From Gemmatimonas sp. (lineage in GTDB: Bacteria > Gemmatimonadota > Gemmatimonadetes > Gemmatimonadales > Gemmatimonadaceae): a stretch of DNA of 64,000 nt. Shown one piece after another: positions 1 to 64,000 of the stretch. The position numbers and the translations under genes were made by a program. The stretch lies in the NCBI GenBank assembly GCA_013822425.1, contig PNKL01000009.1, positions 1 to 64,000 of the forward strand, given 5' to 3'. Position 1 is the stretch's first letter. Every line of letters starts with the position of its first letter. The notes beneath the pieces are model-generated. The model did not search any database. It saw nothing but the letters and a program-made list of their open reading frames with translations, and was not told the origin of the DNA.

Positions 1-669
1 GGTGCCCATGAAACAGATGGTGGGCAACTCGAGCGCGGATGCCGGGGCTGCGCCGACGATCGCGTCGCTCTTCTCCACTGGCAGCGATTCACCCGTCAGC
101 GCCGACTGGGCGACGAACACGTCCTTGGCGACCAGCAGCCGGACGTCGGCCGGGACCATGTCGCCCGCCGACAGGTAGACGATGTCGCCGGGGACGAGCT
201 CGCTCATCGGGATCTCGCGACGCCGCGCTGCGGACGTCGCACCAGCGGGGAACTCATCGCCGTCACGCTCCACCGTGGCGCTCGTGCGGACGAGTGCGCG
301 CAGGGATTCGGCCGACTGGTTTGACCGGTATTCCTGTACGAACCGCAGGCCGACGCTCACCACGACCATCAGCCCGATGACCACGACGCTTTCGCTGTTG
401 CCCGTGAACCACGACAGCGCGGCGAGCACAAGGAGCAGGAGGTTGAACGGGTTCGCCGTGGCGTGCGCGAGCTGGGCGTACCAGGCCGGCGCACGCTCAT
501 GCGCCACTTCATTGGCGCCCCACTTTGCGCGCCGGAGCTCGACTTCCTCGTCGCGGAGCCCCTCGCGCTTCGACTCGAGCAGCTGGAGGGCCGCCTCGGC
601 GCTCAGCGTCGCGACGCGGACGATGAGCTCGGGCGCGCGCGTGCGCTCAGGGCGGGTCGCTGTCGTCAT
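1..669 (-). CDS. mgtA: Mg2+-translocating P-type ATPase, N-terminal part (gene runs off the left edge)
   Basis: Reading leftward from an ATG at 669, 223 codons are open to the window edge. The protein begins with a cation-ATPase N-terminal domain (LLESKREGLRDEEVELRR and the NPFNLLLL membrane segment). It continues into the actuator domain, with VPGDIVYLSAGDMVPADVRL and the dephosphorylation motif ALTGESLPVEK. The phosphorylation (DKTGT) and ATP-binding domains lie outside the window. The pattern fits MgtA/MgtB-type Mg2+ importers of the inner membrane, which are about 900 residues long. Its start codon overlaps the stop of the upstream TSUP gene as ATGA, so the two are probably cotranscribed. 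Other P-type cation pumps share these motifs, so the Mg2+ assignment is likely but not certain. Confidence 0.8.
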   Translation of the reverse strand, partial: MTTATRPERTRAPELIVRVATLSAEAALQLLESKREGLRDEEVELRRAKWGANEVAHERAPAWYAQLAHATANPFNLLLLVLAALSWFTGNSESVVVIGLMVVVSVGLRFVQEYRSNQSAESLRALVRTSATVERDGDEFPAGATSAARRREIPMSELVPGDIVYLSAGDMVPADVRLLVAKDVFVAQSALTGESLPVEKSDAIVGAAPASALELPTICFMGT

Positions 670-1481
670 CCGGCCAGCCGCTCCAGCAGCAACCAGGCTC
701 CGCTGCCAACGCCAATGCCGATGATGGCGCGCCGCACCCAGTGCTGTCTCACCCGCTGCGCCATCCGCGCCCCGATGACGCCGCCAATCGCGGCGCCAAC
801 GGCCATGACGAGCGCCACGGGCCAGTCGACGATGCCGCTCACCGCGAAAATCAGCACCGCGACGATGTTGATGTTCAGGCCGCCCCAGTTCTTGAGCCCG
901 TTCATCGTGTGGATGTTCGTGAGCCCCATCATGCCGAGCGCGGCGAGCATCAGGATCCCCGCGCCCGCACCGAAGTAGCCGCCGTACACCGCGACGAAGA
1001 ACTGGTAGATGAGGAACCCGCCGCCCGGCGGTGCGAGATTCGCGTCCTCCGGCACGGGCCGCGCGTGGCCCACGGCCCAGCGCATCACGGATTCCTGACC
1101 GATGAAGAGCAGCGTGGCCCCCCAGATCAGCCACGGGACGCTGTCAGCGAATTTCCGCTCCGGTGTCCAGAGAAGGAGGACGGCCCCGGTAATCCCGCCG
1201 AGCAGGCTGGGCAGGGCCCAGCGGACCGTCCAGGCGCGCGCCCCGCGCAGAGCGTCGCGGTAGCCCCAGAAGCTCGTGAGCGTCCCCGGCCAGAGGGCAA
1301 CGGTGCTCGTGGCGTTGGCGATCAGGGGCGGCACGCCGAGCCCAATGAGGGCCGGAAAGGTGAGCAGGGTGCCGCCGCCGGCGATAGCGTTGACCGCGCC
1401 GCCGCCCGCCGCCGCGAGGGCAACGAGCGCCAATCGCATCGGCGCAAGGTCGGGGACGTCAGCCGGATTGAGGATGGCCAT
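666..1481 (-). CDS. TSUP (TauE/SafE) family membrane transporter
   Basis: This 271-residue protein is almost entirely hydrophobic, with about eight predicted membrane segments. The first repeat carries the family signature GGGAVNAIAGGGTLLTFPAL, and a second half-repeat starts near GGYFGAGAGILMLAALG. TSUP proteins move sulfite, sulfonates, taurine or other organic anions across the inner membrane; the substrate cannot be read from sequence. The length is normal for the family. It is the first gene of a two-gene unit: its TGA overlaps the ATG of the Mg2+ ATPase. The 247 bp upstream, to the citrate synthase start, contain no gene and no promoter that I trust. Confidence 0.85.
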   Translation of the reverse strand: MAILNPADVPDLAPMRLALVALAAAGGGAVNAIAGGGTLLTFPALIGLGVPPLIANATSTVALWPGTLTSFWGYRDALRGARAWTVRWALPSLLGGITGAVLLLWTPERKFADSVPWLIWGATLLFIGQESVMRWAVGHARPVPEDANLAPPGGGFLIYQFFVAVYGGYFGAGAGILMLAALGMMGLTNIHTMNGLKNWGGLNINIVAVLIFAVSGIVDWPVALVMAVGAAIGGVIGARMAQRVRQHWVRRAIIGIGVGSGAWLLLERLAG

Positions 1482-1728
1482 GTCGGGTAAGTTGCCCCTC
1501 CGCGAAGCGCCGGTAACGAGTAACGTTCTCCGGGTGCGCGCCGTTCATCATAGGGCATTGCGCGCCAAAGCAGTAGCTTCATGGATCACACGCGATGCTC
1601 GCGCCTGAGTTGGTGCACATGTCCACCGGAGTGGGTTCACGCCTGCTCCCTCATTACTGACCGAGGCCGCACGGCCGCGCGCATGCGCGCCGGCGCGGAC
1701 TCCATTTCTCGGGTTCTGGAAGACGACC

Positions 1729-3072
<1,344 letters not shown>

Positions 3073-3077
3073 GAAAG

Positions 3078-3220
3078 AGGATATGGACTCAGGATCACGA
3101 TCCCGGACATCGATTCCTGATTCCGATGGACGATTGGGGGCGCCGATGACTCGGCGTCCCCCAATCGCTGATCGTGATCCTGAATCGGAATCCTCTATCG
3201 CAATCCTGGGTCCATATCCT
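3078..3220. mobile_element. Family A palindromic element, gene-less copy (MITE-like)
   Basis: This is a 143-bp near-palindrome. The left end reads AGGATATGGACTCAGGAT and the right end, reverse-complemented, reads AGGATATGGACCCAGGAT. The centre is a strong hairpin (ATTGGGGGCGCCGA against TCGGCGTCCCCCAAT). The same terminal sequence and the same GGATTGCGATTC-type subrepeats recur around the four-helix-bundle gene at 22749-23369. No protein can be encoded in it, so it looks like a deletion derivative of that element. It sits between the convergent citrate synthase and mutY genes and may act as a bidirectional terminator. I see no clear target-site duplication. Confidence 0.75.
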
Positions 3221-4010
3221 CAGTCGTCCTCGACTTGCACAGTGTCCGCACCGGGCACTTTCCGCAGCGCTTGACCCGCGCCGTGCACACCAGCGCCCCG
3301 AGCTCCATCAGGGCCTGGTTGTGCGTCCAGCCGGCGCGCCCGGTGCGCGGGAGCACCGCCTCGGCGATCACCCACAGCCTCGCGAGGTCGCGGGCGCGCT
3401 TCGGATTGAGCGTCGGGGCGAAGCAGCGTTTCAGCACGCGGGCCACGTTGGTGTCCACCAGGGCGGCGCGCCGTTCGTACGCAAAGCTCGCCACCGCGCC
3501 GGCGGTGTACGCGCCGATCCCCGGCAGCGCCCGCAGATCCACCGCGGCCGACGGGATCTTGCCTCCGTACACCGAGACTTCCTCGCGCACCACGCGGCGT
3601 GCCAGCCTGTGCAGGTTGCGCGCCCGCGCGTAGTAGCCGAGGCCGCGCCACTGCGCGACGACGTGCGCCTCCCGCGCCGACGCGAGCGATGCGAGGTCCG
3701 GGAAGCGGGCGAGGAAGCGGTCGTAGAACTCGCGCACCCGCGACACCTGCGTCTGCTGGAGCATCAGCTCCGAGACGAGAATCCGGTACGCATCACGGGT
3801 CTGGCGCCAGGGCAGGTCGCGCGCGTTTCGGCGAAACCACGCGCGGAGGCGGCGCGAGAACTCGCGGGCGACCTCCGGCGTCGGCAGTGCCGCCGCACGG
3901 CGCGGCGTGATACGCCGGGGCTTGGGCGGCGTGGCCTTGGGCGGCGCGGCCGTTGGCGGTGTGACGAGCCGTGGCCCGGCTGAGCGAGGCGTGGAGCGGG
4001 GGGCAGGCAT
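3195..4010 (-). CDS. mutY: A/G-specific adenine DNA glycosylase, short form
   Basis: The 271-residue enzyme removes adenine mispaired with 8-oxoguanine. Visible features are the catalytic Glu in SELMLQQTQVSRV, the helix-hairpin-helix LPGIGAYTAGAVASFAY, the catalytic Asp in LVDTNVARVLKRC, and a C-x6-C-x2-C-x5-C iron-sulfur loop near the C-terminus. The NUDIX-like C-terminal domain that reads 8-oxoG in typical MutY (about 350 residues) is absent. The protein ends about ten residues after the last cysteine, and its final eight residues (EDMDPGLR) and stop codon are encoded by the family A element. The first 40 residues are Pro/Arg/Ala-rich and probably disordered. Confidence 0.88.
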   Translation of the reverse strand: MPAPRSTPRSAGPRLVTPPTAAPPKATPPKPRRITPRRAAALPTPEVAREFSRRLRAWFRRNARDLPWRQTRDAYRILVSELMLQQTQVSRVREFYDRFLARFPDLASLASAREAHVVAQWRGLGYYARARNLHRLARRVVREEVSVYGGKIPSAAVDLRALPGIGAYTAGAVASFAYERRAALVDTNVARVLKRCFAPTLNPKRARDLARLWVIAEAVLPRTGRAGWTHNQALMELGALVCTARVKRCGKCPVRTLCKSRTTEDMDPGLR

Positions 4011-4135
4011 GCGCTGGAAAGCTACCAGTACGGCCGCGCCTGTCCCACCAGCCCGGGAGGGTTAGCTTGAAGAGTCGTCGGTGCCGTCCAGGCCCCCGCC
4101 CCCTTTCCACACCCTGACCCCCCCTCCTTCTTCTC

Positions 4136-4843
4136 ATGTTCAAGGGTGTCTCCCCCGTCCTGATCTTCGAGGTCATCGCCGTCGTGCTCGCCGCGCTGTC
4201 GGCGATGATCACGGCCGCCAAGAAGAACCTCGACTTCGTGGGCACGTACGCGCTCGCCGTGGTCACGGCCTTCGGTGGCGGCACCATCCGCGACGTCCTG
4301 CTCGACCGGCGTCCGTTCTTCTGGGTGAGCCGCTGGGAGCACCTCATCATCATCTTCGCCCTGTGCATCCCGTTCGTGTACAGCAAGCGCGTGCACGACT
4401 TCTCGCGCCGGCTCGTGGCGCGAGGCGAGCTCGTGGACGCACTCGGGCTCGGTTTCTTCAGCGTCGTCGGCGTCACCATGGCGCTCGAGCTGCGCCTGCC
4501 CTCGGCGGTGGCCGTGCTGATGGGCGTGGTCACCGCCACGGGCGGCGGCATCATGCGCGACCTGCTGGTCAATGAGATCCCGGTGGTCTTCCGGCACGGC
4601 ACGACGCTCTACACAACGTCGGCCTTCGCCGGCGCAGTGGTCTTCATCCTCCTTGAGAAGATTTACAGCCCGCTGGCGGTCATCGCGTCGGTCAGCGTGG
4701 CCGTCGGGTCGCGCCTGTACAGCGTCTGGAGCGGAACCACGCTGCCGCGCCCGCACTGGATGGCCACGGGGGCGCATCGCATTCCCACCGGCGAACACAA
4801 GACGCGCAAGGAGCGCAACAAGCCCACGAAGAACGGCGAATAG
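4136..4843 (+). CDS. TRIC-type cation channel family protein (YicG/UPF0126)
   Basis: The 235-residue membrane protein has two homologous halves of about three helices each. Each half contains the family signature: FGGGTIRDVL near residue 47 and TGGGIMRDLL near residue 137. Family members form trimeric cation channels; bacterial homologues pass monovalent cations, but their cellular role is poorly known. The C-terminal tail of about 35 residues is basic and hydrophilic (HKTRKERNKPTKNGE), as in many members. It starts 125 bp from the divergent mutY gene and appears monocistronic. Confidence 0.85.
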   Translation: MFKGVSPVLIFEVIAVVLAALSAMITAAKKNLDFVGTYALAVVTAFGGGTIRDVLLDRRPFFWVSRWEHLIIIFALCIPFVYSKRVHDFSRRLVARGELVDALGLGFFSVVGVTMALELRLPSAVAVLMGVVTATGGGIMRDLLVNEIPVVFRHGTTLYTTSAFAGAVVFILLEKIYSPLAVIASVSVAVGSRLYSVWSGTTLPRPHWMATGAHRIPTGEHKTRKERNKPTKNGE

Positions 4844-4912
4844 CCGGTCAGGGCAGGACAGGGCAAGCGCGCCAATCGTCGTCGCGGCCGAGCTTGACGG
4901 ACGCCGGGGCGC

Positions 4913-5569
4913 CTACTTCGGGCTCCACGTCGGCGCCGCCGACAGCAGGCCGCCGTGCACAATCAGCTCACGGGCCAGCAGCAGGCCGAATCCCAGGCTC
5001 AGCGCGCCCGCGGCCAGGCGAATGCCGAGGTGCATCCGCGCCACCCGTTCGCTGGCGTACATCGCCGGCGCGGCGATGATCACGGTCACCAGCATCATCC
5101 CGGCGATGGTCCCCACGCCGAAGACGATGAGGTAGGCGAACGCCCACAGCGTCTGCGGGATGGCCGCCAGCACGAGAATCGCCACGGCCGCCGAGCCGGC
5201 GAGTCCATGCACCGTGCCGATGATCAGCGGGCGCCGGTGGTCGAACTCATGCGTATGGCCGTACGGTGTCACCGGCGCGCCGCCGCGCAGGTTGCTGAAT
5301 CCGAGGAAGATCAGCATGATCGCCACCCCGAACTCGAGCATCAGGCCAACGCGCGGCGGGATGACGACGCGGAAGGCGATGAGCGCGCCGCCGACGGCGA
5401 AGACGGTGATGGAGTGCCCGATGCCCCAGAGCGCGCCGATCCATGCCGCGCGCCGCATCGTGCGCTCGCGCGCCACGATCGCCGTGACGGCGACGACGTG
5501 GTCGGCATCGGTGGCATGCCGCAGCCCGAGCAGGAACCCGAGCACGGCCGCCGAGAGCGCGGAGAGCAT
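4913..5569 (-). CDS. NiCoT-like nickel/cobalt transporter (UreH/NixA-related)
   Basis: From an ATG at 5569 the protein has 218 residues and about six membrane segments. The first helix carries RHATDADHVVAVTAIV, the HX4DH metal-selectivity motif of NiCoT permeases (NixA, HoxN), and the second signature GALWGIGHSITVF follows. A short histidine stretch (YGHTHEFDHRR) lies in a loop. It is shorter than classical NixA and matches the UreH-like subgroup. The open frame extends to 5653, but the extra 28 residues are basic and unlike a membrane protein N-terminus. No urease or hydrogenase genes are nearby, so Ni2+ versus Co2+ is open; a cobalamin adenosyltransferase is encoded at about 19 kb. Confidence 0.8.
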   Translation of the reverse strand: MLSALSAAVLGFLLGLRHATDADHVVAVTAIVARERTMRRAAWIGALWGIGHSITVFAVGGALIAFRVVIPPRVGLMLEFGVAIMLIFLGFSNLRGGAPVTPYGHTHEFDHRRPLIIGTVHGLAGSAAVAILVLAAIPQTLWAFAYLIVFGVGTIAGMMLVTVIIAAPAMYASERVARMHLGIRLAAGALSLGFGLLLARELIVHGGLLSAAPTWSPK

Positions 5570-5682
5570 GATGCGAAGTGTACGGGAGTACGTACGCGGC
5601 ATCAAGCGACGTCCGTGCGGCGACGTCCGCGCGGCGCGCGCACACTCTGTCATTCGCGACGCCGCGTCGCGATCTTTGGGCG

Positions 5683-6906
5683 ATGTCCGTGCGCACGTCG
5701 CTCAACCCGTTCCGGGTTCTCTCGCACTCCCCGAACTTCCGGATCTTCTTCGCCGGGCAGACGACGTCGCTCATCGGCACGTGGATGCAGCAGGTGGCGC
5801 AGGGCTGGCTGGCGCTGCAGCTCTCCAACGACGCGTTCCTCGTCGGCGTGGTCGCGGCCGCGGGCACGCTGCCCATCCTCGTGCTGTCGCTTCCCGGCGG
5901 GCTGATCGCCGACCGCTTTCGCCGGCTCCGCATCGTCGCCATCGCGCAGGCGCTCATGCTCGTCGAAGCCGCGCTGCTCTGGTGGTTCACGTGGTCGGGG
6001 CACATGACCATCGGGTGGCTCATCGCCCTTGCCCTGCTCGGCGGCATCATCGCCGCGTTCGAGATTCCGGCGCGGCAGTCGCTCTTCATCGAGATGGTGG
6101 GCAAGGAGCACGTCATCGACGCGATTGCGCTCAACTCCAGCGGCTTCAACTTCGCGCGCATCGCCGGGCCGTCGCTGGCCGCCATCGTCATTGCCCGCTA
6201 CGGCATTGCCTGGTGCTTCGGCATCAATGCCCTGTCCTACCTCGCGGTGCTGGCGAGCCTCTCGCTTATCCGCCTGCCCAGGCTGCCGGTGGCCCCGGCC
6301 GGCCGCGCGCTGCACGCACTGGGCGAGGCCATCACGCACGTGCGCTCGCACCGGCTCTCCTCCGTGCTCATGCAGGTGACCACCGTCTTCTCGCTGCTCG
6401 GCATCCCGGTGCTCACCCTCATGCCGGTGCTCGCGCGCGACGTGCTCGGGCTGGGCGCCGGCGGCTACGGCGCGCTGATGACCTGCGTCGGGGCGGGAGC
6501 GATGCTCGGTGCACTGTGGCTCGCCGCGTCCGGGCAGCGGCTCCAGCGCCAGCAGGCGCTCATGGTCTCATCACTGGCTTTCCCCCTGCTGCTGGTGCTG
6601 GTCAGCCTGTCGCGCCTGCAGGTGGTCACGGGCGTGCTGCTCTTCGGAGTCGGCGTTTGCATGGTCGTGCAGAGCGCCGTGATCAACGGCCTGCTGCAGT
6701 CGGCCGCTCCCGATGTGCTGCGCGGACGCGTCATCTCGATCTTCGTGGCCGTGTACATCGGCACCAACCCGATCGGTTCGACCGTGAGCGGTCTGATCGC
6801 GCGCGAATGGGGTGCCGCCTGGGCCATCGGCGGCATGGCCGCCGTGATGGGTGTCTACGCGGCGTGGGCATTCCGGCGCTACCCGGAGTTGCGCAACGCG
6901 GCATAG
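5683..6906 (+). CDS. MFS transporter, EntS/MFS_3-like
   Basis: The 407-residue inner-membrane protein has about 12 helices. MFS motif A is present after helix 2 (GGLIADRFRRLRIV), and the N-terminus FRIFFAGQTTSLIGTWMQQV is typical of the enterobactin-exporter/MFS_3 subfamily. These proteins export siderophores, drugs or other small molecules by proton antiport. I chose ATG 5683 over 5578 because homologues begin right before the first helix. It is divergent from the NiCoT gene, with a 113-bp shared control region. Its 3' end overlaps the 3' end of the convergent GxxExxY gene by 28 bp. Confidence 0.85.
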   Translation: MSVRTSLNPFRVLSHSPNFRIFFAGQTTSLIGTWMQQVAQGWLALQLSNDAFLVGVVAAAGTLPILVLSLPGGLIADRFRRLRIVAIAQALMLVEAALLWWFTWSGHMTIGWLIALALLGGIIAAFEIPARQSLFIEMVGKEHVIDAIALNSSGFNFARIAGPSLAAIVIARYGIAWCFGINALSYLAVLASLSLIRLPRLPVAPAGRALHALGEAITHVRSHRLSSVLMQVTTVFSLLGIPVLTLMPVLARDVLGLGAGGYGALMTCVGAGAMLGALWLAASGQRLQRQQALMVSSLAFPLLLVLVSLSRLQVVTGVLLFGVGVCMVVQSAVINGLLQSAAPDVLRGRVISIFVAVYIGTNPIGSTVSGLIAREWGAAWAIGGMAAVMGVYAAWAFRRYPELRNAA

Positions 6907-7298
6907 CCCAGGTCTGCGCTGCGCGTCACGACCAACCGACGGTAGGCGGCCCTCGGCCCGAAGTTGAGCAACAACCCCACCTCGAGGCCTGAAGCGCGCA
7001 GATAGTTGAGCAGTTGGCTCTCGTGCGCTGGATGGAAGTGCTCAACCGCCTTGATCTCGACCACGACGCGCGCTTCTACCACGAGGTCAAGACGGAACTC
7101 GCCGACGACCTCGTCCTCGAAGACGACGCGGACAAGCCACTCTCGACTGACCTGACTTCCCGTGCGTTCCAGTACGCGCGCCAGTGCCCGTTGATAGACC
7201 GACTCGGCGAACCCGTAGCCGAGCTGGTTATAGACGTGGTAGAAGGCCCCGATGATCTTCCGCGTCGTCACCGCCTCGAGCAGTTCCGATTCCGACAC
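6879..7298 (-). CDS. GxxExxY protein (predicted PD-(D/E)XK nuclease fold)
   Basis: The 139-residue protein contains LGYGFAESVYQRAL, the namesake GxxExxY motif, followed by EFRLDLVVEARVVVEIKAV, which has the D...ExK layout of PD-(D/E)XK nuclease-fold proteins, and HESQLLNYLRASG. The function of the family is not established; members are often present in several copies per genome. I chose the GTG at 7298 because a GGAGG lies 5 nt upstream and the protein then begins just before the conserved TTRKIIGAFYHVYN helix; a TTG at 7328 would add ten residues. A 130-bp palindromic repeat (family B) lies 85 bp upstream of this start. The gene is convergent with the MFS gene. Confidence 0.85.
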   Translation of the reverse strand: MSESELLEAVTTRKIIGAFYHVYNQLGYGFAESVYQRALARVLERTGSQVSREWLVRVVFEDEVVGEFRLDLVVEARVVVEIKAVEHFHPAHESQLLNYLRASGLEVGLLLNFGPRAAYRRLVVTRSADLGYAALRNSG

Positions 7299-7382
7299 CG
7301 CTGCCTCCGCGAGGTTCCGTTGCGGCAAGATGCCACGGGCTCATCCCCCGTGCGGCACCGAAAGTCTTCGCAGCGTGGCGGA

Positions 7383-7515
7383 AAACTGCGAACTGCATTG
7401 CCGCGGATTACGCGGAAGGGCCGGATGAACACGGATAGGGCGTTGGGGGGAACCCCCAAGAACGATCCGCGTAATCCGCGCCCCCATCCGCGTAATCCGC
7501 GGCAAGGCGTTTGAA
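7383..7515. repeat. Family B palindromic repeat, copy 1
   Basis: The left arm AACTGCATTGCCGCGGATTA is mirrored by a right arm of GTAATCCGCGGCAAGGCGTT type. The hairpin tip is TTGGGGGGAACCCCCAA, and a second TCCGCGTAATCCGCG unit lies inside the right half. Two further copies are at 20458-20586 and 37522-37663. This copy sits directly upstream of the GxxExxY gene and 35 bp downstream of the molybdopterin oxidoreductase stop, so it could form a terminator for the latter or part of the leader of the former. Confidence 0.8.
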
Positions 7516-7550
7516 CGAACCCGCAACCCGGCCAATGAGACGTGCGGCTC

Positions 7551-9629
7551 TCACCCCGCCGGCGCGATCTCCACTAGGTTGTCGTAGAAGACCGGCCCGC
7601 CGCCCATGTCGGTGGTGCGCTGCGACGTGGTCTCGTTGGCGTTGTGGTGGTCGCTCGTCAGCTTGCCCCACCAGACACTCGGTGCCCACGCCACGCCCGG
7701 GCGCACGCTTTCCGACACACGCGCTACGGCGGAGAACGCGCCGCGGTCGTTGAAGATCACGACGGTCGCGCCGTCGGCAATGTCGCGGGGCGCTGCGTCC
7801 GTCGGGTGCAGCGTCACCTCGGGCTCCGCGTCGCGCCGCAACGAGGCGATGTTCACGAACGTCGAATTGAGGAACTGGTGCCGAGGCGAGGAGATGAGCG
7901 TGATCGGGAAACGCGCCGCCAATTCGGGTACCTCCTCCGGAAACTCGTGCGGCGGCGTGAACGCCGGCAGCGGGTCCAGCAACATCGACTCCATGCGCGC
8001 CGAGTAGAACTCGCACTTGCCGCTTGGCGTCGGAAACCCGCCCTCGGCGTACGGCAGGTACGGCGTTGGCACGTTGAGCCGCACCCAGCCGTGCGCCATC
8101 AGGGCGTCGTACGTGACGGTCGCCATCTTCGGGTCGGTCGTCTGCAGTGCCTGCCGGAGCAGCGCGTCGTCGTCGTCCGAGAACGCCGCATCACGCAGGC
8201 CCGTGTGCGCGGCCAGCTCGCGGAAGATCTGCGTGTTGGGCTTGCACTCGCCCAGCGGGGCGATGGCGGGTCGGTTGAGGGTGGCGTAGTGGTGTCCGTA
8301 CGCGAAATGCACGTCCCAGTGTTCCAGCTGCGTCGTGGCCGGGAGCACGTAGTCGGCGAAGTCCACCGTATCGGTCTGGAAGTGCTCGAGCACGACCGTG
8401 AAGAGATCCTCGCGTCGAAGCCCGGTGAGCACCCGGTTGCGATCCGGCGCCACGGCGGCGGGATTGGAGTTGTACACGACGAGCGCCTGCACGGGCGGGC
8501 CGCCGACACCGGCGTCGGTGCGGGTGAGTGCCTCGCCCAGGCGGATCATGTTGATCGTCCGGACCTCCGGCGAGAGCGCCGGGCGTTCCAGCGCCGCCGT
8601 GTTGTACTTGAAGTTGGCGCTCGTGGAGAGCTGTACGCCGCCGCCAGGACGCCGCCAGTGTCCCGTCACGGCCGGGAGGCACGCGATGGTGCGCACCGCC
8701 ATGGCGCCTCCACCGTGCCGCTGGAGCCCGTAGTTGATGCGCAGGAAGGCGGCCTTGGCGCCCCCGTACTCGCGCGCCAGCGCCACGATGCGATCTTCCC
8801 CGAGACCCGTTAGCGACGCGACGCGCTCCGGGGGATACTCCTGCGCGCGCAGACGCAGCTGCTCGGCGCCGAGCGTGTATCGCGCGATGTAGTCGTCGTC
8901 CTGCAGTCCGTCGGCGAAGATCACGTGCATCATGGCCAGCGCCAACGCGGCGTCGGTGCCGGGCCGAATGGGAATCCACTCATCGCACTGGTCGGCCGTG
9001 CGCGTGCGTATCGGGTCGATGCAGAGCACGCGCGCGCCCTTCGCGCGCGCCTGCCGCACGAACGGCCAGAGGTGCGGGTTGGAGGTGAGCGTGTTGGTTC
9101 CCCACAGCACCACGAGGTCGCTCGACGGAATTCCCTCCGCGTCGGCGCCAATGCTCGCGCCCACCGTCATGCGCATGCCCCACGCTCCCGCCGTGCTGCA
9201 AATCGTGCGGTCCAGCTTCGACGCGCCGAGCGCATGGAAGAAGCGGCGGTCCACGGACTGGCCCTGCAGCATCCCCATGGTGCCGCAATACGAGTACGGC
9301 AGGATGGCCTGCGGTCCGTGTGGCCCATCGGCGATGGCACGCAGCCGAGTGCCGATGTCGTGCAGCGCCTCATGCCAGCTTACGCGCTCGAATTCGCCGC
9401 GCCCCTTCTTTCCCACGCGCTTCAGCGGGTGGAGGAGCCGGTCGGGGTGGTAGGTGCGCTCGAGGTAGCGGTTAACCTTGGCGCAGAGAAAGCCAGCCGT
9501 GAATGGATGATCCGGATCTCCCTGCACACGGATGGCGCGGCCGTCCTCGACGGTCGTGATCATCGCGCAGGTGTCGGGACAATCGTGGGGGCAGGCGCCC
9601 GGGACGGTCTGGACGGCAGTATCGGCCAC
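7551..9629 (-). CDS. Molybdopterin-dependent oxidoreductase (formate-dehydrogenase-like / CISM family)
   Basis: The 692-residue protein is a single-subunit molybdo-bis(MGD) enzyme. The N-terminal 4Fe-4S domain has the cysteines CPHDCPDTCAM plus GFLCAKVNRYLERTY. The cofactor-binding core follows (LVVLWGTNTLTSNPHLWPF, VVYNSNPAAVAPDRNRV, FADYVLPATTQLEHWDVHF). A dinucleotide-binding C-terminal domain ends with NETTSQRTTDMGGGPVFYDN. There is no Tat signal, so it should be cytoplasmic. I chose GTG 9629 because homologues carry only about ten residues before VPGACPHDC; the frame extends to a TTG at 9746 through unrelated sequence. The substrate is unknown and no partner subunits are nearby. Confidence 0.88.
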   Translation of the reverse strand: MADTAVQTVPGACPHDCPDTCAMITTVEDGRAIRVQGDPDHPFTAGFLCAKVNRYLERTYHPDRLLHPLKRVGKKGRGEFERVSWHEALHDIGTRLRAIADGPHGPQAILPYSYCGTMGMLQGQSVDRRFFHALGASKLDRTICSTAGAWGMRMTVGASIGADAEGIPSSDLVVLWGTNTLTSNPHLWPFVRQARAKGARVLCIDPIRTRTADQCDEWIPIRPGTDAALALAMMHVIFADGLQDDDYIARYTLGAEQLRLRAQEYPPERVASLTGLGEDRIVALAREYGGAKAAFLRINYGLQRHGGGAMAVRTIACLPAVTGHWRRPGGGVQLSTSANFKYNTAALERPALSPEVRTINMIRLGEALTRTDAGVGGPPVQALVVYNSNPAAVAPDRNRVLTGLRREDLFTVVLEHFQTDTVDFADYVLPATTQLEHWDVHFAYGHHYATLNRPAIAPLGECKPNTQIFRELAAHTGLRDAAFSDDDDALLRQALQTTDPKMATVTYDALMAHGWVRLNVPTPYLPYAEGGFPTPSGKCEFYSARMESMLLDPLPAFTPPHEFPEEVPELAARFPITLISSPRHQFLNSTFVNIASLRRDAEPEVTLHPTDAAPRDIADGATVVIFNDRGAFSAVARVSESVRPGVAWAPSVWWGKLTSDHHNANETTSQRTTDMGGGPVFYDNLVEIAPAG

Positions 9630-9740
9630 GTCGCGTGGTCTGGGGAGAAAGGAGGGGTCGGACGCCCCCAATCCGAGGGGGGATCGTCCAAGATAGGGGC
9701 CGACTGGGCTCTCCGGCAGGCCCGGCTTCAGGTGCTTCTG

Positions 9741-9756
9741 ACGCAACTAGTTGCGT
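9741..9756. promoter_or_regulatory. Perfect 16-bp palindrome, candidate operator
   Basis: ACGCAACTAGTTGCGT is a perfect inverted repeat in the 380-bp gene-less stretch between the molybdopterin oxidoreductase (start 9629) and the small lipoprotein (start 10010). A second, looser inverted pair (GATCGTA ... TACGATC) lies at about 9769-9803. The stretch separates two divergent genes, so the palindrome is a reasonable binding site for a dimeric regulator. No regulator gene is adjacent. Apart from this and the promoter at 9905 I see nothing else in 9630-10009. Confidence 0.4.
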
Positions 9757-9904
9757 TATAGGCAGTTAGATCGTATCTTACATCGCTAGACTTTGGTACG
9801 ATCCGATGCGTGACGGGACCGCGTGTTGGTCGGCACCGAAGGCGGAGCGAGATGCGTCGCCTGGCATCGGCATGCGCGCCGGACGCGTGCGCATGCCATG
9901 TGCC

Positions 9905-9932
9905 TTGACGAGGCATCCTTGTTCCGTAAATT
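9905..9932 (+). promoter_or_regulatory. Predicted sigma-70 promoter of the small lipoprotein gene
   Basis: TTGACG (9905-9910) is separated by 16 bp from TAAATT (9927-9932). It lies about 80 bp upstream of the ATG at 10010, leaving a moderate leader. The region is locally AT-rich compared with its surroundings. Confidence 0.45.
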
Positions 9933-10009
9933 CAGCGCGTTCGAGCACTGCGTACCAAGGCGCAGTCTCGCGCTGTGCCTTAAGTGTCCCTCCTGTGGAG
10001 ATTATCTCA

Positions 10010-10186
10010 ATGAAGCGCATTGCCCTCGTCGCTGCTGTGCTCGTGCTCGCCGCCTGCGCCAAGAAGGAAGAGGCTCCGGCCGCCGCCCCGGCTGCTGATT
10101 CGGCTGCTGTTGCCGCCCCTGCGGCGGACACGATGAAGATGGATTCGACGGCTGCTCCGGCCGCCGACACGACCAAGAAGCCGTAA
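10010..10186 (+). CDS. Small Ala/Pro-rich lipoprotein
   Basis: The 58-residue product starts MKRIALVAAVLVLAAC, a clear lipoprotein signal with lipobox LAAC and the lipidated Cys at residue 16. The mature part (about 42 residues) is KKEEAPAAAPAAD-like, built of Ala/Pro/Asp/Thr with two Met and ending in Lys-Lys-Pro. It has no fold that I recognise and resembles short disordered envelope lipoproteins. GGAG at 9997-10000 precedes the ATG by 9 nt. A promoter upstream and a perfect hairpin downstream mark it as a single-gene unit, which supports its being real despite the small size. Confidence 0.8.
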   Translation: MKRIALVAAVLVLAACAKKEEAPAAAPAADSAAVAAPAADTMKMDSTAAPAADTTKKP

Positions 10187-10206
10187 TCACGGTTTCCGGT
10201 TTGTAG

Positions 10207-10239
10207 CACGCGGGCGCGACGAAAAGTCGCGCCCGCGTG
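10207..10239 (+). terminator. Rho-independent terminator after the small lipoprotein
   Basis: A perfect 14-bp stem (CACGCGGGCGCGAC with GTCGCGCCCGCGTG) closes a GAAAA loop and is followed by TTGTTGG. It lies 20 bp after the lipoprotein stop. Confidence 0.8.
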
Positions 10240-10310
10240 TTGTTGGTGTGCCCGGCATGACCATCGACGAGGTATCCTCTCCTACTCCCGATGACCCGAG
10301 CGTTCACCTG

Positions 10311-11315
10311 TCAGCGTGCCACGCAGTCCCTGAATGCCTCGACGACCGCCGCGCGTGAGTCCACGGTGCTCGTCCAGCCGAGCTCGATGCGCGCTCGCTC
10401 GCTGGAGAAGGGATTGTCTTGCAGCAGGAAATCCAGCGAACGCGCACTGAGCACCCAGGATCCCGGAATGCGCAGCGCGCGCAGCGCAGCCCCGAGGCCG
10501 CCCATCGCCGCCTGCACGACTGACCCGGGAATCGGCAGCCATCGCGCGCGTAACCCGAGCCCCTCCTGCGCGGCCTCGTAGAAGTCGCGCACGGAAAGCG
10601 GCGCATCGTTGGTGACGTTGTATGCCCGGCCACCCGCGATCTCGCTGGTGACGGCGCGCACGGCCACCTCGGCGACGCTCCGCGCATGCACGATGGACAG
10701 CACGGCGCGGCCATTGCCAATGCGCGGCGCGACCGGCAGGCGCAGCACGGCGGCAACGCGCGGGATGAACTGGCGGTCGCGCGGCCCGTAGATCACGCAG
10801 GGCCGCACGGCGGTGGCCCACACGCGTCCGGCGCGATGGGCATCCATCACCAGCGCCTCCGACTCGCGCTTGGAGCGTGCGTACCACCACTGCCGGGGAA
10901 TGGGATGCAGCGGCTGCAACTCCTGAAGCCCCTCACCACGCGCCAGCGTGTATCGACCCTCGGGTCCGTAGACGGCCACCGAGCTCAGGTGCAGCAGTCG
11001 CGCTCCCGCACGCGCGGCGGCGTCCACCGCGTTTGCGGTGCCGTCGATGTTCGGCGCGCGATACGCCTCCCATCCACCGCGCGGCGTGATGGCGGCCGCG
11101 CAGTGGAAGACGACCTGCGCCCCCTCCGCCGCGCGACAAAAAGTCGCGGCGTCCTGCGTGTCGCCGTCCCGCAGCGCAACGCCCTGCGCCGAAAGCCACG
11201 CAGCCGTTGCGCGGTCGCGCACCAGCGCGCGCAGCGCCCATCCGTCGCGCCGCAAGCGCTCCACGAGGTGCGAGCCGACGAGGCCGCTCGCGCCGGTGAT
11301 GAGCGCGAGGCTCAC
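10311..11315 (-). CDS. NAD(P)-dependent epimerase/dehydratase (extended SDR)
   Basis: The 334-residue protein has an N-terminal Rossmann motif (ALITGASGLVGSHLVERL) and the catalytic YxxxK in WYARSKRESEAL near residue 145, preceded by LLHLSSVAVYG (catalytic Ser). It resembles the 3-beta-hydroxysteroid dehydrogenase/NAD-epimerase branch of extended SDRs; the substrate may be a sugar nucleotide, sterol-like or flavonoid-like molecule. The GTG start overlaps the stop of ygfZ as GTGA, so it is the last gene of the glcDEF operon. Confidence 0.85.
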   Translation of the reverse strand: MSLALITGASGLVGSHLVERLRRDGWALRALVRDRATAAWLSAQGVALRDGDTQDAATFCRAAEGAQVVFHCAAAITPRGGWEAYRAPNIDGTANAVDAAARAGARLLHLSSVAVYGPEGRYTLARGEGLQELQPLHPIPRQWWYARSKRESEALVMDAHRAGRVWATAVRPCVIYGPRDRQFIPRVAAVLRLPVAPRIGNGRAVLSIVHARSVAEVAVRAVTSEIAGGRAYNVTNDAPLSVRDFYEAAQEGLGLRARWLPIPGSVVQAAMGGLGAALRALRIPGSWVLSARSLDFLLQDNPFSSERARIELGWTSTVDSRAAVVEAFRDCVAR

Positions 11316-12316
11316 GCGGGGAAGGGGAGCGCGCCGACGGTGGCCGACGCGTCACCGCTCGCCGACCGCACGGTCACCACAGTGCCGGGCTCCACGGCTC
11401 GGCGCACCATGGCCAGGGCGATGGCGCCGAGGCGCGGCGACACGGCGCGCGAGCGTACGTCGCCCACGTCGGCGTCGCCGGCGAACACACGCGTCTCACC
11501 CTCCGGCGGCGATGCGAGCCGCAGTCCGCGCAGGACGCGATTGACGTGACCGCGGAAGTGCACGCGTGCCACGACTTCCTGTCCGGTGTAGCAGCCTTTC
11601 GTGTAGGACACGGCGTCGAGCAGGTCGAGCCCTGCCTCATGCAGCAGCGTATCGTCGGTCATGTCAACGCCCCACGCTGGTCGTCCCGCCTCGATGCGCA
11701 GCACTTCGAGCGCCGCAAGCGACGCGGGAACCGCGCCTGATGCCAGGAGCGCCTCGCGCAGTGCCGGGGAGACGGCCGTGCCGACGAAACAGTCGAATCC
11801 GTCCACGCCGTAATCGTCCGCCCTCGCGACCATGACGGACTCGCCCTGGAACGGCACCTCGCAATGCGCGAACGGGGCGAGCAGGTCGATGGTGGCGGGT
11901 GAGCAGCCAAGTGCGTGGGCCAGCACCTGCCGCGCATGCGGCCCGGCGGCGCCGACGCAGGCCACCGAGGCGCTGACGTCGGCATAGCGCGACAGCCGCG
12001 GGTTCACGTACTTGCGCACCATCGCCGCGAACCCCTCCCCTGCGGCGGTCGGGACATCCACCAGAAAGCTGTCGGCGGCGCGCTGGAAGATCCGCACGTC
12101 GGCGAGAACCTTTCCCTTGGCCGTGAGGGCCGCCGCGTACTGCCCGTGACCAGGCTGCAGCGCGAGCACGTCGCTGGTGCACAGGCCGTTGAGCGTGGCC
12201 GCCGCCTGCGTCCCGATGAAGGTCATGCGGAGGCGGCCGGAGCGGTCCACCAGTCCCGCGTCGGTGCGCAGCTGCTCGTATTCAGCGCCGGTCGGGGCGA
12301 TAACGGGGGGGCTCAT
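11312..12316 (-). CDS. ygfZ: Folate-binding YgfZ/GcvT-like protein
   Basis: The 334-residue protein has the family hallmark KGCYTGQEVVARVHFRG near residue 240, with the conserved Cys. It is related to the glycine-cleavage T protein but lacks its partners here. In E. coli YgfZ binds folate and helps make or repair iron-sulfur clusters in certain enzymes. That role fits its place behind glcF, which carries two 4Fe-4S clusters. The start overlaps the preceding HAD gene (ATGA) and the stop overlaps the following SDR gene (GTGA). Confidence 0.9.
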   Translation of the reverse strand: MSPPVIAPTGAEYEQLRTDAGLVDRSGRLRMTFIGTQAAATLNGLCTSDVLALQPGHGQYAAALTAKGKVLADVRIFQRAADSFLVDVPTAAGEGFAAMVRKYVNPRLSRYADVSASVACVGAAGPHARQVLAHALGCSPATIDLLAPFAHCEVPFQGESVMVARADDYGVDGFDCFVGTAVSPALREALLASGAVPASLAALEVLRIEAGRPAWGVDMTDDTLLHEAGLDLLDAVSYTKGCYTGQEVVARVHFRGHVNRVLRGLRLASPPEGETRVFAGDADVGDVRSRAVSPRLGAIALAMVRRAVEPGTVVTVRSASGDASATVGALPFPA

Positions 12317-12990
12317 GCGTTTCCTCCGCGTATCAGGGACCGCATCTCATCGAACGAGAGGCCCACCAGCGTCGGGTAGAACGCGTCCGCCTCCATGGCG
12401 TGATGCACTGGAAGCGAGCCCACCGCCACCGTACGCACACCGGCCGCGCGTGCCGAGCGAATGCCGGGGCGGGCGTCCTCGAAGGCAAGGGCGTCGGCGG
12501 GCACCACCGGCGCCGTGCGCGAGAGCTTCGCGAGGGCCAGCGTGTACGGTGCGGGCGACGGCTTGCCATCCGCCTTGTCATCGGCGGTCACCACGCACGT
12601 GAAGGTATCGGCAAGGCCCGCCAGCGTGAGTACGAAGTCCACGTCGCGCCGCGACGCGCGCGTGACCAGCGCGAGACGCGCCTGGGTGCGGAGCGCCTGC
12701 ACGAGCGCGAGCCCGCCGGGTTGCATCAGCAGTCCGCGGCTGATGCGCTGGCTGAAGCCCCGCTCGGCGCGCAGGCGCGCGAGCTCGGCGACCACCGGGT
12801 CGTTCGGTGCGCCCAGGGCGTGCCGCGCCGCGGCCACGGCGGCGTCCACCGGCAGTCCGAGACAGTGTTCGGTCCACGTGTCGTCGTCGAGCGACAGGCC
12901 GTCCACGAGCAACGCGTCGCGCAGCGCGGCGACGCGATGCGGTGTCGTTTCGGCGAGAATCCCCTCGAACTCGAGCAGGACAAGCTGCAT
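12313..12990 (-). CDS. HAD-family hydrolase with Glu in place of the nucleophile Asp
   Basis: The 225-residue protein has the layout of the phosphoglycolate phosphatase/beta-phosphoglucomutase subfamily with a helical cap. Motif II is LVTRASRRDV, the motif III lysine is in DDKADGKPSPAPYTLAL, and motif IV is FEDARPGIRSARAAGV. Motif I, normally DxD, reads VLLEFEGILAET: both the nucleophile (residue 7) and the general acid (residue 9) are Glu, encoded GAG TTC GAG. Its place directly after glcF (no spacer) suggests a phosphoglycolate phosphatase feeding glycolate oxidase. With Glu at the nucleophile it may be slow, altered or regulatory. Confidence 0.85.
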   Translation of the reverse strand: MQLVLLEFEGILAETTPHRVAALRDALLVDGLSLDDDTWTEHCLGLPVDAAVAAARHALGAPNDPVVAELARLRAERGFSQRISRGLLMQPGGLALVQALRTQARLALVTRASRRDVDFVLTLAGLADTFTCVVTADDKADGKPSPAPYTLALAKLSRTAPVVPADALAFEDARPGIRSARAAGVRTVAVGSLPVHHAMEADAFYPTLVGLSFDEMRSLIRGGNA

Positions 12991-14241
12991 CTATTGCTCC
13001 AGCCGGGCGTAGCTCTCGTCCAGCAGTTCAATCGGGTGACGCGCCACCGCGCCGCGTCCCTCGCGCACCAGCCCCGCGCCGATCTGCATGAGGCAGCCCG
13101 GGTTTCCGGTGGCGACCACCGGTGCCCCCGTGGCGGCAATGCACCGCATCTTCGCCGCGAGCACGCGCTCGGAGACGTCAGGTTCGATGAGGTTGAAGAT
13201 GCCGGCGCTGCCGCAGCATTGTTCGCGGTCGTCCAGCGGCGTGTGTTCGAGGCCGGGGATGGCGGCCAGCACCTGCAGCGGCGGCGCGCTCAGCTGCTGC
13301 GCGTGCTCGAGGTGGCACGGCGCATCGTACGTGATGCGTTGCGAAAGCGGCGCGCCGGGGCGTGGCCCGGCTGCGGCGAGCAGCTCGGTCGCTTCGCGCA
13401 CGCGCGCGCTGAACGCGGCGGCGCGCGCGCGCCAGGCGGCGTCGTCGGCGAGGAGCTGTCCGTACTCCTTCATCATCGCGCCGCAGCCCGCCGAATTGAC
13501 GGCGACCAAGGTCGCGCCGCTGGCCTCGAACGCGGCGATGTTGGCGCGGGCAAGATTGCGGGCCATGGCGGCGTCGCCGGCATGCACGTGCAGCGCGCCG
13601 CAGCACTGCTGGTCCGGGGCGCTGCAGAGCGAATAGCCGTTGGCCGCGAGCACGCGCTCGGTGGCGCGGTTCACCCCGGTGAAGAGCCCTTCCATCACGC
13701 AGCCGTCGAGCGTCGCGACCGTTTCGCGCGTGCGCGCGGCGCGCGGCGTCCACTGGCGGGCGTCTTCGCGCGCGGTGGAGGCGAGCATCGCGAAGGGGAA
13801 TCCGAGTGCTCCCGGCAGGCGGGAGAGTTCGGCCGCGATGCCCGTGTCGCGCACCATTCGGCCAAACCAGAACGCCACGCGCAGCACAGCCGGACGCGCG
13901 AAGGCCCGGAGGATGATGCGCGCCACGACCGGCAGCGGGCGGATGGCGGCGAGCTGCTCGCGCGCCGCCTCCAGCAGGTGACCGTAGGGCACGCCGCTGG
14001 GGCAGGCCGACTCGCAGCCGCGGCACCCAAGGCAGCGGCTCAGGTGCGTGGCCACATCGGGGTCGTCGATCGCCACGCGCCCTTCGATGACGGCGCGCAT
14101 CAGGACGAGGCGTCCGCGCGGCGAGTCGTTCTCGTCTTCCAGTACGAGGTACGTGGGACAGGCTTGCAGGCAGAAGCCGCAGTGCACGCAGCTGTCGAGG
14201 CCGGTGCGGGCACGCTCGAGCGGTGTGACGGCGGCGCTCAT
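12991..14241 (-). CDS. glcF: Glycolate oxidase iron-sulfur subunit
   Basis: From ATG 14241 the product has 416 residues. Two ferredoxin-type 4Fe-4S motifs lie at the N-terminus (CVHCGFCLQACP from Cys18, CLGCRGCESACP near residue 68). Two CCG domains follow (GLFTGVNRATERV...QQCCGALHVHAGD and CHLEHAQQL...EQCCGSAGIFNL). It passes electrons from the flavin subunits to the quinone pool at the membrane. An upstream extension of the frame to 14757 is antisense-type filler. Its ATG overlaps the glcE stop (ATGA), and its TAG directly abuts the HAD ATG. Confidence 0.92.
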   Translation of the reverse strand: MSAAVTPLERARTGLDSCVHCGFCLQACPTYLVLEDENDSPRGRLVLMRAVIEGRVAIDDPDVATHLSRCLGCRGCESACPSGVPYGHLLEAAREQLAAIRPLPVVARIILRAFARPAVLRVAFWFGRMVRDTGIAAELSRLPGALGFPFAMLASTAREDARQWTPRAARTRETVATLDGCVMEGLFTGVNRATERVLAANGYSLCSAPDQQCCGALHVHAGDAAMARNLARANIAAFEASGATLVAVNSAGCGAMMKEYGQLLADDAAWRARAAAFSARVREATELLAAAGPRPGAPLSQRITYDAPCHLEHAQQLSAPPLQVLAAIPGLEHTPLDDREQCCGSAGIFNLIEPDVSERVLAAKMRCIAATGAPVVATGNPGCLMQIGAGLVREGRGAVARHPIELLDESYARLEQ

Positions 14242-15134
14242 CCCATGATTCCCGGATTCAGGATGTGCGCCGGGTCGAAGGCGCGCCGCACGCCGTCGTT
14301 GAGCGCCCGCACTTCGGGCGACGACGGGATGCGCGGAACGCGACGTGCCTTGCGCGCGCGCCACTCCGTCCAGCTCGAAGGGTCTACGCGTCGCGCGTCG
14401 CCGAACGCGGCCACCTCCGCTCGCGCGGCGGCGACCACGGCAGCGTTTCCGGCGATGCGCACCAGCAGCCCCGCCTGCGTCGCGGTGTCGAGCAAGCCTG
14501 CGGTGGTCACCTCGCACGCGATTGGCGGCGTAATGCTGCGGCGCAGTGTGTCCTGCGCGCGGGCGGCCGCGCCGTCGTCGAGCGGCACGTGCCACGTCTC
14601 GTCCACGGCCGGTCGCGCCCGGAGGCGCAGGCTGACACTCGTGATCGCGGCGAGCGTACCCCACGAGCCGGTCATGAGGCGCACGAGATCGAAGCCGGCG
14701 ACATTCTTTACGACCTTGCCGCCGGGGCGGAGCACCTTCCCCGTGCCATCCACGCACTCGAGGCCGAGTATCAGGTCGCGCGGCAGGCCCAGGGCGTGCG
14801 CGAACGGACCGGGTGTGGCCGTGGCGATCGTCGCACCAACCGAACCGTCATCGCCGCCCCACGGGGACAGCGGACACCACTGGTTGTGCGCGACCGTGAC
14901 TGCGTCGAGCTCGGCGATGGTGGTCGTCGCGCCGACCGTGATGGTGAGATCGCCAGGTTCGTACTCCAGGACGCCGCTGAAGGCGTCGAGGTGCAGCGGC
15001 TCGGCGCCGGTCGCCACCGGCGCGCCGCCGTCGAGCCACGTGCCGCAGCCGACGAGGCGAAACGTGCGGTGCCTCGCCGCGGACTCGGCGACGAGCGCTG
15101 CGAGTTCAGTGACGGTGGATGGACGGAGTGTCAT
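14238..15134 (-). CDS. glcE: Glycolate oxidase FAD-binding subunit
   Basis: The 298-residue protein is a short FAD-binding type 4 domain. It has the pyrophosphate-binding region VGATTTIAELDAV and PLSPWGGDDGSVGATIATAT, then GLECVDGTGKVLRPGGKVVKNVAGFDL, which is typical of GlcE. It works with GlcD and GlcF to oxidise glycolate to glyoxylate. It overlaps glcD at its start (ATGA) and glcF at its end (ATGA), so translational coupling is likely. Confidence 0.92.
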   Translation of the reverse strand: MTLRPSTVTELAALVAESAARHRTFRLVGCGTWLDGGAPVATGAEPLHLDAFSGVLEYEPGDLTITVGATTTIAELDAVTVAHNQWCPLSPWGGDDGSVGATIATATPGPFAHALGLPRDLILGLECVDGTGKVLRPGGKVVKNVAGFDLVRLMTGSWGTLAAITSVSLRLRARPAVDETWHVPLDDGAAARAQDTLRRSITPPIACEVTTAGLLDTATQAGLLVRIAGNAAVVAAARAEVAAFGDARRVDPSSWTEWRARKARRVPRIPSSPEVRALNDGVRRAFDPAHILNPGIMG

Positions 15135-16609
15135 GCGTCGGGCTCCGCGGCGCCGAGCGCGGCGGCGCCGGGCGTGGCGGTCGTGACCTCACCCGTCTCC
15201 CGTCTCCCATCTCCCATCAGCCCCTTGGGCCTCCGCTCCCTGCAATACCGAATCGGCACCACCTTCCCCGGATTCGCGCGCCGGTCGGGATCAAAAACGT
15301 CGCGCAGGCGGCACATCCCGTCGAGCGTGTCGGGCGTGAAGAGCGCATCCATGTACGGGAGCTTGTCGAGTCCCACGCCATGCTCGCCCGTGATCGTGCC
15401 GCCGGCGTCGATGCAGGCCTGCATGATCTGCCGCATCGCCACGTGCACGCGCGCCGACTCGTTGCCGTCATTCGCGTTGTACGGGATGTTCGGGTGCAGG
15501 TTGCCGTCGCCGGCGTGGAACACGTTGCAGACCCGGACGCCGTTGGCCGCGCCGATCGCCGCGATGCGCGCGAGCAGCGACGGCAGCTTGGTGCGCGGGA
15601 CGACGGCGTCCTGCACCACCAGGTGTGGCGCGATGCGCCCCATCGCGCCAAAGGCCTTCTTGCGCCCCTGCCAGAGCCTGGCGCGGGCGGCGGGCTCGGT
15701 GGCGATGCGCACCTCGCGCGCGCCGTGCGCACGGCAGATGCGATCGACGCCCTGCACGTCTTCATCCAGGCCGACGGCCGCCCCGTCCACTTCCACGAGC
15801 AGCACGGCCGCGGCATCGGTGGGATATCCGGCGGCGTAGATGCTCGCTTCCACCGCTCCCACCGTCGCCTGGTCCATCATCTCGAGCGCGGCAGGGAGGA
15901 TGCCGGCCGCGATGATTGCCGAGACGGTCTGCGCGGCGGCGTCGATGCTCGAGAAATCCGCGAGCAGCGTGACGATGCGCTCGGGATTCGGCGTGAGCTT
16001 CACGGTCAGTTCGAGCGCGACGCCGAAGCACCCTTCGCTTCCGACGAAGGCGCCGATCAGGTCGTAGCCGCCATCGTCTGCATCAAGCTCCACGACGCTG
16101 CCGCCGGGGAGCGCGACCTTCGCGGCCACCACGTGGTTGAGCGTGACGCCGTACTTGAGGCAGTGGGGTCCGCCGGCGTTCTCGGCGAGGTTTCCGCCGA
16201 GCGTGCACGCGGTCTGGCTGGATGGATCGGGAGCATAGTGCAGGCCGTGCCGCGTCGCCGCCCTGGTGAGCGAGACGTTCACGACGCCAGGCTCGACGCG
16301 CGCCACGCGGCGCACGGGGTCGATGTCGATGATGCGCTTGAGGCGTTGCAGGCCGAGGAGCACCGCGCCGTCGGCGAGCGCGCCGCCGCTCAGTCCGGTG
16401 CCGGCGCCGCGCGGCACGAACGGCACGCCCTGGCGCGCGAGTTCGCGCACAACGGCGAGCGCCTCGTCCGCCGAGGCGGGGAAGACGGCGAGCGACGGCG
16501 TGCGGTGATATCCCGGAAGTCCGTCGGATTCGTAGACGAGCAGCTCGGCCGCGCGTTCGAGAACGTGAGTATCGCCGACGATGGCGCGAAGGGAATCCGC
16601 GAGGAACAC
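15131..16609 (-). CDS. glcD: Glycolate oxidase catalytic FAD subunit
   Basis: The product of about 492 residues has an N-terminal FAD-binding domain ([37 protein letters not shown]) and a C-terminal FAD-oxidase domain with the substrate/metal region NVFHAGDGNLHPNI and GTITGEHGVGLDKLPYM. It oxidises glycolate (or D-lactate, which the family also uses). I chose GTG 16609; a TTG at 16615 is an alternative. The last 30 residues are a variable, Ala-rich tail. It is the first gene of the glcDEF-HAD-ygfZ-SDR operon and lies just behind the sigma factor terminator. Confidence 0.92.
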   Translation of the reverse strand: MFLADSLRAIVGDTHVLERAAELLVYESDGLPGYHRTPSLAVFPASADEALAVVRELARQGVPFVPRGAGTGLSGGALADGAVLLGLQRLKRIIDIDPVRRVARVEPGVVNVSLTRAATRHGLHYAPDPSSQTACTLGGNLAENAGGPHCLKYGVTLNHVVAAKVALPGGSVVELDADDGGYDLIGAFVGSEGCFGVALELTVKLTPNPERIVTLLADFSSIDAAAQTVSAIIAAGILPAALEMMDQATVGAVEASIYAAGYPTDAAAVLLVEVDGAAVGLDEDVQGVDRICRAHGAREVRIATEPAARARLWQGRKKAFGAMGRIAPHLVVQDAVVPRTKLPSLLARIAAIGAANGVRVCNVFHAGDGNLHPNIPYNANDGNESARVHVAMRQIMQACIDAGGTITGEHGVGLDKLPYMDALFTPDTLDGMCRLRDVFDPDRRANPGKVVPIRYCRERRPKGLMGDGRRETGEVTTATPGAAALGAAEPDA

Positions 16610-16625
16610 GCTCAATAATCTATAG

Positions 16626-16665
16626 CCGAGGAGCCCAAGTCCATCGCTGGACCTGGGCTCCTCGG
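16626..16665 (-). terminator. Hairpin terminator after the sigma factor gene
   Basis: CCGAGGAGCCCAaGTCCA pairs with TGGACcTGGGCTCCTCGG: 17 base pairs with one mismatch and a TCGC loop. It lies 35 bp after the sigma factor stop on the minus strand and is followed there by an AT-rich run (CTATAGATTATT). That run is only partly a U-tract and may also serve the glcD promoter. Confidence 0.65.
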
Positions 16666-16700
16666 GGTCGCCGACCGTGAACCGGGAAGGTGCGGCGCCG

Positions 16701-17594
16701 TCAGCTCACGTTGGCCCAGAAGCCGGCCAGTGACCGCCCCTCGGGCGAGGAGCGCAGCTTTTCGAACGCGCGTTCGCGAATCTGCCGGATGCGCTCGCGG
16801 GTCACTCCCATCAGCGCGCCGATCTTCTCCAGCGTCATCGCCTCCGCGCCCTCGTCGAGTCCGTAATAGAGGTTGAGGATCTTGCGCTCGCGCGGCGTCA
16901 GGTAGCGCGCGAAGACGCGCGCGATCGTCTCGCGCATCAGCTTGTAATCGGTGACTTCCTCGATCTCGGCGCCGTCGGCGCCCGAGAACCGCTCGCCCAG
17001 CGTACAGGCCTCGCGGTCGCTGCGATCCACCGGCGCGTCGAGCGACAGTTCGGCGGCCGACATCTGCTTGGAGGCGCGCACCTGCTCGGGGGTCTCGTCG
17101 AGCAGGCGGCCGATCTCGTTGTCGGTCGGGTCGCGCCGCAGCACCTGCGCGAGGACCGTCTCGGCGCGCGAAAGACGGATGAGCTGGGAGTTCTGGTTGA
17201 GCGGGATCCGCACGGAGCGCGTCTGCTCGGCCAGCGCCTTGAGCACCGCCTGGCGCACCCACCACACGGCATACGAAATGAACTTGACGCCCTGGTCCGG
17301 ATCGAACTTGCGCACCGCCTTGAGCAGACCCTCGTTGCCGATGGCGACGAGCTCGGACAGGTCGAGCCCATGGCCCTGGTACTTCTTCACATACGAGATG
17401 ACGAACCGGAGGTTCGCCGTCACCAGCCGCTCTGCCGCGGCTTCGTCCCCTTTCTGTGCCAACCGCGCGAGGCGCCGCTCTTCGGCGGCGTCTGAGATCA
17501 GGGGGAGCTTCTGAATGTCCTGCAGGTACTGGTCAAACGCGGTGGAGGGAGACGAACGGAAAAAACTTTTGGCCTTTTGCTCCGTCTGCTGCAT
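16701..17594 (-). CDS. rpoD: Primary-type RNA polymerase sigma factor (RpoD/SigA family, short form)
   Basis: The 297-residue protein contains sigma regions 1.2-2 (DQYLQDIQKLPLISDAAEERRLA; NLRFVISYVKKYQGHGLDL), the -10 recognition helix of region 2.4 (FISYAVWWVRQAVLKAL), region 3, and region 4 with the -35 helix-turn-helix (MTLEKIGALMGVTRERIRQI). Region 1.1 is missing, as in the primary sigma factors of Bacteroidota and Gemmatimonadota, which are about 290 residues. The strict family conservation suggests the housekeeping sigma, though a group 2 factor cannot be excluded without the rest of the genome. It has its own promoter and terminator. Confidence 0.9.
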   Translation of the reverse strand: MQQTEQKAKSFFRSSPSTAFDQYLQDIQKLPLISDAAEERRLARLAQKGDEAAAERLVTANLRFVISYVKKYQGHGLDLSELVAIGNEGLLKAVRKFDPDQGVKFISYAVWWVRQAVLKALAEQTRSVRIPLNQNSQLIRLSRAETVLAQVLRRDPTDNEIGRLLDETPEQVRASKQMSAAELSLDAPVDRSDREACTLGERFSGADGAEIEEVTDYKLMRETIARVFARYLTPRERKILNLYYGLDEGAEAMTLEKIGALMGVTRERIRQIRERAFEKLRSSPEGRSLAGFWANVS

Positions 17595-17670
17595 TACGCA
17601 CCCCGTACGACTTTGGGCGTGGAACGGGCGGTACTGCGGTGCCCGTTGGAATCAGCTTGCAGGGACGGTC

Positions 17671-17700
17671 AGCATAGAATTGAGTACAAGCGTCGGTCAA
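17671..17700 (-). promoter_or_regulatory. Predicted promoter of the sigma factor gene
   Basis: On the minus strand TTGACC (17700-17695) is followed after 18 bp by TATGCT (17676-17671), about 77 bp before the ATG at 17594. The surrounding 17600-17830 is noticeably AT-rich for this genome and contains no gene. Confidence 0.5.
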
Positions 17701-17856
17701 CAGCCAAATTTCGTGCCATCAGCTTTGACAGCGGCTATCACCATCGTAACATGTTGTGTTGTAATCAGTTATGGTGATTCATGGAAATGTGATAACACAC
17801 CACTTGAGCACCGTCGTGGTCAGCTGCGGTGACCGAATTCTGGCCAGCTTTACCTC

Positions 17857-19020
17857 CTATCTCGTCGCTTCAATAGCCGCGCGCACGAGGCCCTCATCCA
17901 TCCGGAGGGCATACCTGCCCTCGCCGACGTTCATCTCGCCGAGTCGCAGGGGTAACGCATACTCCGCGACGCCAGCGCGCGCCTTCTTGTCGCCGCGCGT
18001 GAGCGAGAGGATCGTCTCAGCGTCGAACGCCGACGGTATGCGCACGGGCAGGCCGAGGGTTGCGCACAGGTCGCGAATCTCATCGGCGAGCCCTGGCAGC
18101 GTCCAGCCGGCGAGTTCACCGAGCCGCGCTTCGGCGACCATGCCGATGGCGACCGCGTCGCCATGCAGCACGTCGTAGTTGCTCAGGTGCTCGACGGCGT
18201 GGCCTATGGTGTGGCCGAAGTTCAGGATGCGGCGGCGTCCGCCCTCGCGTTCGTCGCCGGCGACGATGTGCACCTTCACGGCGACGCTACCGAGCACGAG
18301 GCGCTGCGCGACCTCATCGGCGACGATCGGCGAGAGCAGCGCGGCGCCGTGGGCGGCGATCCAGTGGAAGTACGGTTCGTCCGCGATGACGCCGTGCTTG
18401 ATGACCTCAGCCATGCCCGCGCGGCGGTGGTCGGCCGGGAGCGTGCGCAGCGCGAGCGGATCGATGAGGACGAGCGCCGGCTGGTGAAAGGCGCCGACGA
18501 GGTTCTTGCCATGCGGCGTGTCCACGCCGGTCTTGCCGCCGATGGCGGCGTCGATCATCGCCACGAGCGACGTCGGAATCTGCATGACCGGCACGCCGCG
18601 CAGGTAGGTGGCGGCCACGAAGCCGGCGAGGTCGCCGCAGACGCCGCCGCCTACGGCGACGACCACGGTGTCGCGTCCGAGCTGCCGCGCGAGCAGTTCA
18701 TCGGTGAGCGCGGCCCATCGTGCGCGCACCTTGCTCGCCTCGCCCGCCGGAAAGGTGAGCAGGTCGGTGCCGAGTGCGGCGGCGATGGGGGCCGCGTGCA
18801 GCGGCGCGACGTTGGCGTCGGCGATGACGATGGGCCGACACCCCGGCGCGCAGTCGCGCACAAGCGCGGCAGCGTCGGCCAGCGCACCGGCGCGTACGAT
18901 GATGCGTGCGCCGTGCAGCGCGAACTCGCCCGCCGCGCCTGCCGGTTCGCCCGCGCCTGCCGGTCCGCCCGCGCCTGCCGGCCCTCCCGTGCCCATGCCC
19001 ATGCCCGCAGTTCCTACCAT
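17857..19020 (-). CDS. aroB: 3-dehydroquinate synthase
   Basis: The 387-residue enzyme catalyses the second step of the shikimate pathway (DAHP to 3-dehydroquinate, NAD and Zn dependent). Visible are the NAD-binding VAVGGGVCGDLAGFVAATYL, PTSLVAMIDAAIGGKTGVD, the Zn-ligand region HRRAGMAEVIKHGVI, and NFGHTIGHAVEHL. The first 35 residues are a Gly/Ala/Pro tail made by an 18-bp tandem repeat (18934-18987), not found in the core family, so translation may start later. Its ATG overlaps the last codons of the upstream adenosyltransferase (ATGGTAG), indicating a two-gene unit. Confidence 0.93.
   Translation of the reverse strand: MVGTAGMGMGTGGPAGAGGPAGAGEPAGAAGEFALHGARIIVRAGALADAAALVRDCAPGCRPIVIADANVAPLHAAPIAAALGTDLLTFPAGEASKVRARWAALTDELLARQLGRDTVVVAVGGGVCGDLAGFVAATYLRGVPVMQIPTSLVAMIDAAIGGKTGVDTPHGKNLVGAFHQPALVLIDPLALRTLPADHRRAGMAEVIKHGVIADEPYFHWIAAHGAALLSPIVADEVAQRLVLGSVAVKVHIVAGDEREGGRRRILNFGHTIGHAVEHLSNYDVLHGDAVAIGMVAEARLGELAGWTLPGLADEIRDLCATLGLPVRIPSAFDAETILSLTRGDKKARAGVAEYALPLRLGEMNVGEGRYALRMDEGLVRAAIEATR
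18934..18987 (-). repeat. Three 18-bp tandem repeats inside the aroB 5' end
   Basis: Three consecutive copies of CGCGCCTGCCGGTTCGCC (with small changes) encode the six-residue repeat PAGAGG. They lie before the conserved AroB domain and look like a slippage-prone N-terminal tail. Confidence 0.7.
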
Positions 19021-19565
19021 GTCACTTCGCCCGCACCGGCGCGCCGATTGGCCACGCGTGCGAGCACGAAAAGCAGGTCGGAGAGCCGGTTCAGGTAGAC
19101 GATTACCACCTGCGGCACCTCAGCATCGCGCTGCAGCCGCACCACCGCGCGCTCGGCGCGCCGACAGACCGTGCGCGCCACGTGCAGCGCGGCCGCCTTG
19201 GGCGTGCCCCCCGGCATGATGAACGCCTTCAGCGGCTCCAGCTCCGACTCGCCATCGTCGATGGAGCGCTCCATCTGGGCGATGCGTTCGTCGGAGATGC
19301 GGGCCTTGGCGAGCTGCTCGTGCATCTTCTCGAGGTCGGGCGTGGCGAGGAGTGCGCCGATGGCAAACAGGTCGCGCTGGATCGGCGCCAGGACCTCGTC
19401 AATGCGCGGCATCATGTCGATGGACCGCGCCTGCCCGAGGATGGCGTTCAGTTCGTCAATGTCGCCGTACGCCTCGACGCGCGGATGGTCCTTGCTGACG
19501 CGGCCGCCGCCGAAGAGGCCGGTATCGCCTTCGTCGCCGGTGCGAGTGTAGATCTTGAGGGTCAT
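19014..19565 (-). CDS. cobO: Cob(I)alamin adenosyltransferase, PduO type
   Basis: The 183-residue enzyme makes adenosylcobalamin from cob(I)alamin and ATP. The N-terminal ATP-binding motif KIYTRTGDEGDTGLFGG is followed by VEAYGDIDELNAILG, and the C-terminal half contains the Arg-rich helix VARTVCRRAERAVVRL and YLNRLSDLLFVLAR. This is the PduO/MMAB type; cobO is used here only as a convenient symbol. It overlaps aroB at its 3' end. The NiCoT transporter at about 5 kb could supply cobalt, but that link is speculative. Confidence 0.92.
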   Translation of the reverse strand: MTLKIYTRTGDEGDTGLFGGGRVSKDHPRVEAYGDIDELNAILGQARSIDMMPRIDEVLAPIQRDLFAIGALLATPDLEKMHEQLAKARISDERIAQMERSIDDGESELEPLKAFIMPGGTPKAAALHVARTVCRRAERAVVRLQRDAEVPQVVIVYLNRLSDLLFVLARVANRRAGAGEVTW

Positions 19566-19675
19566 ACCGGAAAGATAGCGAATCGGGAACGTGGCACCAC
19601 GAACCTCCTCAGACCGCCAGCGGGGAGGGCCCAGGGCGGGGCGCTGGCGCCGTGCGTCCAGGCCGATACGTTCCC

Positions 19676-20393
19676 ATGATGCTCACTCTCCATCGACTTG
19701 TTCGCGCCGGCGGTTGCGCAGCGGCTGCGTTCACGCTCGGCTGCGCGCATGACGCGGTGGCGCCGGAGCGCGCGATCGGCGTGGCGGCGCGTGGATCGAT
19801 CAACTACCACGACGAAGGCCGCGGGTCACGCGACTCAAGCGTCGTCACGTTCGAGGACTTTGCGTTTGGCGCCATCCACGGGCAGCAAGGATGGCCTCAC
19901 CGTCGTTTTCGCCGAACGGTCGGACTCTGCCGCGCCGGGGGCATTCGTGCGATCGACCGTTGCGCGCGGCCTTGACCGCCGCCGGGCTCACGTCATCCGG
20001 CTGAGCATGGACTTCGTCGATGGACCGGGCAACGACGTTGTGCGCGTCTACGTGGACGGTGTGCTCAGGCACACCGGCGCCAGCTGGGAGACGTACTACA
20101 ACTACGACGCCAACGGCCGGTCGAATTTCGGCGGTGCAACGCCGGCGGTGAACCGCGTGATGTTTCGCACGGGCAGCGACACGCATCGCGGGGTCCCCGG
20201 CGATCCCGCCCCCGAGACGCTCGGTCGCGGGTTCCTGATTGATGGTGTGTACGTTGCGGCGTTCTCGGTGGCAACGTCGGCGGAATCGTGCCGCAACGAC
20301 GGCTGGCGGGACCTCCGCGATGCATCGGGGCGCCCATTCAGGAACCAGGGCGACTGCGTGAGCTGGGTGCGGAGCGCGCGCCGCGATCGGTGA
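19676..20393 (+). pseudogene. LamG-like lipoprotein gene broken by internal deletion and frameshift
   Basis: One frame from ATG 19676 gives a lipoprotein-type leader (AAAAFTLGCAHDAVAPERA) and then VVTFEDFAFGAIHGQQGW, the usual N-terminal strand of a family of secreted beta-sandwich proteins. After about 19890 the frame becomes nonsense. The next frame continues with DGLTVVFAERSDSAAP, LSMDFVDGPGNDVVRVYVDG, GRGFLIDGVYVAAF and the C-terminal module CRNDGWRDL...FRNQGDCVSWV, which match the later part of the same family. The middle, which in relatives spans well over 100 residues, is missing. The join lies at the GGGCAGCAAGGATGGCC region. I infer a deletion pseudogene. Confidence 0.65.
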
Positions 20394-20457
20394 CGCCGAG
20401 GGTGCGGCGGCGATTCGGGTACCTCAACGTGCCTGGTGGCAGGTGCCGCTGCCGAGC

Positions 20458-20586
20458 TTCGACTGCCTTGCCGCGGATTACGCGGACATGGCGGATAAAC
20501 ACGGATACGGCGTTGGAAGAACCCGAATCCGGATCCGCGTTATCCGCCCCCATCCGCGTAAGCCGCGGCAAGGGCGTTCGCAGTTT
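20458..20586. repeat. Family B palindromic repeat, copy 2
   Basis: The left arm CTTGCCGCGGATTACGCGGA pairs with the right arm ATCCGCGTAAGCCGCGGCAAG, with an inner ATCCGCGTTATCCGC unit and the outer flank GCGTTCGCAGTTT. It fills most of the 236-bp gap between the convergent LamG-like pseudogene and the protein kinase gene. No ORF is associated with it. Confidence 0.75.
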
Positions 20587-20629
20587 GTGGTGCACCTCCC
20601 TCGCAGTCCACGTCGCTGCATTCAGTCCA

Positions 20630-21676
20630 TCAGCGCAGCCCCAGCAGGCGCCGCACGAACGAGGGCCGGCCGGGATGGCCGTGCGCCGCCCGACTGCTGG
20701 TGCCGCTGGACGTGGGCGACTGCTCCGTGGGCGGGCGGTAGCTGTCCGGGAAGAGCATGGCAAGGTGCGCCTGCAGGCTCTTGGCCGTGCCGGGCTCGCG
20801 GTGCAGCGTGCAGTACTGATCGAGCACGCGCTCAAAATCCGCCGCGCCGGGGCGCTGCTCGGGCGATCTGCTGAGTACGGCGCGCAGCAGTCCAGCGAGC
20901 GCCGGATCGATACCCGGAACGGAACGGGCCACGTCCGGCATGGGCGCCACCGCGACTTCATCGATGGCGGCGTCCGTCTCGTCTTCGGTGAAGAGCGGCT
21001 TCAGCGCGACCATCTCGAAGAGGACGATGCCCATGGCGAAGATGTCGCAGCGCCAATCCACCTGCCCGCCGAGGATCTGTTCGGGGCTCATGTAGTGCTT
21101 CTTGCCCATCATGAGCGGGCGCCGGGCGGCGGGATCGATCATGGTCTTCGCCTTTGCGATGCCGAAGTCGCCGAGCTTCACGTGCCCGTCCCACGTGAGG
21201 AGGACATTGCCGGGCGAGACATCGCGGTGGACGATGTCGAGGCGCCGCCCGTTGCGATCCACGAAGTTGTGGGCGAAGTCGAGGGCGCGGCAGAGGCGGC
21301 TGCCGACAAAGGCGGCGAGGGCGGGGCTCATGGGCAGGCCAAGCTGGCGGTGACGGTCGATCAGCGCGCGCAGCGTCACGCCCCTGATGAACTCCATCGC
21401 AATGAAGAACTCGTTGTCGAGCTGACCCAGCTGGTAGATCTGCACGATGTTGCCGTGCACCAGGTCGGCCGAGAGCTTGGCCTCGTCGATGAAGAGCTGC
21501 CGCCACTCGGCCTGCCGGGCGTAGCGGTCGTGGATGATCTTGAGCGCGATCTGCTTGGTGAAGCCGGCCGGCCCGAGCTGCTCCGCCTCGTACACGGTGG
21601 CCATACCGCCCCGGGCGACCTTCCGGATGATGCGGAACTGACCTGCGTACTCGAAGAGGCGTCCTTCGTTCTCCAT
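20630..21676 (-). CDS. Serine/threonine protein kinase (PknB/Hanks type), cytosolic
   Basis: The 348-residue protein has a complete kinase domain: glycine loop ARGGMATVYEA, invariant Lys in QIALKIIH, catalytic loop VHRDVSPGNVLL, DFG in VKLGDFGIAKA, and the activation segment ending MSPEQILGG. The C-terminal 60 residues are Ser/Thr/Pro-rich and end FVRRLLGLR, with no transmembrane helix or sensor domain, so it is probably soluble. A PP2C-type phosphatase that could act as its opposite is encoded at about 46 kb. It starts 30 bp from the divergent ferredoxin reductase gene. Confidence 0.92.
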   Translation of the reverse strand: MENEGRLFEYAGQFRIIRKVARGGMATVYEAEQLGPAGFTKQIALKIIHDRYARQAEWRQLFIDEAKLSADLVHGNIVQIYQLGQLDNEFFIAMEFIRGVTLRALIDRHRQLGLPMSPALAAFVGSRLCRALDFAHNFVDRNGRRLDIVHRDVSPGNVLLTWDGHVKLGDFGIAKAKTMIDPAARRPLMMGKKHYMSPEQILGGQVDWRCDIFAMGIVLFEMVALKPLFTEDETDAAIDEVAVAPMPDVARSVPGIDPALAGLLRAVLSRSPEQRPGAADFERVLDQYCTLHREPGTAKSLQAHLAMLFPDSYRPPTEQSPTSSGTSSRAAHGHPGRPSFVRRLLGLR

Positions 21677-21705
21677 CGTGGATTCCGGGTATCGGGTTGA
21701 TTTCG

Positions 21706-22749
21706 ATGGGCATGCACCGCGAGCTTTCCCGGATGCGGCACGACCTGCGGGACCTCACGATCATCGGCGCCGGCCCGACCGGGCTGTTTGCGCTCTTCTA
21801 TGCTGGCATGCGCGGCGCCACGGCGCAAATCGTGGATGCGCTCGACCAGCCCGGCGGCCAGCTCGCGGCGCTGTATCCGGAGAAGCTGATCTTCGACGTC
21901 GCCGGCTTTCCGGAGGTGCTCGCGAAGGACCTCGTGAAGTCGCTGATGGCGCAGGCGATCCGGTTCGGGCATCCGATCCTGTGCGGCCAGGTGGTGACGG
22001 GCCTCGACACCGAAGCGGACCACTTCGTCCTGCGCACGGCGACGGACGAGTTTCCCACGCGCGCCATCGTGATTGCGGCGGGCATCGGCGCCTTTTCGCC
22101 GCGGCGGCTGCCGCAGGCCTGCGCGGCGCCGTGGTACGGCAGGGGGATCGAGGAGCACGTGCTCGACCCGGACCGGCTGATCGGCGATCACGTCGTCATC
22201 ATCGGCGGCGGCGACAGCGCCTTCGACTGGGCGCACCAGCTGCAGGGGCGCGCGGCGTCGGTGACGCTGGTGCACCGCACCGACCGCTTCCGCGCGCACC
22301 ACGCGACGGTGGAGGCGGTGCGGGCGGATGTCGCGGCGGGGCGCACGGCGCTGCACACGTTCCACGAACTGCACGAGATCCACGCGGTGGACGGCCGCAT
22401 CCACGAGATCGAGTTGCGCGACGTGAAGGCGAAGACGACGGTGCGCGTGCGCTGCGACATCGTGCTGCCGATGCTTGGCTTCGTGAGCGACCTCGGCGCA
22501 CTGGCGACGTGGGGGCTCACGCTCGAGAAGGAGGAGATCGTCGTCAACTCGCGGATGGAGACGGGGCACGCCGGAATCTACGCGGCGGGCGACGTCGTGA
22601 CGTATCCGGGGAAGCTGAAGCTGATCGCCACCGGCTTCTCCGAGGCGGCGATTGCGGTGAACCAGGCGGTGCATTTCGTGTACCCGGAGAAGAAGATCAA
22701 CCCCGGGCATTCGTCGAATCTTGCAGTCTTCGGGCAGAAAGACGATTGA
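21706..22749 (+). CDS. Ferredoxin/flavodoxin-NADP+ reductase, thioredoxin-reductase-like
   Basis: The protein of about 347 residues has two Rossmann folds: FAD-binding LTIIGAGPTGLFALFYAGMRG and NAD(P)-binding HVVIIGGGDSAFDWAHQL. The redox CxxC of thioredoxin reductase is absent, which marks the FNR2/YumC type that reduces ferredoxin with NADPH. The GIYAAGDVVTYPGKLKLIA region completes the FAD site. Several ATGs (21706, 21712, 21733) are possible; homologues fit any. The TGA stop takes its last base from the first base of the family A element at 22749, so the original C-terminus may have been different. Confidence 0.88.
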   Translation: MGMHRELSRMRHDLRDLTIIGAGPTGLFALFYAGMRGATAQIVDALDQPGGQLAALYPEKLIFDVAGFPEVLAKDLVKSLMAQAIRFGHPILCGQVVTGLDTEADHFVLRTATDEFPTRAIVIAAGIGAFSPRRLPQACAAPWYGRGIEEHVLDPDRLIGDHVVIIGGGDSAFDWAHQLQGRAASVTLVHRTDRFRAHHATVEAVRADVAAGRTALHTFHELHEIHAVDGRIHEIELRDVKAKTTVRVRCDIVLPMLGFVSDLGALATWGLTLEKEEIVVNSRMETGHAGIYAAGDVVTYPGKLKLIATGFSEAAIAVNQAVHFVYPEKKINPGHSSNLAVFGQKDD

Positions 22750-23369
22750 GGATTTGGACCTAGGATTGCGATTCAGGATTGCGAATCAGGATTGCGATGG
22801 GCGATGGGGGCGTGCTTGCGCGCCACCACCTTCATTTGCCCGGAACGGGGCGGCATTGCCTTGATCGCGGTCAGCAGCTGACGGCGTATCTGGACGAGCA
22901 GATCTCGGTACTCCGCGCGCGGCGGCCACGGTGTCTCGCCCAGTGCATCGATCCAGGCGAGTGACTCGCGAGTCGATCCCAGCGCGTAAGTGTAGAACCG
23001 GAGGCGGTCGGCGTTCGCTCCCCGCGAGTATCCTTCGGAGATATTTGCGGCGATCGATGCGATGGCCCGCACGAACTGGTGGGCCACGTGAAGCGAGACC
23101 CGGGACCCAAGCTGCGCGACATCGGTGTGGCAACGGGTGCCGAGGTACGTCGCCATGCGGAACATCCGGGTCCGCCAAATCGGATCACCAGCATACGACT
23201 CGGGCGGGGAACCCTCGTACGAAGCGAAGGAGAGGGATGGGAGCGTCATGCCTGAGGGTAAGCAACCGGAGGGGCTGTTGCGTCACCGATCGGTTGCCAC
23301 GCCGGCCTTTCCATCGCCAATCGCTATCCGGAATCGCCATCCTGAATCGCAATCCTAGGTCCAAATCCT
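22749..23369. mobile_element. Family A element carrying a four-helix-bundle gene between inverted repeats
   Basis: The 621-bp unit begins AGGATTTGGACCTAGGATTG and ends with its complement. The terminal inverted repeats are about 59 bp with five mismatches (22749-22807 and 23311-23369). Each arm is made of three 13-bp subrepeats of the form AGGATTGCGATTC, followed by GCGATGG. The four-helix-bundle gene lies entirely between the outer ends, and its last codons are part of the left repeat. The same ends bound the gene-less 143-bp copy at 3078-3220. No transposase is present, so mobilisation would have to be in trans or by the encoded protein. Confidence 0.75.
22773..23249 (-). CDS. Four helix bundle protein (23S rRNA intervening-sequence protein family)
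   Basis: The 158-residue protein carries the family core RAIASIAANISEGYSRGANA followed by RLRFYTYALGSTRESLAWID, matching the pattern SIxxNIxEGxxR...F.xxAxGSxxE of the S23/IVP family. Related proteins occur inside 23S rRNA intervening sequences, and Avd of diversity-generating retroelements has the same fold, but no reverse transcriptase is present here. The molecular function is unknown. The C-terminal residues (HRNPDSQS) are encoded by the left inverted repeat of the element. No Shine-Dalgarno is evident before the ATG at 23249. Confidence 0.88.
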   Translation of the reverse strand: MTLPSLSFASYEGSPPESYAGDPIWRTRMFRMATYLGTRCHTDVAQLGSRVSLHVAHQFVRAIASIAANISEGYSRGANADRLRFYTYALGSTRESLAWIDALGETPWPPRAEYRDLLVQIRRQLLTAIKAMPPRSGQMKVVARKHAPIAHRNPDSQS

Positions 23370-23415
23370 AATTCGGTTGTTGACAACTATAAGAGCAGGT
23401 ACAGAAATTTCTTCG

Positions 23416-25665
23416 GTGCGCCGCCTCCTTTTCGCCTTCCTGGTCCCCGCTGCCCTGCAGGCGCAGGACATCGTCTGCGACAAGGGCGACACGGAAGTGT
23501 CGCGGCTCGAGTTCACAGGCAACCATTCATTTCCGTCCGCCGTGCTGGCCAACGGGATCGCCACGACGCCCTCCACGTGGGCGCGCCGTTGGCTCACGGT
23601 CTTCGGCACGCGCTATTGCCTCGATCCGCGCGAGTTTCCGCGCGACGTCATTCGCCTCATCCTGTTCTACCGGAGCCACGGGTATCTTTCCGTCACGGTG
23701 GACACGCTGGTCACGCGCCTGAGCTCGTCGCAGGTGGCGGTGCGCTTCATCATCACCGAGGACTATCCGACGCGGGTGCGCTCGCTCGAGATCACGGGCC
23801 TCGACGAGGTGCCGACCCGCGCGTCCGTCGCGCGCGCGCTGCCGTTGCGGATGGACAGTCCGTTCGACCGCACGGCACTCGCCGCCTCGCGCGACACGCT
23901 GGCGCTCTGGCTGCGGAACAGCGGCTACCCTGGTGCCGAGGTGCTCGTCAACTACGAAACGGACGCCGACCGTCGGGCCGCGTCAGTGACGTTTGCGGCC
24001 ATCCCGGGCGCGCGGGCGCGCATCGGCGCGGTGCAGGTGCAGGTACGAGCGTTCCGGGAGCAGACGGTGGTGGACACCACCGTGGTGCGGCGTCTCACCG
24101 GCCTGTCGGTCGGCGCCTGGTACCGGCAGCGGGACCTCGAGCGCGCCAAGCGCGCGCTGTACAGCTCGCAGTTGTTCTCGGCGGTCAGCATCGAGCCCGA
24201 CACGGGCGGTTCGCGGGTCGACTCCATCGTGCGCGTGGACGTGCGGGTGGCCGAGGGCGCCATGCAGCGCGCGCGCGTGGGCGGCGGCTGGGGCACCATC
24301 GATTGCTTTCGCACGTACGCCGACTACTCGCACATGAACGTCGGCCGCCGCGCCACGCGGGTGGACCTGCGGGGGCGCGTCTCGAAGATCGGGGTCGGGC
24401 GTCCGCTCGACGGCCTCGAGGCGCTCTGTTCCGGCGAAGCGCGACGCGACGCGTTCGGCGCCGACCTGAACTACTCCGCCGGCATCACGATCACGCCGCC
24501 GACGTCGGCGCGCGCCGCCGTGCAGCCGTCGCTCACGCTGTTCAGCGAGCGCCGCTCGGAGTACAACGCCTACCTGCGCACGACGCCCATCGGCGGCGCG
24601 CTGTCGTTCGCGCGCAGCGCGGGGCGCCGTTCGCAGAACGCGTCGTACACGCTGGAGTACGGTGACACCAAGTCGTCGCCCGCCTTCCTGTGCGCCGTCT
24701 TCAACGCCTGCGATGCCGCCGACCAGGACGCGCTGCTGCGCCGCCAGCGCCTCGCCGTGCTGGGGCTGTCGTTCCTCGACGAGAAGACCGACAACCCGAC
24801 CAACCCGAATCGCGGCACGGTGCTACGCGGCGAGGTTCGGCATGCGTCGAACGCGGTGGGCTCCGACCGCCGGCTGCAGTTCACGCGCCTCACGCTCGAC
24901 GGCGCGGGCTACCTGCCGCTCGGCTCCGACATCGTGCTCGCGGCCCGGCTGCGCATCGGCGCCGTACTCGGGCCGACGCTGCAGACGACGGCGGGCGATG
25001 CCTACGTGCCGGTGCAGGAACGACTCTACGCCGGCGGCGCCAGGACCGTGCGCGGCTTCCGCCAGAACGAACTGGGGCCGGTGGTCTACAACACCTCCGC
25101 GTACGATACGGTGCGCGCGGACGGCACGCCGGGCGGGGATCCGTCCGATCCGTCGCAGGAGGTCTACTTCCGCGCCAACCCCGCCGCGGGCGGCGCGCGC
25201 ACGATCCCGACGGGCGGCAATGCGATGCTCGTCGCCAATTTCGAGGCCCGCGTGCGCAGCCCGGTGCTGGCCGACCTGCTGCAGCTCGCGTTCTTCGCCG
25301 ATGCCGGTCGCGTGTGGAACCGCGGCGCCGCGACGTCGCTGAACCTCAAGTCGGTGCAATGGACGCCGGGCGTCGGCGCGCGCGTGCGCACGCTGGTGGG
25401 GCTGATCCGTGTGGACATCGGCTACAACCCGTACCAGCGCGCCGCCGGTTCCGCCTACTTCGACACGCCGGTTTCAGCGGGCGGGCAGCTCTACTGCGTG
25501 AGTCCGACGAACACGTTGCGCGTCACGGCGACCGGCGGCCCCAACGGCGGTCCGGCCGTGCTGCAGCAGGTGGCAGGCAGGTGCCCCGCCTCCTTTGTGC
25601 CCTCGATCGAACGCAGTTTCTTCCGGCGGCTCGTGCCGCAGATCTCCATCGGGCAGGCCTTCTAG
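23416..25665 (+). CDS. Omp85-family outer-membrane protein (BamA/TamA-like)
   Basis: From GTG 23416 the product has about 749 residues. It starts with a signal peptide (RRLLFAFLVPAALQAQ, cut after AQA/LQAQ). About three POTRA-like repeats follow to roughly residue 300 (VSRLEFTGNHSF; VRSLEITGLDEVP; ARIGAVQVQVRA), then a 16-strand-type beta-barrel with the Omp85 signature YAGGARTVRGFRQNELGP and a C-terminal aromatic strand ending IGQAF. It inserts or exports proteins at the outer membrane. The gene lies 1 bp before a TamB-like gene, so it is more likely TamA than BamA. A TTG at 23377 would extend it, without a proper signal peptide. Confidence 0.88.
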   Translation: MRRLLFAFLVPAALQAQDIVCDKGDTEVSRLEFTGNHSFPSAVLANGIATTPSTWARRWLTVFGTRYCLDPREFPRDVIRLILFYRSHGYLSVTVDTLVTRLSSSQVAVRFIITEDYPTRVRSLEITGLDEVPTRASVARALPLRMDSPFDRTALAASRDTLALWLRNSGYPGAEVLVNYETDADRRAASVTFAAIPGARARIGAVQVQVRAFREQTVVDTTVVRRLTGLSVGAWYRQRDLERAKRALYSSQLFSAVSIEPDTGGSRVDSIVRVDVRVAEGAMQRARVGGGWGTIDCFRTYADYSHMNVGRRATRVDLRGRVSKIGVGRPLDGLEALCSGEARRDAFGADLNYSAGITITPPTSARAAVQPSLTLFSERRSEYNAYLRTTPIGGALSFARSAGRRSQNASYTLEYGDTKSSPAFLCAVFNACDAADQDALLRRQRLAVLGLSFLDEKTDNPTNPNRGTVLRGEVRHASNAVGSDRRLQFTRLTLDGAGYLPLGSDIVLAARLRIGAVLGPTLQTTAGDAYVPVQERLYAGGARTVRGFRQNELGPVVYNTSAYDTVRADGTPGGDPSDPSQEVYFRANPAAGGARTIPTGGNAMLVANFEARVRSPVLADLLQLAFFADAGRVWNRGAATSLNLKSVQWTPGVGARVRTLVGLIRVDIGYNPYQRAAGSAYFDTPVSAGGQLYCVSPTNTLRVTATGGPNGGPAVLQQVAGRCPASFVPSIERSFFRRLVPQISIGQAF

Positions 25666-25666
25666 C

Positions 25667-28600
25667 ATGGGCCGCCGCCGCTACGTCGCCCTCGCGAGCG
25701 CCATCGCGATCCTCATCATGGGATCGGCGCTCGCCGTCGCGCTCGGCGCGCTGACGCGGTCGGCCGGCGGTCGCGAGTGGATTCGCGCGCAGGTGCAGCG
25801 GACGCTGACCAGCGCGCTGCGCGGCAAGATCCACGTGGGCGCGCTCAGCGGGGGATTCCTCACCGGACTCACCATCGACTCGCTCGAGCTCCGCGAGTCC
25901 AACGACTCGCTCTTCCTCGCCACGGGCCCGGTGCGCGTGACGTACGACCCGCGCGACATCATGGACGGCGTGATCTACCTGCGGTCGCTCGACGTGCAGC
26001 GCCTCTTCATGCGATTGCAGCGGCGCAACAACGAGTGGAACTACCGGTCCATCTTCCCGGCAGGCGCGCCGCGCACCGGGCCGCGCCGCGGGTTCGGCAG
26101 CCGCGTTGCGATTGCGAATGTGCGCGTGCGCGGCGGAGACGTGCGCGTCGGAATGCCGTGGGCGCCGGCGGACTCGCTGCACGGCGCGCGGCGCGACAGC
26201 GCCATTGCGGTGGCGCTGGCCGATACCGCCGGCGGCGTGCGCCGCATCGGGTCCAACGCGTACGAGAAGGAATGGAAGTGGAGCGGGATCGCGATGCAGC
26301 TGGCGCACGCCACCGTCGCGGATCCCGACACGAGCGGCCAGCGCTTCGAGATCGCGCGACTCGACATGGTGGAGCGGTACCCGCCGCTCAACCTCCGCAA
26401 CGTCCGCGGTGCCATCTGGCGGCGCGGCGACTCGCTCTGGATTGACCTGCCGCGCTTCGAGCTGCCGGGCTCGTCGGGGCGGGCGAGCGGCAAGGTGGTG
26501 TGGGGGAGCGGCCTCCCCACGCGCTACGACATCCGCATCCGCGGCGACACGGTGTCCATGCGCGACGTGGCGTGGGTGTGGGATGGCCTGCCAAGCACCG
26601 GCGGCGGGCGGATGGACCTGCACATCCGGAGCGAGCGCAACCCGCGCGTCATAGACTACGAGGTCGAGAACATGGACATCCGCACCATGGACTCGCGCCT
26701 GCGTGGCCGCATGACGTTCGGCGTCGGTGCGCCGGTGCTCATCGTCAAGGACGTGCAGCTCGAGGCGCTGCCGGTGGACTTCCGGCTGATCGAGCAGTTC
26801 AGCGGCGAGCCCCTGCCGATGCCGTGGCGCGGCGCGATCAGCGGCACGGTGCGCGCGCGCGGCGGACCGGTGAACCGCTGGCGGCTGGACGACGGCCGCT
26901 TCACGTTCGCCGACGCCAACGTGCCCGGCGCCATCACGCGCGGCGCGATGCGCGGCGAGCTCGATATCCTCTTCCCGGCATTCACGGTCTTCCGCGGCGT
27001 GACGGTGGAGCTCGAGCAGCTCGACCTGCGCACGCTCCAGGCGCTCGACACCGCATTCGTGCGTCTCAACGGCATCGTGGCGGGCACGGCCGTGCTCGAC
27101 TCGATGTGGCTCGACGTGCGCCTCCGCGACGCCGACATCACGCACCGCGACGGCGACGCGCCGGTGTCGCGCTTCAAGGGGTCGGGGCGCGTGACGACGG
27201 GCGACGCGGACATGACGTACGACCTGTCGCTGGCGGCGCTGCCGCTGTCGCTCACGGCGATTGCGAGGTCGTATCCGGGGCTCCCAGTGCGCGGCGAGTT
27301 CAGCGGGCCGATGCGCGTGAAGGGCACGACCGACAACCTGACCGTCGTCGCCGACCTGGTGGGCGACGCAGGGCGGCTGGAAACGGACGGTACGTTTGAT
27401 GTCCAGTTTCCGGGCTATCGCGCCACCGCGCGCGGCGCCGCGACAGGACTGGACCTGCGTTCGTTCCTTGGCCGCGCCGACATGCCGACGACGAGCCTGG
27501 CCGTACGCTGGTCGTCCGATATCGAGGGCGATTCGCTCGCCGATCTCCGCGGCGACCTGTCGGCGCGGCTCGACCGCTCGCTCGTGGACAGCGTGCGCGT
27601 CTTCGGCGGCGATGCGCGGCTGCGGTTCCTTGCGGGGACGATGGTCGTGGACTCGGCGTACCTCGAGAGCGCGGCCTTCACGGCCCACGCCCGCGGCCGT
27701 CTGGCGCTCGCGCCCGGTCGTGCGGGCGACTCGGTGGCCTTCCGTATCGCGCTCGATTCGCTCGGCGGCTTCCGCCGCGCCCTCGCCCGGATGGAAGGCG
27801 CATCCGTCGGCAAGCAGGCGGCGGAGCGACTGACCGCGGACACCTCGGCGCTCGACGGCGCGGTCCGCATCGATGGCGCGCTCGGCGGCGCCTGGCCTGC
27901 CCTGCGCCTCAATGTTGCGGCGCGCGGCACGGACCTGCAGGTGGGCACCACCCGCGTGCACGATGTCGATGCGACCGCGCAGCTCACCCTTCCCCTGGAC
28001 TCGCTGCGCGGCGCGGTGCGTTCCCGTTTCGAGGGGGTGACAGCGGGCGGCGTGCGGTTCCATAGCCTGGTCGCCGACGTGGACCTGCCGGCCGCGGGAC
28101 GGGCGGTGGCCGACCTGAAGGCCGAATTCGCGAACGGCCCGTCGGCCGGTGCGCGCGCCGACATGGCGTGGTCACGAGACACGACCGAAGTGCGCCTCGA
28201 CCGCCTCCGCGTCTCGACCGCCGCCAACGACTGGGCGCTGCTCGCGCCGTCTCGTATCCTGCGGGATTCCTCGGGATGGCGTGTGGATTCGCTCGTGCTT
28301 GTGGGCCGGGAAGCGGGGCGGCTGTTGCTGCGCGGTGTCTTCCCAGACCGCGCCGAAGTGGCCGCCCGCTTCGAGGGCACCGCCCTGCCGCTCGGTGACC
28401 TCGGCGAACTCATGCAGTCGGCCTCGCCGATGCGCGGCAGCCTGACGCTGGCGGCGGCGGTGACCGGTACGCGCAACGCGCCGCGGATGGCGCTCGACGC
28501 CTCGCTGCGCGACGGCGAGATCGCCGGCGTGAATGTCGAGCGCGCCACGGCCACCGGGCGCTATGATGCGCGGGTGCTGGACGCGTCACTGCGCACGCTG

Positions 28601-30214
28601 CGCGGCGACGTCACGGCCCTTCGCGTGGACGCCGCGGTCCCCGTGGACCTGGCGCTGCATGCCGTTCCCCGCCGCCTGCTGGAGGACGCGCCGCTACGCG
28701 CCCGCCTGCGCTCCGACTCGGTTGGCGTCGCGATGTTCGAGACGCTCACGAAGGAGGTCACGCTCGCGCGGGGTACGCTGGCGCTTGACGTGAACGTCGG
28801 GGGAACGATGCGCAGCCCGACGGCCACGGGCGCCCTGCGCGTCAGCGAAGGCGGCTTCGACCTGCCGGGACTCGGCACCGTCTGGCGTGATGTGAACCTG
28901 GACATCGGCTTCCTCGGCGACTCCGTTGCGGTGCGCCAGTTCTCGGCGCGCAGCGGCGACGCACGCGGCAATCGGGCCTCGCTCAGCGGCTGGCTGGGCC
29001 TGCGCGACCTCAAGGACCCGCGCTTCGACCTGCGACTCAGCACGCAAGAGTTCAATGTCATTCGCAAGCCGCGCGTGGCCGACCTCGACCTCTCGGGCGA
29101 CCTGCGCCTGGCCGGCGCGATGAGCGGCTCCACGCTCACCGGCGCAATGCGGGTGGATCGCGGGACCGTCTACATCCCGGACATCTTCACCAAGGACCTC
29201 ATCTCACTCGACGACCTCGAGATGATCGACACCGCCGCGCTTGCCGACCACGGCATCCTGCCGCGGGCGCCGTCGCGCCTGGTGGAGAACCTGAGGGTGC
29301 GCGACGTGCCGCTGACGATGGGACGCGACGTCACGCTGCACTCCAGTGAAGCCAACATCACGCTGGGCGGCCGAGTGAACGTCACCGCAGCACGGGTGCA
29401 GCGTGGGCGAGACGCCGGGCGCTACCAGCTGGCGCTGACCGGCAACCTGCAGACGGTGCGCGGTTCGTACCGCCTGAACGCCGGCCCGGTGCAGCGCACC
29501 TTCGATGTGGAGGGCGGGGAAGTGCGGTTCCGCGGCGACCCGGATCCGAATCTCGCCGAGATGGAGATTCGCGCGCTGCACACCGTGCGCACGTTCTCGC
29601 AGAACTCGGCGCGGCAGGACGTGCGCGTGCGCGTGAACATCGGCGGCACGCTCGGGTCGCCGCGGGCCAGCTTCTCCTCGCCCGACTCGGCCCGCGTCAC
29701 CGACAGCGACATCCTGAGCTACCTCATTACCGGCGGTCCCAGCAACGAAATCCTCGGCGGCAACTTCAACTCCACGGCCGCCCGTGTCGTCCTCTCGTCC
29801 GTCGGCAGCGTCATCGGCAGCAAGGTGCCGTCGGGCATCTGCACCGACGCGCAGGTCACGACCGCCGGCCTCGACCAGTACACGGGCGGCATCCGCGACG
29901 TCGGCAGCAGCATCCTGAGCGGTTCGCGCTTCAACTGCGCCAAGCAGCTCACGGAGCGGTTCTTCTTCAGGGTGGACGCAGGGCTGTGCAGCCTGGGGCA
30001 GTTGGTGGGCCAGGGCGGTTCGTTCGATCCCCTCACGCTGTACGACGCGGCGGGTTTCAAGTTCGACTACCGGTTCAATTATGGCATTGCCGCCTCGATG
30101 GGCATAGATCCGTCCACCAGCGCCGCGCTGTGCACGCGTGACGCCCTGGTCCGCGGCTTCGTGCCCACACCCAGACAATTCGGCTTGGACCTCTTCCGGG
30201 CGTGGCAGTTCTGA
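25667..30214 (+). CDS. tamB: TamB-like translocation/assembly module protein (AsmA/DUF490 superfamily)
   Basis: The 1515-residue protein has one N-terminal signal anchor (YVALASAIAILIMGSALAVA) and then long repetitive beta-strand-rich sequence typical of AsmA-like bridge proteins. The C-terminal DUF490 domain is clear: GEVRFRGDPDPNLAEMEI, VRVRVNIGGTLGSPRASFSS, ILSYLITGGPSNEILGG. Such proteins span the periplasm and work with TamA, or carry phospholipids to the outer membrane. The ATG lies one base after the Omp85 stop. After DUF490 there are about 110 extra residues with several Cys (GICTDAQV, RFNCAKQL, DAGLCSLG), which is unusual for TamB. Confidence 0.9.
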   Translation: MGRRRYVALASAIAILIMGSALAVALGALTRSAGGREWIRAQVQRTLTSALRGKIHVGALSGGFLTGLTIDSLELRESNDSLFLATGPVRVTYDPRDIMDGVIYLRSLDVQRLFMRLQRRNNEWNYRSIFPAGAPRTGPRRGFGSRVAIANVRVRGGDVRVGMPWAPADSLHGARRDSAIAVALADTAGGVRRIGSNAYEKEWKWSGIAMQLAHATVADPDTSGQRFEIARLDMVERYPPLNLRNVRGAIWRRGDSLWIDLPRFELPGSSGRASGKVVWGSGLPTRYDIRIRGDTVSMRDVAWVWDGLPSTGGGRMDLHIRSERNPRVIDYEVENMDIRTMDSRLRGRMTFGVGAPVLIVKDVQLEALPVDFRLIEQFSGEPLPMPWRGAISGTVRARGGPVNRWRLDDGRFTFADANVPGAITRGAMRGELDILFPAFTVFRGVTVELEQLDLRTLQALDTAFVRLNGIVAGTAVLDSMWLDVRLRDADITHRDGDAPVSRFKGSGRVTTGDADMTYDLSLAALPLSLTAIARSYPGLPVRGEFSGPMRVKGTTDNLTVVADLVGDAGRLETDGTFDVQFPGYRATARGAATGLDLRSFLGRADMPTTSLAVRWSSDIEGDSLADLRGDLSARLDRSLVDSVRVFGGDARLRFLAGTMVVDSAYLESAAFTAHARGRLALAPGRAGDSVAFRIALDSLGGFRRALARMEGASVGKQAAERLTADTSALDGAVRIDGALGGAWPALRLNVAARGTDLQVGTTRVHDVDATAQLTLPLDSLRGAVRSRFEGVTAGGVRFHSLVADVDLPAAGRAVADLKAEFANGPSAGARADMAWSRDTTEVRLDRLRVSTAANDWALLAPSRILRDSSGWRVDSLVLVGREAGRLLLRGVFPDRAEVAARFEGTALPLGDLGELMQSASPMRGSLTLAAAVTGTRNAPRMALDASLRDGEIAGVNVERATATGRYDARVLDASLRTLRGDVTALRVDAAVPVDLALHAVPRRLLEDAPLRARLRSDSVGVAMFETLTKEVTLARGTLALDVNVGGTMRSPTATGALRVSEGGFDLPGLGTVWRDVNLDIGFLGDSVAVRQFSARSGDARGNRASLSGWLGLRDLKDPRFDLRLSTQEFNVIRKPRVADLDLSGDLRLAGAMSGSTLTGAMRVDRGTVYIPDIFTKDLISLDDLEMIDTAALADHGILPRAPSRLVENLRVRDVPLTMGRDVTLHSSEANITLGGRVNVTAARVQRGRDAGRYQLALTGNLQTVRGSYRLNAGPVQRTFDVEGGEVRFRGDPDPNLAEMEIRALHTVRTFSQNSARQDVRVRVNIGGTLGSPRASFSSPDSARVTDSDILSYLITGGPSNEILGGNFNSTAARVVLSSVGSVIGSKVPSGICTDAQVTTAGLDQYTGGIRDVGSSILSGSRFNCAKQLTERFFFRVDAGLCSLGQLVGQGGSFDPLTLYDAAGFKFDYRFNYGIAASMGIDPSTSAALCTRDALVRGFVPTPRQFGLDLFRAWQF

Positions 30215-31116
30215 CCACGCGCACGGCGCTGTTGGTGAACCCCGTGGCCCGCCGGGCGGCAGCCGTCGAGGCGGCCGTGCTGCGGGCTTTCTCCGCGTGC
30301 GGTGTCACGCCGACGGTGGAGCACACGCGGGCGGCGGGCGACGGCATCCGCGCCGGGCGCGAGCTAGCCGCGTCGCACGACCGCCTCTTCGTCCTGGGCG
30401 GCGACGGCACGGTGATGGAGGCGGCAACGGGGATCGCCGAGGCAGGCTCCTCGATACCGATTGGGATTCTTCCCGCCGGGACCGGCAACCAGCTGGCGCG
30501 CGCCCTCTCGATCTCACTCGTGCCGCCGCGCGCGGTCGCGCAACTGCTGCGGGGCAGCGAGCGCCGCATTGATATCGGTATCCTGAACGGGAGCCGCCGC
30601 GTGGGCATCGGGGCCGGCCTCGGGCTCGACGCCGCGATGATCGCGGGGGCGCGCGGTTCGCTCAAGCGGCATCTCGGCCCGGCCTCGTACGTGGTGAGCG
30701 GCACCGCCGCGGCGCTGCGGCCCCAGCGCTTCGCTCTGAGCGCTGAGGTGGACGGGCGTCCGCTTGAACGCGAGTGCACCGTGGCGATGGTGCTCAATCT
30801 CGGGCGCATCTTCAACGGCCTGCTCGAGCTCGCGCCCGGCGCCTCCCTCGTCGACGGATTGCTGGACCTGGTGATCGTGGACACGCGCAGCCTCGCCGAC
30901 GCGCTCAGCTTTTCGGTCAGCGAGATGCTGCTGCGCCGCCGCCACGCCGATTCCCGGTGGACCTTTGCCCGCGGGCAAGCGATTCGCATCGAGACACTGG
31001 ACGGCAGCATTCCCGCGCAGGTGGACGGTGACCTGATTGACGACAGACGGCTGTCGCTTGAAGTCGCGCCGCTCGCCGCGAGGCTCATAGTCCCGGCGGA
31101 CGCCAGAATAGTATAG
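30202..31116 (+). CDS. Lipid kinase, diacylglycerol kinase catalytic domain (YegS/BmrU-like)
   Basis: The 304-residue protein has the DAGK nucleotide-binding motif FVLGGDGTVMEAATG and IGILPAGTGNQLARAL, plus the late GLGLDAAMIAG and VDGDLIDD elements. It phosphorylates diacylglycerol or a related lipid at the cytoplasmic face of the membrane. The GTG start lies inside the end of tamB (13-bp overlap), so it is the third gene of the tamA-tamB operon. This couples lipid turnover with envelope-bridge proteins. Confidence 0.88.
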   Translation: MAVLTTRTALLVNPVARRAAAVEAAVLRAFSACGVTPTVEHTRAAGDGIRAGRELAASHDRLFVLGGDGTVMEAATGIAEAGSSIPIGILPAGTGNQLARALSISLVPPRAVAQLLRGSERRIDIGILNGSRRVGIGAGLGLDAAMIAGARGSLKRHLGPASYVVSGTAAALRPQRFALSAEVDGRPLERECTVAMVLNLGRIFNGLLELAPGASLVDGLLDLVIVDTRSLADALSFSVSEMLLRRRHADSRWTFARGQAIRIETLDGSIPAQVDGDLIDDRRLSLEVAPLAARLIVPADARIV

Positions 31117-31236
31117 TAGGAGCGGATCCGCTGGAGGGGTGTCGGGTCGCCCCTACCCACCGCGGCACAATTGCTGTATGGATTATGGACAGCGCGAGTC
31201 GACTGTAAGTTCTCGTGTCACCGTCCAAGACCCACC

Positions 31237-34200
31237 ATGTCCGATCCTCTCTCCTCCAGCCTGTCCGGCAGCGCCTTGCTCGACGTGCGGATTCGCGTGA
31301 TTCTGCGCGACCTTCCGCGCGAGCATGCGGCGTTGCTGGAGGCGATGCTTCAGGAGCGCGACCGACAGGTTGCCACCGCCGAGCGTCGTGCAGCGCGGGT
31401 CCAGCGGCTTCACGAGGCCGCGTCGTCGCTCATGCGGTCGCTCGAGCGCGACGAACTGGAACTCGAGGTGGCGGTCCAGCTGCTGCGCGTGATCCACGCA
31501 GACGGCGTGGTCATCGCTCGTCCCCCCGCCGCCGCCGGCGAGGCGCCAGCGGCAACGGTCCACGTCACGCCGGCGGGCGAAGCGCCACTGGACGGTGCGG
31601 ACCAGGTAGCGGCGGTGTTTGCGGAGGTCATCCGCACCGGACGTCCGGCACGCCTGAACCGTCGCCCGAATGGCTCCGCGGCATTGATGGCGGTGCCGAT
31701 CATGCAGGGCTTCCGCCTCGTCGGTCTCATTGGCGCGTACGCCGGGGACGCGGGCGTGTTCGGCGATGCGGAACTCGACTCGACACAGACGCTCGCTGCG
31801 CACGCCTCGACGGCGCTCTTGAACTCCGCGCTGTACGCGCAGAGCGAGCGTGAGCGCCGCCAGAGCGGCGCGCTGGCCTCGCTGGCCCAGGCGCTTGGCG
31901 CGGCCACGCGGTTGCCCGACGTGCTGCGGCTGGCGCTCCGGCATGCCATCGCGCTCTTCGGCGTGGCAGGCGCGGACATCGCGATGCGGCGCGACGGGTT
32001 CCTGCAGATCGTGTCGGCCGAGGGCGTCGCGCAGATGCTGCAGGGAATGTTCCTGCCGATTGAGGGGTCGGTGTCGGGGCGCGCCGCGCGCGAGGCGCGC
32101 GTGATCATCGTCAACGATGTTGCCGCCGAACCGGACGTGTTCGAACCCACGCGACGCCTGGCATCGGTGCGCCGCAGCATCCTGGCGCCGCTGATGTCGG
32201 GCGGGCAGGTCGTGGGCGTGCTGAGCCTGGTGAATCGCGAGGAGCCATTCAACGCCGAGGACGCGCGCATGCTGCAGCAGTTCGCGTCGCAGGTGGCGGT
32301 GGCGATCGTGAACGCGCGGCTGTACGAGGAAGCGGCCGAAGCGCAGCGCGAGATCAGCGCGGCCTTCGAGGCCATCGGCGACGGCATCGTGGTGCTCGAC
32401 GCCGAGGCGCGCATCGTACGCCACAACGCGCGCTTCCTGGAAATTGCGGGCCTCCCGGACGCCGACGGCGCGCGCGGACGCGATTTCTACGACGCCGTGC
32501 TGCACGAGCCGCGCGCGCTCGCCGAGACCACTGCGGTTGGCCGGGCGATCGTGGGCCAGCAAGTGGCGCGGGAGCAGCTGCGATCGGTCTGGAACGATCG
32601 CGTGCTCGAGGTGCTCGCCGCCCCCCATCCGGGGACAGGGGGCGCCGTCGTCTCGGTCAACGACCTGACCGAACTGCACCGGCTGGCGGAACAGCACCGG
32701 CTGGTGGTTGACAATGCGACCGATGCCATCCTCATCACCTCGACCGAGGGCGCGGTACAGTTCGCCAATCCGGCGGCGCGCCGGCTCTTTGGGTCGGAGG
32801 CCGAGCTGGAGGGGGCGCGCATCGCCAGCCTCGTGCCAGCGAGCGAGGCCACGGTCTGGGCCGAGGCCATCGGCCGATCGCGGCGTGGCGAAGCGGCGCG
32901 GCTGGACGGAACGGTAGTGCAGGCGGGGGGAGAGTGCCGGCAGGTGTCGGTGCGGCTCGCGCCCATGGTGGACGAGCCGCGGGTCAGCCGCCTCGTCATC
33001 GCGCTGCGCGACGTGACCGATGAGGCACAGGCGCGCGACGACGTGCTGGTCGCCAACGCCCGTTACCGCGATCTCGTCGAGATGGCTGCCGATGCCATCG
33101 CCACGCTCGACGCAAAGGGCGTCTTCACATCGGTGAATCGGGCGACCGAGCACCTCACCGGACTGGACGCGTCGTCGATCGTCGGCCGCTCGTTCCAGGC
33201 GATCCTCGAGCCCTCCGAGTCGGCGGAGATGCAGACGGCATTTGCCGACGCCCTGGCCGGGAAGCTGCGGGCCGCGGAATTCCACTACGTGCGCCCGGAC
33301 GGGCAGCGGCGTCTCTTCGCCACTTCGATCTCGCCGATGCGGCGCGCCGGCGTGGTGGTTGGGGTGATGGCGATCGCCCGCGACGTGACGGACGAGCGCG
33401 AGAAGGCGGCGGCGCTGCTGTATGCAGAGGCGAAATACACCCGCCTGGTCGAGGCGGCGGAGGACGCCATCGCCTGCGTGGACGAGGAGGGCAATCTCAC
33501 GGCCGTGAACCGCGCCCTCGAGCGGGTGTCCGGCAGGACGCGCGAGGAAATGCTCGGGCGTCCCTTCGTGGAGATCCTGGACGAGGCCGAATGGCCGGCG
33601 ATGTGGCAGGCGTTCGTGTCGGCGCTGGCAGGTAAGCGTGAGCGCCGCACCATCCGCTTCACGCGCCCCGGGGGCGTGCGCGGCTATGCGACCCTCGTGT
33701 CGGCCCCGATCATCGAGGGCGGACGCATCACCGGCGTGCTCGCGATCGCCCGCGACGTCACCGATGAGCGCCTCCTGCTCGAGCAGGCCATTCGCCAGGA
33801 TCGCATGGTGGCGATGGGCGAGTTGGTCAGCGGCGTGGCCCACGAGGTCAATTCGCCGCTGACCAGCATCCTCGCCTACGCGCAGGTGCTCGAGCGCGGC
33901 ATCGGCGGCGAGGACGCCGCCAAGGCGCTGGAGACCATCTCACGCGAGGCCAAACGGGCGTCGCGCATCGTGGGCAAGCTGCTCGCCTTCGGGCGGCAGG
34001 GGCAGCCGGAGCGCATCCCGAGCGACGTCAACGAGGCGCTGCGAGACACGATCGACCTGCGCCGCTACGCGCTGCGCCTGCAGGAGATCAGGCTCTCCGT
34101 CTCGCTGATGCCGGATCCGCCCCTCGTGCTCGCCGATCCGTTCCAGCTGCAGCAGGTCTTCATCAACCTGCTCTCGAACGCCGAGCAGGCGGTGTCGCAC

Positions 34201-34476
34201 CAGCCGGGCGACCGGAAGATCGCGGTGACGACCGAAGTGCGCAGCGGGACGTTCGTCGTGACGATCACTGACAACGGTCCCGGCATCGCCCCCGAGGCGC
34301 TGCCGCACATCTTCAATCCCTTCTTCACCACCAAGCCGCGCGGGGCGGGCACCGGCCTCGGCCTGTCCATCTCCGACGGCATCATTCGCGAACATCGGGG
34401 CGTGCTGCGCGCCAGGTCGGAACCTGGCCACGGTGCGACCTTCGAAGTCGAGTTGCCCCTCACCTCCGCCACCTGA
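31237..34476 (+). CDS. Multi-domain sensor histidine kinase (2 GAF, 4 PAS, HisKA, HATPase)
   Basis: The 1079-residue protein has no transmembrane helix, so it senses an intracellular signal. In order: a coiled coil and GAF-like domain (to about 200), a GAF domain (about 220-360), four PAS domains (about 370-850; boundary phrases [67 protein letters not shown]), the HisKA box [20 protein letters not shown] with phospho-acceptor His869, and an ATPase domain with N box ([11 protein letters not shown]), G1 ([12 protein letters not shown]) and G2 ([11 protein letters not shown]). The response regulator begins 3 bp later. ATG 31237 is chosen over 31171 because the GAF region starts after it. Confidence 0.92.
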
Positions 34477-34479
34477 CCG

Positions 34480-35832
34480 ATGGCCAGCATTCTCATCATT
34501 GACGACGAAGTCGCCATTGCCGCCGCGTTCGCGATGTTCTTCCGCCACGACGGACAGCACGTGGTGACCGAAGCGCACACCGGCACCGATGGCGTGGACG
34601 CGTACTGGCGCCTGCGTCCCGACCTCGTGCTCCTCGACGTCCGCCTCCCGGACATCACCGGCTTCGACGTGCTCGCGAAGATCCGCGAGGATGACCCGGT
34701 GGTGATCATGGTCACGGCCTACGGCGACGTTCCCATGGCGGTGGATGCGCTGCACAAGGGGGCGGAGAACTTCCTCACGAAGCCGGTCGACCTCAGTCAT
34801 CTCGCGGCCGCCGCCGACCGCGCGCTGGAGAAGTCGCACCTGCGCCGCATGAACCGGTACCTGCTCGACCGGCAGGTCTCCCCCTCGCACGTGCTGGCGG
34901 GTTCGTCGCCGGCCATGCGGGAGCTCGCGCAGCAGGTGAGCGTGCTGGCGCACAGCGACCGGACCACCGGCCTTCTGACTGGCGAGCGCGGCTCGGGCAA
35001 GGGGCGCGTGGCCGAGCTCATCCACCAGCAGAGCCCACGCGCGTCGGGTCCGTTCGTCCAGGTGAATTGCGCGGCGCTCACGTCCGAGTCGCTCGACATC
35101 GAGCTGTTCGGCGAGGAGGGCGCCGCCGGCAAGCCGGCCAAGCGCGGCCTGTTCGAGGTCGCCGACGGGGGGACGCTCTTCCTCGACGAGATCGGCGATC
35201 TCGCGCCGCAGTTGCAACCCAAGCTGCTGCGCGCGCTCGAGGGGCGCGGATTCCGCCGCCACGGCGGTACGATGGAGATCGTGCCCGACGCCCGCGTCAT
35301 CGCGGCAACGAGCCGGGACCTCGGCGACGAGGTCGCGGCCGGCCGGTTCCGCGAGGACCTGTTCTACCGCCTGTCCGTCATGCCCATCCGGCTGCTGCCG
35401 CTGCGCGAGCGGACGCGCGAGGACGTGCTCGAGCTCGTCAGCCAGGTGATCAGCGACCTCGCGGCCACACTTCCCGACGCGCCGACGGTGCTGTCGGAGG
35501 AGGTGCTGGACGCGGTGCTGCGCTATGGCTGGCCGGGCAACATTCGCGAGTTGCGCAACACGATCGAGCGGGCGATGCTGCTGGCACGCGGCACGGGCCG
35601 CATCGAGGCGCGGCACCTGGCGCGCGAGATCACCGTGGCCAGCGGCGCCGACGTGGTGCACCATGTGCCGCGGACGCTCGCCGACGTGGAGAAGGCGCAC
35701 ATCGACCGGACGCTCAAGGCGCACCAGTACAACCGCACGCATGCGGCGAAGGAACTGGGGATCGCCCGCGCGACGCTGATCAAGAAGATCAAGGAATACG
35801 ACCTTGCCGACCGCCCGCGCGGTCGCGCCTAA
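34480..35832 (+). CDS. NtrC-type response regulator with a degenerate sigma-54 contact loop
   Basis: The 450-residue protein has a receiver domain (phospho-acceptor Asp53 in [10 protein letters not shown], Lys101), a linker, an AAA+ domain with Walker [10 protein letters not shown] (167-175) and Walker [13 protein letters not shown] (230-241), and a C-terminal Fis-type helix-turn-helix ([20 protein letters not shown]). Where sigma-54 activators carry GAFTGA it reads [18 protein letters not shown] (loop 214-219, GAAGKP). Without GAFTGA it may not remodel sigma-54 holoenzyme, and may work with sigma-70 as TyrR- or PhhR-like proteins do. It pairs with the kinase 3 bp upstream. Confidence 0.92.
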
Positions 35833-35846
35833 CCCGGAAAGGACCG

Positions 35847-36041
35847 ATGAGCGAGCGTGACGCGATGGTCTGCCGCGCCTGCGGGCGCGAGGAGCGCGCC
35901 TCGGAGGGGTATCCCTGCCAGGAGTGCGGCACCTTCATCTGCAACATGTGCGAGCTGCAGGGCGTGGTGCGGTGCCGTGCGTGCGCCGCCAAGGGACAGC
36001 CGCGCGACGGCGATCCCGTGCCGGCGCCGGCCAAGCCGTGA
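35847..36041 (+). CDS. Small cysteine-rich zinc-binding protein
   Basis: The 64-residue protein has four CxxC pairs (Cys9/12, 24/27, 32/35, 43/46), arranged like two interleaved zinc sites of a B-box/RING-like ribbon: VCRACG, PCQECG, ICNMCE, RCRACA. The last 15 residues are Pro/Ala-rich. A good GGAAAGGA precedes the ATG by 4 nt. It follows the response regulator by 14 bp and overlaps the next gene as GTGA, so it is part of the kinase-regulator operon. No catalytic residues are seen; a binding or adaptor role is a guess. Confidence 0.8.
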   Translation: MSERDAMVCRACGREERASEGYPCQECGTFICNMCELQGVVRCRACAAKGQPRDGDPVPAPAKP

Positions 36042-37003
36042 GCGACCGCACGGGCGGCGCCGACCTGCGCCGCTTTGGCATCGCCGTCGGGCACGCCTCC
36101 GACGCCGCCGGCGCGACCGGATGCACCGTCGTGCGCGGCGTGTCGCAGCCGCTGCGCGGCGCCTGTGCGGTGTTCGGCCGCGCCACCGGCACGCGCGAAC
36201 TCGCGCTGCTCGAGCCGGGACACCTCGTCGACCGCGTCGACGCGGTGCTCGTGACCGGCGGGTCGGCGTATGGGCTGGCCGCCGCCGACGGCGTGATGCG
36301 ATGGATGGAGGAGCGGGGGCGCGGGTTTCCGGCAGGGGGCGGTGTGGTGCCCATCGTTCCCGGCGCCGTGCTTTTCGACCTGCGTCCACTGGGGCGCTTC
36401 GATGCGCGACCCACTCCGCAGATGGGCTTCGATGCGTGCGAGCGCGCGACGTCGCAAGGTGTCGCCGAGGGGAGCGTCGGCGCCGGAACGGGCCTGACCG
36501 TCGGCAAGACGCTGGGGTCGCACGCCTGCATGAAAGGTGGCGTCGGTATCGCCGTCGCAGAGGTGGGCGATGCCGCAACGTGTGCCATCGCCGCCGTGAA
36601 CGCGTTCGGCGACGTCTGTGACGCCGGGGGCCGCGTGATCGCCGGCGCGCGCCGCGACGGCGGCTTCGTGGGGGCGGAACGCGTGCTGGCCGAGCGCGGG
36701 CTCGCGGACGCCTTTGGCGGCGGGCACAACACCACTGTTGCCGTAGTCGTGGTGGACGGCGTGCTCGACAAGCTGGCGCTGCAGGGCGTGGCGCGCGCTG
36801 CAGGAGCCGCGCTGCACCGACGCGTGCGGCCGGCGGGATCGTTGGTGGACGGGGACGTGATCTTCGCGCTCTCCCCGCTCACGGGAGTGGCGGCGGATCC
36901 GGTGCGCGCCGAGGTGCTCGCGGTTGCCGCCCTCGAACAGGCCATCGAGCGGGCCGTGCGCACCGCCGTCGGCCGCGACGGCGTGCCCGGGCTCGCCGGC
37001 TAG
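36038..37003 (+). CDS. P1 family peptidase (DmpA/NylC-like N-terminal-nucleophile amidohydrolase)
   Basis: From GTG 36038 the protein has 321 residues. The family core is present: VLVTGGSAYGLAAADGVM, GGGVVPIVPGAVLFDL, EGSVGAGTGLTVGK, and the autocleavage site GGGHNTTVAVVVV, where Asn231-Thr232 would be cut to expose Thr232 as nucleophile, as in NylC (DmpA uses Ser). VDGDVIFALSP completes the C-terminal subunit. There is no signal peptide, so it is cytoplasmic. Family members cleave N-terminal amino acids, beta-peptides or oligoamides; the substrate is unknown. It is translationally coupled to the zinc mini-protein. Confidence 0.88.
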   Translation: MSDRTGGADLRRFGIAVGHASDAAGATGCTVVRGVSQPLRGACAVFGRATGTRELALLEPGHLVDRVDAVLVTGGSAYGLAAADGVMRWMEERGRGFPAGGGVVPIVPGAVLFDLRPLGRFDARPTPQMGFDACERATSQGVAEGSVGAGTGLTVGKTLGSHACMKGGVGIAVAEVGDAATCAIAAVNAFGDVCDAGGRVIAGARRDGGFVGAERVLAERGLADAFGGGHNTTVAVVVVDGVLDKLALQGVARAAGAALHRRVRPAGSLVDGDVIFALSPLTGVAADPVRAEVLAVAALEQAIERAVRTAVGRDGVPGLAG

Positions 37004-37428
37004 GAGACGAGTCCGCCCATCGCCATCGGCGCCACCGTGCCGCCGACGTGCACGTGCAGCCCCACCTCCGCCTCGACTTCTCCGTCCAGTTCCACACGCA
37101 TGACATGCACGCCCGCCTCCGCGATGGGGAGGTCGATGGCGGCGATCACGGGGATGTCCACCTCAATCGCGCCGGGTGGCGGCGAGTGCACCTCCACCTC
37201 GCCGCTCGACGACCACACCTCATCGCCTCCCGGGGCCACCCAGGTGAGCGACAGGGCGTGCGTTCCCGCATCGTCCGGGCTGGCCTTGAGGCGCACGACG
37301 AGCGTCGCGCGCGGATGGACGGCGGGCAGGCTGGCGACGTGCAGGGCGTCAAAGACACCGAGCACGTTGAGCTTCCCTTCCTGGGAGAGGTTGGCGGCGT
37401 CGGCGAAGAGGGCAAAGGAGCAATACAT
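37000..37428 (-). CDS. Uncharacterised DUF6941-like protein
   Basis: The 142-residue protein starts MYCSFALFADAANLSQEGKL and contains NVLGVFDALHV and LVVRLKASPDDAGTHAL, matching the opening pattern of a small all-beta family (DUF6941) of unknown function. There is no signal peptide or membrane segment. It is convergent with the P1 peptidase, with which its stop codon overlaps by 4 bp. Its start is 94 bp from the family B repeat in the next intergenic region. Confidence 0.75.
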   Translation of the reverse strand: MYCSFALFADAANLSQEGKLNVLGVFDALHVASLPAVHPRATLVVRLKASPDDAGTHALSLTWVAPGGDEVWSSSGEVEVHSPPPGAIEVDIPVIAAIDLPIAEAGVHVMRVELDGEVEAEVGLHVHVGGTVAPMAMGGLVS

Positions 37429-37521
37429 GCGAGGAAAGTTACGGCACGGTCATCGTGGCGGCGAGGCACGCGAGAGGGAGCCGTTCTACTGCGTTGTCGC
37501 GAATTACGCGGCGCAGCGCGG

Positions 37522-37663
37522 GAGACTGCGAACTGCCTTGCCACGGATTACGCGGATTACAGCGCGGATGAACACGGATACCTCTTTGGGGTTCCCCCAA
37601 ACGCCGTATCCGTGTTCATCCGCAAGCATCCGTGTAATCCGCGGCAACGCAGTTCGCAGTTTC
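37522..37663. repeat. Family B palindromic repeat, copy 3
   Basis: The longest and best-preserved copy (142 bp). The outer arms are GACTGCGAACTGCCTTGCC (left) and its near complement (right). The inner arms GCGGATGAACACGGATAC and GTATCCGTGTTCATCCGC are an exact 18-bp inverted pair. The tip is TTTGGGGTTCCCCCAAA. It occupies about half of the 296-bp divergent region between the DUF6941 gene and the SCO1 gene, so it lies in or beside their promoters. Confidence 0.85.
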
Positions 37664-37724
37664 CCGCGGCTGCACCGCCGAGAACGATGCCGCAGGCTGC
37701 CGTGTCTCGATTAGCTTAATCCTG

Positions 37725-38333
37725 ATGCTCCCCACGCGCTTCCTTGCCCCGTGCCTCGCGGCGGTGCTGCTCGCCGCGTGCGCCGCGCCGGTGCCGCGCC
37801 ACGGCGTGCCGATCGAGCCGGCGCTGCCGCGCCCGTCGTTCACGCTCACCGACACGCGCGGCGTCCCGTTCGAATTCAGCCGCGAAACGCGCGGCCTGCT
37901 CACCTTCCTCTTCTTCGGCTACACCAACTGTCCCGACGTCTGTCCGGTGCACGTGGCCAACGTCGCAGCAGTGCTGCGCAAGCTGCCGTTCGAGGACCAG
38001 CGCAAGGCGCGTTTCGTCTTTGTCACCGCGGACCCGGCGCGCGATTCGCTGCCGCAGTTGCGGAAGTGGCTCGACCAGTTCGACACGTCCTTCATCGGCC
38101 TGCGCGGCGACGAGGTGGAGGTCACCCGGGTCATGAGCGCTGTCGGGATGCCGCCGGCGATCCGCGGCGCGGTGGGCCCCGACGGCCGGTACGAGGTGGG
38201 CCATTCCGCTGCCGTGCTCGTTTTCACCGCCGACGACTCGGCGCACGTCCTGTATCCGTTCGGCACGCGACAGTTGGACTGGGCCGAGGACATTCCCCGC
38301 CTGCTGCGGATCCGTCCGCAGACGGAGGACTGA
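37725..38333 (+). CDS. SCO1/SenC copper chaperone lipoprotein
   Basis: The 202-residue protein starts with a lipoprotein signal (LAAVLLAAC, lipidated Cys19). The thioredoxin-like fold carries the copper-binding CxxxC in FGYTNCPDVCP (Cys69, Cys73) and the third ligand His in GHSAAVLVF. It delivers copper to the CuA centre of cytochrome c oxidase in the periplasm. It lies 2 bp upstream of a CtaG-type assembly gene, so the two form an oxidase-maturation unit. No oxidase subunit genes are in the window. Confidence 0.93.
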   Translation: MLPTRFLAPCLAAVLLAACAAPVPRHGVPIEPALPRPSFTLTDTRGVPFEFSRETRGLLTFLFFGYTNCPDVCPVHVANVAAVLRKLPFEDQRKARFVFVTADPARDSLPQLRKWLDQFDTSFIGLRGDEVEVTRVMSAVGMPPAIRGAVGPDGRYEVGHSAAVLVFTADDSAHVLYPFGTRQLDWAEDIPRLLRIRPQTED

Positions 38334-38335
38334 CC

Positions 38336-39154
38336 ATGCAGTGGTGGTGTTCGGCATCGGGCAAGCCGTGGACGTGGGCACCGCAGTACTATCCCGGCGT
38401 CTGGCTGATGGTGGCCGTGCTCGCGGTGGCCTTCCACGCGCTGTCGCGGCGCGGGCGGGCGATGGGCGAGTCGCGCGGCGCGTTCTGGGGCGGGTGGGTC
38501 GCGGTGGGGCTCGTCTGGCAGGTGCTCGACTGGCCGATCGGTCCGCTCGCCGCGGGCTACCTCGCCAGCGCGCATGCGCTGCAGTTCGTGGTGCTCGCCC
38601 TGGTGGCGCCTCCGCTCCTGCTGCTTGCGACGCGACGCCCCCTTGCCGCGTCGGTGGCGGCCCTGGGCCGTGCGCGCGCGGTCGCCATGCTGGTCACGCA
38701 GCCGATCATCGCCGGCGTGCTCTTCAACGTCGTCGCGATCGCGACGCACGTGCCGGCGGTCGTGGATGCGTTGATGCCCACGCAGGTGGGGGCGTTCACC
38801 ATCGACGTGCTCTGGCTCCTCGGCGGCCTGGTGCTGTGGTGGCCGATCATGGTCGAGGCGCCGCGGCGTTCCTGGTTCAGCGCGCCCGTGCGCATGCTGT
38901 ACCTGTTCCTGGCGACGCTGGTGCACACGGGCATTGCGATGGTCATGCTCGTCCGCGACTTCCCGATGTACGGCATCTACGAGCTGGCGCCGCCGTGGCC
39001 GGCGTGGTCGCCGCTCGAGGACCAGCACCTGGCCGGCGGCGTGATGGAACTCGCGGGGGCCGCGGTCGTCTTCGGCATCATCACCGTGATGTTCTTCCGC
39101 TGGAGCGGGGGCGTGGAGGGCGACGCCGCGCCGCCTGCCCCTCCGCGGGATTAG
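38336..39154 (+). CDS. ctaG: Cytochrome c oxidase assembly factor CtaG (caa3 type)
   Basis: The 272-residue membrane protein has about seven helices. Family residues are visible in DWPIGPLAAGYLASAHALQF, VVAIATHVPAVVDALM and LEDQHLAGGVMELAGAAVV. It is the caa3_CtaG (DUF1404-like) type, not the Cox11-type CtaG, and is needed for oxidase assembly, probably copper handling. ATG 38336 lies 2 bp after the SCO1 stop. Confidence 0.88.
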   Translation: MQWWCSASGKPWTWAPQYYPGVWLMVAVLAVAFHALSRRGRAMGESRGAFWGGWVAVGLVWQVLDWPIGPLAAGYLASAHALQFVVLALVAPPLLLLATRRPLAASVAALGRARAVAMLVTQPIIAGVLFNVVAIATHVPAVVDALMPTQVGAFTIDVLWLLGGLVLWWPIMVEAPRRSWFSAPVRMLYLFLATLVHTGIAMVMLVRDFPMYGIYELAPPWPAWSPLEDQHLAGGVMELAGAAVVFGIITVMFFRWSGGVEGDAAPPAPPRD

Positions 39155-39164
39155 TTTTCTCCGG

Positions 39165-40067
39165 ATGTCCCCGCCCGCCGTCCACGCCGACCATCCGCAG
39201 CACCGGGTCTGGGTCACCGACCTGTTGCTGCTGATCATGGCGACCATCTGGGGCGTCAATTTCTCGGTGGTCAAGTTGGGCATGCGGCACGTGGAGCCGA
39301 TGGCGTTCAACGCCGTGCGCGTCGTGCTGGCCGGCTGCGCGCTCCTGCTGATTGCGCGCGTGCGGCGGCTCGAGCTGCCACCGCGCCGGCAGCTCCTGGC
39401 CCTGCTCGGACTCGGCGTGCTCGGCAACGGGGTGTACCAGGCGCTCTTCATCGAGGGCATCTCGCGCACCCGGGCCGGCAATGCCTCGCTGGTGATGGCG
39501 GCAACCCCGGTGCTCATCGCGGTGTTCGGGCGCCTGCGTGGCGTGGAGAAGCTGCACGGGCGGGGGTATGTCGGCATCGCGCTGTCGGTCGCCGGACTCG
39601 GCATCGTGATGAGCGGCACGGCCTCAGCGCACATTGGCGACGCGTCGCTCACGGGTGACGGGCTCATCCTGCTGGCCTCGCTGACATGGGCCATCTATAC
39701 CGTGCTGCTCAAGCCGTATACGCATCACGTGGACGGCGTGCAGGTGTCGGCCCTCACGATGATCGGCGGAGCCATCCCGCTCTGCCTCCTCGCGGCGCCG
39801 TCGGTCAGCCGCACCGCGTGGACCGAGCTGCCGCTCTCCGCGTGGGGTGCCATTGGCTACGGCAGCATGTTCGCGCTCGTGATTGCGTACCTCATCTGGT
39901 ACCGCGGCATCAAGCTCATCGGGCCGACGCGCACGTCCATGTACAGCAACCTCCAGCCCATCATCGCCGTGCTCGTGGCGTGGGTGGCGCTTGGCGAGGT
40001 GCCGACGACCGCGCAGGGCCTGGGCGCCGCGGCGGTGATGGCGGGCCTCCTGCTGACACGCTCATGA
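39165..40067 (+). CDS. EamA/DMT superfamily transporter
   Basis: The 300-residue protein has two EamA repeats with ten helices (IWGVNFSVVKLGM opens the first; LASLTWAIYTVLLKPY opens the second) and the C-terminal PTRTSMYSNLQPIIAVLVAW, characteristic of the RhaT/YdcZ-like drug/metabolite group. The substrate is unknown. It follows ctaG by 10 bp and overlaps the HAD gene by its stop (ATGATG), so it may be in one long transcript. Confidence 0.88.
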   Translation: MSPPAVHADHPQHRVWVTDLLLLIMATIWGVNFSVVKLGMRHVEPMAFNAVRVVLAGCALLLIARVRRLELPPRRQLLALLGLGVLGNGVYQALFIEGISRTRAGNASLVMAATPVLIAVFGRLRGVEKLHGRGYVGIALSVAGLGIVMSGTASAHIGDASLTGDGLILLASLTWAIYTVLLKPYTHHVDGVQVSALTMIGGAIPLCLLAAPSVSRTAWTELPLSAWGAIGYGSMFALVIAYLIWYRGIKLIGPTRTSMYSNLQPIIAVLVAWVALGEVPTTAQGLGAAAVMAGLLLTRS

Positions 40068-40759
40068 TGCGCGTGGTCCTCTTCGACATTGACGGCACGC
40101 TGCTCGCCAGCGGCGGCGTGGGGCGTCGCGCCATGGAAGCGGCGCTGCTCACGCACTTCGGCACGATTGGCCCGACGCACTACCGCTACGATGGCAAGAC
40201 GGACCCGCAGATCGTACGCGAGTCGATGCGCCACGCGGGTTTCAGCGACGCGGACATCGACGCGCGCATGGAACCGCTGCTGACGGAGTATCTCGCACGC
40301 CTCGAACTCACGATCACCTCCGAGATGTCCGGGGTTCGCGTGCACGCCGGCGTGCCGGCCCTGCTCAATGCGCTGCAGGCGCGCGACGACGTGCTGCTGG
40401 GCCTGCTGACCGGGAACATCGCCGCCGGCGCCTCGCTCAAGCTGCGCGCGGCGGGGCTCGCGCCAGAGCGCTTTTGCGTGGGCGCCTTCGGTTCGGACCA
40501 CGAGCACCGCCCCGAACTGCCGGCGATCGCCCGGCGGCGCGCGGCGGACCTGCTCGGCTGGGAGGTGGCGGGGAGCGCCGTCGTCATCATCGGGGACACG
40601 CCCGCCGACGTGGAGTGCGGTCGCGGAATCGGCGCCCGTGCCGTGGCCGTGGCAACCGGGCACTTCACCACCACGGACCTTGCGGCGTACGAACCGCATG
40701 CCGTGTTCGAGGACTTGACCGATGTCGACGCGGCCCTGCGGGCCATCTGCGATGCGTGA
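40064..40759 (+). CDS. HAD-family hydrolase (phosphoglycolate-phosphatase-like)
   Basis: The 231-residue protein has a canonical motif I LFDIDGTLLASGG, motif II LGLLTGNIAAGA, a conserved basic residue region after it (KLRAAGLAPERF), and motif IV VIIGDTPADVECGRG. A helical cap lies between motifs I and II. It hydrolyses a small phosphate ester; HRYDGKTD-type caps are seen in predicted phosphatases of this branch. Unlike the HAD protein at 12.3 kb, its catalytic Asp residues are intact. Start 40064 or 40067 (ATGATG) are equivalent choices. Confidence 0.88.
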   Translation: MMRVVLFDIDGTLLASGGVGRRAMEAALLTHFGTIGPTHYRYDGKTDPQIVRESMRHAGFSDADIDARMEPLLTEYLARLELTITSEMSGVRVHAGVPALLNALQARDDVLLGLLTGNIAAGASLKLRAAGLAPERFCVGAFGSDHEHRPELPAIARRRAADLLGWEVAGSAVVIIGDTPADVECGRGIGARAVAVATGHFTTTDLAAYEPHAVFEDLTDVDAALRAICDA

Positions 40760-41345
40760 GGTCGAACTGAAGGGCGTCGTCACCGATCCCGTGGTCCTGC
40801 GCGAGCGGCTGCTGGCGGCGGGCGCGCGCGAGGTCTATCGCGGCCTGCTCCTCGACGCCCGCTACGACCTGCCGTCGCGCGAGCTGCTCGCCAGAGATCA
40901 CGTGCTGCGGCTGCGCGTGTACGAAGACGCGGCCGGACGGCGCGCGGTGCTCGACTGGAAGGGGCCGACCGGCTACGACACGGGCTACAAGGTGCGCGAG
41001 GAGATCTCTGTGCCGTGCGGCGACGGCTTCGCCATGGCCGAGCTCCTGGCCCGGATGGGCTACGTGGTGATCCGCGAGATCGACCGCGAGATCGAGCAAT
41101 TCGAGGTGCAGGGGACGGTGTGTCGCATGGAGCGGTACCCGCGCATGGATACCCTGCTCGAGGTGGAAGGTGAGCCGGAGGCGATCGAGGCGGTCATCAC
41201 GCTCGCGGGGATGACGCGCGCGGAGTTCACCAGCGAGCGGTTGCCCGAGTTCATCCTGCGTTACGAGGCGCGCACCGGGAACCGCGCGGCCATCTGCCGC
41301 CGCGAGCTCACCGGTGACTACCGCTACAGCACCTTCGACGCCTGA
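40752..41345 (+). CDS. CYTH domain protein (class IV adenylate cyclase-like)
   Basis: From ATG 40752 the product has 197 residues. The signature ExExK is present as VELKG at the N-terminus, followed by alternating basic/acidic strands (HVLRLRVYED, RAVLDWKGP, REEISV, TLLEVEGEPEAIEAVI). CYTH enzymes bind triphosphates in a tunnel and include adenylate cyclase CyaB and thiamine triphosphatase. It overlaps the HAD gene by 8 bp. Confidence 0.87.
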   Translation: MREVELKGVVTDPVVLRERLLAAGAREVYRGLLLDARYDLPSRELLARDHVLRLRVYEDAAGRRAVLDWKGPTGYDTGYKVREEISVPCGDGFAMAELLARMGYVVIREIDREIEQFEVQGTVCRMERYPRMDTLLEVEGEPEAIEAVITLAGMTRAEFTSERLPEFILRYEARTGNRAAICRRELTGDYRYSTFDA

Positions 41346-41349
41346 CGCC

Positions 41350-44010
41350 GTGACCGACCGCGCCCCGGAGTTCACGCTTCCCGAACTCACGCGATCGCTG
41401 CGTGCGCTCGGCGCCGCGCGCTGGTTGCGCGATGCGGACCACGCGCGTTTCCTCACGCCGTTGCTGACGGCGCGCCGCAACGCGGCGCGCGTGCGCACGA
41501 CCGAGGGGCAGGTGGCCGCCTTCCAGGCGGAGCGGCTGCGGCGTGCGCTCGCCGAGGCGGTGGAGCAGACGGCTGCCGCGCAGCATCCGCGCTCTGCGCC
41601 GGAGCGTCGCGCCTTCGCGGCGCGCGTCACGGACGCGGGCGCGGCCGTATGGACGGCGCTCGACGCGGTCGAGGCGTGCGGCGCGGCGCTGACGGCGGCG
41701 GACACCGACCATCGCGCGCTCACGTGGAGCGCGTGGGTGGCGGCGCTGCAGCGGCTCTTTCTCGCGGCGGACGCGTGGTGGATGGCGATCGTCGAGCTGC
41801 GCGACGGCGCGCGCCCGCGCGGCACCGGCGCGGCGGCCCGCACGATCGGCGCCGTCCTGCTGCTCGCGCTCGCGCCTGCCATGCTCTCGGCGCAGCAACA
41901 CCTCACCTACCGGGTGGCCGGGCTCACGCCGGCGGCCCTCCAGGCCGCCGGATTCGACGTCGTGGGCACCGAAGGAACGACCGCCCTCGTGGTCGTGGAG
42001 CCGGTGGAGTTGGCGCGCCTGCAGACGCTGGGCGCGCAGACGCAGCTGGTCACTGCGGTCGGCACCGACCGCCGCCGGATCATGCAACTGGCCGCCGTGG
42101 GCACGGCGACGGTGGTGTACCGACCCTACGACGATCCGCAGCGCGGCATCCGCGCCTGGGTCGATTCCCTTGTCGCGGCGAACCCCCGCGTCAGCGTGGA
42201 CACGGTGGGCCGATCGTACGAAGGGCGCCCGATCCTCGCCGTGAAGATCGGACCGCGCGGCGACGCGCCGGCGCGGCCCAACGTGCTCTTCGTGGCCACG
42301 CACCACGCGCGCGAGTGGGCGGCCACGGAGATGTCGCTCCGCCTCATTCGACGGCTCGCGACGGGAACGGACGCGCGCACCGACTCGCTCGTGAACCAGC
42401 GCGACGTGTGGGTGGTGCCGGTGGTGAACCCGGACGGCTACGAGTTCACGTTCACGACGGACCGGCTCTGGCGGAAGAACCGGCGGCCCATGGCCGGCGG
42501 CACCATCGGCGTTGACCTCAACCGCAATCATAGCTACAACTGGGGCCTCGACAACACCGGGTCGTCACCGACACCGACCTCCGAGGTCTATCGTGGACCG
42601 GCTCCCGCCTCCGAGCCGGAGGTGAGCGCCCTGCAGGCGTTCCACGCGCTCCATCCGCCGGTCATCTCGATCACCTATCACACGTTCGCCGGCCTGCTGC
42701 TCTTCCCCCCGGGCTCGCGCTACGGGGCGCTGGCCGCCGACATTGATGCCTACCGCGTGCTCGCCGGCACCAACGCGCGTCCGGCGGCGCTGGATCGGCT
42801 GCCGGGTTCGGCGCGCACGTTCTACTCGCCCTCCACCGCGTGGATGCTCTATCCGACGAACGGCGAATACACCGACTGGGCGAGCGCGACGTTCGGCACG
42901 GTGAGCATCAATCCCGAACTGACGAGCGGCTACGGGCCGAGCGGCTTCTACGGCTTTGAATTCCCGGACGACGAGACGCTGCTGCAGCAGCTGTTCACCG
43001 ACAACCTCCCCTTTGCACTCGACGCCATCGAGATGGCGCGCAACCCGGCAGCTTATGTGAGCCCGAGCACGGGGCTGCGCATCGAGCGCTGGGTGCTGGA
43101 GAGCGGCACGCAGCCGCTGCGCGTGCGCGGACCGGCGGTGCTCGTCGCGAGTGCCGCGCTGACGGCGGCGGGACAGCCGGTCACCGTTGGTATCGACTCG
43201 GCGGCCGGCGGCAAGTACACGCGGCGGCTCGTCTCGCAGGGGTCGGCCGCGTTCCGGCCGGCGACGATCACCGTCGCGTCCGGCGCCGATCGCGTGACCT
43301 GGACGCTGGTGGCGGCTGCCGGTGGCGAGCCCGGCGACACCACGTGGCAGCTCACGGGATTCGCCCTCGACTCCGCCCAGCGATACGCAGGACGTGCCGC
43401 CTACCGAAGCGCCGGCCCCAGCGAGATGCGTTCAGCGGCATTTGCCGTTCCGCCGGGGCTGGACACGCTGAGCCTGACGTTCTGGACCCGGTACAACGGC
43501 GACGGCTTCAAGGAGACCCCGTTCGGCCTCGTGCGCGTCTCCGCGGACAGCGGCCGCACGTGGGACGTCGTGATGCGACTCTCGGGCGGGGCGGCCACGT
43601 GGTATCCGGAGGACGTGCGCGTCGGCGGTGTGCGGGGCAAGTCGGTGATGCTGTCCTTTCTCTCATCCAACATGCCGTGGTGGATTGACGAGGTGGCGGT
43701 CTTCGCCAACGGGACGCCCGCCGTCGTGGGCGGCGGCGGTGAGGCACCGACGCGACTGCTTCCCTCGGCAAATCCCGTGCGGGGCAACTCAGTGACGTTC
43801 ACCTGGCCATTCGCGTCGAAGAGCGGTCGCGTGAGCGTCTACGACCTCAGTGGTCGCCTCATCTGGTCCAGCGATGTCCCGAGCGACGCCGCGGACGTGA
43901 CGTGGGACCTCGGCCCTGGCCAGGTTCCCAATGGCGCCTACCTCGTGCTTGCCGAGAGCGGTGGCTCGCGTGCACGCTTGCGGCTCTTTGTCGCACGGGA
44001 GGCGCCGTGA
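41350..44010 (+). CDS. M14 zinc carboxypeptidase with an N-terminal cytoplasmic-type extension and C-terminal sorting-like domain
   Basis: The 886-residue frame has a catalytic M14 domain: zinc ligands His319 and Glu322 in THHAREWAATE and His444 in ITYHTFAG, substrate residues VDLNRNHSYNWG, and catalytic Glu in the INPELTSGYG region. The end (about 805-886) is a FlgD/T9SS-like beta-sandwich (VSVYDLSGRLIW...GAYLVLAESG). A signal-peptide-like segment (IGAVLLLALAPAMLSAQQ) lies at about 160-178, after 160 helical Ala/Arg-rich residues. The frame may thus be a type II membrane protein, a fusion, or the peptidase may start internally (ATG 41782). GTG 41350 is 4 bp after the CYTH stop. Confidence 0.8.
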   Translation: MTDRAPEFTLPELTRSLRALGAARWLRDADHARFLTPLLTARRNAARVRTTEGQVAAFQAERLRRALAEAVEQTAAAQHPRSAPERRAFAARVTDAGAAVWTALDAVEACGAALTAADTDHRALTWSAWVAALQRLFLAADAWWMAIVELRDGARPRGTGAAARTIGAVLLLALAPAMLSAQQHLTYRVAGLTPAALQAAGFDVVGTEGTTALVVVEPVELARLQTLGAQTQLVTAVGTDRRRIMQLAAVGTATVVYRPYDDPQRGIRAWVDSLVAANPRVSVDTVGRSYEGRPILAVKIGPRGDAPARPNVLFVATHHAREWAATEMSLRLIRRLATGTDARTDSLVNQRDVWVVPVVNPDGYEFTFTTDRLWRKNRRPMAGGTIGVDLNRNHSYNWGLDNTGSSPTPTSEVYRGPAPASEPEVSALQAFHALHPPVISITYHTFAGLLLFPPGSRYGALAADIDAYRVLAGTNARPAALDRLPGSARTFYSPSTAWMLYPTNGEYTDWASATFGTVSINPELTSGYGPSGFYGFEFPDDETLLQQLFTDNLPFALDAIEMARNPAAYVSPSTGLRIERWVLESGTQPLRVRGPAVLVASAALTAAGQPVTVGIDSAAGGKYTRRLVSQGSAAFRPATITVASGADRVTWTLVAAAGGEPGDTTWQLTGFALDSAQRYAGRAAYRSAGPSEMRSAAFAVPPGLDTLSLTFWTRYNGDGFKETPFGLVRVSADSGRTWDVVMRLSGGAATWYPEDVRVGGVRGKSVMLSFLSSNMPWWIDEVAVFANGTPAVVGGGGEAPTRLLPSANPVRGNSVTFTWPFASKSGRVSVYDLSGRLIWSSDVPSDAADVTWDLGPGQVPNGAYLVLAESGGSRARLRLFVAREAP

Positions 44011-44390
44011 TCGTCGGCGTGGGGTTCGACCTCGTGGAGATCGGTCGCGTGGAACGCCTGCTGCACGGCAAGGGCGATCGCGCGCTGGCGCGGCTCTTCC
44101 TGGAGCGCGAAGTCGCCTACGCGACGGCGCGGGCACGGCCGGCGATGCACCTGGCAGCCCGGCTCGCGGCAAAGGAGGCGGCGTTCAAGGCGCTCGCCGG
44201 CAGCGAGAGCGCCCGGCTGATCGGATGGAAGGACATCGAGGTGGTGTCGCGTCCGGGCCATGCGCCCGAGCTCGTCCTCCACGGCCGCGCCCAGCAGCGC
44301 GCCGATGTGCTGGGTGTGCGCCGGCACTGGCTGACGCTTTCGCATACGGACACGACCGCGGGTGCGGTGGTGGTGCTCGAGGCGGAATAA
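44007..44390 (+). CDS. acpS: Holo-[acyl-carrier-protein] synthase
   Basis: The 127-residue enzyme moves 4'-phosphopantetheine from CoA to acyl carrier protein. It shows the Mg2+/CoA motif GVGFDLVEIGRVERLL (Asp8) and the second motif RLAAKEAAFKALAG, followed by WLTLSHTDTTAGAVVV. The length is normal for AcpS. The GTG start overlaps the peptidase stop as GTGA. It is the last gene of the plus-strand run that begins with SCO1. Confidence 0.92.
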   Translation: MIVGVGFDLVEIGRVERLLHGKGDRALARLFLEREVAYATARARPAMHLAARLAAKEAAFKALAGSESARLIGWKDIEVVSRPGHAPELVLHGRAQQRADVLGVRRHWLTLSHTDTTAGAVVVLEAE

Positions 44391-44425
44391 CGTCCCTTCG
44401 CGCCCTTGGTGTTTCGTGGCGGTCG

Positions 44426-45271
44426 TTACGCCGTGCCGCGCGCGTAGATTCCAGGCTTCCCGTCGCCCACCTCGCGGCGCATCTGCATCCAGAGAACGCC
44501 GCCGACCGCGAAGGCGAGTGCGATGGTCTGCGCGAGCGTCAGCGGGCCCACGAACCGGTCGTCCTTGGCGCGGAAGAACTCGACCACGAACCGCTCCAGT
44601 CCCGCCAGTACGCAGTAGAGGCCAAACAGCCAACCCTCGGCGTGCTTGTGGTCGCGTCGTTTCCAGATGATCCAGAACATCAGCAAGCCCATCGCCACTT
44701 CGTACAACTGCGTCGGGTGCACGGCGATGACCTCGAGCGGCGGCCGGCCGGCGAGTTCCTTGACGCCGAACTGCTCCACGAGGTTCTGCACCGTGGAGGC
44801 CGGATAGCCGTTGGGAAAGGCCACGGCCCATCGGGAGTCCCAGGGGCGGCCGTAGTCGTCGCCGACGGCCCAGCATCCCGTGCGCCCGATCGCGTACGCG
44901 GCGGCAAGTCCAGCGGCCGACACGTCGCTGATGCGCGTGAACGTCTGCCCGCGCCACCGAATGATGAGGGCCGTCGCGAGGATGCCACCGATGAGCCCGC
45001 CCCAGAAGACGAACCCCGCCGTGTGCAGGAGCGCGCGCGGGTCCTGGTACAGGATGGCGTAGTAGATCTTGGCACCGACCAGGCCGCCGAGCACGGCGCC
45101 GACGAGCACGTCGCCCATGATCTCGGAGTCGTGCCCCCGCCGGTCCAGTTCCACCTGGCCGATGTACTGTGCCACCAGGAAGGCGAGCAGCATGGCCAGG
45201 CCGAAGCCGGTCAGCGTCAGCGGGCCGACGTGCAACTCGAACGGCTGGACCACGATGTAGTCGGGCGTCAT
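44426..45271 (-). CDS. lgt: Prolipoprotein diacylglyceryl transferase
   Basis: The 281-residue inner-membrane enzyme adds diacylglycerol to the lipobox Cys of prolipoproteins. The Lgt signature is modified but clear: AIGRTGCWAVGDDYGRPWDSRWAV, with HPTQLYEVAMGLLMFW later. About seven helices are predicted. ATG 45271 gives the usual MTPDYIVVQPFELHVG start; the frame extends upstream through unrelated sequence. It is convergent with acpS. Several lipoproteins in this window are its likely substrates. Confidence 0.92.
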   Translation of the reverse strand: MTPDYIVVQPFELHVGPLTLTGFGLAMLLAFLVAQYIGQVELDRRGHDSEIMGDVLVGAVLGGLVGAKIYYAILYQDPRALLHTAGFVFWGGLIGGILATALIIRWRGQTFTRISDVSAAGLAAAYAIGRTGCWAVGDDYGRPWDSRWAVAFPNGYPASTVQNLVEQFGVKELAGRPPLEVIAVHPTQLYEVAMGLLMFWIIWKRRDHKHAEGWLFGLYCVLAGLERFVVEFFRAKDDRFVGPLTLAQTIALAFAVGGVLWMQMRREVGDGKPGIYARGTA

Positions 45272-45308
45272 GCTGGGAAGATAGCGGCGGGGGTCGCGCG
45301 CGCGCGAG

Positions 45309-45632
45309 CTACCGCCGCTTGCTCGCCTGGTAGACCTGCACGTACTTGGCCATCGGGACGCGGGCGATGCTCCTGGCCACGACGTCGAGCGCAATGCTCT
45401 CGAGAGACGTGAAGCGCAGGCACGACTTGCCCATGTCAAGCTTCAGGCCCTTCGCCTCGTAGCCCGACCGCAATTCGGCCATCAGCGTCTCGTCGCCGTA
45501 GCACCCCATCAGGTACAGCGCGAAGTACCGCTTCTGCGCGGCCAGCGCCACATAGCACAGCGGCTGCCCGTTGTAGGTGTCCGGCAGCGACGCGAGATAC
45601 TGCGCGACGGTGGGGGCGCTGGCTTGGACCAT
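45309..45632 (-). CDS. DUF1801-family protein lacking part of the domain
   Basis: The 107-residue protein starts VQASAPTVAQYLASLP and continues directly with DTYNGQPLCYVALAAQKRYF, then LDMGKSCLRFTSLESIALDVV. In family members that I know, about 40 residues (a helix and the YGIP-type strand) separate these two parts, and the usual length is about 145. An in-frame deletion therefore seems to have removed the first third of the domain. The function of DUF1801 is unknown. Its ATG overlaps the stop of the phosphatase gene by one base (TAATG). Confidence 0.7.
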   Translation of the reverse strand: MVQASAPTVAQYLASLPDTYNGQPLCYVALAAQKRYFALYLMGCYGDETLMAELRSGYEAKGLKLDMGKSCLRFTSLESIALDVVARSIARVPMAKYVQVYQASKRR

Positions 45633-46516
45633 TACTCGCTCCCCGCCTGCGGGATTGCGCGGCCGACGAGGATGGTGATGTTGTCGGTGCCGCCGTCGTC
45701 GAGCGCGTCCTGCAGCAGCGCCTCGCACACCTGCCGGGATGACGTCATCGTCCGCAGGCGCTCGGCGATCTGGTCGTCGGCGACGTGCTTCGGCAGCCCG
45801 TCGCTGCAGAGCAGGTGCACGTGGTACCAGTCGTTCTCGATGGCCGTGACCACGGGCGATGCCTCAGGCCCGCCGATGGCGCTGGAGAGGACGTGCTTCC
45901 AGCGGTCGTGGCCCGGGTCGGAGCGCCGGATGACGCCGGCGGCGATAAGCTCCTCGGCGACGGTCTGGTCGCGCGACACCTGGTGCAGCTTGTCGTGGCG
46001 CAGCGTGTAGTACCGGCTGTCGCCGACCTGCAGGATGTACGCCCGCGGCCAGACGCCGAGAAACGCGGTGAGTGTGGTCGCCATGCCGGCGCGATCGCCG
46101 GCGGTGCTGCGCTGGGTCAGCTTGGCGTGCACGCGCATGGCGCCTTCCTGCAGCACGTGCACGAAATCGGAGTCATCGTTGAGGTCGGCCGAGTAGTAGC
46201 AGTCGACCGATCGCGTCAGGTATGCCGTGATGCCGTCCAAAGCAAACCGGCTGGCCTCCTCGCCGCCCGCACTGCCGCCCACGCCGTCGGCGACCATCGC
46301 CAGAAAGGCGAGGCGATCCGTGTCGTTTGCGCTGATGCTCTCCGGCGGGATGCTCGTTTGGTGGATGGCGAGGTGCTTGTACAGCGATGCGATGAGGAAG
46401 TGGTCCTGGTTCTGGGTGCGTACCTTGCCCACGTGGGTGACGCCGAACACGTCAAGTTCAGTGTCCCGCGGCTTGCGTGGAATGCCGCCGGACGCGCTTT
46501 CCTGGATGTGCACCAT
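45632..46516 (-). CDS. PP2C-type serine/threonine protein phosphatase
   Basis: The 294-residue protein has the PP2C metal and phosphate motifs: GKVRTQNQDHFLIASL, AMVADGVGGSAGGEEASRFA, AYILQVGDSRYYTLR, HLLCSDGLPKHV and DDGGTDNITILVGRA. There is no membrane segment. It could reverse phosphorylation by the Hanks-type kinase at 20.6-21.7 kb, although they are not linked. I chose ATG 46516 because the conserved domain begins soon after it; the frame extends to 46675 through low-similarity sequence. Confidence 0.92.
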   Translation of the reverse strand: MVHIQESASGGIPRKPRDTELDVFGVTHVGKVRTQNQDHFLIASLYKHLAIHQTSIPPESISANDTDRLAFLAMVADGVGGSAGGEEASRFALDGITAYLTRSVDCYYSADLNDDSDFVHVLQEGAMRVHAKLTQRSTAGDRAGMATTLTAFLGVWPRAYILQVGDSRYYTLRHDKLHQVSRDQTVAEELIAAGVIRRSDPGHDRWKHVLSSAIGGPEASPVVTAIENDWYHVHLLCSDGLPKHVADDQIAERLRTMTSSRQVCEALLQDALDDGGTDNITILVGRAIPQAGSE

Positions 46517-46638
46517 CGGGGCCTCCGGGGGGACAAGATGCGCGCAGCAATCGGGATTATACGTCAGGGATGCGGTCCCCGGCCAGCAGGCAGGTGCGGC
46601 AGTCTGAACGGCGACGTTTGCCTCGCCGTCCGGCCTAT

Positions 46639-46863
46639 TCAGCCGGCGCGGCGCACCGGCCCCAGACGGCGGCATCCTCTGGGGCGCCCCATCGATAGAA
46701 GTGACCTCGACTCGGCCATCCCGTCCAGGTACGGATGCGGGATGGCCAGCGTCGTGTCGGCCACCTTCCGGTCTCCGGCAAGCAACTGCACGGTCGCTGC
46801 GTCACTGAGCAGGAAGGGCCGAAGGACCAGCCGATCGGTTGTCAGCGTGGGGAGCTTGCGCAT
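46639..46863 (-). pseudogene. Truncated GNAT (RimJ/RimL-type) acetyltransferase remnant
   Basis: The first 50 codons read [20 protein letters not shown] and [21 protein letters not shown], the typical opening of RimJ/RimL-like N-acetyltransferases. After GMAESRSLL the sequence becomes Arg/Gly-rich and stops at 74 residues, before the acetyl-CoA-binding motif. The 120 bp between it and the PP2C gene are too short for the rest of the domain and contain no trace of it. I infer a deletion remnant. Confidence 0.65.
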
Positions 46864-46940
46864 GTCGCGAAAGATGGTGTTCGCTCATGCACGAAGAAAG
46901 CGCGGCATCGCGCGGCCTATGGATGGCCGTGTACGGCGTG

Positions 46941-47162
46941 CTACTCCTCGAGCAGGGCCCTGGCGCGCTCGAGTTCCGGAGACGGCACGAACAGTTCGGC
47001 GCCGCCCATGAAGGAGCCCTGAAATCCGGCGCCGAACATCCCGACTTGCGGTCCCTTCAGCAGGACCGGGATGCCCTCCGCTTCGAGTCGCGCGCGCACG
47101 AGATCGGCGTCGAAGCCGTTCGCAAAGCTGGCCAGCGGAACGAATTGAGTTTCGTGCGTCAT
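46941..47162 (-). CDS. DUF2007-like small signal-transducing-type protein
   Basis: The 73-residue protein reads FVPLASFANGFDADLVRARL followed by EAEGIPVLLKGPQVGMF and VPSPELERARALLEE. This matches the DUF2007/ferredoxin-like fold, in which one helix pair scans two alternate ligands; members resemble PII-type sensors, but their role is unproven. The start at 47162 has an excellent GGGAGGACG ribosome-binding site. The gene stands 43 bp downstream of the CHAD gene on the same strand. Confidence 0.8.
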   Translation of the reverse strand: MTHETQFVPLASFANGFDADLVRARLEAEGIPVLLKGPQVGMFGAGFQGSFMGGAELFVPSPELERARALLEE

Positions 47163-47205
47163 CGGACGTCCTCCCGGGGTGCGCCAAGATAGGTCGTGGG
47201 GCGGG

Positions 47206-48264
47206 TCATTCGCCAGCAATCGGCGGGTTGGCAATCGGCGGGTTGGCAATCGGCGGGTTGGCGCAGCGCGAACGTCCGTGCGCAGCGGCGACGGCGGCGA
47301 GCCTCGCCGGCAGTCGGTCGAGCACCCGCCACGCTGCCGTCGCGGAGCGCGAACCCAGGAGATCGAGCGCGCCGCGGAACGCGGCCAGCTCCCGTCGCCG
47401 CACTGCGGCGCGCAGCGCCCGAAGGTCGCGAAGGGCGGGGCGTCCGTCGGGGGCGCGGCCCCGGCGGCGCGGCACCAGCAGCGGCGCGAGCTGCAGCGTG
47501 ATGACGTGCGCGTCGTGCAGTTCGCCCAGCGTGTCCTGCAGCCCGCGCAGCACGCGCAGCGCACGCTCGCCGGCCGGCGTCTGCGCGTCCACGGCCTCCA
47601 CGAGGTAGCGAAGGCGCTTCACCTTGATGCGCGCGCGGTGGATGATCGCCACCTGCGTGCGATGCTCGATGCGTTCGAGCGCCGCATGCGCCGAGGCGAG
47701 ATGGTGCGCCAGCACCGACGAGAGATGCGCGCCGAGCGTCTCGGGGGAAGCGCTGGCGTCGCCTGAGCTGGCGAGAGCGCCGGCGAGCGCGGCCGCGAGG
47801 GCGGGCCACCGGTCGGCGACCCGCTCCTGAAGCCGCTCGCGCTCCACGGCATAGATCGCGAGCCGCCGCCCGGCGAGCCATTGCGCGGCGCGTGCCGCGG
47901 GGGCGCTGAACGGTTCGCCCGGCGCCGTGAGCCACTGCCATTCCACCTGCGCATCCCGCGCGGCCCCCGCGCGGCGCGCGAGGCGGCGCAGCGCCACCTG
48001 CTTGCGGCGCGGGAGGTCGTCGTCCAGGAGGTCGCTCGCCGCGCGTATCCAGCTGCGAAGCCGGCGAAGGGCAACGCGGAAGTCGTGGACTTCCTCATTG
48101 CCGATCGTGGACGCGGCATCGGCGCTTGCGGGCACCGCCAGCGGCGCCGCCTTTTCCATCGCCCGTTCCAGCCGCTGTCGCGCGACGGCACGCGCCGCGG
48201 CGCGCGCGGGCTGCGACAGCAGCCCGCGCGCCTCCGGCGTGCGGCGTCGCTTGGTCGTCTTCAC
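47206..48264 (-). CDS. CHAD domain protein
   Basis: The 352-residue protein is helical and rich in basic residues. Conserved CHAD histidines sit in EEVHDFRVALRRLRSWIRAA and RIKVKRLRYLVEAVD, with LRGLQDTLGELHDAHV at the end of the second repeat. CHAD domains bind polyphosphate. The GTG start overlaps the tricorn-like protease stop (GTGA). The C-terminus is a repeated tail, ANPPI three times, from a 15-bp tandem repeat, after the domain has ended. Confidence 0.85.
   Translation of the reverse strand: MKTTKRRRTPEARGLLSQPARAAARAVARQRLERAMEKAAPLAVPASADAASTIGNEEVHDFRVALRRLRSWIRAASDLLDDDLPRRKQVALRRLARRAGAARDAQVEWQWLTAPGEPFSAPAARAAQWLAGRRLAIYAVERERLQERVADRWPALAAALAGALASSGDASASPETLGAHLSSVLAHHLASAHAALERIEHRTQVAIIHRARIKVKRLRYLVEAVDAQTPAGERALRVLRGLQDTLGELHDAHVITLQLAPLLVPRRRGRAPDGRPALRDLRALRAAVRRRELAAFRGALDLLGSRSATAAWRVLDRLPARLAAVAAAHGRSRCANPPIANPPIANPPIAGE
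47217..47261 (-). repeat. Three perfect 15-bp tandem repeats at the CHAD gene 3' end
   Basis: CAATCGGCGGGTTGG occurs three times without change. Read in the gene it encodes IANPP, giving the tail ANPPIANPPIANPPI just before the stop. Being in frame and perfect, it probably arose recently by slippage, and copy number may differ between strains. Confidence 0.85.
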
Positions 48265-51200
48265 CGGATGAGCGCGAGCAGCGCCGTCACTGCCGCCTCG
48301 AGCTGCTGGTCCTTGCCACGGCTCACCACGTGGTACTCGTTCATCACGCGGACGTCGGGCTCGGTCTGCAGGTTCTCGAGGTACTTGCCGGTGTTCGCGT
48401 CCTTCACGCCAACCCCCGGCACGCCCCACCGAAGTCCCTCCGCGAGCGACTCCCAGCCGGCGAAGGTGCAGGTACCCGGCACGGGCATCCCCACCAGCGG
48501 CCCGATCTTCTGATCCTTGTACGCGTAGGCGTAGCAATGGCCGTCGCTGTAGTTGGCCTCGTTCGCCAACGACACGCTCGGCTTGCTCCACCGGAAGTTC
48601 GGCTCGTAACCGGTACTGCGCGTATCCGTGGTGTAGTCGAAGAACTTCCTGCCGCTCAGGAACATGGCGAGGTCGGCGACGAGGTCTCCGCCTCCGTTGA
48701 AGCGCGTGTCCACCACGACGCCCTTGCGCGTCACGTACTTGCCCATCACGTCCTCGACCGTCGTGCGCATGGCGCCGTCGTTCATGCCCGGGATGTGCAC
48801 GTAGCCAAGCTGTCCGTGGCTGAGGCGATCCACTTCCGCGGCGTTGCGCCGCACCCAGCGCGCGTAGAGCAGCCGCGTCTCCTCGGCCGGAGCGATGGGC
48901 TTGGCCACCACGTCCGACCTCACGGCGCCATCCGCGAGGGCCAGGAGGACGGGCTTGCCCGCCTTCCGGTTGAGGAACTGCGCGAGGTCACTCGACGGCG
49001 TGATGGCCTCGCCGTCGATGGACTCGATGATCATGCCTGCCTTCACGTGCATGCCGGCCTTGTCGAGCGGGCCGTCCTTGATGATCTCTTCAATCCTCAC
49101 GCCCGTGCCGGCATGCGACTGGTCAAGGAAGATGCCCAGCGACGCCGTGGCATCGTCGGTCGGCGTCGAGGAGGTGAACGTGGCGCCGCTGTGGCTGATA
49201 TTCAGCTCGCCCAGCATCTCGGCGAGCATCTCGGCGAATTCGTGCTGCGTGCCGATGTGCGGGAGGTACTTCGCATACACCGGCCGGAGGGCGATCCAGT
49301 CGATGCCGTGATAGCCCTTCGTGTAGAAGGTGTCGCGCACCTTTCGCCAGACGTGATCGAACATCGCCTCGCGTTCGGCGTCCACGTCAAGGGTCAGCTC
49401 GCCGCTGATCGGCACGGCGTCGCGCTTGGCGGCGGCGGGGTCGATCTTCGCGATGGCGCCATCGGCGAGCAGGAAGATGTTCTTCTGCTCGTTGTCCCAG
49501 ACCATGCTCCCGCCGTTCGCGTTCAGCGCGAGCACCTGCTTGGTCTCCTTCGTGCGCAGGTTGGTGGACCAGAGGTTCATTCCCCGCTCGAAGCGCGCCA
49601 GGTAATACAGCGTCTCGCCGTCCTTGCTTACCAGCGCGTCGCCGAGTGACGACGAGTGGATGGTAAGGCGCGCCTTGCGCGACTCGATGCCGTCGAACTC
49701 GAAGATCACGGGCTCCGGCCTGGCGGCGCTGTCAGCCTTCGACTTCGCCGTGTCGCCCTTGGCCTTGGCGGTGTCGGGCTTCGGCTTTGGCGCCCTGTCC
49801 TCCATCTCCTTCACCAGGGCGTACTCCTCCTTGGTCAGGCGGAAACGGTCCCACGCGTCCTTGGTGAAGAACATCGCATAGGCATCCTGCTGGGCGCCTC
49901 CCGACTGGGCGACGGCCTTGAGCCCGTCGCGATTGCTGAACCAGAGCATCGCCTTGCCACCGAGAATCCACTTGGCGTTGCCGTCGTTGAAGCCGCTCTG
50001 CGTGAGGTTGATGACGCTCCCCTTGCCGTCGGTGGCAACGAGGCCCACTTCGGCCGGCGCGATGCCGGGGACAGAGAGGTCGAAGAGCATCCATTTGCCG
50101 TCCGGGCTCCAGGCGAAGCGATGGTTTGGCGTGTTGGCGAAGATGGACCGCTCGTCGAGCAACGTACGCCCCTGCTTCGACGCCAGCGTCAGCACGCGCA
50201 GCGTGTTGCGATTCTCGATGAACGCCAGCTCCTTGCCGTCGGGCGAGAAGAGCGGCTGGTAGTTCTGATGCTGGTTGGCGACCAGCGGCGTCTCCTTGAC
50301 CACGGTGGATGCGTAGAAGTACGGTTCCGCGTCGCGCGAGCGCCGCGCTTCGTAGATGGCCCACCGGCCATCGCGCTCCGACGCGTACACCAGCGCCTTG
50401 CCGTCGGGAGAGAACTTCACCCCCGTCTCAACGGCTGGCGTGTTCGTGATGCGCTTGGTGACGCCTCCCTCGATGCTTGCCACAAAGACGTCGCCGCGAA
50501 AGACGAACGCGGCTTCCTTTCCGCTCGGCGCCACCGCCAGTTCACGGGCGCCGCCCGTCACGGGGAGCACGAGGCCTCCATTGGCCTTGGCGTCGGCGGC
50601 GATGGTCACCGCTACGCGTTTCGGCTGCCCGCCGGGCGCCAGCGTGTAGAGCTGGCCATCGTGACCGAAGCCGAGCGTGCCGTTGTCCGCGATGCTCAGG
50701 AAGCGAACGGGCAGCCCCTTGAACGAGGTGAGCTGCTGCGACTTGCTGCCCGCGAGGGTCATCCTGTGCACGTTGAACGTGCCGCTCTCCTCGCTGAGGT
50801 AGTAGAACACCTTGTCGCCGTCGGCGAACACGGGCTGGCGGTCCTCGCCGGCGAAGCTGGTGAGCTGGCGATGCGTGCCCGCCTTTAGGTCGTACGCCCA
50901 GATGTCGCGTGCGACGGACGACACATGGTGCTTCCGCCAGATGTTCTCGCGGCCCTTGTTGTCGGTGTAGATGAGAAACTGCCCGTCGCGGCTGTAGCGC
51001 GCGTCATCGGCCGGCGTCGTCAGCACCTGCATGGGGCGGCCGCCGGTGGCGCCCACGGTCCAGAGCTCGGGCATCGAAGCCGCGGGGTACTGTCGGTTCG
51101 CGGCGGCGTCCATTCGGGCGGCGCCGAAGACGACCGACTTGTCGTCCGGGGTGAAGCTGTACGGGTACTCGGCTGCCGAGTGGAACGTCAGGCGCTGCGC

Positions 51201-51503
51201 GGTTCCGCCGGCCGACGGGATTACGTAAAGGTCGAAGTTGCCGTGCCGGTCGCTTGCGAAGGCAATGCGCGTGCCGTCGCGGCTCCACACCGGCATGAAG
51301 TCGTGCGCCGGGTGCTGCGTCAGTTGCGTGGCCGTGCCGCCCGATGCGGGGACGCGATACAAGTCGCCGCGATAGGTGAACGCGATTGTCGTTCCGTCGG
51401 GGGAGAGGGCGGGATAGCGCATCCATCCGGCGTCACCTTGGGCGGAGGCGATGGTGCTGACGGCGCAGAGCGCGAGGACGATGAGGCGGCGGGCGATCAT
51501 CAT
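48261..51503 (-). CDS. Tricorn-like S41 protease, exported
   Basis: The 1080-residue protein has a signal peptide (IARRLIVLALCAVSTIASAQ). An N-terminal beta-propeller of PD40/TolB-like repeats follows (YPALSPDGTTIAFTYRGDLY, FMPVWSRDGTRIAFASDRHG, FSPDGKALVYASERDGRW), then a charged linker (KPKPDTAKAKGDTAKSKAD), a PDZ domain (LGIFLDQSHAGTGVRIEEII) and an S41 protease domain with VVDTRFNGGGDLVADL and the Ser in NYSDGHCYAYAY. It digests peptides in the periplasm. The CHAD gene overlaps its end. It lies behind the SusC/SusD pair but after a strong hairpin, so it may be separately transcribed. Confidence 0.9.
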   Translation of the reverse strand: MMIARRLIVLALCAVSTIASAQGDAGWMRYPALSPDGTTIAFTYRGDLYRVPASGGTATQLTQHPAHDFMPVWSRDGTRIAFASDRHGNFDLYVIPSAGGTAQRLTFHSAAEYPYSFTPDDKSVVFGAARMDAAANRQYPAASMPELWTVGATGGRPMQVLTTPADDARYSRDGQFLIYTDNKGRENIWRKHHVSSVARDIWAYDLKAGTHRQLTSFAGEDRQPVFADGDKVFYYLSEESGTFNVHRMTLAGSKSQQLTSFKGLPVRFLSIADNGTLGFGHDGQLYTLAPGGQPKRVAVTIAADAKANGGLVLPVTGGARELAVAPSGKEAAFVFRGDVFVASIEGGVTKRITNTPAVETGVKFSPDGKALVYASERDGRWAIYEARRSRDAEPYFYASTVVKETPLVANQHQNYQPLFSPDGKELAFIENRNTLRVLTLASKQGRTLLDERSIFANTPNHRFAWSPDGKWMLFDLSVPGIAPAEVGLVATDGKGSVINLTQSGFNDGNAKWILGGKAMLWFSNRDGLKAVAQSGGAQQDAYAMFFTKDAWDRFRLTKEEYALVKEMEDRAPKPKPDTAKAKGDTAKSKADSAARPEPVIFEFDGIESRKARLTIHSSSLGDALVSKDGETLYYLARFERGMNLWSTNLRTKETKQVLALNANGGSMVWDNEQKNIFLLADGAIAKIDPAAAKRDAVPISGELTLDVDAEREAMFDHVWRKVRDTFYTKGYHGIDWIALRPVYAKYLPHIGTQHEFAEMLAEMLGELNISHSGATFTSSTPTDDATASLGIFLDQSHAGTGVRIEEIIKDGPLDKAGMHVKAGMIIESIDGEAITPSSDLAQFLNRKAGKPVLLALADGAVRSDVVAKPIAPAEETRLLYARWVRRNAAEVDRLSHGQLGYVHIPGMNDGAMRTTVEDVMGKYVTRKGVVVDTRFNGGGDLVADLAMFLSGRKFFDYTTDTRSTGYEPNFRWSKPSVSLANEANYSDGHCYAYAYKDQKIGPLVGMPVPGTCTFAGWESLAEGLRWGVPGVGVKDANTGKYLENLQTEPDVRVMNEYHVVSRGKDQQLEAAVTALLALIR

Positions 51504-51590
51504 GGCCTGAAGTGTCGAAGAAGGAGAGGCGCTGGTGCCTGCGGGAATTTGCCGTCCGGCCCCGCGGACGCCAGCACGACAGCAAGCAGA

Positions 51591-51624
51591 ACGGCCCGCG
51601 CGAGGCTGATCTCGCACGGGCCGT
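51591..51624 (-). terminator. Hairpin terminator after the SusD-like gene
   Basis: ACGGCCCGTGCGAG and CTCGCGCGGGCCGT form a 13-14-bp stem with a six-base loop. It lies 29 bp after the SusD stop and is followed on the minus strand by TCTGCTTG. It separates the SusC-SusD pair from the tricorn-like gene, for which no other promoter is obvious. Confidence 0.7.
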
Positions 51625-51652
51625 CCTTGCGTTGTGACTCGACCAGGCGCCG

Positions 51653-53254
51653 CTACGGACAGCGGGGCAGGGCGACCGGGCAGGTTTCCGGTGACGGGAT
51701 CGGTGCGCTGCCTTCGCCACCACCGCCGAAGGTGTAAAGCGCCTGCTTCAGCACGCCGAGTTCGCGACCCGGGACCGGCAGGTGGAGCAGCGTGTTCTCG
51801 GGCAGCGTCTGCCAGCCGCGCGCATCGAAGAAGGCGGTGACGCCGGAAACGCCGACACCCTCGATCTTCTTCTCATGACGCAGCGCATCCCACAGGCTGC
51901 CGCAGGCCCCGCTCAGCTTGCGGGGCACGCACCCCGGCGTGTCCGGCGGCCCGTCGATGGTGACCGGAGGGAGCTGGCCGTTGGCGACGCGCGTCTTGTT
52001 GATGAGCGGCACCGCTTCCGCGGCCCGCCCAAGCCGAATGAGCGCTTCAGCCTTGAGCAGGTCCATCTCGGCGACGGTCATCGCCACCTGCGGACCGGTC
52101 TCCCAGGTCGTGCCAGTGCCGTTGCGGAGGTAGTAGTAGTGCGAGAAGCGCCAGGTGCCGCGCGACGCGGTGAAGATGTCGTTCCGGTTATAGCCCATGT
52201 AGATGCCGGGGGACGACGGGCCGGTGGAGCCCTGGATCCGACGGTCCTTCGTGTTCATCTGGAAGCCCACGCGCGACGTAAGCGGCGTGTTCACCCAGTT
52301 CAGGTATCCGTTCGTCGAGTCGGCGGGGCCAATGAGGTCGTACGCCGGTCGGCCGAAGTCGCTGGGACGTCCCACCGTGCGCAGGCGCGCCACCAGGCGC
52401 TTCCAGTCATCCCACAGGATGAGCGACTGGGCCGACGGCGCGAAATCGGTCTTGATGCCGGCGTCGACGCGCTTGATGACCTCGGTCCAGTTGACGGCGG
52501 CGCGCTCGGCGCGGGTACGCGCGTTATAGACGAGCAGCCGCGCCACAAACGAGTTGGCGAGCTGGACGAACTGGTCCCGCGTCAGCGCCGTGTACAGCCA
52601 GTTGTCGAGCGGGAGCGTGAAGTTGTACTTGCTGGCGACGGCGATGGCGGTGTCGATCTGCGCGATGCCGGCCGCGGTCACCTCCTTGTACGTCTTGAAC
52701 TGCGGATTCTTGAGTGTATCGAGCTTGACCTTCTCGTCGACGATGAAGGCCTTGTCGAAGTAGAGCCCAAGGTAGCCGTACGAGATGCCCTGCAGGAACT
52801 TGCCCACCGCCTTGGTGCGCATGGTGCGCAGCGTGTCGACGACGAGCACGCCGCGGTCCACGGCGAAGAGCGCGTCATTGACCGGCGAGATGGTGCGGTA
52901 GAGGAGGTACCACGTTGTGTCGGTCACCGCCCGACGTGCGTTGACCGGGCTGTTGTTCCACGGCGTGCGCGGAATGGCCGAGAGCTCGAGCTGGCCGAAG
53001 TCGGCGAAGCCCGAGGTGATCTCCATGGCCATCGTGGAGAAGGCCCACGACGGGTAGTCGTCGTGGCCGCCGACCCGCCACCAGGTACGGAAGGCCGAGG
53101 CGACGAACGTCTCGGAGGCGGTGGGCTGCTGCGTGGCGCGCAGCGCGTCGGGGAGGTTCGGGTTCGTGACCGCGAGTTCCTGACATGATATCAGCGAGAG
53201 CGCGAGCAGCGGCACCAGCGCCAGCACCCGGAAGCGATTCTGAGTCGTTTGCAT
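51653..53254 (-). CDS. SusD/RagB-like outer-membrane lipoprotein
   Basis: The 533-residue protein has a lipoprotein signal (LALVPLLALSLISC, Cys24) and then NPNLPDALRATQQPTASETF, the start of the alpha-helical SusD/RagB fold with TPR-like helices. The later NGYLNWVNTPL, EMDLLKAEALIRLGRAAEAV and LINKTRV motifs are typical. It is the lid lipoprotein that captures substrate for the SusC channel 15 bp upstream. In Gemmatimonadota such pairs often import peptides as well as glycans; the substrate is not given by sequence. Confidence 0.9.
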   Translation of the reverse strand: MQTTQNRFRVLALVPLLALSLISCQELAVTNPNLPDALRATQQPTASETFVASAFRTWWRVGGHDDYPSWAFSTMAMEITSGFADFGQLELSAIPRTPWNNSPVNARRAVTDTTWYLLYRTISPVNDALFAVDRGVLVVDTLRTMRTKAVGKFLQGISYGYLGLYFDKAFIVDEKVKLDTLKNPQFKTYKEVTAAGIAQIDTAIAVASKYNFTLPLDNWLYTALTRDQFVQLANSFVARLLVYNARTRAERAAVNWTEVIKRVDAGIKTDFAPSAQSLILWDDWKRLVARLRTVGRPSDFGRPAYDLIGPADSTNGYLNWVNTPLTSRVGFQMNTKDRRIQGSTGPSSPGIYMGYNRNDIFTASRGTWRFSHYYYLRNGTGTTWETGPQVAMTVAEMDLLKAEALIRLGRAAEAVPLINKTRVANGQLPPVTIDGPPDTPGCVPRKLSGACGSLWDALRHEKKIEGVGVSGVTAFFDARGWQTLPENTLLHLPVPGRELGVLKQALYTFGGGGEGSAPIPSPETCPVALPRCP

Positions 53255-53269
53255 TTGCCTGTCCTCGCC

Positions 53270-56200
53270 TCAGAAGGTGATTTCGATGCTGCCGGTGATC
53301 GTCCGGAAGCGCGGATAGTTGAAGCTGTCGATCCGGGTCAGCGCGTTCGTGCCGACTTCCGGGTCGTAGCCCTTGTAGTTCGTGATCGTGTACAGGTTGC
53401 GGCCGATGAACGAGAACGTCGCGCCCCGCGCCCCGAACGGCTGCAGGTAGCCGAGCATCCTGCCGCTGAGGCGGTAGCGCAGCGCCACCTCACGCAGCTT
53501 CACGAACCCGGCGTCTTCCACGAAGTAGTCGGTGGGGTCATTCGCCGAGTAGAGCGCGATGTAGTACTCGATGGGCTTCTTGAGTTCCTGCTTCTTGCCG
53601 GCCTGGTCGACGTCCTTGCTCTTCGCCCACTGGTACATGCGCTGGTTCGTCTGGTTGTACGCGTCACCGCCCACGGCGGCGTCAATGAGCGTGACGAGCT
53701 CGAAATTCCGCCAGTTCATGGTGCTGGCGACACCCCATTTAAAGTCGGGGAGGCCGTTGCCCATCTTCAGCACAGCGGCGCTGCCGGTTTCGTCGCGGCG
53801 CAGAATCGGCATGCCCCAGCTGAAGGACGAGGTGCCGATGGTAGCCGAGGTTCCCCAGCCGCCGGTGGCCACTTCGCCTTCCGTGTACTTCTTCGGGTTG
53901 CCGTTGGCGTCGAGTCCGACCCACACCAGGAGTCCCTCGTCGTTCTTCACGAACTGGTTGGCGCTCGCCTGCACGTCGGCCGGCAGGTACTTGGAATCCC
54001 GAAGGAACTGGAAGCCGTACATGTCGTGCAGGCTGGCGCCCTTGCACCGGTAGGCGATGGTCTGCGTGGTGAAGCAGCTGGGCTCGAACTCGGTGATCTT
54101 GTTGCGCGAGCGGTCCACCACGAGACTGGCTTTCCACGAGAAGGTCGGCTTCTTGACCAGTTGCGCCTCGATGGAAGCCTCGATCGAGTTGCCTTCCACC
54201 GTGCCGGCGTTCCGCCACTGGTTGCCGTAGCCGTAGAAGCCGGCGAGCGGGACCTGCAGCAGCTGGTCGGTCGTGACGGTCTTGGCGTACGAGAGCTGCA
54301 CGCCGAAACGCTCCTTGACGATGGCGTCAATGCCGACTTCCGTCTCGGTGGAGTGCTCCGGGCGCAGGTCGTTGTTGCCGAGGTTCTGCTTGGTGACGCC
54401 ACCCGCCGAGGTGAAGGTGTACGTCTCGTACTGGTCATTGAAGTTGGGGCGTCCGCCCGCCGTGCCGCGCGAGGCGCGCAACTTGAACTCGTTGAGCGCC
54501 TGCTTCCACGGCCACCACCGCTCCTCGCTCACGCGCCAGGCGCCGCTCACGCGGTAGTAGCTGTTCCACCGTTCGGCGGCGCCGAACAGCGAGCTGCCGT
54601 CGCGGCGAATGAGCCCGTCGCCGATGTACTTGCCGGCGTAATCGCCGCCCAGCGTGAAGAAGTACCCGCTCGCCCTGACGGTTTCGATGCTGGACTCGAC
54701 GAACCGCGTCTTCGTGTTGTTGAGGCTCTTCACGCCCGGGACCGCGAAGTCCTGGCCGTTCGCGGTACTCAGTTCGTTGATCTCGCTCTCCAGCAGCGCG
54801 CGCGCCGTCGACCGGAGCGTCAGGTCGCCGAACTTGCGCATCACGTTGGCGCTGGCTTCGGAGTTGATCGTGTTGGTGGTGCCGGCGAAGTTCGAGATCT
54901 CGCCGATGCCGCCCGTGGCGTAGCCTTCCGTCTTGACGCCCTGATCGAGGAAGAAGTTCAGCCGGCGGTCGGACCGGTCATAGCTGACGGCCGCGTCGAA
55001 GGTGAGCCAGTCGAACGGGGTGTAGCGCATCGAGAGGTTCCCCTGCGTGCGGGCGCGCTTGCGCTGCCGGTCCTCGGTGGCGAGCACGTACAGCGGGTTC
55101 TCCTCGCGTCCCTCAAGGTCCGACTGGTACACGTACGGCGTCCGATCAACGGTATCCCGCTGCAGCAGATTGATGTCCGGCGCCTGGTTGATCAGGTCGA
55201 AGAACGTGTCGCCGTACAGCTCCTGGCGATCCGTCCGCGCGTGGTAGGCGCTGAAGGAGATCTTCAGCACGTCCATCGGCGTGTGGTCGAGGTTGAACCG
55301 CAGATACCGCTCGTCCAGCGTGCCCTTGTTGAGCACGACGCCGTCGTTCTTCGCGTTGCCGAGCGAGAGGAACCAATTCGTGCGCGCGCTGTTCTGCGCA
55401 ATACTGATCGAGTTCTTGTAGGTCTGGCCCGGGTCGAAGAACAGCTCAACGGGGTCGTAGATCTTGTCGTAGTACTTGACGTCCTGGAAGCGCTGCCAGA
55501 CCGGGCGCGCCACGCGCTGCGGGCGCTGGACGACCTGCCCGGCGGCGTTCACGTACTGACCGCTCGCATCCGTCTGGTAGTAGTGGTACTTCGCCCAGCC
55601 CATCTTGCCGCCGAGACTGTTGAAGCCCACCTCGGAGCGGAGGGCGTAGCGGGTGGCCGCCTCGCCACCGCCGGTGCCGCGCTTGGTGCGGATCTGGATC
55701 ACGCCGGAGGCCGCGCGTGAGCCGTAGAGCGAGGCCGCCGAGGCGCCCTTCACGACCTCGATGCTCTCGATGTCCTCGGAGTTGATGTCGGCGCTGGCGG
55801 CGCCGAAGGCCTGCGACTGGATGACGCCGTCCACCACCACGAGGGGGGCGTTCCCCTTGTTGATGCTGGTAGGCGACCGGAGGATGATGTTCGTGCCGCT
55901 CCCCGGCTGGCCCATCGGCACCACCGTGACGCCGGCGATCTTGCCCTGGATGGACTCGAGCGCGTTGGTGGCCGGCACCGCGAGCGCGCTGGTCTCCACC
56001 TTGCCGACGGTGAACGGCACGCGCGTACCCGACGTCGGATCGACAAGGCCCGTAGTGACGACGGCCTGCAGCGTCAGCGCGACCTCGCGCAGCTTGATGT
56101 TCACGGTCACCGCGGCGTTGGCCGCGACGGTCACGCCGCGGACGACGGCCGGCTGGTAGCCGATGCGACGCGCCTCGACCACACGCACGCCAGCGGGAAC

Positions 56201-56446
56201 GCCGACCAGGTTAAAGCGGCCGCGCGCATCGGTGACGGCGCCGATCCGGCTGCCGACGATCGATACCTGCACGTCGCTGAGCGCGCGGCCGGAAATCGAG
56301 TCGGTGACTTCGCCGGTGATGCGTCCGGTGCCCTGCGCCTCGGCGATGCCCAGCGGCGCGAGCAACGCGAGCAAGACGGTGAGAAAGGCGGCGATGCGTC
56401 CGAAAACCGTCCGGCGCACGCGAGTGTCATGAGATCGCAGCTGCAT
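53270..56446 (-). CDS. SusC/RagA family TonB-dependent outer-membrane transporter
   Basis: From ATG 56446 (strong GGAGGACC upstream) the protein has 1058 residues. A signal peptide (AAFLTVLLALLAPLGIAEAQ) precedes a carboxypeptidase-D regulatory domain (GTGRITGEVTDSISGRALSD), a plug with TonB-box region and RagA signature (VVDGVIQSQAFGAASADINS, VVKGASAASLYGSRAASGVI), and a 22-strand barrel ending TITGSIEITF. It imports large oligomers across the outer membrane with its SusD partner. No anti-sigma/ECF pair is nearby, so regulation is not evident. Confidence 0.93.
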   Translation of the reverse strand: MQLRSHDTRVRRTVFGRIAAFLTVLLALLAPLGIAEAQGTGRITGEVTDSISGRALSDVQVSIVGSRIGAVTDARGRFNLVGVPAGVRVVEARRIGYQPAVVRGVTVAANAAVTVNIKLREVALTLQAVVTTGLVDPTSGTRVPFTVGKVETSALAVPATNALESIQGKIAGVTVVPMGQPGSGTNIILRSPTSINKGNAPLVVVDGVIQSQAFGAASADINSEDIESIEVVKGASAASLYGSRAASGVIQIRTKRGTGGGEAATRYALRSEVGFNSLGGKMGWAKYHYYQTDASGQYVNAAGQVVQRPQRVARPVWQRFQDVKYYDKIYDPVELFFDPGQTYKNSISIAQNSARTNWFLSLGNAKNDGVVLNKGTLDERYLRFNLDHTPMDVLKISFSAYHARTDRQELYGDTFFDLINQAPDINLLQRDTVDRTPYVYQSDLEGREENPLYVLATEDRQRKRARTQGNLSMRYTPFDWLTFDAAVSYDRSDRRLNFFLDQGVKTEGYATGGIGEISNFAGTTNTINSEASANVMRKFGDLTLRSTARALLESEINELSTANGQDFAVPGVKSLNNTKTRFVESSIETVRASGYFFTLGGDYAGKYIGDGLIRRDGSSLFGAAERWNSYYRVSGAWRVSEERWWPWKQALNEFKLRASRGTAGGRPNFNDQYETYTFTSAGGVTKQNLGNNDLRPEHSTETEVGIDAIVKERFGVQLSYAKTVTTDQLLQVPLAGFYGYGNQWRNAGTVEGNSIEASIEAQLVKKPTFSWKASLVVDRSRNKITEFEPSCFTTQTIAYRCKGASLHDMYGFQFLRDSKYLPADVQASANQFVKNDEGLLVWVGLDANGNPKKYTEGEVATGGWGTSATIGTSSFSWGMPILRRDETGSAAVLKMGNGLPDFKWGVASTMNWRNFELVTLIDAAVGGDAYNQTNQRMYQWAKSKDVDQAGKKQELKKPIEYYIALYSANDPTDYFVEDAGFVKLREVALRYRLSGRMLGYLQPFGARGATFSFIGRNLYTITNYKGYDPEVGTNALTRIDSFNYPRFRTITGSIEITF

Positions 56447-56538
56447 AGGGTCCTCCAATCGCGGTCGAAGCGAGGGTGGCAACATCGCGAACGTAGTAGG
56501 CATCAGCACGTGCCGATAGATCGGAAGATCATGTCAAC

Positions 56539-56845
56539 TCATGGTAGAAGTGGGTCGGGCCTCAGCATCAGTGTGCCGGACGCCGTGTGCGAGCCCATGA
56601 TGAGCTTCAACGTGCAAGTGCCCGGTTCCGCTGGAATCGACACCGATCGCGTGGACCCGGACGGTGCGGTGATCTCCAGCGTTGTCGTCCCCAAGGCGCC
56701 AGCGCCCACTGCGAAGGTGAGAAGCGGCGTGTCGGTGTGCGTGAGCGGGTCCACCACGCGGAACGACGCGTTCGTTCCCTGCGAATGGACCGTGCGCCAG
56801 TCGGTGGGGTTGATGGCGAGGTTGCCGATGGTTGCGGCATAAAGG
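56539..56845 (-). pseudogene. Possible remnant of a small beta-rich protein gene
   Basis: In the 608-bp gap between SusC and the IDH-family gene, one minus-strand frame reads as real protein: LYAATIGNLAINPTDWRTV, FRVVDPLTHTDTPLLTFAVG, TTTLEITAPSGSTRSVSIP, CTLKLIMGSHTASG. It alternates like beta-strands and has balanced composition, unlike the Arg-rich shadows around it. No ATG, GTG or TTG lies in a fitting position at its start, so it is probably the 3' end of a broken gene. I do not recognise the family. The rest of the gap (56847-57054) shows nothing I can support. Confidence 0.35.
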
Positions 56846-57054
56846 CATGCGCTGTCAGGCGTACGCTGGCGTTCTGTAGGGCACTTTTGCCCTCGTATTC
56901 GACTCGGCGCGCCGGTAGTTTCCCTATGTCGGCTCCAGCGAGGAGTCGGCTCCCGCCCCCCGGTTGCAGAGTCAGGTTCGATCCACTCGCGTGAGGTTGG
57001 CCAGCGTCCAGCGCGCCGACCCCCGCCGTTGAGCGCGCCGCCGGGCGCAGGAGA

Positions 57055-58179
57055 ATGGTCGTGAGCCAGTACCGCATTGCATGGCTGCCAGGGGACGGTG
57101 TGGGCGTCGAAGTGATGGACGCCGCGAAGATCTGCCTGGATGCACTCAAGTTCGACGCCACGTACACCCACGGCGACATCGGCTGGGAGTTCTGGCGTAC
57201 CGAGGCCGAGTCCTTTCCGCAGCGCACCATTGACCTCCTTGGTGCCAGCGACGCCGCGCTCTTCGGCGCCATCACGTCGAAGCCGGCCAGGGATGCCGAG
57301 GCCGAGCTCATTCCCGAGCTGCAGGGGAAGGGACACACGTATCGCAGCCCCATCGTGCGCATGCGGCAGCTCTTCGACCTCTACACCTGCCTGAGGCCGT
57401 GCAAGGCGTACCCGGGCAATCCCCTGAACTACAAGGAAGACATCGACCTCGTGATCTTCCGCGAGAACACCGAGGACCTCTACGCGGGGGTCGAGTTCAG
57501 CCCGGTTCCCGACGAGCTGAAGTCGGTGCTGCGCACGCTGAGCAAGCCCTTTGCCCACTTTGCGGACATTCCGGGCGACGAGTTCGCCATCACCTGCAAG
57601 GTGAACACGCGCAAGGGGTGCGAGCGCATCATCCGCGCCGCCTTCGAGTACGCCAAGGGGCACGGCTATCCCAAGGTCACGGTCATCCACAAGGCGAACG
57701 TCGTGCGCGCCACCGAGGGGATGTTCCTCGAGATCGGCAATCGCATCGCCAGGGAGTATCCGGGCATCGCGATGGACGACGCCAACGTTGATGCCATCAC
57801 GATGTGGCTGCTGAAGAACCCGAAGAGCTACAGCGTGCTCGTGGCGACGAATCTCTTCGGCGACATCATCAGCGACCTCGCGGCGCAGATGGTCGGTGGG
57901 CTGGGCTTCGCCTGCTCGGCGAACATCGGCGAGAGGCTGGGCGTCTTCGAGCCCAGCCACGGCAGCGCGCCCAAGTACGCGGGCCAGAACAAGGTGAACC
58001 CGATCGCCATGATCCTCTCGGCCAAGATGATGCTCTCGTGGCTGGGCGAGACGGACAAGGCGGCAAGGCTCGAGGCCGCCACCGCGGCGGTGATTCGCGA
58101 GGGGACGGTGCGCACCTACGACATGGGCGGCAGCGCCACGACGCTCGAGATGGGTGAGGCGATCGCGCGGGAGCTCTGA
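57055..58179 (+). CDS. Isocitrate/isopropylmalate dehydrogenase family enzyme
   Basis: The 374-residue protein is a beta-hydroxyacid oxidative decarboxylase. It shows IAWLPGDGVGVEVMDAAK, the substrate-Arg region SPIVRMRQLFDLYTCLRPCK, FRENTEDLYAGVEF, the Lys/Asn helix VTVIHKANVVRATEGMF, and the metal-binding YSVLVATNLFGDIISDLAAQ. The phosphate-site Ser of isocitrate dehydrogenase is not obvious. The substrate (isocitrate, isopropylmalate, malate/tartrate or another 2-hydroxy acid) is unassigned. A good AGGAG precedes ATG 57055. It heads a cluster with aconitase-like, lyase and CoA-transferase genes. Confidence 0.88.
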   Translation: MVVSQYRIAWLPGDGVGVEVMDAAKICLDALKFDATYTHGDIGWEFWRTEAESFPQRTIDLLGASDAALFGAITSKPARDAEAELIPELQGKGHTYRSPIVRMRQLFDLYTCLRPCKAYPGNPLNYKEDIDLVIFRENTEDLYAGVEFSPVPDELKSVLRTLSKPFAHFADIPGDEFAITCKVNTRKGCERIIRAAFEYAKGHGYPKVTVIHKANVVRATEGMFLEIGNRIAREYPGIAMDDANVDAITMWLLKNPKSYSVLVATNLFGDIISDLAAQMVGGLGFACSANIGERLGVFEPSHGSAPKYAGQNKVNPIAMILSAKMMLSWLGETDKAARLEAATAAVIREGTVRTYDMGGSATTLEMGEAIAREL

Positions 58180-58204
58180 CCAGTCCAGCAACCGGAGCGC
58201 GCAC

Positions 58205-59119
58205 ATGGCACAGATCCTGATTCATGAAGTCGGACCCCGCGACGGCCTGCAGGCCGAGGCCCAGGTCGTGCCGACCGAGACCAAGCTCGGCTGGCTCCAA
58301 CGGCTCGTCGGCAGCGGCCTCGACATCGTGCAGGTGGGGTCGTTCGTGCATCCGCAGAAAGTGCCGCAGATGGCGGACACCGACGCGTTGTTTCGGCAGC
58401 TGGCCGCCACCAAGCGCAGCGACGACGCCGTGCTGTCGGGACTCGTGCTGAATGAGAAGGGACTCGAGCGCGGGATGGCCTGCGGCGTGGAGATGTTCTG
58501 CATGGGAGTGTCCGCGTCGGCGACGCACAGCCGCAAGAACACCGGCATGGACACCGAGGACGCCACGCGGCGCATCATCACCACGGCGCTCGAGGCGCAG
58601 CGCGCCGGTCATGACGTGCAGGTGAGCGTGCAGAGCGCCTTCGGATGCGGCTTCGAGGGTGCCGTGCCGGAGTCGCGCGTGATGGGGATCGTCGCGGCCT
58701 ACCTCGAGGCCGGCCTGACTGCCATCAGCCTCGCCGACACGGCGGGGCACGCGCACCCGGCGCAGGTCGGCGCGTACGTGCGGCGCATCCTTGCCATGGA
58801 ACCGACCGCCAGGGTCACGGCGCACATCCACAACACCTACGGCGTCGGCATGGCCAACGTGTACGCCGCACTTGAGGCGGGGGCCACGTCCATCGAGGCG
58901 AGCTTCGGCGGGCTCGGTGGTTGTCCGTTCACGAAGGTCGCCGCCGGCAACGTCGCCACCGAAGATATCGTCCACGCCCTCCAGCGCACCGGGCAGCGCG
59001 GCGACATCCAGCTCGACACGCTGATCGCCGTCGCTCGCGACGTCGCCGCCTTCTTCGGCCGCGACCTGCCCGGCTGCGTCTACAAGATCGGCCCGATTGC
59101 AGCGGCACCGTCGGTTTGA
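58205..59119 (+). CDS. HMG-CoA-lyase family aldolase
   Basis: The 304-residue TIM-barrel protein starts with HEVGPRDGLQAEAQVVPTET and has the lyase metal and cysteine motifs: GVSASATHSRKNTGM, VQSAFGCGFEGAVPE, DTAGHAHPAQVGAYV, HIHNTYGVGMANVYAAL and GLGGCPFTKVAAGNVATEDI. Family members cleave 3-hydroxy-3-methylglutaryl-CoA to acetyl-CoA and acetoacetate, or related acyl-CoAs. The substrate here is probably made by the CoA-transferase encoded next. It follows the IDH-family gene by 25 bp. Confidence 0.88.
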   Translation: MAQILIHEVGPRDGLQAEAQVVPTETKLGWLQRLVGSGLDIVQVGSFVHPQKVPQMADTDALFRQLAATKRSDDAVLSGLVLNEKGLERGMACGVEMFCMGVSASATHSRKNTGMDTEDATRRIITTALEAQRAGHDVQVSVQSAFGCGFEGAVPESRVMGIVAAYLEAGLTAISLADTAGHAHPAQVGAYVRRILAMEPTARVTAHIHNTYGVGMANVYAALEAGATSIEASFGGLGGCPFTKVAAGNVATEDIVHALQRTGQRGDIQLDTLIAVARDVAAFFGRDLPGCVYKIGPIAAAPSV

Positions 59120-59140
59120 TGCCTGAACGGATGCTCCGTC

Positions 59141-59190
59141 CTCTGTTGTCTTTCTGTTGTTTCTCTGTTGTCTCTCTGTTGTCTCTCTGA
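59141..59190 (+). repeat. 11-bp tandem repeat between the lyase and CoA-transferase genes
   Basis: CTCTGTTGTCT is repeated four times with two single-base changes and a partial fifth copy, filling nearly the whole 78-bp gap. The plus strand is pure pyrimidine/guanine. The period equals one turn of DNA. It ends 7 bp before the CoA-transferase ATG, covering the place of a ribosome-binding site. Confidence 0.85.
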
Positions 59191-59197
59191 CTCCGCC

Positions 59198-60397
59198 ATG
59201 TCCGCCCGCATTCTCGACGGCATCAAAGTCCTCGACCTGACCAACGTCCTCTCCGGGCCCTTCACGACCTTGCACCTTGCGCTGCTCGGCGCCGAGGTGA
59301 TCAAGGTCGAGAACCCCAAGGACGGCGACCTCGCGCGCAAGCTCGGCATCCTCCCCGCGCTCAACAAGCGGCTGATGGGCACCAGCTTCCTCGCGCAGAA
59401 CTGCAACAAGAAGTCGATCACGCTGAACACAAAGAGCGCCGAAGGGAAGGCGATCTTTCTCAAGATGGTGAAGGACGCCGACGTGGTGGTGGAGAACTTC
59501 CGCCCTGGCGTCATGGACCGGCTCGGCATCGGCTACAAGGTGCTCTCGGGCATCAACCCGCGGCTGGTCTATTGCGCGATCTCGGGGTTCGGGCAGACGG
59601 GTCCCGACGCGTTGTTCCCCGCGTACGACCAGATCATCCAGGGCCTCTCCGGCGAGATGGCGGTGAATGGCGACGAACGCCTCAACCCGCTGCGCACCGG
59701 TTTCCCGGTCTGCGACACGGTGGGCGGGCTCAACGCGGCGTTCGCGGTCATGGCGGCGCTCTTCCACCGCGAACGCACCGGCGAGGGGCAGTTCATCGAC
59801 GTCGCCCTGCTCGACAGCATCATGCCGCTCATGGGGTGGGTGGCGGCGAACCTGCTCATCGGCAAGCAGCAGCCGGTGCTGATGGGCAACGACAACTTCA
59901 CCGCGGCGCCCAGCGGGACGTTCCGGACGGCGGACGGCTACATCAACATCGCCGCCAACAAGCAGGAACAGTGGGAGGCGGTCTGCGACGTGCTCGGCCT
60001 GCCGGAGCTCAAGAAGGACCCGCGCTTCGAGGAGCGCGACACGCGCAAGAAGAACCGCAAGGAGCTGACGCCGCTGCTCGAGGCCAGGTTGTCGGCGAAG
60101 CCCACGGCGGAATGGGTGGACGAGCTCAATGCCGCCGACGTGCCGAGCGGCGCAATCCTCGGGCTTGAGGAGGCGCTGCGGCAGCCGCAGGTGGTGCACC
60201 GCGACGTGCTGAAGAAGGTACCGCTGGCGGGATTCGGCGACATCGAGGTCTTCGGCCTCACGGCGATGTTCGAGAAGACACCGGGCGCGGTGGAGACGCC
60301 GCCGCCCGAGCTCGGGGAGCACAATGCCGCGACCTACGCGGCGCTGGGCATCACGGCGGCGGAGCAGGCAGAGCTGAAGGCGAAGGGCGTCATCTGA
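59198..60397 (+). CDS. CaiB/BaiF (class III) CoA-transferase
   Basis: The 399-residue protein opens with LDGIKVLDLTNVLSGPFTTL and LLGAEVIKVENPKDGDLARK. The active-site Asp region is VVENFRPGVMDRLGIGY, followed by ISGFGQTGPDALFPAYDQII and GLSGEMAVNG. Class III enzymes move CoA between acids; homologues act on succinate, malate, HMG or oxalate. No ribosome-binding site is visible because the tandem repeat occupies that position. It probably activates a dicarboxylic acid for the neighbouring lyase. Confidence 0.9.
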   Translation: MSARILDGIKVLDLTNVLSGPFTTLHLALLGAEVIKVENPKDGDLARKLGILPALNKRLMGTSFLAQNCNKKSITLNTKSAEGKAIFLKMVKDADVVVENFRPGVMDRLGIGYKVLSGINPRLVYCAISGFGQTGPDALFPAYDQIIQGLSGEMAVNGDERLNPLRTGFPVCDTVGGLNAAFAVMAALFHRERTGEGQFIDVALLDSIMPLMGWVAANLLIGKQQPVLMGNDNFTAAPSGTFRTADGYINIAANKQEQWEAVCDVLGLPELKKDPRFEERDTRKKNRKELTPLLEARLSAKPTAEWVDELNAADVPSGAILGLEEALRQPQVVHRDVLKKVPLAGFGDIEVFGLTAMFEKTPGAVETPPPELGEHNAATYAALGITAAEQAELKAKGVI

Positions 60398-60410
60398 ACC
60401 GGAGTCAGTC

Positions 60411-61697
60411 ATGGGCATGACCGTTGCTGAGAAGATTCTGGCGCGCGCCGCGGGGCTTCGCGCCGTCGCCGCCGGTGACGTGGTGGAACCCAAGGTGGAT
60501 CTCGCGATGTCGCACGAGAACGCCGCGCTCGTGATCAACCAGTTCCTCGAGGTGTTCGACGGGACCGGCCTGCCACCGACCGTCTGGGATCCCTCGCGCG
60601 TTGCCATCATCTTCGACCACCGCGTGCCCGCCGAGAGCCCCAAGACGGCGACGAACCAGAAGAAGATCCGCGAGTTCGTCGCGGCCAACGGCATCGCGAA
60701 GTTCCACGACATCCGCGGCGATACCGGCGGCATCTGCCACCAGATCCTGCCCGAGTACGGCTACGTCCGTCCGGGGTACGTGGTGGTCGGCACCGACTCG
60801 CACACCACGACGCACGGCGCGCTCGGCGCCTTCAGCTTCGGCATCGGCGCCACCGAGATGGCGTCCGTGTGGAGCCTCGGCTACGCCGTGAACATCGAGG
60901 TGCCCGAGACCATCAAGGTGGTCGTGAACGGCACAATGCCGCCGTACGTCGGGGCGAAGGACCTGATCCTGCACATCATCGGTACGCTCACCGCGCAGGG
61001 CGCCAACTACAAGGTGCTCGAGTTCCACGGCGAGACGATACGCCAGATGAGCACAAGCGGCCGCATCGCGATCTGCAACATGAGCGTGGAGGCAGGCGCC
61101 ACGTCGGGCATCGTCCCGGGCGACGAGGAGACGGTGCGCTACCTGCGCGAGGTCGCCGGCGTGACGGATGACATTCCGTTGACCACGCCGGACGCCGATG
61201 CACGCTACGTCCGCACGGTCGAGGTGGATGTCTCGAAGCTCGAGCCGCAGATCGCCTGCCCGCACATGGTGGACAACGTCAAGCCCATCAGCGCGGTGGC
61301 GGGAACGAAGGTGCAGCAGATCGTCATCGGCAGCTGCACCAACGGCCGACTCGACGACCTGGAGGTTGCCGCCGGCATCCTGCGTGGCAAGAAGGTGGCG
61401 GCCGGCACGCGGATGCTCGTCTTCCCCGCGTCGGGCCGGATCTTCGCGCAGGCGCTCGCCAAGGGCTACGTGCAGGACTTCATGGCCGCCGGCGCGGTGG
61501 TGATGAACTCCGGATGCGGCCCGTGCCTCGGCGTGCACGAGGGCGCGCTCGGCGACAATGAAGTGGCGCTCAGTACGACGAACCGGAACTTCAAGGGGCG
61601 CATGGGGAATCCCAAGTCCGAGGTCTACCTGTGCAGTCCGGCCGTCGCCGCCGCTTCGGCGATCACCGGCGTCATCACCGATCCCCGGAACAACTAA
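60411..61697 (+). CDS. 3-isopropylmalate dehydratase/homoaconitase-type large subunit
   Basis: The 428-residue protein is the LeuC-like catalytic subunit of a two-subunit aconitase-family enzyme. Iron-sulfur ligands are in VIGSCTNGRLDDLEVA and NSGCGPCLGVHEG. Substrate-binding motifs include SHENAALVINQF, GTDSHTTTHGALGAFSFGIG and MSVEAGATSGIV. It is the shorter archaeal/DmdA type, not the 466-residue E. coli LeuC form, so the substrate may be isopropylmalate, homoaconitate, citraconate or dimethylmalate. It lies 13 bp after the CoA-transferase. Confidence 0.9.
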   Translation: MGMTVAEKILARAAGLRAVAAGDVVEPKVDLAMSHENAALVINQFLEVFDGTGLPPTVWDPSRVAIIFDHRVPAESPKTATNQKKIREFVAANGIAKFHDIRGDTGGICHQILPEYGYVRPGYVVVGTDSHTTTHGALGAFSFGIGATEMASVWSLGYAVNIEVPETIKVVVNGTMPPYVGAKDLILHIIGTLTAQGANYKVLEFHGETIRQMSTSGRIAICNMSVEAGATSGIVPGDEETVRYLREVAGVTDDIPLTTPDADARYVRTVEVDVSKLEPQIACPHMVDNVKPISAVAGTKVQQIVIGSCTNGRLDDLEVAAGILRGKKVAAGTRMLVFPASGRIFAQALAKGYVQDFMAAGAVVMNSGCGPCLGVHEGALGDNEVALSTTNRNFKGRMGNPKSEVYLCSPAVAAASAITGVITDPRNN

Positions 61698-61719
61698 CGC
61701 CGCGAGGAAGGAGTCCATT

Positions 61720-62211
61720 GTGGCCAAGGTCATCATCGCTCTGGGGAACGACATCAGCACCGACGACATCTACCCCGGGCGCTACATGGCGACGGTGTTG
61801 CCCACGGAGACGCCCCAGTTCGCGTTTGCCGACCGCACGGATTTCAACGCGCGGCTGAAGGCGCGCGAGTTTCCCGCGGGGAGCATCATCGTCGGTGGCG
61901 AGAACTTCGGCTGCGGGTCGAGCCGCGAGCAGGCCTGCTCGACGTTGAAGGGCTACGAAGTCGTCGTCGTCGCCAAGTCGATCTCGCGCATCTTCCTGCA
62001 GAACAGCATCAACCTGGGGCTGAAGGTGGTGCTGTGTCCCGCACTCGAGGCCAGCGAAGGCGACGAACTGGACCTCACCGACGACACGGTCATCAACCGG
62101 ACGACCGGCAAGCAGTTTGCGCAGGTGCAGATGCCGGCGGCGCGGAAGGGCATCATGGATGCGGGTGGATTGATTCCCTACACACGGGCCTTGCTGAAGG
62201 TGCGTAGATAG
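61720..62211 (+). CDS. 3-isopropylmalate dehydratase/homoaconitase-type small subunit
   Basis: The 163-residue swivel-domain protein has GNDISTDDIYPGRYMATV and the substrate-binding NFGCGSSREQACSTLKGY, then SISRIFLQNSINLGLKVV. It is the short archaeal LeuD type that pairs with the LeuC-like subunit 22 bp upstream. GTG 61720 follows a strong GAGGAAGGAG. The complete pair should hydrate or isomerise a 2-hydroxy acid within the cluster. Confidence 0.9.
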   Translation: MAKVIIALGNDISTDDIYPGRYMATVLPTETPQFAFADRTDFNARLKAREFPAGSIIVGGENFGCGSSREQACSTLKGYEVVVVAKSISRIFLQNSINLGLKVVLCPALEASEGDELDLTDDTVINRTTGKQFAQVQMPAARKGIMDAGGLIPYTRALLKVRR

Positions 62212-62341
62212 GGCGTCGGCGGACCGAGCACCAACGGCGCGATGCGAAGTCCTGTCGGATGCAGCGGAGGTTACCGGAACCTGTGAACTCGCCGCGGCAG
62301 CCTCCGGCGCGTTTCGACGGGGACGGAGAATGGAGGCCGAC

Positions 62342-63073
62342 ATGCCGGGTAGATGGTGTTCCGTTGGGTGGATCGTGGGGCTTGGCCTGGCTGCGGGTTC
62401 GGCCGCCGGCCCGGCGCCAGCGCAGGAAATGGCTGTCGAGCGCGCGGCGATGGTGCGCGAAGTGGTGGCGATGGAGCGATGGTCCGGCGGCGGCGAGATC
62501 GACTCGGGCGTCCTGGCCGTCCTTGGTCGCGTGCCGCGCCATGAATTCGTGCCGGCATCGCTGCGCGCCAGCGCCTACGACAACCGGCCGCTGCCCATCG
62601 GGCATGGGCAGACCATTTCGCAGCCGTATATCGTCGCCGTGATGACCGGGTTGCTGAAAGCCGGAGCCGGCGCGACGGTGCTTGAAATCGGCACTGGGTC
62701 GGGCTATCAGGCGGCGATCCTTGCCGAGATGGGAGCCGACGTGGCGAGCATCGAGATCGTCGAGCCGCTCGCCGTCGAAGCCATGGCGCGCCTGCGCCGG
62801 CTGGGCTATGCCCGCATCGCGGTGCGGGTCGGCGACGGCTATCATGGCTGGCCGGAGCGTGCGCCGTTCGACGCGATCATCGTTACTGCCGCCGCGAGCC
62901 ATGTTCCGCCACCCCTGGTGCGTCAGCTCAAGCCCGGCGGGCGGATGGTGATCCCGGTCGGCGCGCCGTTTCAGACGCAGCAGTTGATGCTGGTCGAGAA
63001 GCGCGCCGACGGCACTGTGTCGACGCGGCAATTGATGGCGGTCCGCTTCGTGCCGCTCACTGGGAGGCGATGA
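62342..63073 (+). CDS. pcm: Protein-L-isoaspartate O-methyltransferase with signal peptide
   Basis: From ATG 62342 the product has 243 residues. A signal-peptide-like start (VGWIVGLGLAAGSAAGPAPAQ) precedes a full PCMT domain: VPRHEFVPASLRASAYDNRP, PIGHGQTISQPYIVAVM, the SAM motif VLEIGTGSGYQAAILAEMG, and FDAIIVTAAASHVPPPLV. Cytoplasmic Pcm lacks a leader, so this form may repair isoaspartyl residues outside the cytosol, where SAM supply is unclear. Its stop overlaps the next gene (ATGA). Confidence 0.88.
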   Translation: MPGRWCSVGWIVGLGLAAGSAAGPAPAQEMAVERAAMVREVVAMERWSGGGEIDSGVLAVLGRVPRHEFVPASLRASAYDNRPLPIGHGQTISQPYIVAVMTGLLKAGAGATVLEIGTGSGYQAAILAEMGADVASIEIVEPLAVEAMARLRRLGYARIAVRVGDGYHGWPERAPFDAIIVTAAASHVPPPLVRQLKPGGRMVIPVGAPFQTQQLMLVEKRADGTVSTRQLMAVRFVPLTGRR

Positions 63074-64000
63074 CCACCCGCCGCCCGGCCCCCTCCCCGC
63101 CACTCCTCGCCGTCGGTGTGCTGTCGGCGGCGGCATTGGCTCTTGAGGTGCTCCTTCTGCGCCTCTTCGCGATCGTGCAGTGGTATCACTTCGCTTATCT
63201 CGCAATCAGTGCCGCGCTGCTCGGCATCGGCGCCGCGGGGACGGCTGTCACGCTGGCGCGGCGGCGTCTGGTGGCGTGGTTTCCCTACAGCTTCGCCGCC
63301 GCGGCGGCGGCGTTCGCGGTAACGGCGGTGCTCTGCTTCGCGGTGGCGCAGCGCGTTCCCTTCAACGCGCTCGAGATCGCCTGGAATGCAACGCAATTCC
63401 TCGGCCTGGGCGCCATCTACCTGCTGCTGTTCGTCCCCTTCTTCTTCGCGGCGACGGCGCTCTGCGTTGCCTATTCCGCCTTTGCGGAGCATCCCGCCCG
63501 TGCCGGGCTGGTCGCGCGCCTGTATGGCGCCGACATTCTTGGCGCCGGCCTCGGAAGCCTCGGCCTGCTCGCGCTTCTCTTCGTGCTGCACCCCGCCGAC
63601 GCGTTGTGCGTGATTCCCGTGCTCGGGTTCGCCGCGGCCACGCTGGCGGCGTGGCCGGCTTCTCGTCGCGCGGCGGCGTCGCTCGTCGTCGGCGCGTTCG
63701 CGCTGCTCGCACTTCTTCCTGCACCGCGCATCGAGCTCGTGCCGAGCGAGTACAAGGACCTGCGCCAGGCGCTGCGGGTCAAGGGCGCGAGGATTGTCGC
63801 TGAACGAAGCAGCCCGCTCGGCGTGGTCACCGCGGTGGAAAGTCCGCTGGCACCGGTGCGTTACGCGCCGGGCCTTTCGCTCAACGCCGTGAACGGTCCG
63901 CCGGAACAGATGGGCCTCTTCATCGACGGGCAGACGGCCGGCGCGGTGTCGCGCTTCGACGGAGATCTTGGACCATTTGCGCACCTCAAGGAGATGACCT
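63070..64000 (+). CDS. Membrane spermidine/spermine-synthase-like protein, N-terminal part
   Basis: The 310 codons to the window edge encode seven or eight hydrophobic helices (VLSAAALALEVLLLRLFAIV, YLAISAALLGIGAAGTAVTL, LLLFVPFFFAATALCVAYSA). A soluble region then opens with YKDLRQALRVKGARIVAERS and GLSLNAVNGPPEQMGLFIDG. This is the pattern of multi-pass proteins ending in an aminopropyltransferase-like domain; the catalytic part lies beyond the window. Start 63070 overlaps pcm as ATGA. Confidence 0.7.
   Translation, partial: MTTRRPAPSPPLLAVGVLSAAALALEVLLLRLFAIVQWYHFAYLAISAALLGIGAAGTAVTLARRRLVAWFPYSFAAAAAAFAVTAVLCFAVAQRVPFNALEIAWNATQFLGLGAIYLLLFVPFFFAATALCVAYSAFAEHPARAGLVARLYGADILGAGLGSLGLLALLFVLHPADALCVIPVLGFAAATLAAWPASRRAAASLVVGAFALLALLPAPRIELVPSEYKDLRQALRVKGARIVAERSSPLGVVTAVESPLAPVRYAPGLSLNAVNGPPEQMGLFIDGQTAGAVSRFDGDLGPFAHLKEMT

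Follow-up and report, generated by a model that had tools for sequence, protein, structure and literature searches.

Inverted tandem-repeat arms around a four-helix-bundle gene of Gemmatimonas sp. recur as dispersed gene-less hairpins

Among the closest described systems is REPIN-RAYT, which consists of REP doublets with TnpA_REP (PMC3116915) and in which the REP palindromes are tagged GTAG or CGTC (PMC3733652). In the 23S rRNA IVS of Leptospira and Coxiella, an IVP ORF is enclosed by complementary ends that pair into a long stem (PMC4990558), and a role in mobility was proposed for the IVS ORF by Ralph and McClelland in 1993, as cited in that paper. Avd of diversity-generating retroelements cooperates with an enzyme partner in acting on nucleic acid. 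Dispersed heptamers have been reported as cyanobacterial STRR, as GGGAATC in Xanthomonas, as GGGGAYT in Nostoc and as TAACTGA in Beggiatoaceae (PMC4692102, PMC4679880). In these two papers we found nothing that ties a protein family to the heptamers, and a repeat-binding protein is only speculated upon in PMC4679880. Our search of the open-access literature gave no paper that ties IVP genes to flanking repeat arrays (subscription papers and most preprints lie outside this scope, and priority is not certain).

We analysed a stretch of 64,000 nucleotides (the window) of the genome of Gemmatimonas sp. (GCA_013822425.1; 3.57 Mb, 206 contigs; here G000). It contains an S23/IVP four-helix-bundle gene (22773..23249, minus strand; 158 aa, PF05635/TIGR02436) between a left arm on the plus strand (22743..22807), composed of 13-bp units AGGATTGCGATTC with the end CGATTGAGGATTTGGACCTAGGATT, and a right arm on the minus strand (23311..23375), which is the inverted repeat of the left arm with 7 mismatches in 65 positions. 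An earlier, sequence-only reading had described 59-bp inverted ends with five mismatches, built as small arrays of repeated units around a gene without a transposase. All of this was recovered: exactly five positions are mismatched between 22749-22807 and 23311-23369, the complementarity reaches further to the full 65 bp, the arms are arrays of the 13-bp unit, and the unit has neither a transposase inside nor a clear target-site duplication at its ends. Its inverted-flank score is 49.6. The left arm takes in the final ~11 IVP codons and the TGA stop of the upstream neighbour, a ferredoxin/thioredoxin-reductase-like ORF (21697..22749, plus strand). Downstream lies an Omp85/BamA-like ORF (23377..25665, plus strand) with a real start that is probably internal; both neighbours were named by eye. 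The window unit shares the IVP ORF and the terminal stem with the 23S rRNA IVS. It differs from the IVS in lying between protein genes and not in rRNA, in the tandem-repeat structure of its arms and in the many hairpins without a gene that are related to it. Assignment to a known RNA family was dropped, as Rfam gave zero matches across positions 20000-26000.

The window protein matches PF05635 (E=9e-13) and TIGR02436 'four helix bundle protein' (1.6e-15), which are among the commonest small protein families of 'unknown function', with structures solved since 2006. The proposed fold agrees with the AlphaFold model, a helical bundle with a pLDDT of 91, for which 2RLD and 2GSC ranked best in the fold comparison, followed by Avd (4DWL, 8UB7). 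Both 2RLD and 2GSC belong to the S23 family and have five chains. The protein is also basic, as had been claimed (pI 10.1; family median 10.2). It shares with Avd the fold class and pentamer-type relatives, and we count the action of Avd on nucleic acid as a further likeness. In contrast to the Avd systems, no reverse transcriptase is present near the window IVP gene, and PF00078 is missing from 10 of 11 genomes of the genus. The one reverse transcriptase gene of the window's genome (L282, G000:C4:33376-33993) is not linked to hairpins.

When both strands are counted, BLAST with the unit gave 119 matches across the 3.57-Mb genome. The ends are not unique, and the sequence-only reading passes its own test on this point. 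Most dispersed arms are intergenic inverted pairs of ~140-180 bp with no gene inside; the dispersed part is a hairpin without the gene. One gene-less hairpin of this arm family lies within the window (3077..3227, no strand assigned). The remaining arms are single, with the partner absent within the 3-4 kb surveyed; following 13 of them for ~3-4 kb inside loci yielded no partner, and the idea that they are halves of larger gene-bearing units was rejected. Common to all is the outer end GATTGAGGATTTGGAC, and the GGA/CGA spacing has a 13-bp period. For the 17 hairpins with both neighbours called, these are convergent in 7, co-directional in 8 and divergent in 2 cases, which places the hairpins mainly at gene 3' ends. 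Five example hairpins folded with z values of -10 to -16. Between the two arms there is a significant but modest pairing constraint: in variable columns, pairing reaches 0.755 for the arms of one and the same hairpin and 0.703 when arms are exchanged between hairpins (p=0.0008). That a terminator and a gene just happen to coincide was rejected on the copy number together with the flank controls given below.

Two further observations concern individual copies. The outer end GATTGA (window 22743-22749) supplies or overlaps the TGA stop of the neighbour gene, which is likewise the case in dispersed hairpins such as L017, L042 and L048; the elements look as if they were settling exactly at gene 3' ends. 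At L033 (G000:C5, 588-1859), inverted arms lie 1.2 kb apart around an unassigned ORF, which may be a second cargo or may reflect two single arms.

Inverted arms are the rule for IVP genes in this group. At a threshold score of 20, such flanks were detected at 58/65 IVP loci of the window's genome and its relatives, compared with 1/129 small ORFs and 2/420 random 375-bp segments from the same genomes; most of the four-helix-bundle genes of relatives thus carry ends, a point on which the sequence-only reading had depended. The window's genome has six IVP genes, five of which are boxed by inverted arms of differing sequence: the 13-bp family of the window, the 11-bp family AGAGACAACAG, the 7-bp family GGTAGAG, a GCACGGTGGGGT array and GGAACGAGGAGGAGGTAGAGG. 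All five families turn up elsewhere in a 242-kb sample. A single array of the 11-bp family, which is the arm family of the IVP gene L009, lies in the window itself (59143..59186, minus strand). Most arms consist of short tandem arrays, G-rich heptamers being typical, and 54/58 are G-rich when read inward; tandem periodicity is enriched as well (38/65 and 25/64 vs 7/300 and 3/112). In two species of the genus, an IVP lineage that keeps its syntenic site (L011 in G000:C1 and L118 in G004:C56), with an upstream neighbour shared even with other genera, is without strong arms and has lost recognisable ones.

The association extends beyond the genus. In a scan of GTDB genomes from other phyla, 18/66 testable IVP loci reached the same score of 20 vs 1/251 control positions in the same loci, and strong arms were absent at the other 48. 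The loci with arms include Cyanobacteria, Planctomycetota, Chloroflexota, Bacteroidota, Firmicutes, Acidobacteria, Kiritimatiellota and Elusimicrobia, and the tandem period in the cross-phylum set is mostly 7 or 14. On complete plasmids of named organisms, arms were present in 8/10 IVP cases, such as the TAGGGAG arrays of Nostoc edaphicum. Cyanobacterial IVP arms comprise AGGGAAT, AGGGTGT and GGGAGTA heptamers. They resemble the dispersed heptamers mentioned above in being heptameric, intergenic and present in many copies, and differ from them in flanking an IVP gene in inverted orientation. This resemblance offers a lead for linking IVP arms to the known G-rich heptamers, drawn from the sequences of arms at cyanobacterial loci and plasmids other than the chromosomes of the strains studied before.

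Plasmids 1 and 2 of Calothrix brevissima NIES-22 (L271 and L272) have the same IVP unit, with arms of AGGGTGT heptamers, and on both it follows downstream of a phage-type integrase; the two plasmids apparently have a larger segment in common. On plasmid pANA02 of Anabaena sp. 90 (L276, 3001-3369), an IVP gene lies inside AGGTGACAGGGAAC arrays, and the unit sits between cas6 and cas4 of a type I-D CRISPR locus. The 23S rRNA IVP has been listed beside CRISPR adaptation modules (PMC10910872), and arrangements like that of L276 may be the source of this association.

The genus comparison covered 11 genomes, including that of the window, in incomplete assemblies. Beyond the genus, one relative listed under the same family proved by sequence identity to be Gemmatirosa kalamazoonensis, which places the host in Gemmatimonadaceae. 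The window IVP gene has one close orthologue per genome (63-73% identity) in 9/10 other species, and the upstream neighbour adjoins it in 3/3 species checked (84-91% identity). Synteny was established for three orthologues of the window gene and two further IVP groups; genus IVP genes keep their places between neighbours whose proteins are mostly 80-95% identical, but their arm sequences vary between species. The unit carrying the gene had been likened to a minimal mobile element, and this part of the earlier interpretation is not supported: within the genus, the unit has stayed at one syntenic site by vertical inheritance. A reading in which the gene-bearing unit transposes autonomously by way of terminal inverted repeats is very unlikely in our view. 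Its ends do resemble such repeats, and up to 12 IVP paralogues occur per genome. There is also a site of clean presence and absence: the Nostoc edaphicum plasmid has its IVP unit between nrdB and nrdA, whereas a Calothrix NIES-4105 plasmid has nrdB and nrdA without it. The occurrence of this gene pair with and without the unit marks the unit as discrete, but the difference could be either gain or loss, and no clear target duplication was seen at the unit ends there. Against transposition stand the lack of a transposase domain, the absence of clear target duplications and the single-copy state of the examined genus IVP genes at conserved sites.

Gene and repeat occur together across the genus. 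A degenerate pattern for the window's arm family (F1) had 33-157 matches in each of the 10 species that have the IVP orthologue and none in G003, and the reversed pattern used as control had 0 matches in every genome. In G003 (87% complete), both neighbours are present and the IVP gene is missing at the syntenic site. All that is left there is a decayed right arm (score 20 vs a shuffled maximum of 17.5), which indicates gene loss. For the 11-bp family (F2), the 7 species whose group-A IVP occupies its syntenic site gave 78-316 matches, and the 4 species without it gave 0-1; here the reversed-pattern control is uninformative, because the reversed pattern is a mirror palindrome. The F1 result depends on G003 as the single gene-less genome, and the co-occurrence is inflated by shared ancestry, as all species belong to one genus.

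In addition, home arms and dispersed copies match in a genome-specific manner. Counted by hand among the matches listed, the core AGCTCGG of the IVP arms of G008 appears in 51/83 matches of that genome and the core ATCACGG of the G004 arms in ~50/68 of its own, and neither core is found in the ~100 matches listed for G000. Other genomes likewise have their own versions, namely CCGAGG in G010, CTTAGG in G005 and CCTAGG or CTCAGG in G000. Strict concerted evolution, with the own partner always the best match, was dropped: close species share arms, and an arm is therefore matched best by its own partner in no more than 2/7, 1/8 and 2/9 orthologues. The coupling of the arms is real but partial and not exclusive.

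These results bear on the possibility that the arms have a role in the IVP transcript alone, as an IVS-like terminal stem for RNase III cutting, autoregulation or termination, and that the dispersed copies, unlinked to the protein, are hairpin repeats of an ordinary kind, such as terminators. The 633-nt window unit does fold with its arms paired (z -7.2), the 28-bp terminal stem of the 23S IVS is cut by RNase III (PMC4990558), and the prevalence of hairpins at gene 3' ends (7/8/2), some with GC-rich inner stems, would suit terminators. Such a scheme, however, predicts neither the co-occurrence of gene and copies, nor their shared species-specific core, nor a genome like G003 that lacks both, and we regard it as unlikely, if still the most credible of the alternatives.

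From these analyses, we conclude that the window unit is probably (at a probability of about 0.6) the home locus of a two-part, REPIN-RAYT-like system, made up of the IVP gene and its dispersed hairpins. The analogy with REP/RAYT pairs drawn from the sequence alone holds in its logic: dozens of copies of the ends exist, and most IVP genes of relatives have such ends. In both systems, a single-copy, vertically inherited gene is flanked by a repeat that is also dispersed, the dispersed repeats are intergenic inverted doublets plus singlets, and several families occur per genome, each with its own gene and with lineage-specific, co-evolving sequences. The differences lie in the partner, a four-helix bundle (PF05635) instead of an HUH/Y1 nuclease (PF01797), in the arms, which are 40-65 bp tandem arrays of 7-, 8-, 11- or 13-bp units instead of 20-40 bp palindromes, and in the arm ends, which read GATTGAGGATTTGGAC and have no GTAG/CGTC tag. 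We do not file the locus as REPIN-RAYT, because the partner is not a Y1 transposase and these tags are lacking.

The hairpins might instead be REP/MITE elements moved by a RAYT or another transposase, with IVP genes as passengers that tend to insert into hairpin loops. Inverted pairs and single arms do resemble REPs, and the window's genome has one Y1_Tnp fragment. Y1, though, is found in 2/11 genus genomes, at sites other than the IVP units, and reverse transcriptase in 1/11, whereas hairpins are found in 10/11; on this distribution, RAYT (PF01797) or reverse transcriptase (PF00078) was rejected as a general mobiliser. Moreover, the association with IVP genes is far above control, in many phyla and with unrelated arm sequences. 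This explanation is already weakened, and we consider it improbable. The Y1 fragment of the window's genome (L100, G000:C81) lies alone at a contig edge and is not linked to hairpins.

Returning to the two-part system, the home locus holds a single-copy, vertically inherited IVP gene boxed by two inverted arms, and dozens of gene-less hairpins built from arms of this family are dispersed at gene 3' ends. The IVP protein would be a pentamer, like 2RLD, 2GSC and Avd, and, being basic, may bind the hairpin as RNA or as single-stranded or cruciform DNA. To our knowledge, the S23/IVP family has no catalytic site, so that the bound protein would have to promote copying, homogenisation or upkeep of the hairpins through host enzymes. 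Candidate routes are lagging-strand template switching at hairpins and RNA-templated repair; neither a target-site duplication nor a fresh insertion has been demonstrated for the hairpins. The IVP protein would thereby fill the role that RAYT plays for REPINs, and each IVP paralogue of a genome would serve its own arm family.

Our results suggest that the IVP family is an unrecognised partner of some short hairpin and heptamer repeats in bacterial genomes. We tentatively extend this, at slightly less than even odds, to S23/IVP proteins in general, as cognate binders and propagators or maintainers of hairpin or G-rich heptamer repeats in many phyla, a transposase-free counterpart of REPIN-RAYT of which the 23S rRNA IVS would be one special case. 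If true, this would give a function to PF05635/TIGR02436, a very common small family of 'unknown function', and would explain where dispersed hairpin and heptamer repeats of bacteria that have had no origin assigned, such as the cyanobacterial STRRs, come from. The idea of 1993 that the IVS ORF serves mobility would become directly testable, and REPIN-like intragenomic sequence populations would prove to be maintainable by a non-nuclease protein.
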